Part shown: piece after piece, positions 1 through 36,825 of the stretch
Layout of the letters: every line of letters starts with the position of its first letter
How positions within the stretch are numbered: position 1 is the first letter of the stretch
Source of the DNA: a virus
Strand: one strand, 5' to 3'
IMG/VR virus record: IMGVR_UViG_3300030389_004123
Span: 1 to 36,825 of that record
DNA length: 36,825 bases
Program-made: the position numbers and the translations under genes
The notes under the pieces: model-generated
What the model was told of the DNA's origin: nothing
The model's input: the letters and a program-made list of their open reading frames with translations, nothing else
Databases searched by the model: none

Positions 1-1
1 T

Positions 2-118
2 GAAGAGCGAGTCAATGATAGTATTAGAGAAGTTAACGAGGAATTACGCGATATACGTGATGATTTGTCAGAGCAGATAGAGCGAATATTAGACAATCCG
101 CTAAATTCAGAAGAATAG
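2..118 (+). CDS. C-terminal fragment of unknown protein (cut by window start)
   Basis: An open frame runs from the window edge to a TAG stop and encodes 38 residues. It is very rich in Glu, Asp and Arg with heptad-like spacing (EELRDIRDDLSEQIERIL), so it probably ends in a charged helix or coiled coil. No family can be named from so short a piece. It lies directly upstream of the lipase gene in the same direction, so it is probably a late gene. It is not an in-frame continuation of the gene cut at the right edge: joining the window ends would put a TGA stop directly after that gene's last codon. Confidence 0.6.
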   Translation, partial: EERVNDSIREVNEELRDIRDDLSEQIERILDNPLNSEE

Positions 119-135
119 ACCCAGAAGGGGATGGC

Positions 136-807
136 ATGAAACTTGATCCGGTTTTGTTAAGCATGGGATGCCGCTATGCGGCAAAAGCCTACGATGAGAG
201 CATAAAAGACACGAAAAAGATTGAGTCTATAATGACTTCAACAACGGTGTTTGTTGCTAAACGCAAAAGCATTGATGTAATCGCTTTCCGTGGGTCTCAG
301 CAGAAAACGGACTTCTTCTTTGATGGATTCGCTGTACCATTACCCTTTGGTGGCCGTCTGTGTCATGGCGGCTTTGTGATTGCCCTAAAATCGGTATGGG
401 ATGAGCTGAAGCCACACATAAACTATGAAAAACGAACGCTGATCTGTGGTCACTCGCTAGGCGGGGCGTTAGCAGAACTTACCGCCCTAAAGCTGCACAC
501 ACGACACGAAAACCTTAATCTAGTGACATTCGGCAAGCCAAACACGTTTTTCAAGGGCTTTAAACAGCCTCTGGGCCTTGATAAGCAATATTCTGTGGTA
601 CACGGTAGCGATATGGTGGCCCGCATCCCAAGGCTCTTATACGGCCCCTCATGCAGTCAGACGCAGGTCTATTTTACCAATAAGGGTGAGTTGGTGCTGA
701 ATCCAAGCAAGGAGCTGAAAAGAGCAGATTTTCTTTCTGAGCCGGACGAGGCGGTGTCAGATCATTTTATGGCTGGCTATAAGGCCAGTGTGAACTCAAT
801 AGCCTAG
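136..807 (+). CDS. Lipase (class 3, alpha/beta hydrolase)
   Basis: This 223-residue protein has the lipase class 3 nucleophile elbow GHSLGG at residues 105-110 (Ser107). An Asp in HGSDMVARIP (Asp159) and a His in SDHF (His210) are at the expected places to complete the Ser-Asp-His triad. The FRGS motif near residue 51 is where this family usually places its oxyanion-hole region. It should hydrolyse ester bonds of lipids or related substrates. I see no signal peptide or membrane segment. The ATG follows AGAAGGGG. It is followed closely by a small lipoprotein gene and then the head-tail genes, so it is expressed late. It could be a virion enzyme that attacks the outer membrane, or act at lysis; this is inference. 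Confidence 0.85.
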   Translation: MKLDPVLLSMGCRYAAKAYDESIKDTKKIESIMTSTTVFVAKRKSIDVIAFRGSQQKTDFFFDGFAVPLPFGGRLCHGGFVIALKSVWDELKPHINYEKRTLICGHSLGGALAELTALKLHTRHENLNLVTFGKPNTFFKGFKQPLGLDKQYSVVHGSDMVARIPRLLYGPSCSQTQVYFTNKGELVLNPSKELKRADFLSEPDEAVSDHFMAGYKASVNSIA

Positions 808-819
808 AGAGGTGCTGAT

Positions 820-1059
820 ATGAAAGTTATAGCAATAACTATTGTTTTGTTTTTTAGCGGATGCATGACGGTGGATCAGGTGCGCGAGGCCAAGGGCGTC
901 TATTGCAGCGGTATCTACAAAGGCATGAGGGCCGTGGGCAGGACAGCACTATCAGCAACAACAGGCGTTGTCGTAAGTGATGTGTGCGACACCATTGACG
1001 AGATAGTAAGCGAGGACGCTGATGGCGGGACTGACGGTAACAACAGCGGCGACAACTGA
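820..1059 (+). CDS. Small predicted lipoprotein
   Basis: The protein has 79 residues. It starts with a Lys and a hydrophobic stretch (VIAITIVLFF) ending in SGC at residues 13-15. This is an approximate lipobox with Cys15 as the likely lipidated residue, although Phe at the -3 position is unusual. The mature part contains two more cysteines and an acidic, Gly/Asn-rich tail. The ATG follows AGAGGTG. Its 3' end overlaps the start of the connector gene by 38 bases. The function is unknown. Its place after the lipase suggests a membrane-associated partner, or a superinfection-exclusion or spanin-like role, but nothing in the sequence decides between these. Confidence 0.65.
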   Translation: MKVIAITIVLFFSGCMTVDQVREAKGVYCSGIYKGMRAVGRTALSATTGVVVSDVCDTIDEIVSEDADGGTDGNNSGDN

Positions 1060-1684
1060 GGCGCTGACTGAGACACAGATACGAGACTATCTCAGGGTAG
1101 ATCAGGACTCCGAGCTTGGCGTTCTGACCCTCCTACGGCGGGCAGCGAGGGAACATTGTGAAAACTACACAGGCAGGACGCTGCTTGATCAAACCCTGAA
1201 ACTCTCTATTGATGGCATCAATGATGCTTATGATCCTCTGTTTGAGGGCTTTCGCGTTGGGCCATATATTAATTTCTATAAAGAATATATCGCTCTGCCT
1301 ACAGCTCCGGTCCGTAGCGTCAGCCATATTAAGACCTTCAATGACTCCGACACAGAAACAACCTACGCATCCACACGATATTTCGTAGACACCGCGAGGG
1401 AGCCAGCGCGGGTAGTCCTACGGACAGGCGAAACGTGGCCCACGGCACTCAGAGTCGCCAATGCGATAGAGATTACGTTTGTGGCAGGATACGCCACCCC
1501 AGCAGATATACCGCATGCGCTGAAGATGGGAATGCTACAACACATAGCCTATATGTACGACCAGCGCGGTGACATGAAAGACTATCAGCAAACCCTCGCT
1601 ATCCCGCCCATGATTGCCAAGCTCTATCAGCCCTACAAGCTCATCGCTGGGCTGGGTACGAGTTCATTCTCATCATTGGGGTAA
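1022..1684 (+). CDS. Head-tail connector (gp6-like adaptor)
   Basis: The protein has 220 residues. Its N-terminal part matches the phage gp6-like connector family: a start such as EALTETQIRDYLRVDQDSE, then LRRAAREHCENYTGRTL, then helical and beta segments that include ITFVAGY and PADIPHALKMGMLQHIAYMYDQRGD. Such proteins form the ring below the portal that joins head to tail. The order connector, adaptor, gp10-like, DUF3168, tail tube is the standard order for HK97-like and gene transfer agent particles. The ATG lies inside the end of the lipoprotein gene, with a GAGG stretch about 10 bases upstream. Confidence 0.88.
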   Translation: MAGLTVTTAATTEALTETQIRDYLRVDQDSELGVLTLLRRAAREHCENYTGRTLLDQTLKLSIDGINDAYDPLFEGFRVGPYINFYKEYIALPTAPVRSVSHIKTFNDSDTETTYASTRYFVDTAREPARVVLRTGETWPTALRVANAIEITFVAGYATPADIPHALKMGMLQHIAYMYDQRGDMKDYQQTLAIPPMIAKLYQPYKLIAGLGTSSFSSLG

Positions 1685-1687
1685 ATC

Positions 1688-2026
1688 ATGCCGGAATATT
1701 CGTCAGGAGCGATGCGGGAACAAATTACGATTCAGACCGAGTCGCGCACCGCTGATGGCGGCGGAGGCTACACTCAAGCATTCACCACAAACTTCACGAC
1801 GAATGCTTCTGTAAGTCCTGTGTCTGGGAAAGAGGATTACAAACAGGGGCAGCTGAGAGACACTACCCTTTTTGAATTTGTTATAAGATACCGGTCAGAT
1901 AAAACAGTCACAGCCGCTAACCGTATCCTCTGGCGCTCTCGTACTTTTCAGGTAAGGAGCGTTATAAACCATCTGGAGCGGAACAAATATCTTGTCATGC
2001 GGGCAGAAGAGAATGTAGCCACATGA
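1688..2026 (+). CDS. Head-tail adaptor / head closure protein
   Basis: The 112-residue protein has the pattern of the phage head-tail joining family (SPP1 gp16-like). It begins with a REQITIQTESRTADGGGGY-type strand and turn. It continues with VSPVSGKEDYKQGQ, where many relatives have a W-A-x-v-x-P-x-x-g-x-E stretch, and ends with FQVRSVINHLERNKYLVMRAEE. It should close the head after packaging and dock the tail. It begins four bases after the connector stop and overlaps the next gene by ATGA. Confidence 0.87.
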   Translation: MPEYSSGAMREQITIQTESRTADGGGGYTQAFTTNFTTNASVSPVSGKEDYKQGQLRDTTLFEFVIRYRSDKTVTAANRILWRSRTFQVRSVINHLERNKYLVMRAEENVAT

Positions 2027-2445
2027 TTAAAAATAAACAAAGATTTATCAAGACGTTAGAGCAAAGGTTGATTGATGGCCCCGTAACAAATATAGAGGTA
2101 GCGTTATTCAAATCTGGCGCTGCGGTACGGAACACAGCTATCAAAAGCATAGCTAGAGAGCCGAAAACCGGAAGGACATATGTCAGAGGGAATATCGTTC
2201 ATCAGGCGTCTGCGGCGGGGGAAGCGCCAGCAACTGATACTGGTAGGCTTGTAAACAGCATCTATCACGACACAAAAAAAGAGGGAAGAACCCATATTGG
2301 GTTTGTTGCAGCTAGCGTGGACTACGCCGTCCATCTGGAGTTTGGAACGACCAATATGGCAGCAAGACCGTTTTTACAGCCCGCTTTACGGCAAAACGCG
2401 AAAAAAATTACCAATATTTTCAAGCGACAAGGATTAATAAAGTGA
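2023..2445 (+). CDS. HK97 gp10-like tail completion protein
   Basis: This 140-residue protein belongs to the HK97 gp10-like family. The hallmark is the C-terminal block DYAVHLEFGTTNMAARPFLQPAL, preceded by a region with DTGRLVNSI. Members sit at the head-tail joint and help complete the tail. It overlaps the adaptor gene by four bases (ATGA), and its stop overlaps the GTG start of the next gene, so the group is probably translationally coupled. Confidence 0.88.
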   Translation: MIKNKQRFIKTLEQRLIDGPVTNIEVALFKSGAAVRNTAIKSIAREPKTGRTYVRGNIVHQASAAGEAPATDTGRLVNSIYHDTKKEGRTHIGFVAASVDYAVHLEFGTTNMAARPFLQPALRQNAKKITNIFKRQGLIK

Positions 2446-2849
2446 CTGTCGGCCAGTTTGCGTTCCAACAAGCTCTGTACACAAAGCTGTCCAGCGATAG
2501 CACTTTGACCTCCTCGCTTGGTGCAAGTGTGTTTGATGACGTTCCACAGGGCAGCAACTATCCGTTTGTGCAGATAGGTGAGGACAGCACAGCTGATTTT
2601 TCAACCAAGGACTTAGTCGGCTCCGAAACAACGGTAAACATTCATGTCTGGAGCCGCAGTCACGGGGCCAAAGAGACTAAACAGATAATGGACAGGGTTC
2701 ACACTTTGCTCCATGATGTATCCCTGTCCGTTACGGGATATAATTTCGTGAATGGACGTTTTGAATTTTCAGACGTTTTACGCGACCCAGATGGGATAAC
2801 AAGACACGGTGTCATGCGATTTCGTGCGGTAATGTTAGGTACAAGTTAA
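2442..2849 (+). CDS. Tail terminator-like protein (DUF3168)
   Basis: The protein has 135 residues and a GTG start that overlaps the preceding stop (GTGA). The DUF3168 pattern is clear: an N-terminal helix FAFQQALYTKLSSDSTLTSSLG, then VFDDVPQGSNYPFVQIGE, a strand VNIHVWSRSHGAKETKQIMDRVHTLL, and a C-terminal HGVMRFRAVM. These proteins cap the tail tube at the head side. There is no sign of a frameshift. Confidence 0.87.
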   Translation: MTVGQFAFQQALYTKLSSDSTLTSSLGASVFDDVPQGSNYPFVQIGEDSTADFSTKDLVGSETTVNIHVWSRSHGAKETKQIMDRVHTLLHDVSLSVTGYNFVNGRFEFSDVLRDPDGITRHGVMRFRAVMLGTS

Positions 2850-2864
2850 CACAGAGGTAAAACT

Positions 2865-3269
2865 ATGGCAGCGCAAAAAGGCTCCGCCGTCCTAATTAAG
2901 CTGGCAGTAAGCGGAACGCAGACAACCATCGGAGGTTTGCGATCAAGCTCTATCAGTCTGAGCGAGGAAATGGTGGACGTAACAAATAAAGATAGCTCAA
3001 ATAACCGGACTATACTTCCGGCGGCGGGCGTTCAAAGTATCACCATATCTGGCAGTGGCGTATTCACTGATGCGGCATCTGAGGTTCAGGCTAGGACAAA
3101 CTTTGGCGGGGCGGCACTTCAGTCCATGTCATTTGTTATACCTGATCTTGGCACTTATGCGGGCAGCTTCCTATGCACCACGCTGGAATATGCGGGTGAG
3201 TTTAATGGTGAAGCGACCTACAGCATGACTTTTGAGGGAAGCGGATCAATAACATTTACCGCTGCATAA
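2865..3269 (+). CDS. Major tail tube protein
   Basis: This 134-residue protein has the tail-tube fold signature of TP901-1-like proteins: an N-terminal MAAQKGSAVLIKLAVSG, then ISLSEEMVDVTNKDSSNNRTILP, a strand SITISGSGVFTD, and the C-terminal EATYSMTFEGSGSITF. It should polymerise into the tail tube, one ring at a time, on the tape-measure protein. The ATG follows CAGAGGT. Its size is typical for this class. Confidence 0.87.
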   Translation: MAAQKGSAVLIKLAVSGTQTTIGGLRSSSISLSEEMVDVTNKDSSNNRTILPAAGVQSITISGSGVFTDAASEVQARTNFGGAALQSMSFVIPDLGTYAGSFLCTTLEYAGEFNGEATYSMTFEGSGSITFTAA

Positions 3270-3278
3270 GGTAGAGCT

Positions 3279-3545
3279 ATGGCTTGGCGTGATGTGAAAA
3301 TCAAAATATCGGGTGAAGAATTTGATGCCAAGATGCGAGGCAACGAAATATTCGTGCCAATGACCATTGAGGATCAGGAATTCACTATTGAGGTAGACGG
3401 CGAACCCAGAGAGGTTGAGTCAGTTCGCGTAGATGACCGTGATGGGGTTGTCTATATCACAGTAAAAGCAGATGCGAAGGAGCAGTCAGATGACGAACCC
3501 GCTGAAGGGCGAAATGATGATAACGATGGGGGAGACTCAGTATAA
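3279..3545 (+). CDS. Small acidic protein of the tail operon
   Basis: The 88-residue protein is beta-rich for its first 65 residues, with alternating short strands, and ends in a very acidic, disordered-looking tail (SDDEPAEGRNDDNDGGDS). I recognise no family. It lies between the tail tube and the gp10-like gene, and its last 56 bases overlap the start of that gene in another frame. Position suggests a tail assembly or accessory role. Confidence 0.65.
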   Translation: MAWRDVKIKISGEEFDAKMRGNEIFVPMTIEDQEFTIEVDGEPREVESVRVDDRDGVVYITVKADAKEQSDDEPAEGRNDDNDGGDSV

Positions 3546-3825
3546 AACACGGCTCACGATTGACTCTATCATTAAGATAGAAGAGCAATTAGACCGTGGA
3601 ATACTGACTATCACTCAAAGGCTGTCAGAGGCAGATATAAGGGTGCAGCACTTATGCGTCATCCTTTATCACGCTTTGCGTGGCGGCGGTAATGATTTCA
3701 CTGAAAAACAGGTCAAGAACATTGTTGATAAAACTGGCCTTGTTCCTTCCTGTCAGGCAGTCGCAGAATTGTTGACTGCTGCACTCATGCGACAACAAGC
3801 GCAAAATGATGAGCCAACCGAATGA
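3490..3825 (+). CDS. GTA gp10-like tail assembly protein
   Basis: This 111-residue protein resembles gp10 of the Rhodobacter-type gene transfer agent. It starts NPLKGEMMITMGETQYKTRL, then has IIKIEEQLDRGILTITQRL, an alpha-helical middle with YHALRGGGNDFTE, and an AVAELLTAAL helix. I chose the ATG at 3490 because AAGGAG lies eight bases upstream and because relatives begin with the NPLRGE-type motif. An in-frame ATG at 3472 is less likely. Such proteins act with the next gene during tail assembly. Confidence 0.82.
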   Translation: MTNPLKGEMMITMGETQYKTRLTIDSIIKIEEQLDRGILTITQRLSEADIRVQHLCVILYHALRGGGNDFTEKQVKNIVDKTGLVPSCQAVAELLTAALMRQQAQNDEPTE

Positions 3826-4015
3826 GATTGATTGGTCAAGGCTCTATGAAATTTGTGTAGGCATGATTGGCATCCAGCCAAATCAGTTCTGGGAGATGTC
3901 TCCTGTTGAAGTGAACTTGGCTATCGCAGGGTTTAAGGAGTTCCACGGGGGGCAAACCGCTGACCCGATGAGCAGAGGCGAACTTGATAGGCTGATGGAG
4001 CTACACCCTGACTGA
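3806..4015 (+). CDS. Tail assembly chaperone (rcc01693-like)
   Basis: The 69-residue protein matches the small rcc01693-type family encoded before the tape measure in gene transfer agents. It has an N-terminal DWSRLYEICVGMIGIQPNQFW, MSPVEVNLAIAGF, and a C-terminal MSRGELDRLMELHPD. It overlaps the gp10-like gene by 20 bases in the +1 frame and the tape measure by TGATG. No good ribosome site is visible, so it may depend on translation of the preceding gene. Confidence 0.82.
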   Translation: MMSQPNEIDWSRLYEICVGMIGIQPNQFWEMSPVEVNLAIAGFKEFHGGQTADPMSRGELDRLMELHPD

Positions 4016-5871
4016 TGGCGACCACTGTTGATGAGCTAATTGTCCAAATAAGGGCAGACACCGCTGACTTGCGGAGAGGTCTTAACGGCGTTAAGCAGCA
4101 GCTTGGCACGTTAGATAAAAGCACAAACCGATCCATTTTATCCTTCCAAAAGCTAGGCGGTATTCTCGCCGCCGTTGGGTTAGTGCAGATTGGCCGCAGC
4201 GTGATAAATACTTCACGCACGTTTGAAGACTTAAATGCGACTTTACGGGCTATCACGGGAAGTGGAGAAGGCGCGGCAGCGTCAATGCAACTCATAACCG
4301 CCTTCACCGCAACAACGACCTTCCAGCTAGAAAACGTCACAAGCGCCTTTACGACCCTTCTTAACGCGGGTATCACGCCAACTACAGATGTATTGTCAGA
4401 CTTCGGCAATGTTGCGGCGGCGTTTGGCAAGGATATAACCCAAATCGCTCAAGCCGCATTTAACGCGACCACTGGCGAGATGGAAATGCTGAAGCAGTTT
4501 GGAATTATCGCTAAGGTAGAGGGCGATAAGCTGGCTGTGACTTTCAAAAACACAACCACCAAAATTGATAGAGACGCAGATTCTATCGTTGAATTTATCA
4601 GGAAAGTCGGCTCAGAAGAGTTTCCTACAGCGTTAGAAGAACGAGCCAACACGGTCAGTGGCGCATTTTCAAACTTAGCGGATGTGACATCAATTCTATT
4701 CAATACAATAGGTGAGAGCGGATTAAATGAAGCTCTGTTGAGTGTCGCGAAGGGTCTAATTGACATTGTAAATGCTCTAACTCCACTTGCGGGCGCATTA
4801 GGCAGGGGGATAAATACAGCGTTCCAAGCTATAGCTGCTGGCTTAGAAGCGATAAGAGCTAATGCGAACGTGGCTATAGCGGCATTAGGTATTTTATTTG
4901 GTCAGGCGGTGCTGAATAACATGGCCGCACTCAGTGGAGGATTGAAGACGCTCGTCACAAATTTTGGGTTGTTTGCGATGAGAATAATGAGGATCGCACG
5001 AACCAATCCGTTGCTTCTCTTTGGTGGATTGGCAATCGCTGTCGCTGCCCTTTCAGGAGAGATGGAGACCCTAAATGAAGGCATTGCTGCTACCGTTAAA
5101 GGATTTGACGATCAAATAATGCGAATACCGTACGTCAGCGATCTATATCAAGACCTGAAAGACCTTGTCGGCAAAACCACAGAGATATTTACTGCGGCGG
5201 CAGTAGCAGGGCCAGACTTTGAAGAATTGAATGAGAGCTTAGTGGAACTCGTCGGGCCAGCCGCTGCTGCGGGAGACAAAATCAAAGATAACGCAGAAAC
5301 GGTGAAAGAAGCTATAGAAGGAATGAATGAATCCATCATTAACTCAACGCAACAAATGACTTCCAGCTTTATTACCGGATTAATGGAGGGGCAAAACGCC
5401 CTTGAAGGGTTTAAAAGTTTTGCTAAAAACATTGTTTCTCAAATCATATCTACGTTCCTAAATTTATTTGTTGTTAATTCAATCTTAAATAAAATATTTA
5501 TGCCTCTTGGCATGGCGGAGTTACCAAACCTACCTCTAAGTCGCATATTTGGCGGCGCTCCTGTGGGAACTGCCGCTGGTGGCGGTGGCGTCAGCAGAAG
5601 GCAACCCATGCTAGTCGGAGAAAGAGGGCCAGAGCTTTTTGTCCCTAACACGGGCGGGCGTATTATGAATAACGCAGACACACAAACCGCAATGGCTCAA
5701 GGGGGTGATATAGTGGTAAATCAAACTATAAATCTTTCCGCTGGGGTTGTGGGGACAGTACGGTCTGAGGTTCAGCGTATGTTGCCTGACATAGCGAACG
5801 TGACAAAGGTTTCTGTGTTAGAGGCCGCAAGGCGTGGCGGGTCATACCGTAAGGGACTTTTAGGATCGTGA
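4015..5871 (+). CDS. Tail tape-measure protein
   Basis: The protein has 618 residues. The N-terminal helix VDELIVQIRADTADLRRGLNGVKQQL is typical of tape measures. There are long helical regions, hydrophobic segments near residues 290-350 and 460-500, and the C-terminal signature PMLVGERGPELFVPNTGGRI. It sets tail length and occupies the tube lumen before DNA ejection. By the usual relation between length and tail size this is a short-to-medium ruler (roughly 90 nm, inferred). It overlaps its upstream neighbour by TGATG and its downstream neighbour by GTGA. Confidence 0.93.
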   Translation: MATTVDELIVQIRADTADLRRGLNGVKQQLGTLDKSTNRSILSFQKLGGILAAVGLVQIGRSVINTSRTFEDLNATLRAITGSGEGAAASMQLITAFTATTTFQLENVTSAFTTLLNAGITPTTDVLSDFGNVAAAFGKDITQIAQAAFNATTGEMEMLKQFGIIAKVEGDKLAVTFKNTTTKIDRDADSIVEFIRKVGSEEFPTALEERANTVSGAFSNLADVTSILFNTIGESGLNEALLSVAKGLIDIVNALTPLAGALGRGINTAFQAIAAGLEAIRANANVAIAALGILFGQAVLNNMAALSGGLKTLVTNFGLFAMRIMRIARTNPLLLFGGLAIAVAALSGEMETLNEGIAATVKGFDDQIMRIPYVSDLYQDLKDLVGKTTEIFTAAAVAGPDFEELNESLVELVGPAAAAGDKIKDNAETVKEAIEGMNESIINSTQQMTSSFITGLMEGQNALEGFKSFAKNIVSQIISTFLNLFVVNSILNKIFMPLGMAELPNLPLSRIFGGAPVGTAAGGGGVSRRQPMLVGERGPELFVPNTGGRIMNNADTQTAMAQGGDIVVNQTINLSAGVVGTVRSEVQRMLPDIANVTKVSVLEAARRGGSYRKGLLGS

Positions 5872-6755
5872 ACAAACTCATCACCATACCAACTACACCA
5901 AACTTTATAGACAGTCAGTTCAGTTTACTAAGGGCGGTTGGAGTAACGGCTTCTCCATTTAGCGGAGTACAGCGCACTCAAGAATTTGACTTGGTTAGCT
6001 GGGAAGGAACGGCAACGCTACCGCCTATGAATCGTGATACAGCGGTGAACTGGCAGTCATTTCTACTGGAGTGCGTAGGTTCAAAAAACCACTTTCATTT
6101 TATTGATCCAGACGCGAAATCTCCGCAAGGCACATATGACCAAGACTACCTAACTGGGGATGTTAGGTTGGCCACGAATAATGCATCCCGAACATTATCA
6201 TTTACCACGGATTCAAAAATAACTAGCACCAGTGCTGTGTTCGCAAATCTGGTGGCGGGTGATTTCGTTACTATATCCGGCGCTAACAAACCAGAAAATA
6301 ATGGCACTTTTAAGATCACTACCTTTACATCATCCACAGACATCACGGTTGATGCCTCATTTATCGCGGAAAGCGGTACAGCAAACTGCACAGTGAGCCA
6401 AAATATCAAAGGTTCAGAGGCATTATCACTAGCTGCAAAAACCAACACGGGAACAGGGACTATAAAAAAAGGCGATTATCTAGCTATATATGATGGGGCG
6501 GCGGAGACATCAAACAGGATACAACTTGTAATGGCTACTGCTGACGCTACAGAGACATCTCAAAGCGGATCGCCTAACCACTACAGCGTAGCAATCCAGC
6601 CCAAGCTGCGGAGTGATCTGACAGACACCCATATCGTTGGGTTTAAATCCACGCACAATCAATCACGATTCAGGCTCGCAGATAATTTAATAACGTGGAA
6701 CGCTGATCGCGTATCTCTATACGGTATAACGGTAGCATTCACTGAGGTCATCTAA
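5868..6755 (+). CDS. Distal tail protein
   Basis: The 295-residue protein starts with GTG overlapping the tape-measure stop. Residues 25-90 have the pattern SPFSGVQRTQEFDLVSWEG, LPPMNRDTAVNWQSFLLE and FIDPDAKSPQGTYD. This is typical of distal tail proteins encoded directly after the tape measure. Residues about 120-180 form a Thr/Ser/Asn-rich beta insert (GDFVTISGANKPENNGTF) not needed for the fold and seen as a loose domain in other marine phage tail proteins. It should form the hub ring at the tail end. It is not a clear DUF2460 member, although it holds that position in gene-transfer-agent order. Confidence 0.8.
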   Translation: MNKLITIPTTPNFIDSQFSLLRAVGVTASPFSGVQRTQEFDLVSWEGTATLPPMNRDTAVNWQSFLLECVGSKNHFHFIDPDAKSPQGTYDQDYLTGDVRLATNNASRTLSFTTDSKITSTSAVFANLVAGDFVTISGANKPENNGTFKITTFTSSTDITVDASFIAESGTANCTVSQNIKGSEALSLAAKTNTGTGTIKKGDYLAIYDGAAETSNRIQLVMATADATETSQSGSPNHYSVAIQPKLRSDLTDTHIVGFKSTHNQSRFRLADNLITWNADRVSLYGITVAFTEVI

Positions 6756-7411
6756 TGGCTAGTAGAGCTGGGATTGACACAAAGACTGCGCTGCGTCTAG
6801 CGCAGGATCACCAAGAAATTAAGTTTGCGATAAAAGCAGAGTTTGATACAGACACTGTGCGGCTGCATACGGGTGGCGGGACGCTTACGATAAATAGTGA
6901 AAACTATGAAGGCGCTGGCACATTGCTGGCAATATCAGAGATTGAGGACACAAAAGAGTTAAAAAGTTCAGGAGTGACCTTTCAGCTTTCAGGTATGGAT
7001 TCTACTGTATTAGGGTTTGCTCTTAGTGAAAATTACCAAAACAGACCTATAACTCTATTCATGGCCTTCACATCCGGAGGCACTAATAATGTTGATGGCT
7101 TTTTGACGCTATACAGCGGACGCATGACGCAAGCAGACATAACAGATACATCAGAGGGAGCTACCATCACGCTCAATACTGAAAACAGACTTATTGATTT
7201 AAGCAGACCATGCAACCTGAGATACACAAATGAGAGCCAAGAGCATTTGTTTGCTGGAGACACCTCATTAAATCAAATACACAAGGTTACTCAAATGCAA
7301 ATATTCTGGGGACGCTCTGGACAAGGTGGAGGTGGGTCATCTATAGCGGGAATGCAAGGTGGTGCTAGTGGCTCAAATATAGATGATTTTGATTTGTCCT
7401 CAGAAAAATAG
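6755..7411 (+). CDS. Tail hub protein
   Basis: This 218-residue protein overlaps the distal tail gene (TAATG). It is beta-rich in the middle, and its second half carries GFLTLYSGRMTQADI, LNTENRLIDLSRPC and RYTNESQEHLFAGDTSL. This pattern is typical of hub proteins that precede an NlpC/P60-type gene and a J-like protein. The C terminus is Gly/Ser-rich and probably flexible. It takes the place of the DUF2163 protein of gene transfer agents, but is shorter, so membership of that family is uncertain. Confidence 0.78.
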   Translation: MASRAGIDTKTALRLAQDHQEIKFAIKAEFDTDTVRLHTGGGTLTINSENYEGAGTLLAISEIEDTKELKSSGVTFQLSGMDSTVLGFALSENYQNRPITLFMAFTSGGTNNVDGFLTLYSGRMTQADITDTSEGATITLNTENRLIDLSRPCNLRYTNESQEHLFAGDTSLNQIHKVTQMQIFWGRSGQGGGGSSIAGMQGGASGSNIDDFDLSSEK

Positions 7412-7412
7412 C

Positions 7413-7823
7413 ATGAAAAAGCTAGCGGATTGGAGAATCAATTTAAGATTATTTTTCGCTATGCACAAAGACTATCCCTTCACATGGGGCAGTTGGGACT
7501 GCTGTAAGTTTGCTGACGGCGCAATCGTTGCGATGACTGGACAGTCAATCATACCGGAAAGTTTCCAATGGCATGATAAAAAATCAGCAATAAAGATCAT
7601 AAAAGAAAATGGCGGAAATTTGACAGAGTGCGTCAAATATTTGGCGTTAAAGGCTGGCATGAAGCATACCAGAACCATACAGCTAGGCGATCTAGTATGC
7701 TACAAGCAAAAAACAGCCGCCGTTGGAATATGTGATGGGTTTGGGATAAGAGCGCCATCAGACGAGGGCGTGGCTATAGTCAGCAAAAATTATGCGACAG
7801 AGGTTTTCCGTATAGATGGCTAA
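7413..7823 (+). CDS. Tail-tip cysteine peptidase-like protein (DUF6950 type)
   Basis: This 136-residue protein has the family pattern PFTWGSWDCCKFADGAIVAMTG, where the first or second Cys is the expected nucleophile, and later IQLGDLVCYKQ and AVGICDGFGIRAP. Related proteins resemble NlpC/P60 papain-like peptidases and sit between the hub and the J-like protein. They may cut peptidoglycan during entry or help assembly. I chose the ATG at 7413, just after the preceding stop, because an upstream in-frame ATG lies inside the hub gene. Confidence 0.8.
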   Translation: MKKLADWRINLRLFFAMHKDYPFTWGSWDCCKFADGAIVAMTGQSIIPESFQWHDKKSAIKIIKENGGNLTECVKYLALKAGMKHTRTIQLGDLVCYKQKTAAVGICDGFGIRAPSDEGVAIVSKNYATEVFRIDG

Positions 7824-10800
7824 GGCAATAAAAACAGCGATCATCGCGGCGGCAGTCACGTTCGTGACCATCTACACTGGTGGTCAAATACTTGGCGCTC
7901 TTAAAATTGGTACAGGCGCGGTGGCATTTACTGCCACGCAAGCCTTACAGTACGCAGTGATTACAGCAGTTGGAACCTTAGTGGCTTCCGGTGTTGGTTT
8001 GCTCAGTAGCAAAGGAGTAAATGCTACGAGAGGTAACTTTGGCACTAAGCTCACTGTCAGATCAGCGCAAGCACCGAGACAAATAATATATGGAAAAGCA
8101 AGGGTAGGTGGTGTTGTCGCTAAAATGGAAACAAGCGACATACCAAATAATGAGCCTAATACAACCTTACACATGGCTATCGTAGTCGCGGGCCATGAGA
8201 TACAAGGGTTTGAAAAGATTTATCTCAATGACGTTTTGCTGACATATACCGCTGGGACAGCTAGCGGCGAAACTGTATATACCGTAACCAATTCAGAGTT
8301 CACTAACACGGATAATCAGAATTTTGGTAGCGGTAGATTAGTAAGGTTCACTTTCCATGACGGCAGTCAAACAGCAGTAGACGGCTTAGCTCAGGCATCT
8401 CTTGGCAGCACTAAGTACCCTAACACCGCAAAATTTCAGGGTATGGCTTATTTTTACTTTGAGATGATTTACGACCCAGAAAAAAACGGCCAGATGCCAG
8501 CCTTATGGTTTGAGCTAAAAGGTAAAAAAGTGTTTGACCCCCGCAGCAACAGCACCGCATGGTCAGATAATCCAGCATTAATTATTAGAGACTTCCTCAC
8601 GGATACGACATACGGACTTAAAGCTACAACCAGTGAAATAAATGACGGCGCTAATAATGATGTGGGCAGCTTTTATGAGGCCGCTGATATTTGTGACGAG
8701 ACAGTATCTATACCTACAGGAAACAGCACGACATACACAGTCACGGTTGTTTCTACAGGCTCCGGTAATAAATACGCAATAGACGGAACCCAACAGCCCA
8801 CTCTCTCGCTAACGGAGGGTAATACCTACACGTTTGACCAGAGTGACAGCAGCAACTCCAATCATCCTCTGCGCTTCTCTTCAACCTCTAACGGCACACA
8901 TGGCGGTGGCTCTGAGTACACCACAGGGGTCACAACCAATGGAACAGCGGGTAGCTCAGGTGCATATACAAGGATCACGGTGGCTGTGGGCGCTCCGACT
9001 TTGTATTACTACTGCACAAACCACAGCGCGATGGGCGGAACGGCAAACACGCCATCAGGTTCAACGGAAAAACGCTACACGGCAAACGGCTTCACTAATA
9101 TGTCAGCTTCAGGTGACGGCGTTTTGGAGGGCTTGCTGTCAGCTTGTGCGGGGTCAATTACATACACTAACGGCAAATTTAATTTATTCGTGGGCGGCGA
9201 TCAGACGCCGAGCCTGACTATCACAGATGATGACATTCTAAGTGAGGTGGCTGTATCTACAAAGTCTAGCGGTGGAGAACTTTATAATACGGTAAAAAGC
9301 ATTTTCGTGGACGGCAGTGATAAATATGAAACTATGGAGGCTCCTGTCTACTCAAACGCTACCTATCTTGCGGAAGATACGCCTTCAGGAGAAAGCTCCG
9401 CAAACTATAAAAATATATTGGAGCTGCAATTTCCGTTTACTGTCTCTCAGACTATGGCGCAGCGACTTGGGTCAATAGTTTTAGACAGGCAGAGGAAAAC
9501 TACGACTGTATCTTTTTTAACCACTTTAGAATATATGCGGCTGCAACCTAATGATTGGGTTCAAGTAACGAATGAAAGAATGTCTTTCAGTTCTAAGGTG
9601 TTTGAAGTCATATCCACGAACTTAGAGTTTATGGAGGAAGGCGAGTCCGTTTTTGCGGCAACTCGGTTGACGCTTCAAGAAATTGACACAACTGTATATG
9701 ACTATGCCGCAAGTGATTATGTAGATTTCGCTGCTGATGGGGCAGCTACGGTAGGTGGCAGTCTAGCCATATCAGCGCCTACTAATTTGACCCTGTCGCA
9801 AGTAAACGGGCAGGAGGGAGCGACAGCCAAGATATCCGTAAAAGTTTCGTGGACAAACGCATCAGATGACGCGATACAAGGAACAGAGATATCGTACCGA
9901 CTTGGCACCGAAACTGACTCTGATTACAAAACCGCCGCTATGTCAGGCAGGGGGATTAGCACCGCCACATTTGCTGGCGCAATCGTGGGGACTCAATATT
10001 ATGTCCGTATTAGACATTTTGCTTTTGATAATGTTGTTTCTGGTTACACTTCTGCTGCAAACATTACTATTGCTGAACCTGACACTATCTCAGCCCCTAC
10101 CTCCGTATCCGCGACCACGGGCAAACAGGGGTTCATTGACATCGCCTTTACCGCCCCAGCGGTAGACAGTGTTACTAAGGTAAACATACATTTCAGCACT
10201 TCTAGCGGCTTCACGCCCGCTTCCGGCAATTTACTAACCTCAGTAGCAGTGACCAAGGGCGCAGTGATAAAGCACCCTGTAGGGCTTGTGAACGGCCTAG
10301 CATACGGCACGACCTACTACTTCAAGCTCACAGCAGAAAACTCATACGGCACAGTCTCCAGCGCATCCAGTGAGGTGAATGGCAGCTTCACGCAAGTCAC
10401 AACTTCTGACATTGTGGACGGCGCTCTAAGCGTGGCGAAGTTTGCCAGCAGCATTGAGCCTGTCAGTCTTGTCACCAGCGTCCCCTCTAGCAAAAGCACA
10501 GAGACCGTCTTTAACACCAGCACCAACACGCTGCTCCGATGGAACGGCTCGGCGTATGTGTCAGCACAAGGCGCATCTAATTTCAGTGAGCTTTCCGGCA
10601 CGATCACCAGTACACAGATCACAGACAGCGCCGTTACATCTGCCAAGATCGCATCAAATGCAGTCACAGCGGCCAAGATAGCTGCGGGAACCATCACCGC
10701 AAACGAAATAGCATCTAACACTATTACAGCGGGAGTTATTCAGGCGGGGGCGATTGGTGCGACAGAAATAGCAGCGAACGCACTTTCCATCGCGAAGCTC

Positions 10801-11730
10801 ACAAGCAATACATCAAAAGAATATAGCACGGGTTCTGACAGCGGCAGCAATTTCAAGTTTGAGATGGGAACCAGCACAAGCATAGGCGGGTTCACAGGTG
10901 CTGCTATATTCCGCACAGCGGCCTCCTCTGGGTTTGGTGTCGGTGGACTAGCAAATGCCTCAAACTCCATAGCTGTAGCAGGGCAACAAGCAAACAATTC
11001 CAGCGCGGCGTTCGGCGGGTTTTTTGCAAACTCTACGGCTCTTGGAAGCACAACTCATAGGACACAAGCCGGAGTATGCAGTAACACACTTGCTTTAGTT
11101 ACTGCTGATGATGAAAGCACACCGAATCGTGTGGAACTGTCAAACAGCAGCAATGCCATCAATACCGTGGGAAATGTTTATGTTGACGGTAACATCACCG
11201 CCACGGGAACCATATCGCCGTTCACAGGAACTCACGATGGCCTTATGGCATCCGGCGACAACCCTACAGCGGGGGACATCCTTGTTGACACGGAGGTAGC
11301 CATCAAGCGAAACCTAAGCAATACACTTTTCGTTATGGCTCAAAGCAGCGCATCAAATCAAGCAGCTATCGGCATCTATGGCGGGGATCAGCCCAGTGGT
11401 TATGTGCCAGCATCAGCAGCAAAAGAAATCACCCTTCCAGACATATATGGCACATCAGTCGCAGAGCGCGACAGTGCCTATGATTCGGTATTTGAAAATC
11501 GTAAATGTGTGATCGTCAATGCACTAGGCGAGGGTCAGGTCAATGTCTGCGGGGAGGCTGGTAACATCTCGGCTGGGGACTTGATTGTCACATCCAGCAC
11601 GGCGGGCAAGGGTATGAAGCAAGCGGATGATATTGTCCGTGGCTATACAGTAGCGAAAGCAAGGGAATCAATTACTTTTGACAGCGCATCCGATACAGGG
11701 CAGATCGCCTGTATTTATCTCTGCGGATAG
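7816..11730 (+). CDS. Tail-tip / host-attachment protein (J-like) with cupredoxin insert
   Basis: The protein has 1304 residues and overlaps the previous gene by 8 bases. The N-terminal hydrophobic segments and the SAQAPRQIIYGKARVGG motif match J-like tail-tip proteins, followed by NPALIIRDFLTD. Residues about 302-412 form a cupredoxin-like insert with His350, Cys400, His403 and Met406 in type 1 copper-site spacing (YYYCTNHSAMGG). Two fibronectin III-like domains follow near 655-750 and 761-860. Then comes a repetitive trimer-type stretch at about 932-1000 (SAKIASNAVTAAKIAAG), an Ala/Gly/Ser-rich region, and a C-terminal block with SAGDLIVTSSTAGKGM. It should form the tip that binds the host surface. 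Confidence 0.9.
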   Translation: MAKAIKTAIIAAAVTFVTIYTGGQILGALKIGTGAVAFTATQALQYAVITAVGTLVASGVGLLSSKGVNATRGNFGTKLTVRSAQAPRQIIYGKARVGGVVAKMETSDIPNNEPNTTLHMAIVVAGHEIQGFEKIYLNDVLLTYTAGTASGETVYTVTNSEFTNTDNQNFGSGRLVRFTFHDGSQTAVDGLAQASLGSTKYPNTAKFQGMAYFYFEMIYDPEKNGQMPALWFELKGKKVFDPRSNSTAWSDNPALIIRDFLTDTTYGLKATTSEINDGANNDVGSFYEAADICDETVSIPTGNSTTYTVTVVSTGSGNKYAIDGTQQPTLSLTEGNTYTFDQSDSSNSNHPLRFSSTSNGTHGGGSEYTTGVTTNGTAGSSGAYTRITVAVGAPTLYYYCTNHSAMGGTANTPSGSTEKRYTANGFTNMSASGDGVLEGLLSACAGSITYTNGKFNLFVGGDQTPSLTITDDDILSEVAVSTKSSGGELYNTVKSIFVDGSDKYETMEAPVYSNATYLAEDTPSGESSANYKNILELQFPFTVSQTMAQRLGSIVLDRQRKTTTVSFLTTLEYMRLQPNDWVQVTNERMSFSSKVFEVISTNLEFMEEGESVFAATRLTLQEIDTTVYDYAASDYVDFAADGAATVGGSLAISAPTNLTLSQVNGQEGATAKISVKVSWTNASDDAIQGTEISYRLGTETDSDYKTAAMSGRGISTATFAGAIVGTQYYVRIRHFAFDNVVSGYTSAANITIAEPDTISAPTSVSATTGKQGFIDIAFTAPAVDSVTKVNIHFSTSSGFTPASGNLLTSVAVTKGAVIKHPVGLVNGLAYGTTYYFKLTAENSYGTVSSASSEVNGSFTQVTTSDIVDGALSVAKFASSIEPVSLVTSVPSSKSTETVFNTSTNTLLRWNGSAYVSAQGASNFSELSGTITSTQITDSAVTSAKIASNAVTAAKIAAGTITANEIASNTITAGVIQAGAIGATEIAANALSIAKLTSNTSKEYSTGSDSGSNFKFEMGTSTSIGGFTGAAIFRTAASSGFGVGGLANASNSIAVAGQQANNSSAAFGGFFANSTALGSTTHRTQAGVCSNTLALVTADDESTPNRVELSNSSNAINTVGNVYVDGNITATGTISPFTGTHDGLMASGDNPTAGDILVDTEVAIKRNLSNTLFVMAQSSASNQAAIGIYGGDQPSGYVPASAAKEITLPDIYGTSVAERDSAYDSVFENRKCVIVNALGEGQVNVCGEAGNISAGDLIVTSSTAGKGMKQADDIVRGYTVAKARESITFDSASDTGQIACIYLCG
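9601..9621 (+). other. Start of the post-insert J-like core (domain note)
   Basis: Around this position, residues near 596-602 of the tail-tip protein, the coding sequence returns to J-like core sequence (NDWVQVTNERMSFSSKVFEVI) after the cupredoxin-like insert. The insert therefore interrupts a conserved hub domain instead of being attached to one end. This is read from the translated sequence only. Confidence 0.4.
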
Positions 11731-11744
11731 TTTCACATGAAACA
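11729..11744. promoter_or_regulatory. parS-like inverted repeat
   Basis: The 16 bases AGTTTCACATGAAACA lie between the tail-tip stop and the holin start. They contain the inverted repeat GTTTCA-CA-TGAAAC and match the common chromosomal parS consensus TGTTTCACGTGAAACA at 14 of 16 positions. Whether a host ParB binds it is unknown. Chance is possible, and the phage's own ParB-like protein lacks the helix-turn-helix that recognises parS. Confidence 0.35.
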
Positions 11745-11755
11745 TTGGAGGCAAT

Positions 11756-12229
11756 ATGAAGCTAGGTGGATTACTTAAATCACTTGCACCGACGATAGCC
11801 AGTGCAGCGGGCGGGCCAATGGCTGGCATGGCGGTCAAGATGGCGGCGAACAAGCTCGGGTTGCCAGAAACTGCGACAGCAAATGAGATAGAGGACTTAA
11901 TAGAACGTAAGCCAGAGAAGGCGGTGTTAGTAAAAGAAGCAGACAGGGATTTCAAAAGCAGAATCAGAGAGATGGAGATTGACTTAGAGTCATTCAAAAC
12001 CGAAGTAGAGGATCGTAAGGACGCTAGAGCCAAGTTCTCTGGGGACATTACCCCAAAGGTGTTCTGTATCTTGGCGCTGATACTGTACGGAGCTTATGTC
12101 ATGGCAGTTACTATCATGCCTCATGATCAAAATGACGAGACCATCATATCACTCGTACTTGGTCAGCTGTCCGGAATACTCGGCACTTGTGCGGCTTTCT
12201 TCTATGGCGGATCAAACGGAAAAGGATGA
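11756..12229 (+). CDS. Holin-like membrane protein
   Basis: The 157-residue protein has an N-terminal Gly/Ala-rich hydrophobic stretch, a charged helical middle (residues about 40-95, with DRKDARAKF at its end) and two hydrophobic segments near 103-120 and 131-150. It ends FFYGGSNGKG. This matches a family of putative holins, similar in layout to the three-TM holin of gene transfer agents, that lie directly upstream of lysozymes. It would permeabilise the inner membrane at lysis. GGAGG precedes the ATG. The holin role is inferred from topology and neighbours. Confidence 0.7.
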   Translation: MKLGGLLKSLAPTIASAAGGPMAGMAVKMAANKLGLPETATANEIEDLIERKPEKAVLVKEADRDFKSRIREMEIDLESFKTEVEDRKDARAKFSGDITPKVFCILALILYGAYVMAVTIMPHDQNDETIISLVLGQLSGILGTCAAFFYGGSNGKG

Positions 12230-12231
12230 TT

Positions 12232-12675
12232 ATGGAAAACTTAATTAAGATGCTACGTATTCACGAAGGAGCAGAAACCCATGTGTACAAGGACACAGAG
12301 GGTCTAGAGACCATAGGCGTAGGGCGGTGCATCGCAGAAGGTTCGCTAGGTCTCTCCTCAGACGAAATAGACTATCTACTTATGAACGACATAAAAAGGA
12401 TAGAGGAAGAGGCTAAGGAGTTTGATTGGTATGAAGGGTTAGACACTGTCCGAAAAGAGGCAATACTCAACCTACTTTTCAATCTAGGAAGAACAAGGTT
12501 TGGTCAGTTCCGAATGGCTATAGCGGGGATGCAATCTGGCAATATGGACAAAGCAGCGGATGAGTTCTACGACAGTAGATGGCGTGTCCAAGTCGGCAAA
12601 CGGGCTGACGAAGTTTGCCATATGATACGCACAGGAACGTACCCAGATGGCTTTGAGCAAAACCCAGAGTCGTAA
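12232..12675 (+). CDS. T4-type lysozyme (endolysin, GH24)
   Basis: The 147-residue protein has the full T4 lysozyme active-site pattern: Glu12 in RIHEGAE, Asp21 in VYKDTEG and Thr27 in ETIGVG, with T4-like spacing. It continues with AILNLLFNLGRTRFGQF and the C-terminal SRWRVQVGKRADEV. It should cut the MurNAc-GlcNAc bond of peptidoglycan. No signal peptide is seen, so release through the holin is expected. I chose the ATG at 12232 because AAAGGA lies six bases upstream; an ATG at 12226 overlapping the holin stop is also possible. Confidence 0.95.
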   Translation: MENLIKMLRIHEGAETHVYKDTEGLETIGVGRCIAEGSLGLSSDEIDYLLMNDIKRIEEEAKEFDWYEGLDTVRKEAILNLLFNLGRTRFGQFRMAIAGMQSGNMDKAADEFYDSRWRVQVGKRADEVCHMIRTGTYPDGFEQNPES

Positions 12676-12880
12676 GCTAGGCGTACTTTTGGCCGTTATT
12701 TCCGGCGAGTCTTTGCCGACTGAGCATCTACAACAGGCCATAAAGTCTGAGTTTGTAGTATTTTCTGACGGGCGCTATCGCCTTACCCCAGAGGGCATAG
12801 ATGAAAAAAATAGACTATGCACACTGGCGGGCCTAAACATAAGACTGACAAGTGAAAAAAAGCCCCAGTCCAAAGACTGA
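12647..12880 (+). CDS. Small protein at the end of the late operon
   Basis: This 77-residue protein starts 29 bases before the lysozyme stop. Its middle reads HLQQAIKSEFVVFSDGRYRLTPEGIDEKN, which looks like the recognition helix and wing of a small winged-helix domain. No family can be named with confidence. Its last codons overlap the minus-strand terminator of the convergent early operon, so the two transcription units end against each other. Confidence 0.55.
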   Translation: MALSKTQSRKLGVLLAVISGESLPTEHLQQAIKSEFVVFSDGRYRLTPEGIDEKNRLCTLAGLNIRLTSEKKPQSKD

Positions 12881-12883
12881 GGC
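12855..12883 (-). terminator. Rho-independent terminator of the leftward early operon
   Basis: On the minus strand, GCCTCAGTC and GACTGGGGC form a nine-pair stem (one U-G pair) around the loop TTTG, followed at once by seven T residues. It lies just after the 51-residue gene at 12890-13045. On the plus strand the same stem has a C-A mismatch and no T tract, so it acts for leftward transcription only. Confidence 0.88.
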
Positions 12884-12889
12884 ACAATC

Positions 12890-13045
12890 TCAAGGGGTCT
12901 TCAATGAAAAAGCTGACTTCACAAGGTCAGCTACCCAATCCTTATATTTATCTGGAACCTTGTCAAGAGCCTCTCTTCTTTCTGCGCGTGTCTTTAGGGC
13001 CATGATTTCTGCCGCATATTGCCGAGGCCGTTTTTCCTGTTGCAT
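12890..13045 (-). CDS. Small basic phage protein (51 residues)
   Basis: This short gene encodes 51 residues, beginning MQQEKRPRQYAAEIMALKT and continuing with RAERREALDKVP and YKDWVADLV. The RPRQYA-x-ERREAL-VP-W-V-LV pattern is one I recognise from small proteins of many unrelated phages, with no established function. It is highly helical and charged. It is the last gene before the leftward terminator and lies two bases from the next gene. Confidence 0.75.
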   Translation of the reverse strand: MQQEKRPRQYAAEIMALKTRAERREALDKVPDKYKDWVADLVKSAFSLKTP

Positions 13046-13047
13046 TC

Positions 13048-13338
13048 CTATGACTCTAATCTCTCCAATAAAATTTTCTGATCAATAGTCGTACCGCACA
13101 CAGGGCATTCAGTCTTACCTAGCTCCGCCGCATACCACTGTAGAACAGTGGAGCCATGCGTGATCCAGCTGCCCTCAAACAATCTGAGCATAGACTCTAC
13201 AGCACCCTCAATGCCTTTTTCGTCAGCGATCTCTTTGAAGTTACTTTTCATGGCAGACAGGGTCAGCTCAGACGCCATCTTAGAAAAGTAGCTACCGTCA
13301 TCGGATACGAGACGCTCTAAATCAAATATTTGGCTCAT
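13048..13338 (-). CDS. Unknown protein with a single CxxC motif
   Basis: The 96-residue protein is mostly helical, with a C-terminal ECPVCGTTI motif. The single Cys pair could bind metal only in a dimer or with other ligands. It overlaps the upstream gene (13322-13762) by 17 bases in the same direction. No clear ribosome site is seen before the ATG, so translational coupling is likely. The function is unknown. Confidence 0.65.
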   Translation of the reverse strand: MSQIFDLERLVSDDGSYFSKMASELTLSAMKSNFKEIADEKGIEGAVESMLRLFEGSWITHGSTVLQWYAAELGKTECPVCGTTIDQKILLERLES

Positions 13339-13762
13339 GTAGGTTGTACTCCTCTATCGTTATGTTGTCTTTTAAGGCGGTTCTGTAGGGCTTTGTATAT
13401 CGGACGTAAAAACGAATCTCTTCATAGAATGAGTTTTGTCCATTGAATCCGCTACGACCGGAAACCCTGTTTACCGTGTACTTAGGGTAATATTTCTGCC
13501 ACAAATAACCTTTATTGCGATTTCTTTTATGACGATGCGCCTTATCGCTCCAGATACCGTACTTCCTCTTCAAAGCGTTCCTAACGGGAGCGACAATGTT
13601 AGCGATTTCGGTATCGGTCAGTGGACCATCTACTAGGATGCACTCATCGGTTTCTGGTTCTAATGTGTAAATAGCTTCCTGAAGATCGGTCAAAGCTGGT
13701 TTGCTAGGCAAAGGCTTCTTCTCTTTCTTGAAGATAGTTTTAGTGAATGTTAAATCAGACAT
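13322..13762 (-). CDS. Unknown basic protein
   Basis: The 146-residue protein has a disordered Lys-rich start (KEKKPLPSKP), an acidic helical middle (LEPETDECILVDGPLTDTEIANIVAPVRNAL) and a very basic region (AHRHKRNRNKGYLWQKYYPKY), then an Arg/Tyr-rich end. The basic region could contact nucleic acid. I chose the ATG at 13762 because AAAGGGGA precedes it at good spacing; an upstream in-frame ATG at 13816 lies in the structured leader. No family is recognised. Confidence 0.65.
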   Translation of the reverse strand: MSDLTFTKTIFKKEKKPLPSKPALTDLQEAIYTLEPETDECILVDGPLTDTEIANIVAPVRNALKRKYGIWSDKAHRHKRNRNKGYLWQKYYPKYTVNRVSGRSGFNGQNSFYEEIRFYVRYTKPYRTALKDNITIEEYNLHEPNI

Positions 13763-13923
13763 ACTTTCCCCTTTAGATTGAAGTGACCCGTGACGTGGGT
13801 CAGCCGGAGGGATCATCGGTTGGAATCGCCACTTGACAGGTCAAGAGCTTAGACCGACTCCCACTGCGGGTGTTTCAGAGCTACCGAGGATGGCATACCT
13901 ACCCACCGCCCGCTGGGGTTCTA
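13763..13923 (-). other. Structured intergenic leader
   Basis: This 161-base gap has no convincing gene. Read leftward, GGGA..CGGT can pair with ACCG..TCCC around an inner hairpin CTTGAC-CT-GTCAAG. A second hairpin, TGACCC..GGGTCA, lies just before the ribosome site of the 13762 gene. I tested it by eye as a tRNA and rejected that. It could be a regulatory leader or a small RNA. Confidence 0.35.
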
Positions 13924-14199
13924 TTACCAATCAATATCTAGATCATCCCAAGTTACCTGTTCACGCTCGGTACGCTCCTTGACCGTGATCTTGGTATCTT
14001 TGGTGACTGTGTTTCGGACGCCCTCTAAAAGAGCTTGCTCAACGTAGCCGTACCACGCCGAGCTATCGCCGTCCTCCTTGGCTGGGCAATCTGTGACGGC
14101 CATGACATCCTTCTTGGACACCTCCACATCACCTGAGATGTCCTCCTCTATGTCTATGACGATTCGGCGATGCCGAGTACCCTCAACTTTAAATCTCAT
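13924..14199 (-). CDS. Unknown early protein
   Basis: The 91-residue protein begins MRFKVEGTRHRRIVIDIEED and has a conserved-looking beta-hairpin followed by a helix (WYGYVEQALLEGVRNTV) and an acidic end (WDDLDIDW). I recognise no family. I chose the ATG at 14199 because AAGGAG lies at good spacing. It has its own early-type promoter at 14242-14269. Confidence 0.65.
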   Translation of the reverse strand: MRFKVEGTRHRRIVIDIEEDISGDVEVSKKDVMAVTDCPAKEDGDSSAWYGYVEQALLEGVRNTVTKDTKITVKERTEREQVTWDDLDIDW

Positions 14200-14241
14200 T
14201 GTGTATCTCCTTATCAATGTATTTATCAACTTACGAGGGAA

Positions 14242-14269
14242 AGTATGTCCCGTCTAATCGCAAAAACAA
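14242..14269 (-). promoter_or_regulatory. Early promoter for the 13924-14199 gene
   Basis: Leftward, TTGTTT (14264-14269) and CATACT (14242-14247) are separated by 16 bases. A T-rich tract lies directly upstream of the -35 hexamer. It fits the shared early promoter pattern of this phage. Confidence 0.65.
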
Positions 14270-14293
14270 ACAAAAAATAAGAAAAAACATCAT

Positions 14294-14395
14294 TTATACT
14301 CCATACCAGTCTAGGAAAGTGAGAAGGATCACGCCCGCCACAAAGATGTGACAGGCGACATAAAAGATCACTTGTTTAATCGTGTCCCAGATCAC
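14294..14395 (-). CDS. Single-span membrane microprotein (33 residues)
   Basis: A 34-codon frame starts with GTG overlapping the preceding stop (GTGA) and follows an excellent AGGAGG site. The product, beginning MIWDTIKQVIFYVACHIFV and ending LDWYGV, is almost wholly hydrophobic with one predicted membrane segment. Such tiny membrane proteins can affect host membranes or lysis timing, but its job is unknown. Confidence 0.6.
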   Translation of the reverse strand: MIWDTIKQVIFYVACHIFVAGVILLTFLDWYGV

Positions 14396-14844
14396 GATTG
14401 ATCCTCCTGCACGAATCTGCTGATTATTTGAGATGACTTTTCATGCAAGCCATCCAAATAGGCCTCAAGCTGCTCTTCATTTTTCTGTTCCTCTGCGGCT
14501 TTAGAATATCCGGCAGGGCGAGGGGACCTATCCCTGTCAGCAGAAAACTCTTCAGAGTCTCTGACAAGCTGTTGATAAGTGCCGTCAAAGTCCAAAGCCT
14601 CTTGCTCAGTAGCAAAGTCGCTAGTGATGCGTCCATCATCACAGCCGCAGGGTCCAGTAGGGCAATCTTCATCAAGGTAGTGAACGCCTTTGACGCTATA
14701 GCCAGTAGGGTTCTCAGTGGTGTGTTGGAAAAGAGCTTCAGCCCGCTCCCATGCTTGGTCGCGATCTTCAGCGCGAATAAATACAGTCTCCATGTGACTG
14801 CAATCGGTGTTATAACGGCGTATCCAGACTGAAAAAAATTGCAT
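14392..14844 (-). CDS. Unknown early protein with Cys-rich loop
   Basis: The 150-residue protein starts QFFSVWIRRYNTDCSHMETVFIRA, then a helix DRDQAWERAEALFQHTTEN, a loop with three cysteines (DEDCPTGPCGCDDG) and a long charged helix at the end. The layout resembles small phage host-takeover proteins, but no family is recognised. The ATG at 14844 follows the TAGGAGT leader shared with other early genes. Confidence 0.65.
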   Translation of the reverse strand: MQFFSVWIRRYNTDCSHMETVFIRAEDRDQAWERAEALFQHTTENPTGYSVKGVHYLDEDCPTGPCGCDDGRITSDFATEQEALDFDGTYQQLVRDSEEFSADRDRSPRPAGYSKAAEEQKNEEQLEAYLDGLHEKSSQIISRFVQEDQS

Positions 14845-14874
14845 CAAAGTTACTCCTATTGAATTTAAAAGGTT

Positions 14875-14892
14875 GCCCCTCCGGAGAGGGGC
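14875..14892 (-). terminator. Possible leftward terminator or processing hairpin
   Basis: The perfect hairpin GCCCCTC-loop-GAGGGGC lies eight bases after the stop of the 14900-15193 gene. Leftward it is followed by AACCTTTTAAATT, a weak T tract. It may terminate partly or mark an mRNA end before the next gene's leader. Confidence 0.5.
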
Positions 14893-14899
14893 GGTGTGA

Positions 14900-15193
14900 T
14901 TAAACTACTGTGACTTGAATTGAGTTGATCGGTGTGTGATAGATGCTATAACCCGCGATTTTGCAGTAGCTAAGTTGGCGTCCACCCGCCTTATTGTTGT
15001 AAGTGCAGTGTTCACCAACATTTCCGTAAGAATTTCCGTTTACTATCACGGAGTAGACATTTACGAAAGGCTTGAAAGCTCCAGCCTTTTTAATCGTTTC
15101 CTGAGAGCCGTCCTGCATGATCGCAGTGAACTCATACTTACCATTCTTGAGTTGCTTAGCTTGAATTGTTTGAATGTTTGCTGGATTAGTCAT
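14900..15193 (-). CDS. Unknown early protein
   Basis: The 97-residue protein is beta-rich, with TIQAKQLKNGKYEFTAIMQDG and VNVYSVIVNGNSYGNVGEH, and has two cysteines (EHCTYNN and LSYCKIAG). It could be a small beta-barrel. No family is recognised. The ATG at 15193 was chosen because the shared leader (TTGATAAAGGTAACTTTG) precedes it; promoter elements lie at 15238-15265. Confidence 0.65.
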   Translation of the reverse strand: MTNPANIQTIQAKQLKNGKYEFTAIMQDGSQETIKKAGAFKPFVNVYSVIVNGNSYGNVGEHCTYNNKAGGRQLSYCKIAGYSIYHTPINSIQVTVV

Positions 15194-15237
15194 CAAAGTT
15201 ACCTTTATCAATTTAAGTGAAAGTGTTTACGGTATCT

Positions 15238-15265
15238 ATTATCTTCATCCGCAACATAAAAACAA
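15238..15265 (-). promoter_or_regulatory. Early promoter for the 14900-15193 gene
   Basis: Leftward, TTGTTT (15260-15265) and GATAAT (15238-15243) are separated by 16 bases. A long T-rich tract with T runs of seven to eight lies directly upstream, like an UP element or the tail of a terminator for the preceding gene. Confidence 0.68.
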
Positions 15266-15291
15266 CAAAAAAACAAAAAAAACAAAAAAAA

Positions 15292-15549
15292 TTAACAATA
15301 ATCCGGCTTATACTTCTTATATAGTCTAGCAGCCATCATCGTGAAGCCTCTTCTGTGAGCTAGGCTGAGAAGCTCGTCTATACGCTCCCTCTCAGCCTGA
15401 CCTCTTTTCCACACCCTGTGATCATCGCTATAGGCATAAGTCCAATCATGCGCCTTTAGTGCTTTCTCTAGCTCATCAATGAAGGTAGGTATTATGTCTA
15501 AGTTGGTGATAGTGCCATCTGTTTTCAGGTAGTTATTGTTTTCTGACAT
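15292..15549 (-). CDS. Unknown small early protein
   Basis: The 85-residue protein has a helical middle (IPTFIDELEKALKAHDWTYAY), then DHRVWKRGQAERERIDELL and a basic end (LYKKYKPDYC). I chose the ATG at 15549 because AAGGAG lies seven bases upstream. No family is recognised. It sits ten bases after the 15560-15820 gene. Confidence 0.65.
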   Translation of the reverse strand: MSENNNYLKTDGTITNLDIIPTFIDELEKALKAHDWTYAYSDDHRVWKRGQAERERIDELLSLAHRRGFTMMAARLYKKYKPDYC

Positions 15550-15559
15550 GCTTGTCTCC

Positions 15560-15820
15560 TTATGGGCCAATCTTGACCTTACCGAACGATTCGCGCCTAT
15601 ATACAGCATCCGGCTCAATCTCATAGCCTAGATGATCTATTTCTATGATCTTTTCACACGCCCACCGACTCGTTTGCAGGGCTTTTTTCACCTCATAAGT
15701 GTCCTGAGCCCACATCTCTACCCACTGCGTCTGTAGAGCTTTGTCCCCAAAGCTCCGCAAATCCTCCGCGTATTGCCTGTTGAACATGCGGGCGGCATAT
15801 AAATTTTTCGTCAAACCCAT
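15560..15820 (-). CDS. Unknown small early protein
   Basis: This 86-residue protein is mostly helical (LYAARMFNRQYAEDLRSFG, VEMWAQDTYEVKKALQ) and ends in a basic beta-like stretch (YRRESFGKVKIGP). GAGGG precedes the ATG. It is ten bases from the ArdC gene upstream and probably shares its transcript. No family is recognised. Confidence 0.62.
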   Translation of the reverse strand: MGLTKNLYAARMFNRQYAEDLRSFGDKALQTQWVEMWAQDTYEVKKALQTSRWACEKIIEIDHLGYEIEPDAVYRRESFGKVKIGP

Positions 15821-15829
15821 TGTTATCCC

Positions 15830-16720
15830 TCATGCGGCCTTATCGGCAGCATCAGTATTCTCCTTAGCTAGACTCATCAGGTAGTCAAAAGCCTTTTGAG
15901 CCGCGCTGAAGGCGTGGGTCATGGCTTTCTCGTTGTCTCTGATAGCCTCTAGCCATCCGTTTATGTACTGAGCGTGATCGGCTCTCACAGTTTTCTCAAT
16001 CCCAAGCTCGGCACAAAGCATAGCAGACCCAATCTCAGCTATTAGCTCTTCTTGAGCGTATAAAGCCCGACTAAGATCGCGATCTAATCTTTTAGGATTA
16101 GCCGTCCAATGAGTGAGTTCGTGACCCTTAGTAGAGTAGTAGTCAACGTCAGAGTGGAAGTCACTCTTATTTGGTAGGAATATCTGATCGGTAGAGGGTT
16201 GATAGTATGCCTCATCTCCACCATGGTTGATAACAGCGCCTGTGGCTTGGAAAAACGCGTCAATCTCTAGCGTCTCAGCCTCGGTAAGCTCCGTCTTAGC
16301 CTCGTGATCAGCGATCTCTGGAGTGTAGTTCTCTATCTGCTCGGCGTTGTATACATTATATCTCGCCCAACACCAGTAAGTCGGCAGTTTACCACTAGCT
16401 CTATATTTAGCCTTTTCCTCCGGAGTCAGCCATGACTCCTTTTTTTCTTTGACTTGTGAGAAAAATATATTGGTATATTGCTTACGCTGATCCTTTTTGA
16501 CCTTATAGCCCTTGTCTGTCCACTGCTTCCAAGTCCCCCATTCATGGGAATCATAGCCTTGAACGGCCAGCCAGAAGTAATTTAAGCCCCGATATGGCTT
16601 TTTTGAAAGGTAGTTTGCTGGACGAGAAGAGCCGACCCAAGACTTTGTCCAGTTGGCTCCCTCTGTCTCTATTAGCTGTATAAGTTTAGCTTGAACTCTA
16701 GCGAAAGTATTTGCGCTCAT
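15830..16720 (-). CDS. ardC: ArdC-type antirestriction protein
   Basis: The 296-residue protein has the two-domain layout of ArdC. The N-terminal ssDNA-binding domain (1-130) includes NYLSKKPYRGLNYFWLA and FSQV. The C-terminal zincin-like domain has HELTH at residues 200-204 and EELIAEIG at 224-231, giving two zinc His ligands and a Glu. ArdC proteins protect incoming DNA from restriction. The ATG at 16720 was chosen because TAGGAGT lies upstream in the shared leader. It is likely among the first genes expressed and lies two genes from the recombination genes. Confidence 0.85.
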   Translation of the reverse strand: MSANTFARVQAKLIQLIETEGANWTKSWVGSSRPANYLSKKPYRGLNYFWLAVQGYDSHEWGTWKQWTDKGYKVKKDQRKQYTNIFFSQVKEKKESWLTPEEKAKYRASGKLPTYWCWARYNVYNAEQIENYTPEIADHEAKTELTEAETLEIDAFFQATGAVINHGGDEAYYQPSTDQIFLPNKSDFHSDVDYYSTKGHELTHWTANPKRLDRDLSRALYAQEELIAEIGSAMLCAELGIEKTVRADHAQYINGWLEAIRDNEKAMTHAFSAAQKAFDYLMSLAKENTDAADKAA

Positions 16721-16766
16721 CAAAGTGACTCCTATCAATTTAAGTGTTTATCAAAATTACGAGCAT

Positions 16767-16795
16767 ATTATGCCACAAATTTAGGCAAAAGAAAA
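16767..16795 (-). promoter_or_regulatory. Early promoter for the ArdC gene
   Basis: Leftward, TTTTCT (16790-16795) and CATAAT (16767-16772) are separated by 17 bases. The -35 hexamer overlaps the end of the AAAACCC/GGGTTTT hairpin just upstream, so termination of the preceding unit and the start of this one are joined. Confidence 0.6.
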
Positions 16796-16810
16796 CCCAA
16801 AACGGGTTTT
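16792..16810 (-). terminator. Hairpin terminator ahead of the ArdC promoter
   Basis: AAAACCC and GGGTTTT form a seven-pair stem around a five-base loop. Leftward it is followed by CTTTT, and rightward by two further Ts then GG, so it may act in both directions. It ends the unit that includes the 16926-17312 gene. Confidence 0.55.
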
Positions 16811-16836
16811 TTGGAAATGTAGATCAGATATATCGC

Positions 16837-16851
16837 ATAGATCGCATATAT
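16837..16851. repeat. Direct repeat copy 1
   Basis: ATAGATCGCATATAT is repeated exactly at 16898-16912. A partial copy with ATCGCATA lies just before it. The surrounding 16815-16925 stretch is AT-rich and holds no gene. Confidence 0.6.
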
Positions 16852-16897
16852 TAAATAGAAACCAAGCCAAAACCGCGTTTTGTATTAAATATATGAT

Positions 16898-16912
16898 ATA
16901 GATCGCATATAT
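16898..16912. repeat. Direct repeat copy 2
   Basis: This is the second exact copy of ATAGATCGCATATAT, 61 bases from the first, followed by a related CACATATAT. Such spaced repeats can be binding sites for a replication initiator or repressor; none is proved. Confidence 0.6.
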
Positions 16913-16925
16913 CACATATATTCAT

Positions 16926-17312
16926 CTAAAAAGCGGTAGTAGGCTCCTTGTTCTTGGGGTCAAGAGCAATTTTAGTGTACTCAGTCTGGCTTTCTGATAC
17001 CTTTTTCCACCCTCCTAGCTTGTACTGTTGCCCGCCGATAGTGACAGGCCCGCTGATATCTGGACTGTTATCGCTCCGCTTATCAGCCTCACTGTTTATA
17101 TACAGCAGTCCGGCGCTGACCATAAACTCATACTTATCCTCACCGTTTACGGTGGTTTTCACGATAGCCGCGTAAATGTTTTTATCTTTACTGTTCGGAT
17201 ACTCGCCTTTTTCCATCAATACCGAGCCTTTCCGAATCACCTTTGACTCTGTCTCATGCCAAAGATAGCCCTCTCGCTCTCTTTTTTCAAAAGGGGTCTT
17301 TTTGTCGTGCAT
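16926..17312 (-). CDS. Unknown protein beside recombination genes
   Basis: The 128-residue protein has a disordered charged start, then a beta-rich region with IYAAIVKTTVNGEDKYEFMV and a C-terminal block GPVTIGGQQYKLGGWKKV that resembles strands of small DUF736-like or OB-like proteins. It could bind single-stranded DNA, next to the annealing protein, but this is a guess from position. GGAGA precedes the ATG. It overlaps the upstream gene by 26 bases. Confidence 0.6.
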   Translation of the reverse strand: MHDKKTPFEKREREGYLWHETESKVIRKGSVLMEKGEYPNSKDKNIYAAIVKTTVNGEDKYEFMVSAGLLYINSEADKRSDNSPDISGPVTIGGQQYKLGGWKKVSESQTEYTKIALDPKNKEPTTAF

Positions 17313-17610
17313 AGCTGTTCTCCATGTAATTAAGTGCTGACTCAGTTATTCGGTATTCGTAGCCTTTAGACCCCTGTATACGGCGCTTCAGGACTATCTC
17401 ACCAAATTTCGGCAAGCCGTACTTGGCCCTAGCCTCTTTTTTTCTTAGATTTCGGAGAGCCGCCGAGATGGAAGGCTCCCCATAGAATGTTCCTACTTTT
17501 CGGTGGATACGCGCCTGTAAGTCCCAAAACGACCAATATCGGACAGAGCCATTGACATCACGCTCCAAGAGGCAGTTATAAACGCAATCATCTAATGTCA
17601 GCTTACTCAT
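17287..17610 (-). CDS. Winged-helix-like DNA-binding protein
   Basis: The 107-residue protein reads like a winged helix: a first helix (TLDDCVYNCLLERD), a second with FWDLQARIHRKVG, a likely recognition helix (EPSISAALRNLRKKEAR) and a wing (GEIVLKRRIQGSKGYEYRIT). It may be a transcription regulator or replication accessory. I chose the ATG at 17610; an in-frame start at 17637 lies in the upstream gene. The gene overlaps the end of the ERF-like gene by eight bases. Confidence 0.65.
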   Translation of the reverse strand: MSKLTLDDCVYNCLLERDVNGSVRYWSFWDLQARIHRKVGTFYGEPSISAALRNLRKKEARAKYGLPKFGEIVLKRRIQGSKGYEYRITESALNYMENSYARQKDPF

Positions 17611-18247
17611 AGGCTTCCACCATTTGACGCAATCCACTAGTGTGCTTTAGGTCTACACCCTCCTTAGATGCTGCTTTTAGAGCTTTGCTTACGGTGTCTT
17701 TATTTTTTCGGTAGATTTCTCTGCAAGCCGCGCTCTCTGGGTCTTTCACCATCAGCCGGAAGGTAGACCAGAACAGCTCTGCTGTCTTTACGTTAGCCAC
17801 TACGAACCCTTTCTCACCGACTATGTTGAAGCCATCTGTGGTGTCTACTTTAGGCTTATTATTAATGGCGTTATCTACCTCAAAAGCACTGGCATACTCG
17901 CCTCCGTGAAGACCTATGTTCGCCAGAGCGCGTCCGACAGCAGAGGTCTCGCAGTTCTCTAAGGCGCTAGTAGAGTTTATTGGTCCCTTCCTGAACTCCT
18001 CGGCGAACCCGCTTCCGATAGGCTCCCAAGCCCCGTCTTGCTTGACGTAGACGGTGCATCGCATACACACCCGATCTAGATCGCAGTCAATAATTTCAGT
18101 TTCAAGCCTAGCTTTTTCGCCGAAATGCTTACGAAATATCTCTACCCGCGTAGCTACCAAAGCGTATCGCTTACCCTTGATTGGCTGTTTTTTTTCATCA
18201 GGAAGGGCGGATATTTCGTCTATTGCGTTCATCAATGCAGTTTTCAT
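17603..18247 (-). CDS. erf: ERF-like single-strand annealing protein
   Basis: The 214-residue protein has the ERF-family signature TSAVGRALANIGLHGGEYASA at about residues 101-121, followed by EVDNAI. The preceding region has a strand-rich core with CMRCTVYVKQDGAW. ERF proteins bind and anneal single-stranded DNA in phage recombination. It lies directly downstream of a PD-(D/E)XK nuclease, as in phage exonuclease/annealase pairs. I chose the ATG at 18247, with GGGAG at good spacing. The C-terminal tail is helical and may bind partners. Confidence 0.82.
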   Translation of the reverse strand: MKTALMNAIDEISALPDEKKQPIKGKRYALVATRVEIFRKHFGEKARLETEIIDCDLDRVCMRCTVYVKQDGAWEPIGSGFAEEFRKGPINSTSALENCETSAVGRALANIGLHGGEYASAFEVDNAINNKPKVDTTDGFNIVGEKGFVVANVKTAELFWSTFRLMVKDPESAACREIYRKNKDTVSKALKAASKEGVDLKHTSGLRQMVEAYE

Positions 18248-18249
18248 AA

Positions 18250-19053
18250 TTACTCCCAAATAGTTTTAGCAAATAATACTTCCTCTTTAGACCATGACCA
18301 TTTGTCATAGTCTGGGTAAACAAGACTAGCGATCTCCCTCGGATCATCAGAGTAAGAAAGCAGTCTTGTAATGGCAGATATTGCTCTCTCCACATCGCGG
18401 AGATGATCCTGCCAATCCGGCACGTCAAAAGTCACAACCTCACTGGTGCGACTAGTCACATAAATATAGTCAACTTTAGGTGTAGCAAGTTCCGCGTGTG
18501 CATATATAGCTAACTGCCTAGCTACGGAGGAACGTAGTTCTGGCTTGCGGCGTGTGGTCTTGATGTCTCGCACGATAGCATTCTGACCCTCACCGTAGAT
18601 TAAGTCTAAATAGCCATTTACGGGTACTGGGCATTCAGCTAACGTCACATTTATTTGTTTTTGATACGCTGTCGGCTTTCCTAGCTTGCGATAGAAGGGC
18701 AGGGCAGTATCTAAGCATGCCTCTAGCCTTCCCGCTTCTTGCGCTGTCTCATGCTCATCTACCTCATATCCCTCTTTCTGCCAGTAGTCAGCAAGGCCAA
18801 GGTATTGCTCCATAGCAATAACTCCGCACTCTGCGTCCGAGAGGGGGTCACCTCCGCCCTCTAGCATACCGAACATCCGTCCGATGGCGCTGTCTACGGC
18901 GGTTCCGCGCCAGAATACAGGCTTCTGCTGTGATGGCGGGTTGAATAGGTATCGCATTACCCAACGAGCAGGGTCTTCTATAAAAAGATTGATGTTGCTG
19001 GCAGATAGGTGATCTATGCCATGAGCAGCGAATGCTGATTCTGTATGGCTCAT
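18250..19053 (-). CDS. PD-(D/E)XK nuclease (recombination exonuclease type)
   Basis: The 267-residue protein has the RecB/Cas4-like nuclease layout: LSASNINLF near residue 17, GYLDLIYG with Asp150, then AIVRDIKTTRR with Asp163 and Lys165, and a QLAIYAHA helix that stacks over the site. It should resect DNA ends so that the ERF-like protein can anneal them. I chose the ATG at 19053, where GAGGA precedes it. It has an early promoter at 19098-19126, inside which lies a palindrome, so the neighbouring Cro-like protein may control it. Confidence 0.85.
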   Translation of the reverse strand: MSHTESAFAAHGIDHLSASNINLFIEDPARWVMRYLFNPPSQQKPVFWRGTAVDSAIGRMFGMLEGGGDPLSDAECGVIAMEQYLGLADYWQKEGYEVDEHETAQEAGRLEACLDTALPFYRKLGKPTAYQKQINVTLAECPVPVNGYLDLIYGEGQNAIVRDIKTTRRKPELRSSVARQLAIYAHAELATPKVDYIYVTSRTSEVVTFDVPDWQDHLRDVERAISAITRLLSYSDDPREIASLVYPDYDKWSWSKEEVLFAKTIWE

Positions 19054-19097
19054 CAAGTCAGTCCTCAATTTACTGTGAATATCAGTTTAACTACGTT

Positions 19098-19126
19098 ATT
19101 ATGCACCCGTAACGGGATAAAAACAA
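19098..19126 (-). promoter_or_regulatory. Early promoter for the recombination operon
   Basis: Leftward, TTGTTT (19121-19126) and CATAAT (19098-19103) are separated by 17 bases. This matches the shared early promoter pattern well. The spacer holds the palindrome described separately. Confidence 0.72.
19106..19116. promoter_or_regulatory. Palindromic operator candidate
   Basis: CCCGTAACGGG is an inverted repeat with five-base arms around one base. It lies between the -35 and -10 of the leftward promoter and about 17 bases before the start of the Cro-like gene, so one bound dimer could block the promoter and autoregulate. Confidence 0.5.
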
Positions 19127-19133
19127 ACGTATT

Positions 19134-19352
19134 ATGCGCTTAAAAACCTACCTGACAAGCCGATCCAAAACCCAATCCTCTTTCATTAAAGAGGTTTATC
19201 AAAAAACTGGGCATAGATTACCCCAAGGCACACTTGCCAAGTATCTGATTGGTCAACGCATCCCCAGAAAAAAAGAGATGCTCATCATCCATGACGTGAC
19301 CGAGGGCGCTGTAGAGCCGAATGATTTTTATTTTGGAGGAGAAGATGACTGA
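19134..19352 (+). CDS. Cro-like (YdaS-type) helix-turn-helix regulator
   Basis: The 72-residue protein reads as a small HTH: LKTYLTSRSKTQSSFIKEVYQ, then GHRLPQGTLAKYLIGQRIPRKKEMLIIHDVTEGAVEPNDFY, a typical Cro/YdaS layout where the second and third helices contact DNA. It starts next to the palindrome CCCGTAACGGG and diverges from the leftward recombination operon. No ribosome site is seen before the ATG, so translation may be weak or leaderless. It precedes the base-modification genes and overlaps the next one by eight bases. Confidence 0.8.
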   Translation: MRLKTYLTSRSKTQSSFIKEVYQKTGHRLPQGTLAKYLIGQRIPRKKEMLIIHDVTEGAVEPNDFYFGGEDD

Positions 19353-19995
19353 TTTCAGCGTCCAGATGATGGACATCACAGAGGTAAAGGAGTATCAAAA
19401 TAATCCGCGTCAGAATAATGTGGCCATACAAAAAGTGGTGGAAAGCATTCACAACATAGGGTGGCGAGTCCCCATCGTCGTTGATGAGGATAACGTCATA
19501 CTGGCGGGACACACACGACTGAAAGCAGCTCAAGCGATGAACCTTACGAAAGTCCCTGTTCATGTAGCGCTGGATGAAAAAGGTCAGCCACTTAGCGATC
19601 AGCAGAAAAGGGCATATAGAATAATGGATAACAAAAGCTCAGAAGCAGCGAGCTGGGATGCCAAGCTCCTCGCTGAAGAGTTTGCCGTGTTAGCAGACGG
19701 TGGCTTTGACCTGATCGGCACTGGTTTTGACGCTGACGAGATAGAAAAAATCACTAAGTCTCTTATGAAATTTGACGCTGACGAGCCATCCATGGAGCTA
19801 GACAGTAGTGACTTCAGCGCGTTTGATGACTTGCAGACGAGCAACGTCAGGATGGTTAATCTATTTCTCAATCAAGATAATGAGGAATATTTCAAAGAAA
19901 TGTGCGCGGCGCTGGGAGAGAATCTCGGTACGGCTAATATGACCGAAACAGTATTCCAAGTAATAGAAAAGGCTTATGGCGAGATCACAAGATGA
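19345..19995 (+). CDS. ParB/Srx-like nuclease-fold domain protein without methyltransferase
   Basis: The 216-residue protein starts at an ATG preceded by GGAGGAG. Residues about 5-75 form a ParB N-terminal domain: NNPRQNN, a helix ending SIHNIGW, PIVVDEDNVILAGHTRLKAA and KVPVHV. Residues 80-130 have AYRIMDNKSSEAASWDAKLLAEE, the linker usually found between this domain and a DNA methyltransferase domain. The methyltransferase is absent: the protein ends after about 80 more residues of unclear fold. It is the first gene of the modification cassette (ATGA overlap with the TET/JBP gene), so it may bind or target DNA for modification. Confidence 0.85.
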   Translation: MTDFSVQMMDITEVKEYQNNPRQNNVAIQKVVESIHNIGWRVPIVVDEDNVILAGHTRLKAAQAMNLTKVPVHVALDEKGQPLSDQQKRAYRIMDNKSSEAASWDAKLLAEEFAVLADGGFDLIGTGFDADEIEKITKSLMKFDADEPSMELDSSDFSAFDDLQTSNVRMVNLFLNQDNEEYFKEMCAALGENLGTANMTETVFQVIEKAYGEITR

Positions 19996-20906
19996 GTCGC
20001 AGATACGATCTGAAGCCAGCGTATAGCTTTGATGAGGCTAAAGAAACAGCGGGCCAAATGGTCAGTGAGTCAGACTTTGACATCTTGATAAACACAGATT
20101 GTGACGCTTATGATGAGCTTGGTAATCCATTGTTTTTCTTTAGAAAAGGCGCGATTGATAAGAGGCTTTGTGCAGCAGCGTACCCAGCATTGAGAAGTGC
20201 AGCAACGCCTACGAGTAATCGTGGGATGGCGGGTGGAATCATCAATGAAGAGACCAAGTCAGAGTTTCAAGGCGTTCACGAAAAAACACGCCTGAGAATC
20301 ATAAAAAAAGATGGCACTCTGAGTAATACGACCAGAGCAAATAGCGTAAACTCTGGCATCGTAGGCTACTTTGATCGCACAGCAAGATTCCCATATTGCC
20401 GTCAAACAGCGTGGTATGAGAAAAATTTTAATCAGTTTAAGACAGCCTATCCCTACATTAAGAGGATATCAGACCTTTTTTCAGAGGCGTGTCCGGAGAA
20501 ATACAGCGCACAGAGGGCAATATCAGATCAGACCCACCCTGATTTCATGATTAAAGACACTGTGTTCACAACGATCACGGTAAATAAAAATTTTCGCACA
20601 GCACTTCACACAGACGCCGGAGACTATCAAGGCGGTCTAGGCAATCTCGCAGTCCTGCAAGCAGGAAAATACACTGGTGGTTACACGGTCATACCTCGGT
20701 ATCGCTGTGCATTTGACGTCAGGACAGGGGATGTCTGTTTCTTCAACGTCCATGAGTATCATGCGAACACCGAAATACATGCGCAGCTAGCTTATGAGCG
20801 TATCAGTATTGTCTGTTACTACCGAGAGCACATGCATGCATGCCTTTCAGCAGAAGCAGAGTTAAAGCGCGTCCAGAATAGGAAGCTAGGTGATAAGCTG
20901 CAATGA
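19992..20906 (+). CDS. TET/JBP-like 2-oxoglutarate Fe(II) dioxygenase acting on DNA bases
   Basis: The 304-residue protein has the TET/JBP core at about 195-280: NKNFRTALHTDAGDYQGG with His206 and Asp208 as iron ligands, then GGYTVIPRY, RTGDVCFFNVHEYHANTEI with the second iron His (most likely His257, alternatively His254), and YERISIVCYYRE with Arg270 as the expected 2-oxoglutarate contact. The family oxidises the 5-methyl group of thymine or 5-methylcytosine in DNA. Here it precedes a transferase and kinase that use hydroxymethyl bases, so it probably makes 5-hydroxymethyluracil. A 5-methylcytosine substrate is the alternative. Overlaps are ATGA at both ends. Confidence 0.88.
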   Translation: MSRRYDLKPAYSFDEAKETAGQMVSESDFDILINTDCDAYDELGNPLFFFRKGAIDKRLCAAAYPALRSAATPTSNRGMAGGIINEETKSEFQGVHEKTRLRIIKKDGTLSNTTRANSVNSGIVGYFDRTARFPYCRQTAWYEKNFNQFKTAYPYIKRISDLFSEACPEKYSAQRAISDQTHPDFMIKDTVFTTITVNKNFRTALHTDAGDYQGGLGNLAVLQAGKYTGGYTVIPRYRCAFDVRTGDVCFFNVHEYHANTEIHAQLAYERISIVCYYREHMHACLSAEAELKRVQNRKLGDKLQ

Positions 20907-21685
20907 ACTTCGTGCAGTTCAGTAAGGTGTTGATAGAAAGCGGTGATCTTGACCCTGATTATATTTTTATCAATAGAGCATGTGAGGCTCTTGATTGGGA
21001 CAGGGAGCGAAAGGCGCAATGGATCGCGGCTAAAAGTGTCATCTATAACAGCATTGGAGAGCTAGAATTTCTGATCCACGGAAGACATTTCAGTCTACTA
21101 GATTACGGCTCAGAAAGGCGAAAGCATAAGCCAAATGCAGAGCTTTTCTGGCATGCCTTGTACAGCAATGCACAGTCTCATGGTGGGTTTTACCGCATGT
21201 TTAGTAAGGTTCATCATGATGCGAATGTTGCGCTCAAACAGCTGCAGAAGTTTCAAGGCGTTGGGCCGTGGGCGGCATGGAAGATACTAGACCTATTAAA
21301 TTGCTGTCTTGGATTTAATTTTGACTTTGAGCGTGTAGATTTCCGGCTGGCCTATGAATATCCGATAAGAGGCATGCTCCTAGTCGCTGGGGAGAATGAA
21401 GAGCTTCATCGGAGGGTTACTGACGGTCTGTACTCGGAGTCTATGGAGGAGGTCTACGATCAACTACGCGATGCTAAATTACTGCAATCTTTAGCGCCTC
21501 CCGAATATGAGCGCAAAATCAACATGCAAGAGATAGAAACATGCCTGTGTAAATATCACAGCTACTACCACGGTCATTACAAGGCTGGGGAGGATATAGC
21601 TGACCTTCATAAGTGCATAGACAAAACGGAATATTCTGATATTAAGGAGTTAAAGCCATGCCTGCCGAAACTCTTAACATTGTAG
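20903..21685 (+). CDS. Amino-acid:DNA transferase (alpha-glutamyl/putrescinyl thymine pyrophosphorylase family)
   Basis: The 260-residue protein has a helix-hairpin-helix of the DNA-glycosylase type (QGVGPWAAWKILDLL, residues 118-132) and a C-terminal block CLCKYHSYYHGHYKAGEDI near 214-232. Both are typical of the transferases that replace the phosphate of a phosphorylated hydroxymethyl base in phage DNA with an amino acid or amine. It thus should act after the kinase of the same operon. Its amino-acid donor cannot be read from the sequence. It overlaps the TET/JBP gene by ATGA and the FAD gene by 28 bases. Confidence 0.85.
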   Translation: MNFVQFSKVLIESGDLDPDYIFINRACEALDWDRERKAQWIAAKSVIYNSIGELEFLIHGRHFSLLDYGSERRKHKPNAELFWHALYSNAQSHGGFYRMFSKVHHDANVALKQLQKFQGVGPWAAWKILDLLNCCLGFNFDFERVDFRLAYEYPIRGMLLVAGENEELHRRVTDGLYSESMEEVYDQLRDAKLLQSLAPPEYERKINMQEIETCLCKYHSYYHGHYKAGEDIADLHKCIDKTEYSDIKELKPCLPKLLTL

Positions 21686-22479
21686 GGGCTGGCTTAGCGG
21701 GTAGCTTTGTTGAGCGGATTGCTGCTAAAAACAAGATAAAAACTAGAATATTTGATGAAAGAAACTCCTATGCCGCTTCACCGTATAGTGAAAATATCTT
21801 TAGTTTTGGATGGGCTGATCGGTTAGGGCATGAGATCGCGGAGGTAAGTAAACGAGTTCTGAAGGACACAGTTCAGGTAGATGAGGTGTATTTTCGTAAC
21901 AAGAACCTGATTAAGTCCTATCGTGTTCAACCAAAAAATATTCTTGTAGATCACATTAAGGATAGCGTGACGGCTGTCTCTGATGAGGGCGTTCAGACCC
22001 AAAATAATGGGTTTCAGCAAGGCGCTACCATCGTTTGTGCTGGCGCGTTCTGCAACGAGCTAGTCCCTGTTCCCAGCCTCAACTCACTCTCCGGCCATGG
22101 CTTATTGTTCAATGGTACTTGGAAAAAAGAACCGATGATGCTTATGCCTATCCCCCATAAACATTTTAAGGTCTTTCAGTTTGATGAGGACAGAATATGG
22201 TTCGGCGACAGTGTCGCGATAAAACATCAAAATTACGTCAAAAATCAGGAAACATACATTAATAAGAGCCTGAACAGGGCTAGAGAATATTTCGGTCTCA
22301 TTAATCCTGCTGAGATAGTGTTCGGCATGAGACCTTATGTTGGCGTCAATGCGCACAATCCCAAAATGGGTCACTTAGAAAGGATCAGTAGGAGAGTATG
22401 GGTAATGACAGGTGGCTGGAAGATGGGCCTAATGATTTATCCGTATCTCGCTGAAAAGTTTATACGAGAGTACGCATGA
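21658..22479 (+). CDS. FAD-dependent amine oxidase/lyase-like enzyme (DAO family)
   Basis: The 273-residue protein opens with the dinucleotide-binding motif GAGLAG (residues 10-15), then a strand ending IFDER. It has ATIVCAGAFCNELVP in the middle and GGWKMGLMIYPYLAEKF at the end, the usual FAD-contact block of glycine oxidase-like enzymes. It is about 100 residues shorter than most of these, so part of the substrate domain is reduced. In known thymidine-hypermodification clusters, flavin enzymes trim the amino acid attached to DNA. Here it could turn a glycyl adduct into an aminomethyl group. The ATG follows AAGGAG. Confidence 0.82.
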   Translation: MPAETLNIVGAGLAGSFVERIAAKNKIKTRIFDERNSYAASPYSENIFSFGWADRLGHEIAEVSKRVLKDTVQVDEVYFRNKNLIKSYRVQPKNILVDHIKDSVTAVSDEGVQTQNNGFQQGATIVCAGAFCNELVPVPSLNSLSGHGLLFNGTWKKEPMMLMPIPHKHFKVFQFDEDRIWFGDSVAIKHQNYVKNQETYINKSLNRAREYFGLINPAEIVFGMRPYVGVNAHNPKMGHLERISRRVWVMTGGWKMGLMIYPYLAEKFIREYA

Positions 22480-23003
22480 AAGCGATAGCAATCGGTGGTG
22501 TGCCAGCAACAGGGAAAACGACACTCGTCAAAGCTATGCTTAATATTCTGAAACCTAACCAAAAGTTAAAATACGGGCTACTACGAGGCCTAGTAAAAGA
22601 TGATACCGCTGTGCTTGGGGTCTATGAAAATGGTGAAACCTTCTCAGGAACTGACCGATTGTCCATGGCCGTTCAGACACACTATGATTCTTATATAAAC
22701 AGGCAGCTCACGAATGTTGTTTTTGAAGGTGATAGGCTCTTCACAGCCAATAACCTCATCAGTCTTTTGGAAACTTTTGATACTAAGATAGTAATTCTTG
22801 AAGCTGACCCTCAAACACTTTCTGAGAGACATAAATCAAGGGGTGATACCCAGACAGAAGTATTTTTAAGAGGCAGGGAGACGAAAATTAACAATATTAA
22901 GTTAAACCCTAAGATTCAAAAAAATTTTGAAACATACGTTTTGCGGACTGAGGATAAAACAATAGCATTAGCCGCTGAACTTATATCATGGCTTGGTCAT
23001 TGA
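22476..23003 (+). CDS. P-loop 5-hydroxymethyluracil DNA kinase
   Basis: The 175-residue protein has a Walker A motif GGVPATGKT at residues 7-15, then FSGTDRLSM and VVFEGDRLF, which match phage kinases that phosphorylate the hydroxymethyl group of the base in DNA. The phosphate is the leaving group for the amino-acid:DNA transferase. The gene overlaps the FAD gene by ATGA and ends the cassette. Its 3' end overlaps the RusA-like gene on the other strand by seven bases. No terminator is visible between them. Confidence 0.85.
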   Translation: MKAIAIGGVPATGKTTLVKAMLNILKPNQKLKYGLLRGLVKDDTAVLGVYENGETFSGTDRLSMAVQTHYDSYINRQLTNVVFEGDRLFTANNLISLLETFDTKIVILEADPQTLSERHKSRGDTQTEVFLRGRETKINNIKLNPKIQKNFETYVLRTEDKTIALAAELISWLGH

Positions 23004-23377
23004 TTCCGTTTTGGGTCATGCTCATCCCAGTTTAGCTCACTGACAGTCACTTCACATCTCGGCAGCGCCTTATCTAAGTATCTCTCACAGGTGATTTTCA
23101 TTATTTGTCTGTCATTTTTGTACCAACGATCTTGCAGCCCATCAAGAATCAGGGATGGGTCTAAATCTGGCCTTCTGTCTTTGTAGTAGATTTTTATGTC
23201 GGCGTGTAAAGAACCCTCTAGAAAGGGCTTACGCAGTATCTGTTTGCTGATATCCGTCGCGAATACCATTGCTTTTTTAGATTTAATTACTCGCGGGACA
23301 CCGCCATGAAAGACGATCCTGCGAGAGTTAGCCTTACTTTGGCATTCACCATATATCGTCGCGCGGTATGAACGCAT
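22997..23377 (-). CDS. rusA: RusA-like Holliday junction resolvase
   Basis: The 126-residue protein has the RusA pattern: a strand-rich start, then KDRRPDLDPSLILDGLQDRWYKNDRQI with Asp71, Asp73, Asp79 and Asp89 as the acidic metal-binding set, and a C-terminal strand. It should cut branched DNA during replication and packaging. The size is typical. It follows the primase-helicase gene after three bases. Overlap with the kinase gene on the other strand means the two operons end against each other. Confidence 0.85.
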   Translation of the reverse strand: MRSYRATIYGECQSKANSRRIVFHGGVPRVIKSKKAMVFATDISKQILRKPFLEGSLHADIKIYYKDRRPDLDPSLILDGLQDRWYKNDRQIMKITCERYLDKALPRCEVTVSELNWDEHDPKRNQ

Positions 23378-23380
23378 ATA

Positions 23381-25135
23381 TTAATCGGCGTATCTTCTGT
23401 CGCTATAGTATGACCAGTCATCATCTGACATTACCCTTTCTTTGTACGTCCGATCATTGAAGTCGTAGACGAATTCCGCTTGCCCTATCTGGCCGTATAG
23501 CCCTTGCTCTCTGATTTTTCGGGTCATAAAGGTAGTGGTGTTTTGGTCAAAATCTCTGTGGATAGTCACGATAGCATCTGCCTGATTATGCCAATGTGCT
23601 GCGCCGCTAATCTCATAGGCAGATGGTGGATCGTACCGACCCTGATTTGATTTCTGTAGTTTAGTGGGATGCGCAACGACAAAAATCGTGCAATCGTGCA
23701 CTCTACCAAATCGCTTACACAGGGAGATAAAGTCCCTAATATGCTCGTCTTCGCGCTTACCATTATTTCTAGAGGCATCCACTTCGTTGTAAGGGTCAAT
23801 CACCAATCCATTGACCCCAAACTTCATCACAGAACTTTTAGCGATCTCTAATATCAAATCAATCTTTGGAACGCTATCCCGTGTTTCAATGAAGTAAAAA
23901 TGTTTATATAGGAATGCTAAGGCTTCATTAAGCTCTTTTTTGTCCATGCGCTGATTGAACCCTTCATCAAACGCCTTACCAGATATCATCTGAACCATCC
24001 GGCGGATATGCATCTGAGTGCTATGTTCTGGGCTGAACACAGCAAACTTCTGGCCATGTTTACGCGCTAGCTTCAAAAGCACGTAATCAAGAAACATTGA
24101 CTTACCGTGATTCGGTATGCCTGTCCACACGTGAAAGGTAGATGGCATTATTTTGTAGAGACCATCTATGGACGGCACTCCGATCTCTAGAGGCTTGTCA
24201 TAGTTGCCGTCATACAGCTCATGTATTTGATGATAGTAATCACGGGTTGTGTAAAGCCCATCCACAGGATACGGGACCGCATTATCAATAGCTTCCTGAA
24301 GAGCTTGTGGTCCCTGCTTAACTAGCAGCTCATTAGCATCTTTTATCCCCTGAGGTATTTTGACCTTCCACGCTATATCCTTGCCAAACCTATGCAATAT
24401 TTCTTGATGCAACGCCCTGCCGGACTCGTCGTTATCTGTAAAAATAATGATCTTCTTTAAGTTTAGAGGGCAGTGAGATAAAGCAGAAAACCTTTTGTCA
24501 TCAGGCTTCCCCTTAAACTCTTTTGGAGCGCCGTTCGGAAGTGTGGTGGCGTAGTCAATACCTATCTCAGCAAATGACAGGACATCCATCTCGCCCTCTA
24601 CCCAGATTACTGTGTCCTTATTATGTATGTTGTCGTAATTGTATATGATTGATTTGGCGTCAGATTCTTGCCTAAACCTCTTATCCTTTGTCCGGCTTTT
24701 GACGTTCGTCAGTTCACCAAGCTCATTGAAATATGGAAAACAAAACCACTCGCCCTGCTGGTAGAGTTTGTATTTCTCTACGATGGCGTTAGAAATACCA
24801 CGCTCCTTCATATATTTGAGCATGTCACGATTGTCGGAGTCTTGATTCATTTTTGGCTTCTTGAACTCAGGCGCTCTATATTTAGTCAGCCTCTTACCTT
24901 GCTTACTAACATGGCTTGACCACCCGCAATGATGGCAATGCCAGACTGCATTCGCATCGTCCTTGATGGTGAGCGATAACGGATTATCTGAATATTTGTG
25001 ACCTCCATTGAACCCCTGACATTGTGGGCACTTTATTTTCTGTGTCCCTACAACCATGGTCTTTGGCTGAATCTGATTTCTTTGTAGCGCTTCTGTTAGT
25101 GTTACATTCTCATCAATATAATATGACTCGCTCAT
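23381..25135 (-). CDS. Primase-helicase (T7 gp4-like, TOPRIM and DnaB-like)
   Basis: The 584-residue protein has an N-terminal zinc-binding domain (Cys36, Cys39, Cys67, Cys70), a TOPRIM fold with VEGEMDVLSF around Glu180 and IIFTDNDESGR with Asp234 and Asp236, then a DnaB-like helicase with Walker A GIPNHGKS (339-346) and a Walker B strand in GVNGLVIDPYNEVD. It primes and unwinds DNA at the fork. The length is close to T7 gp4. No DNA polymerase is seen in the window, so the host polymerase is probably used. Confidence 0.93.
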   Translation of the reverse strand: MSESYYIDENVTLTEALQRNQIQPKTMVVGTQKIKCPQCQGFNGGHKYSDNPLSLTIKDDANAVWHCHHCGWSSHVSKQGKRLTKYRAPEFKKPKMNQDSDNRDMLKYMKERGISNAIVEKYKLYQQGEWFCFPYFNELGELTNVKSRTKDKRFRQESDAKSIIYNYDNIHNKDTVIWVEGEMDVLSFAEIGIDYATTLPNGAPKEFKGKPDDKRFSALSHCPLNLKKIIIFTDNDESGRALHQEILHRFGKDIAWKVKIPQGIKDANELLVKQGPQALQEAIDNAVPYPVDGLYTTRDYYHQIHELYDGNYDKPLEIGVPSIDGLYKIMPSTFHVWTGIPNHGKSMFLDYVLLKLARKHGQKFAVFSPEHSTQMHIRRMVQMISGKAFDEGFNQRMDKKELNEALAFLYKHFYFIETRDSVPKIDLILEIAKSSVMKFGVNGLVIDPYNEVDASRNNGKREDEHIRDFISLCKRFGRVHDCTIFVVAHPTKLQKSNQGRYDPPSAYEISGAAHWHNQADAIVTIHRDFDQNTTTFMTRKIREQGLYGQIGQAEFVYDFNDRTYKERVMSDDDWSYYSDRRYAD

Positions 25136-25137
25136 CC

Positions 25138-25749
25138 TTAACCCGCTATGAAATTTTTACTAGGTATTGGTTTGATCGGCTTATTTTTATGCTCTTCAAA
25201 CCTCTTATTATTTAGCCATGTCGCGGCATGGGGTATGAATTGTTCTTCTGTTTGATTGTCCAAGCAACATTGAGCGAAATTACGCACAGCGTTCTGAATC
25301 TCAGACAGCTCTTTTTCCTTCAACCTCTGAAACTTCTTAAAGGCCGCGTATTTATTGACCTTGCGCGGATAGACGGCCCAAAACTCTTCAAACGCATCAG
25401 AGTATTTATCATCTTTAGTTTCATCTTTAGTATTAGGGGTCACTAACACGGTGGGGGTGGGGTGATCTGCACGGTAAGGGTGGAGTTTTAAGTGATACCT
25501 ATTGCTAGTCCGACCCCCATGATCAGTGAATCGTGGCTGTATTTCCAGAAGCCCGATGGACTCAAACTCTTTTATGATCTTCTGAACGCCTTTGTGATCT
25601 TTTAGGCCTACGATTTGCGCAATGTGCTTGTGGCTTGGGTAGCAAGTTCCCGCCTCATCTGCATAGTTAGCCAATATGACCAGAATCAGTTTTCTTGTGG
25701 GAGTAAGACCATCAACCTTAAGCGCAGCAGTTAGGCACTCAAGGCTCAT
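25138..25749 (-). CDS. Helix-turn-helix replication initiation protein
   Basis: The 203-residue protein has a replication-type winged helix in its first 90 residues: LTPTRKLILVILANYADEAGTCYPSHKHIAQIVGL, then a likely recognition helix GVQKIIKEFESIGLLEI and wing NRYHL. The C-terminal half has DAFEEFWAVYPRKVNKYAAFKKFQRL, a motif often found in phage O-like initiators that recruit helicase. It lies directly upstream of the primase-helicase. It overlaps the preceding gene by ATGA and has an AAGGAG site. Confidence 0.8.
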   Translation of the reverse strand: MSLECLTAALKVDGLTPTRKLILVILANYADEAGTCYPSHKHIAQIVGLKDHKGVQKIIKEFESIGLLEIQPRFTDHGGRTSNRYHLKLHPYRADHPTPTVLVTPNTKDETKDDKYSDAFEEFWAVYPRKVNKYAAFKKFQRLKEKELSEIQNAVRNFAQCCLDNQTEEQFIPHAATWLNNKRFEEHKNKPIKPIPSKNFIAG

Positions 25750-25940
25750 CTCATTAGCTCCTTAGGAACTATCGTTTCATATATGATGTCTTCTGGAAGT
25801 ACTTTCGCATGCGGTATTACGCCAAAGTTAACGCCATAATTAATAATGGAGTAATACTTAGTCTCGTTATTTGCGCAATAAACAGCCTCCTCAAGAGCCT
25901 GTTTGCTCGTCGTAAATATAGCTATCTCTCGCTCGCTCAT
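25746..25940 (-). CDS. Unknown small protein
   Basis: The 64-residue protein has an ALEEAVYCANNETKYYSIINYG segment and a conserved-looking end (LPEDIIYETIVPKELMR). I chose the ATG at 25940 because GAGGGAA precedes it; an in-frame ATG at 25970 lies in the upstream gene. It overlaps both neighbours by ATGA. The function is unknown. Confidence 0.6.
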   Translation of the reverse strand: MSEREIAIFTTSKQALEEAVYCANNETKYYSIINYGVNFGVIPHAKVLPEDIIYETIVPKELMR

Positions 25941-26137
25941 GTTGATTCCCTCTTTTTCAGCTCCATACAAGCATAATGGTATTCGTCCCAGTATTGAGAT
26001 GTTTTAGGATTATCTATAGATTCACCCGCCAGAGCAGCTCTTGCCGCGTCATCCCGAATGTATTTGAGGCTCTCCGTGCTTTTCTGAGACATCTCCTCAA
26101 TCTTCGTGCTATGCCACGATGGGTCAGGATAGTTCAT
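25937..26137 (-). CDS. Unknown small helical protein
   Basis: The 66-residue protein is mostly helical, with STESLKYIRDDAARAALAG and YWDEYHYACMELKKRE. It is coupled to its downstream neighbour by ATGA. No family is recognised; the N-terminal half resembles small phage proteins that follow DUF7694-type genes, though this is not secure. Confidence 0.58.
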   Translation of the reverse strand: MNYPDPSWHSTKIEEMSQKSTESLKYIRDDAARAALAGESIDNPKTSQYWDEYHYACMELKKREST

Positions 26138-26140
26138 AAT

Positions 26141-26659
26141 TTATCTTTCTCCTCTATATGATTGGCTTGGGCCAGCTTCATTTTCCACATCTTTGGTCAA
26201 CACAGTCCGACCGTTGACCCATCCGAATGGCAATGCTTGCCCCTCTGGTAGCACGATCAGGTGATATTGGTTAGCAGTATTCACCATGCGGCTCTCGGCA
26301 GGAAATATCTGGAACGCATCTCTTTCCACGCCGACTAGCCGATTCTTTATGGTCTGCATATCCTGCCAGTTATTTACAGGGCGCTTATCTTTGCGCTTGA
26401 TAGATAGCCACGTGCACCTACCCTTCATCGCCTCAATGTGTACTAGCTCGTCAGCCTCTCGGCCACGGTATACTTGCACCTGATAGATGTTATTGACGTA
26501 CACCTCACGACCCTCTTTACTTAGACCTAATTCGGCCTGTTCCCTCGTCATGTGTGGGTACATCTTGAGTAAGCTATCTACCTGTCGGTCAATCTGGCAC
26601 TGAGGCATACTTATAACTGCGCGTAGTAGCTTACCGCCTTTCGGATGGATGTCACTCAT
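26141..26659 (-). CDS. DUF7694-type phage protein
   Basis: The 172-residue protein has the block RPVNNWQDMQTIKNRLVG, then FPAESRMVNTANQYHLIVLP and LPFGWVNGRTV. This is the hallmark of the DUF7694 family found in many phage early regions. The N-terminal third has a helical YPHMTREQAELGLSKEG segment. The function is unknown. It lies upstream of the small genes and replication genes and begins after a GGGGAAA stretch. Confidence 0.75.
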   Translation of the reverse strand: MSDIHPKGGKLLRAVISMPQCQIDRQVDSLLKMYPHMTREQAELGLSKEGREVYVNNIYQVQVYRGREADELVHIEAMKGRCTWLSIKRKDKRPVNNWQDMQTIKNRLVGVERDAFQIFPAESRMVNTANQYHLIVLPEGQALPFGWVNGRTVLTKDVENEAGPSQSYRGER

Positions 26660-26682
26660 CTTGCTTTCCCCCTCTTTCCGTT

Positions 26683-27000
26683 TTATCGCGGTGTGGATAC
26701 GATCTTGTAAGTCTGCTTCTCCTTCACGACAAGCTCCGAGAGATGCATGCCAGCTACGGCCTTGGCAAAGTCCTGCGCCTCCGCCTCTGTAGCGAAGAAG
26801 CAGTCAGGCTTATTATAGACTGTGCCGTCAGCTGGACATGAAACCTGCCAGTATGTGCTCCAAACCTTTTCCCGCTTCATACGGCGCTTCTTACCTGTGC
26901 CGTGACATGAGAAACACTCGCCGCCCATGACGTGCGAGTGACGCCAAACAACGCCACTGCCACCGCACTTTTTGCAGGGATAATATTGAGTGTCGCTCAT
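26683..27000 (-). CDS. DnaJ-type zinc-finger protein
   Basis: The 105-residue protein opens with two DnaJ-like zinc knuckles, CKKCGGSG and CFSCHGTG, separated by 15 residues. The rest contains a helical DCFFATEAEAQDFAKAVAGM segment. The zinc module could bind protein or nucleic acid. It overlaps its upstream neighbour by ATGA. The family is common in phage early regions and has no fixed job. Confidence 0.72.
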   Translation of the reverse strand: MSDTQYYPCKKCGGSGVVWRHSHVMGGECFSCHGTGKKRRMKREKVWSTYWQVSCPADGTVYNKPDCFFATEAEAQDFAKAVAGMHLSELVVKEKQTYKIVSTPR

Positions 27001-27188
27001 GTGCGCTCCGCTAGAACTTCTTTGATCAAACTGGCAGCATGTCTATCTGCATCGTTGAAGGGTCGGTTACATTTGGCTGCAACCTGAGCATTTCGTCGCT
27101 TGGTGTTGGTGAGGTAATCCAGATGCTGGATGAGGTCTTCTGTGTCCCATCCAAGAAAAAGGTTTTTGGTGATTCGTGGCGTTTTCAT
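26997..27188 (-). CDS. Unknown small basic protein
   Basis: The 63-residue protein is helical and basic, with DTEDLIQHLDYLTNTKRRNA and DADRHAASLIKEVLAE. It is the first gene of the leftward replication operon. The shared leader TTGATTAGGAGTCAC precedes the ATG, and promoter elements lie at 27216-27243. The function is unknown. Confidence 0.62.
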   Translation of the reverse strand: MKTPRITKNLFLGWDTEDLIQHLDYLTNTKRRNAQVAAKCNRPFNDADRHAASLIKEVLAERT

Positions 27189-27215
27189 AGTGACTCCTAA
27201 TCAATTTATGATTGA

Positions 27216-27243
27216 ATTATGTCGCCTTCGTTAAGAAAAGCAA
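27216..27243 (-). promoter_or_regulatory. Early promoter for the leftward replication operon
   Basis: Leftward, TTGCTT (27238-27243) and CATAAT (27216-27221) are separated by 16 bases. The same -35 hexamer and spacing are found at 28003-28030 on the other strand. Confidence 0.75.
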
Positions 27244-27244
27244 C

Positions 27245-27263
27245 ACCCGAAACGGGTTTTTTT
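27245..27263 (+). terminator. Small terminator-like hairpin between divergent operons
   Basis: ACCCG-AAA-CGGGT is followed by six more T residues in the rightward direction. The stem is only five pairs. It could stop antisense transcription entering the next promoter region. Confidence 0.45.
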
Positions 27264-27306
27264 GATATTTTTTCATCTTTTTTTTGTTTTTTTGTGAAAA
27301 AAGGTG

Positions 27307-27335
27307 TTGTTTATTGTATATAGATGACGCATAAT
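27307..27335 (+). promoter_or_regulatory. Early promoter for the 27362 gene
   Basis: TTGTTT (27307-27312) and CATAAT (27330-27335) are 17 bases apart. A T-rich tract lies upstream. An AGGAGG ribosome site follows before the ATG at 27362. Confidence 0.75.
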
Positions 27336-27361
27336 TAGTCTTGTAAATTAGGAGGAGTCAT

Positions 27362-27739
27362 ATGAAATTTCAAAAAATGCAAGGCGGTCGGATTTGCAAA
27401 ACCTTCAAAAACGACTGCGTCATCAGAGCCATCAGTTTTGCGATGGACATCCCTTACGCTGAAGCCTTCCAAGACCTGATGGAGCTTGGTATGGAAATAG
27501 GCGCATACCCCAACTGCCCTAAAGTCTACGAGACTTACCTCAGCCGGAAAGGTTGGATCAAAATGAAGCCGCCTCGCAACTCCAGAGGCAAACTTATCCG
27601 ATTCGCAGATTGGGCCGATGCTCCAAAAAAAGCAGTGGTGCACGTGCGCCGTCACCTGACTTGCGTTGACCATGGCTATGTCGTGGACGAGTGGGACTGT
27701 CGCCGTTACTGTATCGGCACTTACTGGGCTAAGGGGTGA
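27362..27739 (+). CDS. Cysteine-peptidase-like phage protein
   Basis: The 125-residue protein has NDCVIRAISFAMDIPYAEAF near the N terminus and VRRHLTCVDHGYVVDEWDC near the C terminus. A Cys in the first helix (Cys19), a His in the HLT block and an Asp in the DEWD block fit a papain-like Cys-His-Asp triad. Proteins with this layout occur in many phages without known targets. It has its own promoter and a strong ribosome site, suggesting high early expression. Catalytic activity is inferred. Confidence 0.6.
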   Translation: MKFQKMQGGRICKTFKNDCVIRAISFAMDIPYAEAFQDLMELGMEIGAYPNCPKVYETYLSRKGWIKMKPPRNSRGKLIRFADWADAPKKAVVHVRRHLTCVDHGYVVDEWDCRRYCIGTYWAKG

Positions 27740-27746
27740 AAACATT

Positions 27747-27974
27747 ATGAAGAGGCATAAATATACTTATCCGTGGACAAAGAGCCTTAACAAGCTGAAG
27801 CGCGAGGCTAAGCGAAACGGCTGGGAGCTAGTGACGTACTGGGATGAGGGCTTCCGCGTAGGATACCTCAAGACCAAGGGAAGAAAGTGGTGGCACATTG
27901 TGGATGTGGTGTACCGTGACGGCGGCTATCGGCAGATTACTCGGAGGTTTAAACCACAAGCTGTCCGGTCATAA
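27747..27974 (+). CDS. Unknown small basic protein
   Basis: The 75-residue protein is rich in Lys, Arg and Trp, with LNKLKREAKRNGWELVTYW and RKWWHIVDVVYRDGGYRQITRRFKP. This suggests a small nucleic-acid or protein-binding fold of a helix and a beta sheet. I chose the ATG at 27747 because AAGGGG precedes it. It is seven bases after the peptidase-like gene. No family is recognised. Confidence 0.62.
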   Translation: MKRHKYTYPWTKSLNKLKREAKRNGWELVTYWDEGFRVGYLKTKGRKWWHIVDVVYRDGGYRQITRRFKPQAVRS

Positions 27975-28002
27975 TCACCACTGATATTTATTCCGAAAAG
28001 GG

Positions 28003-28030
28003 TTGCTTTTCATTTAGCGTCAGACATAAT
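28003..28030 (+). promoter_or_regulatory. Early promoter for the 28075 gene
   Basis: TTGCTT (28003-28008) and CATAAT (28025-28030) are separated by 16 bases. The leader has TTGATAGGAGC before the ATG at 28075, close to the leader of other early genes. Confidence 0.75.
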
Positions 28031-28074
28031 AGGTATCGTAAATTGTTGTGATTAACTTGATAGGAGCTACAAAG

Positions 28075-28455
28075 ATGCATACATTGCAATTCAAATCAGA
28101 GCACCTCACCAAACTCGCTAAAGGCACGATCAAAAATATGGGCAAGCCATTTGATCTGCCTTACACGGAAGAAACCACTGAAGACTGTGGCTTCATGCTT
28201 GTAAAAGACGGTGGTATCTACGTCATGAACGCTTATGACGTTGGCCCAGCTAAAAACAATCTTGTCGCTTACGCTGATGGATACGAACCAGTAGACGCAT
28301 TCACTTACGACCCTTCAAATTATGTATCCGAAGACGACTTCGCTGTTTTTGTGCCGATTCCCCGAAACTTCTTGGAGGAAATCGCGAGCAACGGAGCTTA
28401 TGTGGAGCTGGGTCTGCTAGAGGAAGAGATACGAATTAGACTGAAGTACAAGTAG
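28075..28455 (+). CDS. Unknown acidic protein
   Basis: The 126-residue protein is strongly acidic. It has LTKLAKGTIKNMGKPFDLP, then a beta-rich middle (FMLVKDGGIYVMNAYDVG) and VFVPIPRNFLEEIASNG. No family is recognised. It could be a small host-interaction protein, as it is expressed from its own early promoter between the early and late regions. The ATG at 28075 is preceded by TAGGAG at good spacing. Confidence 0.6.
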   Translation: MHTLQFKSEHLTKLAKGTIKNMGKPFDLPYTEETTEDCGFMLVKDGGIYVMNAYDVGPAKNNLVAYADGYEPVDAFTYDPSNYVSEDDFAVFVPIPRNFLEEIASNGAYVELGLLEEEIRIRLKYK

Positions 28456-28461
28456 GTTGAT

Positions 28462-28490
28462 TTGCAGTTTATAGCGTAACGGAATATAGT
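28462..28490 (+). promoter_or_regulatory. Candidate promoter of the packaging/head operon
   Basis: TTGCAG (28462-28467) and TATAGT (28485-28490) are 17 bases apart, 46 bases before the small terminase start. It is nearer to the general bacterial consensus than the early promoters. Confidence 0.5.
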
Positions 28491-28535
28491 GCGCGGGAAA
28501 TAAGTGGGAATTATTGGACACTGGAAACCGCGAAA

Positions 28536-29084
28536 GTGAAACTGACAGCTGAACTCAAAGAGAAGATTCGCATTGAATATGTGCAAGGATTTGAGTCTGA
28601 AACAGGTGAGCGTAAGCTATTCAACATTGATGAGCTGGCCAAAAAGCACGATGTAGCACAAACCACCCTATACCGCGCAGCGCAGACAGACGGGTGGAAG
28701 CAGCAGCGTCAAGAGTTTCAGCAGGAATATCTGACCCGCCTAGATGCAGAGCGGGCAGAAAATCTCGTCTCAGAGAGCAAAAAGTTTGATAACACAAGCC
28801 TGAGCCTTGCAAAACTACTCATGGCGACAGTCGGGCAGCAGCTCCGCAAGAATCAAGAGGCAGAGCAGTCCGGCGGTAAAGGGATTAACCCTTCACAGCT
28901 CTACTCTCTCTCCAACGCAGCATTATCCGCGCAACGACTAGCCAAACTGGCGCTCGGAGAGGCCACCACTAATGTCAATGTAAATGCAAACATCAAAGAC
29001 AACAATGCCTTCAGAGAGGCTATGGAATTGCTTGACTCAGTTGCACAGCAGCGGAGAGAAAGCGACGATAGCGCTGTACACTGA
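28536..29084 (+). CDS. terS: Small terminase subunit
   Basis: The 182-residue protein starts with GTG. Residues 5-55 form a helix-turn-helix with KIRIEYVQGFES and NIDELAKKHDVAQTTLYRAAQ, followed by a long helical oligomerisation region and an acidic end. It should recognise phage DNA for packaging. It lies directly before the large terminase, whose open frame begins within its 3' part. No strong ribosome site is seen. The gene order supports the call more than the sequence. Confidence 0.78.
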   Translation: MKLTAELKEKIRIEYVQGFESETGERKLFNIDELAKKHDVAQTTLYRAAQTDGWKQQRQEFQQEYLTRLDAERAENLVSESKKFDNTSLSLAKLLMATVGQQLRKNQEAEQSGGKGINPSQLYSLSNAALSAQRLAKLALGEATTNVNVNANIKDNNAFREAMELLDSVAQQRRESDDSAVH

Positions 29085-30297
29085 TTGGCTTAAGACAGCT
29101 AGGGCTAAACAGTTACCACCACGGGCAGAACACTATATCTGGCTTATCCTTGCTGGACGCGGATGGGGTAAAACCAGAACAGGGGCGCAGGACATCGCTC
29201 TGTATGCGCTACGTAACTCAGGCGTACAGTGCGCGGTGGTAGCACCAACGCATGGTGACTTACGGAGAGTTTGCTTCAACGGCCCTAGCGGATTGCTATC
29301 ACTTATCCCGAAAGAGTGTTTCGCTCAATCCAAAGAGTTCAAGGGGTATTCGTCAAGTACGTCAGAGATAAGGCTATTCAACGGCTCAAAGATCACAGGG
29401 TTCGCGGCTCAAGAGCCAGAGCGTCTCCGCGGACCGCAGTTTCACAGGGCATGGTGTGACGAGTTAGCGGCATGGCGATATCCGGAGGCCTTTGATCAGC
29501 TGATGTTTGGTCTAAGATTAGGCGATAACCCTCAGTGCATAATCACCACAACGCCTAAGCCTACCCCCATGATAAGGACATTGGTGGAGCGAGACGATTG
29601 TGTGGTTACGACAGGCAGCACATTTGAGAACGAGGGTAATCTTGCTGCCTCTACAATCAAGATGCTTAGGGAAAAATATGACGGCACCAACATGGGCCGA
29701 CAGGAGCTGTACGCTGAAATAATTACTGATGTAGACGGTGCATTATGGAAGCCATCCCTGATAGACGGAGAGCGTATCAAGCTATCAGCGGTACAGGAAA
29801 AGCTGTCAAGTATTATCGTAGCTGTTGATCCTGCAGTCACAGCAAGCGAATCGTCAGATGAGACGGGCATCGTGGTGGTGGGCAAGGATTCAAATAATGA
29901 GTATTATGTGCTGGATGACAAGTCGGGCAGATATAAGCCGGATCAATGGGGCCAAAAAGCGATTGACCTCTTCTATCAGTGGGATGCTGACGTAATCGTT
30001 GCCGAAGTCAATAATGGCGGCGATCTAGTTGAGAAGCTAATACGCACTCTTGATACAGGAGTCAGGTTTAAGTCAGTGCATGCCACGCGGGGCAAGCTGG
30101 TCAGGGCAGAGCCAATATCGGCGCTGTATGAGCAAGGGAGAGTGCATCATTGTGGTGTTTTCTCCGAACTTGAAACCCAAATGTGTACTTACACAGGCGA
30201 GCGCAGTAAGCCATCTCCAGACAGACTAGACGCACTGGTGTGGGGTTTATCCGAGCTAAATAAATCCCGTGGCGAGATTTCTTGGAGAATCAGCTGA
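28984..30297 (+). CDS. terL: Large terminase subunit
   Basis: The open frame gives 437 residues from the first ATG, but the true start may be further in (an ATG at 29005 or a TTG at 29041). It has Walker A LAGRGWGKTRTG near residues 57-67 and Walker B AWCDELAAW. The C-terminal nuclease has VAVDPAVTASESSDETGI, ADVIVAEVNNGGDLV and PDRLDALVWGL acidic motifs. It powers packaging and cuts DNA. It ends with a TGATG overlap with the portal gene. The overlap of up to 101 bases with the small subunit is large, which supports a later start. Confidence 0.93.
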   Translation: MQTSKTTMPSERLWNCLTQLHSSGEKATIALYTDWLKTARAKQLPPRAEHYIWLILAGRGWGKTRTGAQDIALYALRNSGVQCAVVAPTHGDLRRVCFNGPSGLLSLIPKECFAQSKEFKGYSSSTSEIRLFNGSKITGFAAQEPERLRGPQFHRAWCDELAAWRYPEAFDQLMFGLRLGDNPQCIITTTPKPTPMIRTLVERDDCVVTTGSTFENEGNLAASTIKMLREKYDGTNMGRQELYAEIITDVDGALWKPSLIDGERIKLSAVQEKLSSIIVAVDPAVTASESSDETGIVVVGKDSNNEYYVLDDKSGRYKPDQWGQKAIDLFYQWDADVIVAEVNNGGDLVEKLIRTLDTGVRFKSVHATRGKLVRAEPISALYEQGRVHHCGVFSELETQMCTYTGERSKPSPDRLDALVWGLSELNKSRGEISWRIS

Positions 30298-32399
30298 TGG
30301 CGATTTTAGACAATATCAAGAGTTTATTAACTGGCAGTCAACCACAGATAGAAACAAAGGAAACTGGCCCGATGGTCGGTTACTTTGGCATCAATAGCAC
30401 TCAAGTCCGTATGTTCAACTACGGCGACCTCGCGACAGAGGGCTATCTAAAAAACGCTATCGTCTACCGATGCGTCAATGAGATCAGCAAGGGAGCGTCT
30501 GCAGTCCCGTTTATGGTGAAAAGCGGAGACGATGTTCTTGAGTCACATCCGCTTATCTCGCTACTGGAGCGCCCAAACCCTCTACAAAGCTACTCAGAAT
30601 TTTTTAACAGTTTATTTGGTTTCCTTCTGCTGTCCGGTAACTCATATGTTTTAGGCATCAATGGTACGGGTGGCCCGCGAGAGATGCATCTACTCCGACC
30701 CGATCGCATAATGGTAAAGGGAAACAAGGCTGGCGTCTTCCCTGAAAAGTATGAGTACACAGTAAACGGGGTGCTGAAAGCCAGCTATGAAGTAGATCAG
30801 GAAAATGGCTTCTCAGAGCTAAAGCAGATAAAGCTGTGGCATCCGATGGATGACTATTATGGCTGCTCACCTCTAACGGCGGCAGCGATGGAGGTAGATC
30901 AGCATAACTCTGCAACAAGGCACAACATTAATCTATTGGAGAACGGAGCAAGGCCATCAGGTGCGGTGATATTTAAGCCAAAAGATGAGGCGGGCTATCA
31001 GATGCAGCTATCAGAGTCCCAAAGGCAGCAGATACTTACAGACCTGAACAGGCGTTTTACTGGGAGTAAAAACGCGGGCAGACCGTTACTGCTAGAAGGT
31101 GACTTTGACTGGCGTGAGATGGGCCTGTCTCCAAAGGATATGGACTTTCTCAATCTCAAGCATATGAGCGCAACAGACATCGCTCTGTGTTTTGGCGTAC
31201 CGTCACAACTTGTAGGCGTACCAGACAGTCAGACGTACAGCAACGTAGCAGAGGCTCGGCTGGCTCTGTATGAGGAAACAATCATCCCGTATCTACGGAA
31301 AGTAGAGTCCGACATGAACGAATGGCTTGTGCCACAGTTCAACGAAGATTTGGTATTTGAGTACGATGTTGACAAGATTCCGGCCTTGTCTGAGAGGCGG
31401 CGGATCATCTACAGCAACGTCATTGCAGCAGTGGACAAGGGCATCATGACCCGCAACGAGGCTAGAGAGATGGTAGGTTTGTCGCCTGTAGATGGCGCAG
31501 ATGACTTGCTTGTTCCAGCTAACTTATTCGCTCTCAATGACGGCCAAACACCAGAGGCTGAAGACCCAGAGGATGAGGAGGAGGTTGATCTTTATGATAC
31601 GGAGCGGATTGACAGCAAGCAGAAAACAAATTTCCCGAAACGCGGTGACGATGAAAAAATCAGTCTGAGAAACAGTAATTATCCACAGTTTAGTTACAGC
31701 TTTGCCAAGGCTCTGAAAGATGATAATAGCGCTGTTGGGCGGAAAGTATGGGGAGCCGGAGGGAACATACGTGGCAATGAGGCTTACTCACTTTGGACAA
31801 AAGCGCGACAAGGCTCTACAACACCAGCAGTGCTAGATTGGATCAAAGAGCGCGAGGCATGGGCCGCTCGGCATACCGTCAACGATGGCAATGCCTTCAT
31901 CGGCGGGAAAACAGAGCCGAACCTCTCCAATATCGGCGGTGTGGTAGCCATGATCAAGTGGGGAACGATTAACCCTAAACTTGGTGAGCAGGGCATGAAG
32001 GATGTAATCCTAGAAGTCGTAAAGAAGCTAGAGGGCAGAAAAGACCCAGACAAAGAGGATGACGGCTATATATCAATGAAATATGGCGCTCTGGAAGAAA
32101 AGGTCACAGCGGCTGTTAAGCGTGGATTGCAGGGCAAAGTAGATAAGCACAACGAGAAATATGGGGATAAGCCTACAAAAAGAGCGACATTGCGAATGCT
32201 CACAGCTGTGTTCAATCGTGGTGTAGGAGCCTACAACAGCAATCCGGCAAGCGTCAGACCAAGTGTGCGCGGCCCAGAACAGTGGGCGTATGCGAGGGTC
32301 AATAGTTTTCTTTTCGCTTTAAGAACAGGGCGTTTCCAAGGCGGGAAGCATGACACAGACCTGTTCCCCAAAGGCCATCCATTGAGCAGTAAGAAATGA
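30297..32399 (+). CDS. Portal protein with C-terminal extension
   Basis: This 700-residue protein is an HK97-type portal for its first about 420 residues: KNAIVYRCVNEISKGASAVPF, LERPNPLQSYSEFFNSLFGF, and SATDIALCFGVPSQLVGVP. It should be the DNA gate of the head. Residues about 430-700 are an extra region. One part has YSFAKALKD, GGNIRGNEAYSLW and WIKEREAWAARH. The other, from residue 594, has RMLTAVFNRGVGAY, PASVRPSVRGPEQWAYARVNSFLF, like DUF5824-type proteins. Such regions usually occur as separate genes. There is no frameshift or stop between the parts. Confidence 0.88.
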   Translation: MAILDNIKSLLTGSQPQIETKETGPMVGYFGINSTQVRMFNYGDLATEGYLKNAIVYRCVNEISKGASAVPFMVKSGDDVLESHPLISLLERPNPLQSYSEFFNSLFGFLLLSGNSYVLGINGTGGPREMHLLRPDRIMVKGNKAGVFPEKYEYTVNGVLKASYEVDQENGFSELKQIKLWHPMDDYYGCSPLTAAAMEVDQHNSATRHNINLLENGARPSGAVIFKPKDEAGYQMQLSESQRQQILTDLNRRFTGSKNAGRPLLLEGDFDWREMGLSPKDMDFLNLKHMSATDIALCFGVPSQLVGVPDSQTYSNVAEARLALYEETIIPYLRKVESDMNEWLVPQFNEDLVFEYDVDKIPALSERRRIIYSNVIAAVDKGIMTRNEAREMVGLSPVDGADDLLVPANLFALNDGQTPEAEDPEDEEEVDLYDTERIDSKQKTNFPKRGDDEKISLRNSNYPQFSYSFAKALKDDNSAVGRKVWGAGGNIRGNEAYSLWTKARQGSTTPAVLDWIKEREAWAARHTVNDGNAFIGGKTEPNLSNIGGVVAMIKWGTINPKLGEQGMKDVILEVVKKLEGRKDPDKEDDGYISMKYGALEEKVTAAVKRGLQGKVDKHNEKYGDKPTKRATLRMLTAVFNRGVGAYNSNPASVRPSVRGPEQWAYARVNSFLFALRTGRFQGGKHDTDLFPKGHPLSSKK

Positions 32400-32770
32400 C
32401 AGAAACCGCCCGAACATATTACTACAAGTGCAAAGTCGTGCGGATAATTGACGGTGACACGATAGTGGTAGACGTAGATCAGGGCTTTGATGATTGGAAA
32501 CATAAACAAAAAGTCCGATTGGCGGGTATTGATACGCCGGAAAGCAGAACCCGCAATAAGGCCGAGAAGGTGCTTGGGCTAGCCGCAAAGGAAAGAGTCA
32601 AAGAGCTATGCGGTGATGAGGTCTACATACAGTCTTTAGGGACAGGGAAATACGGGAGGATACTGGCGATCCCTCATACGGCAAGTGGTGAGAACATCTG
32701 CGAAATACTTATCAAAGAGGGACACGCCGTTGAGTACTGGGGCGGCAAGAAAACAAAAGTTTGGGCATAA
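32396..32770 (+). CDS. Staphylococcal-nuclease-like (SNase) protein
   Basis: The 124-residue protein is a complete SNase domain: VVRIIDGDTIVVDV with Asp21, RLAGIDTPES with Arg41, Asp46 and Glu49, and GKYGRIL with Arg88. These match the calcium and phosphate contacts of micrococcal nuclease. There is no signal peptide, so it works in the cell or inside the particle. It overlaps the portal gene by ATGA and the MuF-like gene on the other side. It may degrade host DNA or help packaging; the site in the head operon is unusual. Confidence 0.88.
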   Translation: MTETARTYYYKCKVVRIIDGDTIVVDVDQGFDDWKHKQKVRLAGIDTPESRTRNKAEKVLGLAAKERVKELCGDEVYIQSLGTGKYGRILAIPHTASGENICEILIKEGHAVEYWGGKKTKVWA

Positions 32771-33581
32771 ACAGATAAGGCAGTTCCGGCAGGGACGAGT
32801 CAATGCCCGAAAATACCTTGCACAGCAGAAGCGCATGCAATCTGTACGCTCACGGCGGCTGCAAAAAAAGCTAGACACAGCATTCCGTAAAGACACGAGG
32901 ATTATCGTAGGACAAATACGTAGCGGGCTTCAGCCAGATTACGACTCCTCAATCCGCCGCAAAGAGGTTGAAATATACGCGACCGTCAGAGCCGAGATTC
33001 AGAGGCTGTTCAATACTATCGTAGAGATAAATGATGAAAAGTATGACGCAGTCTTCAACAAACAGGTGGACTTGGGTTTTGGGTTCAACAGACAGGCAGC
33101 TATATCGGCTTGGATGGACGAATACATGACCACACGCGAAATTATATTCGCAAATATTACACAGTCCATGACACGCAGAATATTCAACGATCTCATAGAG
33201 TTAGAGGCTGAAGGGCTTGGTATTGACGCTGTCGCTCGTCAGATAAGCCGTAAATATCTTGCGGTGAGTAGGAAACGAGCAGCTCTCATCGCAAGGACAG
33301 AAATACATAATGCTGCTGGGTATGGCCAGCATAATTACCATAAGTCGTTGAGCACTGATCTCGGTGTCTATATGACAAAAGAGTGGGTAGCTACAGCCGA
33401 TGACCGAACGCGGTCAGCTCACGCAGAGATGAACGGCACAAAGGTAGGCATGGACGAGCCGTTCATGATGCCCAATGGTACAGAGATGCAGTACACTGGT
33501 GATCCCGCTGGGGGTGCGGCCAATGTGATAAACTGCAGGTGCGCAATCGTTTACATTGACCCAGAGGATGAGGTGACATAG
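32685..33581 (+). CDS. MuF-like head morphogenesis protein
   Basis: The protein has up to 298 residues from GTG at 32685, overlapping the SNase gene by 86 bases. A shorter start, such as TTG at 32730 or ATG at 32835, is equally possible. The C-terminal MuF block is clear: RKRAALIARTEIHNAAGYGQ, EWVATADDRTRSAHAEMNG and NVINCRCAIVYID. These proteins join the portal and scaffold or are injected with DNA. The N-terminal part is Lys/Arg-rich and helical. The next gene is 107 bases away. Confidence 0.85.
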   Translation: MVRTSAKYLSKRDTPLSTGAARKQKFGHKQIRQFRQGRVNARKYLAQQKRMQSVRSRRLQKKLDTAFRKDTRIIVGQIRSGLQPDYDSSIRRKEVEIYATVRAEIQRLFNTIVEINDEKYDAVFNKQVDLGFGFNRQAAISAWMDEYMTTREIIFANITQSMTRRIFNDLIELEAEGLGIDAVARQISRKYLAVSRKRAALIARTEIHNAAGYGQHNYHKSLSTDLGVYMTKEWVATADDRTRSAHAEMNGTKVGMDEPFMMPNGTEMQYTGDPAGGAANVINCRCAIVYIDPEDEVT

Positions 33582-33625
33582 TGTTGTAGTTCAAGCTACT
33601 GAAGTATAAACTTATATCCCCATCA

Positions 33626-33637
33626 GCGTAGCTACGC
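33626..33637. promoter_or_regulatory. Perfect 12-base palindrome
   Basis: GCGTAGCTACGC lies in the 107-base gap before the prohead protease. It could be an operator or an mRNA hairpin. A loose TTGTAG / TATAAA pair lies at 33584-33610, spaced 15 bases. Confidence 0.35.
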
Positions 33638-33688
33638 GACCCATTGATTAGCCAATCACGATAATAATCTGTATCAGAGGAATCCATT

Positions 33689-34618
33689 ATGACAGATGGA
33701 ACAAATCCGGTTGATCGCATCCTAGAGCTTTGCAAGGCACTGGATGAGGGTCTGGATGCTGAAAGTAAAGAGCAAATCCGGCGTGATGTCTTCACGACAG
33801 AGGAGGAGGCACAGGAGCGGGCGGAGGAGATCGGCTGCACCGGAACTCATTCTCACGATGAGGACGGCAACGAAGTATTTATGCCATGCGCTACACACGA
33901 TGAGTACATAGAGCGCACGGGCATTGATGTTGCGGGTAAGCAGGATGAGCCAGCAGAAGAGGAATATCTGGACTTCCGATCAGACATAAAGGCATACCAA
34001 GACGATGACGAGGATGAGGAGAAGGGTACATTTGAAGGGTACGGCTCCATATTCAACAACAAAGACCTCGGAAATGATGTGGTTATGCGTGGCGCGTTTG
34101 CTAAGTCCTTGCGGCGAACAGGGCCAAAGGGCGTCAAAATGCTCTACCAGCATAAGACAGATATGCCGATTGGCGTCTTTGAGAGCATCAAAGAAGATGA
34201 AGATGGCCTTAAAGTAAAAGGCAAGCTGGCGCTTGGAACACAAGCGGGCCGCGAAGCATACGAATTGATGAAGATGGGCGCACTTGACGGCCTGTCCATT
34301 GGCTTTCGGGTAGCACCTAAAGGTCAAGAATATGACAATCGCCGTAAGCGGCGGAACATTAAGGAAGTAGAATTGATGGAGATCAGCTTGGTCACATTTC
34401 CGATGAATCCCAAAGCTAGGGTCAGATCGGTCAAAGGTGATGAGCTGTCTATCAGAGAATGGGAAGGCGGTCTGCGTGATGCTTTCCAATTATCCCGTTC
34501 AGAGGCCAAAGTGGCGGCTAAAGCTGTCCACAAGGCATTTAATCAGCGAGAGGCTGAAGAGAACGCAGGAGTGATTGAATCGCTCCAATCTTTAACCAGC
34601 AAACTCAAACACCTATGA
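33689..34618 (+). CDS. Prohead protease (HK97 family) with N-terminal extension
   Basis: The 309-residue protein has an HK97-type protease core from about residue 112: GTFEGYGSIFNNKDLGNDVV, MLYQHKTDMPIGVF with His155, GALDGLSIGFRV, and MEISLVTFPMNPKARV with Ser233 as the likely nucleophile. It cuts the scaffold and capsid delta domain during head maturation. Residues 1-110 are an extra acidic part with FTTEEEAQERAEEIGCTGTH and FMPCATHDEY, a small two-Cys module seen in other phage structural proteins. The ATG follows AGAGGA. Confidence 0.9.
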   Translation: MTDGTNPVDRILELCKALDEGLDAESKEQIRRDVFTTEEEAQERAEEIGCTGTHSHDEDGNEVFMPCATHDEYIERTGIDVAGKQDEPAEEEYLDFRSDIKAYQDDDEDEEKGTFEGYGSIFNNKDLGNDVVMRGAFAKSLRRTGPKGVKMLYQHKTDMPIGVFESIKEDEDGLKVKGKLALGTQAGREAYELMKMGALDGLSIGFRVAPKGQEYDNRRKRRNIKEVELMEISLVTFPMNPKARVRSVKGDELSIREWEGGLRDAFQLSRSEAKVAAKAVHKAFNQREAEENAGVIESLQSLTSKLKHL

Positions 34619-34627
34619 GGAGTTCCT

Positions 34628-35842
34628 ATGTCTGAAGACATAAAAAAGACGCTCTCTCAGTACGGCGAGGCTTTTGACGAGTTCAAAAAGTCCTACGACG
34701 AAAAACTGGAGAACATAGCCAAAGGTGTTACTGATCCACTTCTGGACGGAAAAATTGATGCGATTGAAGCAAAGATGGATTCGCTGGAGAACGTGAATCA
34801 GCAACTGATGGCTCAAAAGGCACACGCTGAGAAGATGGAAGAGCAGATGGATAGGCTGGAAACAGCTCTCCGCCGCCCTTCCTCTGGTTTCAGCGCGAAG
34901 CAAATTGACGAAAGCCATGCCGCTTGGGACAAGTATTGTCGCAAAGGCATTGAAGGGCTGGAGCCTGATGAGAAGAAGGCTTTGACCGTCAGCAATGACA
35001 CCACAGGTGGCTATCTTGCGCCGCCAGAGTATGTTCGTGAGTTAATCAAGACCGTGACAGAGATTTCTCCAATACGATCAATCTCTCGCGTCCGTACCAC
35101 GGCACAACGTAGCATTCAGCTTCCAAAGCGCACAGGGCAGTTCGCTGCACAGTGGGTGGCGGAGTCTGGCACTCGCAGTGAGACAACTGGCTACACTGTA
35201 GGTCTGGAAGAGATACCAGCGCATGAATACTACGCTCTGGTGGATATTTCTGAGCAAGACCTTGAAGATTCAGTGTTTGACCTTGAGGCAGAAATGCAAG
35301 CTGAATTTGCCGAGCAATTCGCAAAAGCAGAAGGCACAGCATTTGTCTCAGGCGATGCTGTAGGTAAGCCGGAGGGTTTTCTGACAAACAGCAGCGTAGC
35401 CTCTGTGAACTCAGGAGCCGCTGGTGCATTGACTGCGGACGGTCTTATAACTTTGGTGCATAGTATCAAAGCTGAATATGGCCGTGCGGGTGTATTCGTA
35501 TTTAATCGCTCAACCTTGGCGGACATCCGCAAGCTGAAGGACACTGCTGGTCAGTATGTCTTTCAGGCTGGCATGATGCTTCAAGGCGGAGTGACCAATA
35601 CAATTCTCGGCTACGGATATGTAGAAGCGACAGATATGCCTGACGTTGCGGCTAGTGCAAAGCCTGTGGCGTTTGGTGACTTCCGAAGAGCATATATGAT
35701 CGTTGATCGTGTGGCTCTGGCTGTCTTGCGTGATCCTTTCACACAAGCAACCACCGGAAATGTCCGATATGTAGCTCGTCGCCGCGTGGGTGGTCAGGTC
35801 ATACTGGCTGAGGCTATCGTCAAGCAGAACATTAGTTCTTAA
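34628..35842 (+). CDS. Major capsid protein (HK97 fold)
   Basis: The 404-residue protein has an N-terminal coiled coil of about 100 residues (a delta domain to be cut by the protease) and then the HK97 capsid core: GGYLAPPEYVRELIKTV, SISRVRTTAQRSIQLPKRTG, AQWVAESGTRSETTGYTVGL, and later KPVAFGDFRRAYMIVDR and LRDPFTQATTGNVRYVARRR. It forms the head shell. GAGGAG precedes the ATG. The gene starts nine bases after the protease stop, as expected for a coupled pair. Confidence 0.95.
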   Translation: MSEDIKKTLSQYGEAFDEFKKSYDEKLENIAKGVTDPLLDGKIDAIEAKMDSLENVNQQLMAQKAHAEKMEEQMDRLETALRRPSSGFSAKQIDESHAAWDKYCRKGIEGLEPDEKKALTVSNDTTGGYLAPPEYVRELIKTVTEISPIRSISRVRTTAQRSIQLPKRTGQFAAQWVAESGTRSETTGYTVGLEEIPAHEYYALVDISEQDLEDSVFDLEAEMQAEFAEQFAKAEGTAFVSGDAVGKPEGFLTNSSVASVNSGAAGALTADGLITLVHSIKAEYGRAGVFVFNRSTLADIRKLKDTAGQYVFQAGMMLQGGVTNTILGYGYVEATDMPDVAASAKPVAFGDFRRAYMIVDRVALAVLRDPFTQATTGNVRYVARRRVGGQVILAEAIVKQNISS

Positions 35843-35852
35843 CGGAGGCGAC

Positions 35853-36302
35853 ATGAAAGATTTAGCTAATAGCATATCGGCTGTTCAGTCATTAGCTCCG
35901 GCAGTACGCACTGCTGACGCAAATGGCACTGGCGTTGATCTCCAGTTCTTTGAATCTGCCACGGTTGTGGTGGATACAGGGATAGAGGGCGACACACTTA
36001 GCTCATCAGTAAAGATTGATTTCATCCTTGAAGAATCATCTGATAACAGCACTTTTACTGCCGTAACAAGCAGCACAAGTGTTACTGATGGGGCCGTGGA
36101 TTCGTCTGGCATCTTTTTGACTTTGGATGCCAACGGGGAAACTCCCCAGATAACCACTATCGGTTATGTTGGGGGCGCTCAGTACATCAGGGTCAAAGCT
36201 GATTTCACAGGCACACACTCCAACGGTACGCCTATTTCGGCGTCCGTCATCAAGGGTGCGCCTAGACACAGCACTGATGCTGATACACTTTCTACAGCCT
36301 AG
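35853..36302 (+). CDS. Capsid-associated (decoration-like) protein
   Basis: The 149-residue protein is beta-rich, with GVDLQFFESATVVVDTG, ILEESSDNSTFTAV and TTIGYVGGAQYIRVKADFTG. This layout is typical of small proteins encoded directly after the capsid in many HK97-like phages; some may decorate the head. GGAGG precedes the ATG at 35853. The function is assigned from position and pattern only. Confidence 0.7.
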   Translation: MKDLANSISAVQSLAPAVRTADANGTGVDLQFFESATVVVDTGIEGDTLSSSVKIDFILEESSDNSTFTAVTSSTSVTDGAVDSSGIFLTLDANGETPQITTIGYVGGAQYIRVKADFTGTHSNGTPISASVIKGAPRHSTDADTLSTA

Positions 36303-36314
36303 TAGATGGATGGC

Positions 36315-36336
36315 AGGGGGAGCTTTGGCTCCCCTT
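36315..36336 (+). terminator. Rightward terminator after the capsid genes
   Basis: GGGGAGC-TTTG-GCTCCCC forms a strong seven-pair stem, extended by an A-T and G-T pair, and is followed by TTGTTATTT. It would reduce transcription of the next genes, so that capsid proteins are made in excess. Confidence 0.75.
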
Positions 36337-36354
36337 GTTATTTAAGGAGCGAAT

Positions 36355-36669
36355 ATGTCTACATATAAAATTCTTGTCCCCAAGCCAGCCGCGAAGGATG
36401 AATCAGGTGCTACCACTGGGCTGTACGCAGCCGACGAGATAGTTACTCCTTCCGCAGAATGGCAACAGAAAATCATGGACACATTCGTGGAAAACGGATG
36501 GGCCATAGAGGTTAAGACTGTTGAGCCAGAGGTCAGCATCACCGTAGAAGCAGAGATAGTCGCTGAAGAGAACGTGACGCTAACGGTAGATGAGGCCACG
36601 GTAGAGGTTGAGCCGCCCAAGAAAAAGCGAGGCAGACCCAAGAAAAACCCTGAACCCGAAGAGGGGTAA
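36355..36669 (+). CDS. Small late protein with AT-hook-like tail
   Basis: The 104-residue protein has a mixed N-terminal region (YKILVPKPAAKDESGATTGLY), a helix (SAEWQQKIMDTFVENGWA), an acidic strand-rich stretch and a basic C-terminal segment KKKRGRPKKNPEPEEG. The KRGRPKK core matches an AT-hook, which binds the minor groove of AT-rich DNA. It could help DNA contact in the head, though most short basic tails are not AT-hooks. AAGGAG precedes the ATG. Confidence 0.62.
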   Translation: MSTYKILVPKPAAKDESGATTGLYAADEIVTPSAEWQQKIMDTFVENGWAIEVKTVEPEVSITVEAEIVAEENVTLTVDEATVEVEPPKKKRGRPKKNPEPEEG

Positions 36670-36672
36670 AGC

Positions 36673-36825
36673 ATGACAACGCTTCTTTTGGTGGAGGGTG
36701 ACACCAAGGCACAGATACAAGCAACTATCACCCGCTCTGACACTGGTTCTGCTGTTGATCTAAACAACACAAGCTCAGTGGTTATGCGCTTCCGCAAAGA
36801 GTTTTCATCTACGTTGATCGCAACG
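36673..36825 (+). CDS. N-terminal fragment of BppU-like structural protein (cut by window end)
   Basis: The frame runs from an ATG to the window edge, 51 codons. It reads LLLVEGDTKAQIQATITRSD and AVDLNNTSSVVMRFRKEF, which resembles the N-terminal domain of BppU-type baseplate upper proteins and similar small head-tail-region proteins. The rest is missing, so the assignment is tentative. The frame does not continue into the left-edge fragment. Confidence 0.6.
   Translation, partial: MTTLLLVEGDTKAQIQATITRSDTGSAVDLNNTSSVVMRFRKEFSSTLIAT

Follow-up and report, generated by a model that had tools for sequence, protein, structure and literature searches.

A five-gene viral cassette that probably hypermodifies thymine in DNA, starting with a TET/JBP dioxygenase

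The window analysed here is a whole virus record from IMG/VR (IMGVR_UViG_3300030389_004123), a metagenomic contig of 36,825 bases with a G+C content of 47%. No terminal repeat was found in this record. Terminase, portal, capsid, head-tail connector, tape measure and tail genes are encoded, and the contig appears to be a near-complete genome of an uncultured tailed virus, opened in the head region. Flanked on both sides by leftward genes, a cassette of five genes lies on the + strand. It encodes a ParB-like protein of the ParB-CTPase fold (19345..19995, 216 aa), a TET/JBP dioxygenase (19992..20906, 304 aa), an amino acid:DNA transferase (ADDT; 20903..21685, 260 aa), an FAD enzyme of the DAO fold (21658..22479, 273 aa) and a small P-loop kinase (22476..23003, 175 aa). 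All five genes start with ATG, and the open frame of the ParB-like gene also has an upstream ATG at 19321. A four-base ATGA overlap is present at three junctions, and the ADDT and FAD genes overlap by 28 bases, in agreement with the head-to-tail arrangement described in the initial annotation. The gene identities proposed there are also retained, since every protein has a match either to its own family or to one of that family's homologues. Four of the proteins exceed the curated Pfam cut-offs (ParB_N, Tet_JBP, ADDT and DAO). A small co-oriented HTH-like gene (19134..19352, + strand), whose match to HTH_3 is weak (E 0.12), shares its last 8 bases with the beginning of the ParB-like gene. It may head the operon or act as a regulator. 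Promoter scans gave signal at shuffle level only, and terminator-like sites were about one s.d. above shuffle level.

The ParB-like protein matches PF02195 with 27.7 bits (cut-off 26.3; 2.8e-6) and phrog_620 with an E-value of 1.5e-44. Its NPR, GxxR and DN positions are invariant in 44 homologues. The GxxR residues are G55 and R58, and this motif corresponds to the P motif with its conserved Arg. According to a recent survey, proteins of the ParB-CTPase fold bind a nucleotide (CTP, ATP or GTP), the P-motif Arg is required for this binding, and phage members are often fused to DNA methyltransferases (PMC12704722). In a descriptive count, ParB was present in 83 of 92 TET loci of the window type. 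Because the gene recurs beside TET, a canonical partition role was set aside. The protein would probably bind DNA in a nucleotide-dependent manner and, as a partner of the dioxygenase, load it or direct it.

The TET/JBP protein is a strong member of PF12851 (88.7 bits, cut-off 34.9; 3.2e-25). The initial annotation had named the HxD..H iron site as a feature to be checked in this enzyme. The site is present as H206, D208 and H254 and, together with R270, is invariant in 39 TET sequences (HxD..H..R); Arg270 is the probable 2-oxoglutarate Arg. The AlphaFold2 model (pLDDT 93) has a predicted TET fold, with TET2 as its nearest structural neighbour (Z 21.2, rmsd 3.3, 257 aligned), followed by NgTET1 (Z 19.3), CMD1 (19.0) and CcTet (17.7). 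AlkB-type proteins come next in the list, from Z 13.7 downwards. When the TET alignment was compared with the PDB by sequence, no credible relative was obtained, and relatives were found by fold comparison only. A close search of viral contigs with the window TET gave no match, and a profile search confirmed at least 588 stretches encoding TET relatives.

The two enzymes that follow resemble proteins of Pseudomonas phage PaMx11. The ADDT protein matches PF18724 with 44.2 bits (cut-off 26.2; 2.5e-11), and the best solved relatives of its alignment are 25qc, an ADDT-domain protein (1.7e-21), and 8z2m, described as 'Glycinyltransferase' (2.9e-13). The FAD protein (PF01266, 1.2e-10) carries the FAD Rossmann motif GAGLAG, and its alignment detects solved proteins described as 'Flavin-dependent lyase' (8z2o, 2.9e-13; 8z79, 5.9e-13). 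Within the aligned regions, the sequences of 8z2m and 8z2o are in agreement with the translated PaMx11 gp46 and gp47. By this homology, the ADDT would probably transfer glycine to 5-phosphomethyl-dU in DNA, and the FAD enzyme would probably be a lyase that releases an aminomethyl base from the glycinyl adduct by cleavage. Identity to PaMx11 is only 22% for the ADDT (gp46) and 24% for the FAD enzyme (gp47), and therefore amino acid and product may not be those of the PaMx11 enzymes. Another amino acid could be attached to the thymine-derived base, or the flavin enzyme could oxidise the adduct instead of cleaving it. Such varied end products are also suggested by the ADDT tree, which falls into two halves at 100/100 support, with several long branches flagged and a midpoint root. 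In the half opposite to the window, the ADDTs are accompanied by genes for a glutamine amidotransferase and a GNAT protein. The window ADDT and gp46 share the other, supported half, however, and it is there alone that the FAD enzyme was detected (in 11 of its 16 rows, and in none of the 15 rows of the opposite half). The match between the FAD protein and the solved lyase also takes in almost the entire protein (residues 6-270, E 2.9e-13). A different end to the pathway is thus rather unlikely, and a glycinyltransferase followed by a lyase is the preferred reading of this pair.

The small kinase falls short of every Pfam cut-off (AAA_18, 1.1e-5; Ploopntkinase3, 0.0034), with 17.4 bits to PF18751 (P-loop nucleotide kinase 3) against a cut-off of 27. 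It shares 31% identity over 154 columns with gp4 of Microbacterium phage Kozie, which is a clear Ploopntkinase3 protein (PF18751, 4e-18, 66.1 bits). The P-loop residues, E84-G85-D86-R87, R118 and R122 are invariant in 31 kinase sequences, and the AlphaFold2 model (pLDDT 95) has a P-loop kinase fold. Many P-loop kinases, including phosphoseryl-tRNA kinase, were returned by fold comparison and none was singled out. No phage 5-hmU kinase was present in that list, which by itself is uninformative. Homology and fold thus uphold the P-loop kinase part of the earlier assignment as a hydroxymethyl-base DNA kinase. The protein is not the M6/PaMx11-type 5-hmU DNA kinase, as HMUDK_hel (PF18723) has no match in the window record, and the matches that pass its cut-off come from PaMx11, Pam3 and Sonora alone. 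Members of this small kinase family are also neighbours of C5-methyltransferase-linked TETs (27 of 71 loci), so specificity for hydroxymethyluracil is not established by homology. The kinase may not be specific for uracil.

The genes of the cassette recur together in other genomes. Loci were gathered with the TET, ADDT or FAD families as search bait, and they include repeats of one record, near-identical contigs and loci cut at contig ends. Being redundant and bait-selected, their counts are descriptive and not independent. The full set of ParB, TET, ADDT, FAD and kinase is found in the same order in five loci (L002, L003, L094, L098 and L102); in L002, TET and ADDT are separated by an additional gene. 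Two loci (L004 and L005) keep the same set and order without a full ParB, and a contig from a Candidatus Parcubacteria assembly (L178) carries all five genes in another order. This recurrence is more than chance. Among the 92 window-type TET loci, the kinase was detected in 53, the ADDT in 48 and the FAD enzyme in 13. In the nearest relatives of the window TET on the tree (L027, L028 and L032), the place of the ADDT-FAD pair is taken by an ADDT of another kind together with a glutamine amidotransferase and a GNAT-like gene. We read this pattern as pointing to a ParB-TET(-kinase) core with exchangeable tailoring genes.

Which base the dioxygenase oxidises can be approached through genomic context. 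A phage TET studied experimentally by Burke et al. in 2021 is reported to act on cytosine. The pathway could start from 5-methylcytosine made by a host or unseen phage methyltransferase, with TET giving 5hmC and the kinase and ADDT giving an amino-modified cytosine. A host methyltransferase could be the source of 5mC. The structural neighbours of the TET model are 5mC enzymes, although the list held no solved JBP dioxygenase, and in viruses of the Methylophilales phage Melnitz type the kinase family adjoins a C5-methyltransferase and a TET. Nevertheless, the C5-methyltransferase family PF00145 has no match in the window, G001, G002, G003, Kozie and HTVC112P. Melnitz alone was positive among the 12 records searched, which left out Tonitrus and LittleMunchkin, and a single, partial match was found among 44 further whole records. 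At the level of loci, a methyltransferase profile built from one sequence, by which distant members could be missed, detected none in the 92 window-type loci against 66 of the 71 Melnitz-type loci. This second TET group was gathered with the Melnitz TET. Neither ParB nor ADDT was found in its 71 loci, and its TETs form a single 100/100 clade on a branch of 3.18, well separated from the window. An exception to the rule is L185 (Actinomadura), outside the rows kept in the TET tree, which combines a methyltransferase with ParB and TET. ADDT relatives of known chemistry, moreover, work on thymine-derived bases. A cytosine start is, on this evidence, quite improbable.

The thymidylate-synthase-type family PF00303, which includes dUMP-hydroxymethylase, is absent from the window, G001-G003, Kozie, Tonitrus and LittleMunchkin and from all 44 further records. 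TET occurs without PF00303 and without an over-cut-off HMUDK_hel in the window, G001, G002, Kozie, Tonitrus and LittleMunchkin, and the reverse pattern (PF00303 and HMUDK_hel, no TET) is seen in PaMx11, Pam3 and Sonora. Because of these distributions, the TET route and the synthase route to the hydroxymethyl base appear to be largely mutually exclusive. The large phage Cr30, with a TET and a synthase match of 373 bits, is a possible exception, and its synthase may be an ordinary thymidylate synthase. No candidate frame for a replicative DNA polymerase was seen in the window, where frames of at least 500 aa were assigned other functions, and this speaks against a modification by way of the nucleotide pool. 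Taken together, the context favours a TET/JBP protein acting on T, and thymine is a likelier substrate than 5-methylcytosine. The thymine hypermodification proposed in the initial annotation is strengthened in this respect, and its chemistry stays a prediction.

We therefore propose, with a probability of about 0.7, that the cassette encodes a post-replicative pathway of thymine hypermodification. In the first step, the TET/JBP enzyme would act on thymines of the phage DNA and oxidise their methyl group, giving 5-hydroxymethyluracil. The small P-loop kinase would phosphorylate the hydroxymethyl group, the ADDT would swap the phosphate for glycine to give N-alpha-glycinyl-thymidine, and the flavin enzyme would cleave this adduct to 5-aminomethyl-deoxyuridine. 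The order of steps suggested earlier is kept, each of them as a predicted reaction, and what had been called a trimmed product can be named more exactly as 5-aminomethyl-deoxyuridine by homology to PaMx11 gp46/gp47. Some thymines of the virus would very probably be converted to the amino-bearing base after DNA copying, and the likely purpose would be protection from host restriction. A fuller version, in which the viral route from oxidation of T in DNA by TET/JBP to the aminomethyl base is complete and a ParB-type nucleotide switch chooses the dioxygenase sites, is advanced tentatively and is the less probable form of the proposal. The cassette could also be decayed or unused, leaving the virus DNA unmodified, as the window is a metagenomic contig known here from its sequence. 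This is highly improbable, because all frames are open and overlapping, the catalytic residues of TET and kinase are invariant, and the set is kept at 37-79% protein identity to the window in L002 and L004.

If the thymine pathway is correct, it would be a second way to the thymine hypermodifications of PaMx11-like phages and an example of viral JBP-like activity on thymine. The route would need neither a phage-made nucleotide pool nor a phage polymerase, and could therefore suit small viruses whose replication depends on the host. Given the large number of TET relatives, base modification with TET enzymes would then seem to be widespread among uncultured viruses.

A TET-first route and cassettes of this kind were reportedly predicted by Iyer et al. 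in 2013. The initial annotation rightly named Iyer and Aravind for this prediction but missed two published phage annotations. In Gordonia phage CaiB, ParB, TET/JBP, pyrophosphorylase and kinase genes were annotated as a modification cassette, citing Iyer et al. 2013 (PMC9302106, 2022). In Rhodococcus phage Tonitrus, a 'five-gene thymine hypermodification system' was described, citing Lee et al. 2018/2022 (PMC11955845, 2025). Since such a cassette and its interpretation have been published for both phages, the cassette is not new in kind. No demonstration of TET-first thymine hypermodification was found in the literature searched, whose coverage did not extend to the main biochemical papers.

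Genes 1-5 of CaiB and the DR cluster, and genes 1-5 of Gordonia phage LittleMunchkin, resemble the window in their ParB-like, TET/JBP, pyrophosphorylase (ADDT/aGPT family) and small kinase genes. The run has 4-base overlaps as in the window, and restriction evasion was proposed for it (PMC9302106). Unlike the window cassette, it sits before terminase, its fifth gene in LittleMunchkin has no Pfam match, and similarity is low, the sequences compared being those of LittleMunchkin. Tonitrus likewise has ParB, a Tet-like J-binding protein, aGPT-Pplase2 and a kinase (PMC11955845), but its kinase precedes the fifth gene, the fifth protein is 'hypothetical', and extra small frames lie between the genes. 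PaMx11 shares with the window the adjacent, homologous ADDT (gp46) and FAD (gp47) genes within its thymidine hypermodification genes gp46-gp51. It differs in having a thymidylate-synthase-type gene, which is taken to supply 5hmU through the nucleotide pool, an acetyltransferase (gp48) and an HMUDK_hel protein (gp50), and no TET. The Melnitz type (HhaI-like methyltransferase, TET, kinase) shares TET and the small kinase family with the window, but with an adjacent C5-methyltransferase, a separate TET clade and neither ParB nor ADDT, and it is likely to represent a cytosine route. The cultured Microbacterium phage Kozie (Mementomorivirus) encodes TET, ADDT, FAD and kinase as genes 1-4 in the order of the window, and differs in that a ParB gene was not found in the cassette and its TET reaches 25 bits to Pfam, under the cut-off. 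These genes are annotated as hypothetical proteins in its record, and the term matches from a paper on Microbacterium phages of the related MementoMori cluster hold no mention of base modification. What is new in comparison with these systems is the evidence separating T from 5mC, the exchange of a tailoring module next to a ParB-TET(-kinase) core, and the TET-ADDT-FAD-kinase run of Kozie, which with its relatives offers a cultured test case for the cassette.

Three related cassettes, at L028:6482-8692, L030:6921-9921 and L085:6885-8744, carry a different set of genes between TET and the kinase. In each of these loci, the interval is occupied by a glutamine amidotransferase (PF13522/PF13537) and also by a GNAT-like gene, to which L030 adds an amidoligase-like gene (E 0.011, under the cut-off). 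Their amino acid:DNA transferases (ADDT), encoded in this interval too, belong to the half of the ADDT tree without the window and PaMx11 gp46. This gene set is apparently a second, uncharacterised tailoring route.

All five genes are present on a Candidatus Parcubacteria assembly contig (L178), with a different order of ParB, ADDT, FAD, kinase and TET; it could be a virus or provirus infecting a Parcubacteria host. On an Actinomadura rayongensis contig (L185), ParB and TET lie close to a C5-methyltransferase, which is an exception to the separation observed among viral contigs.

The window also encodes an ArdC-like protein (15830-16738, minus strand; PF08401 and PF18818), possibly a second anti-restriction function of the same virus. 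A gene with a class 3 lipase match (136-807, plus strand; PF01764, 4.9e-17) adjoins a head-tail connector gene.

In HTVC112P (L006, 6360-8582), ParB and TET are followed by an FkbM-family methyltransferase. No ADDT or kinase was found within this locus, and its TET is 53% identical to that of the window.
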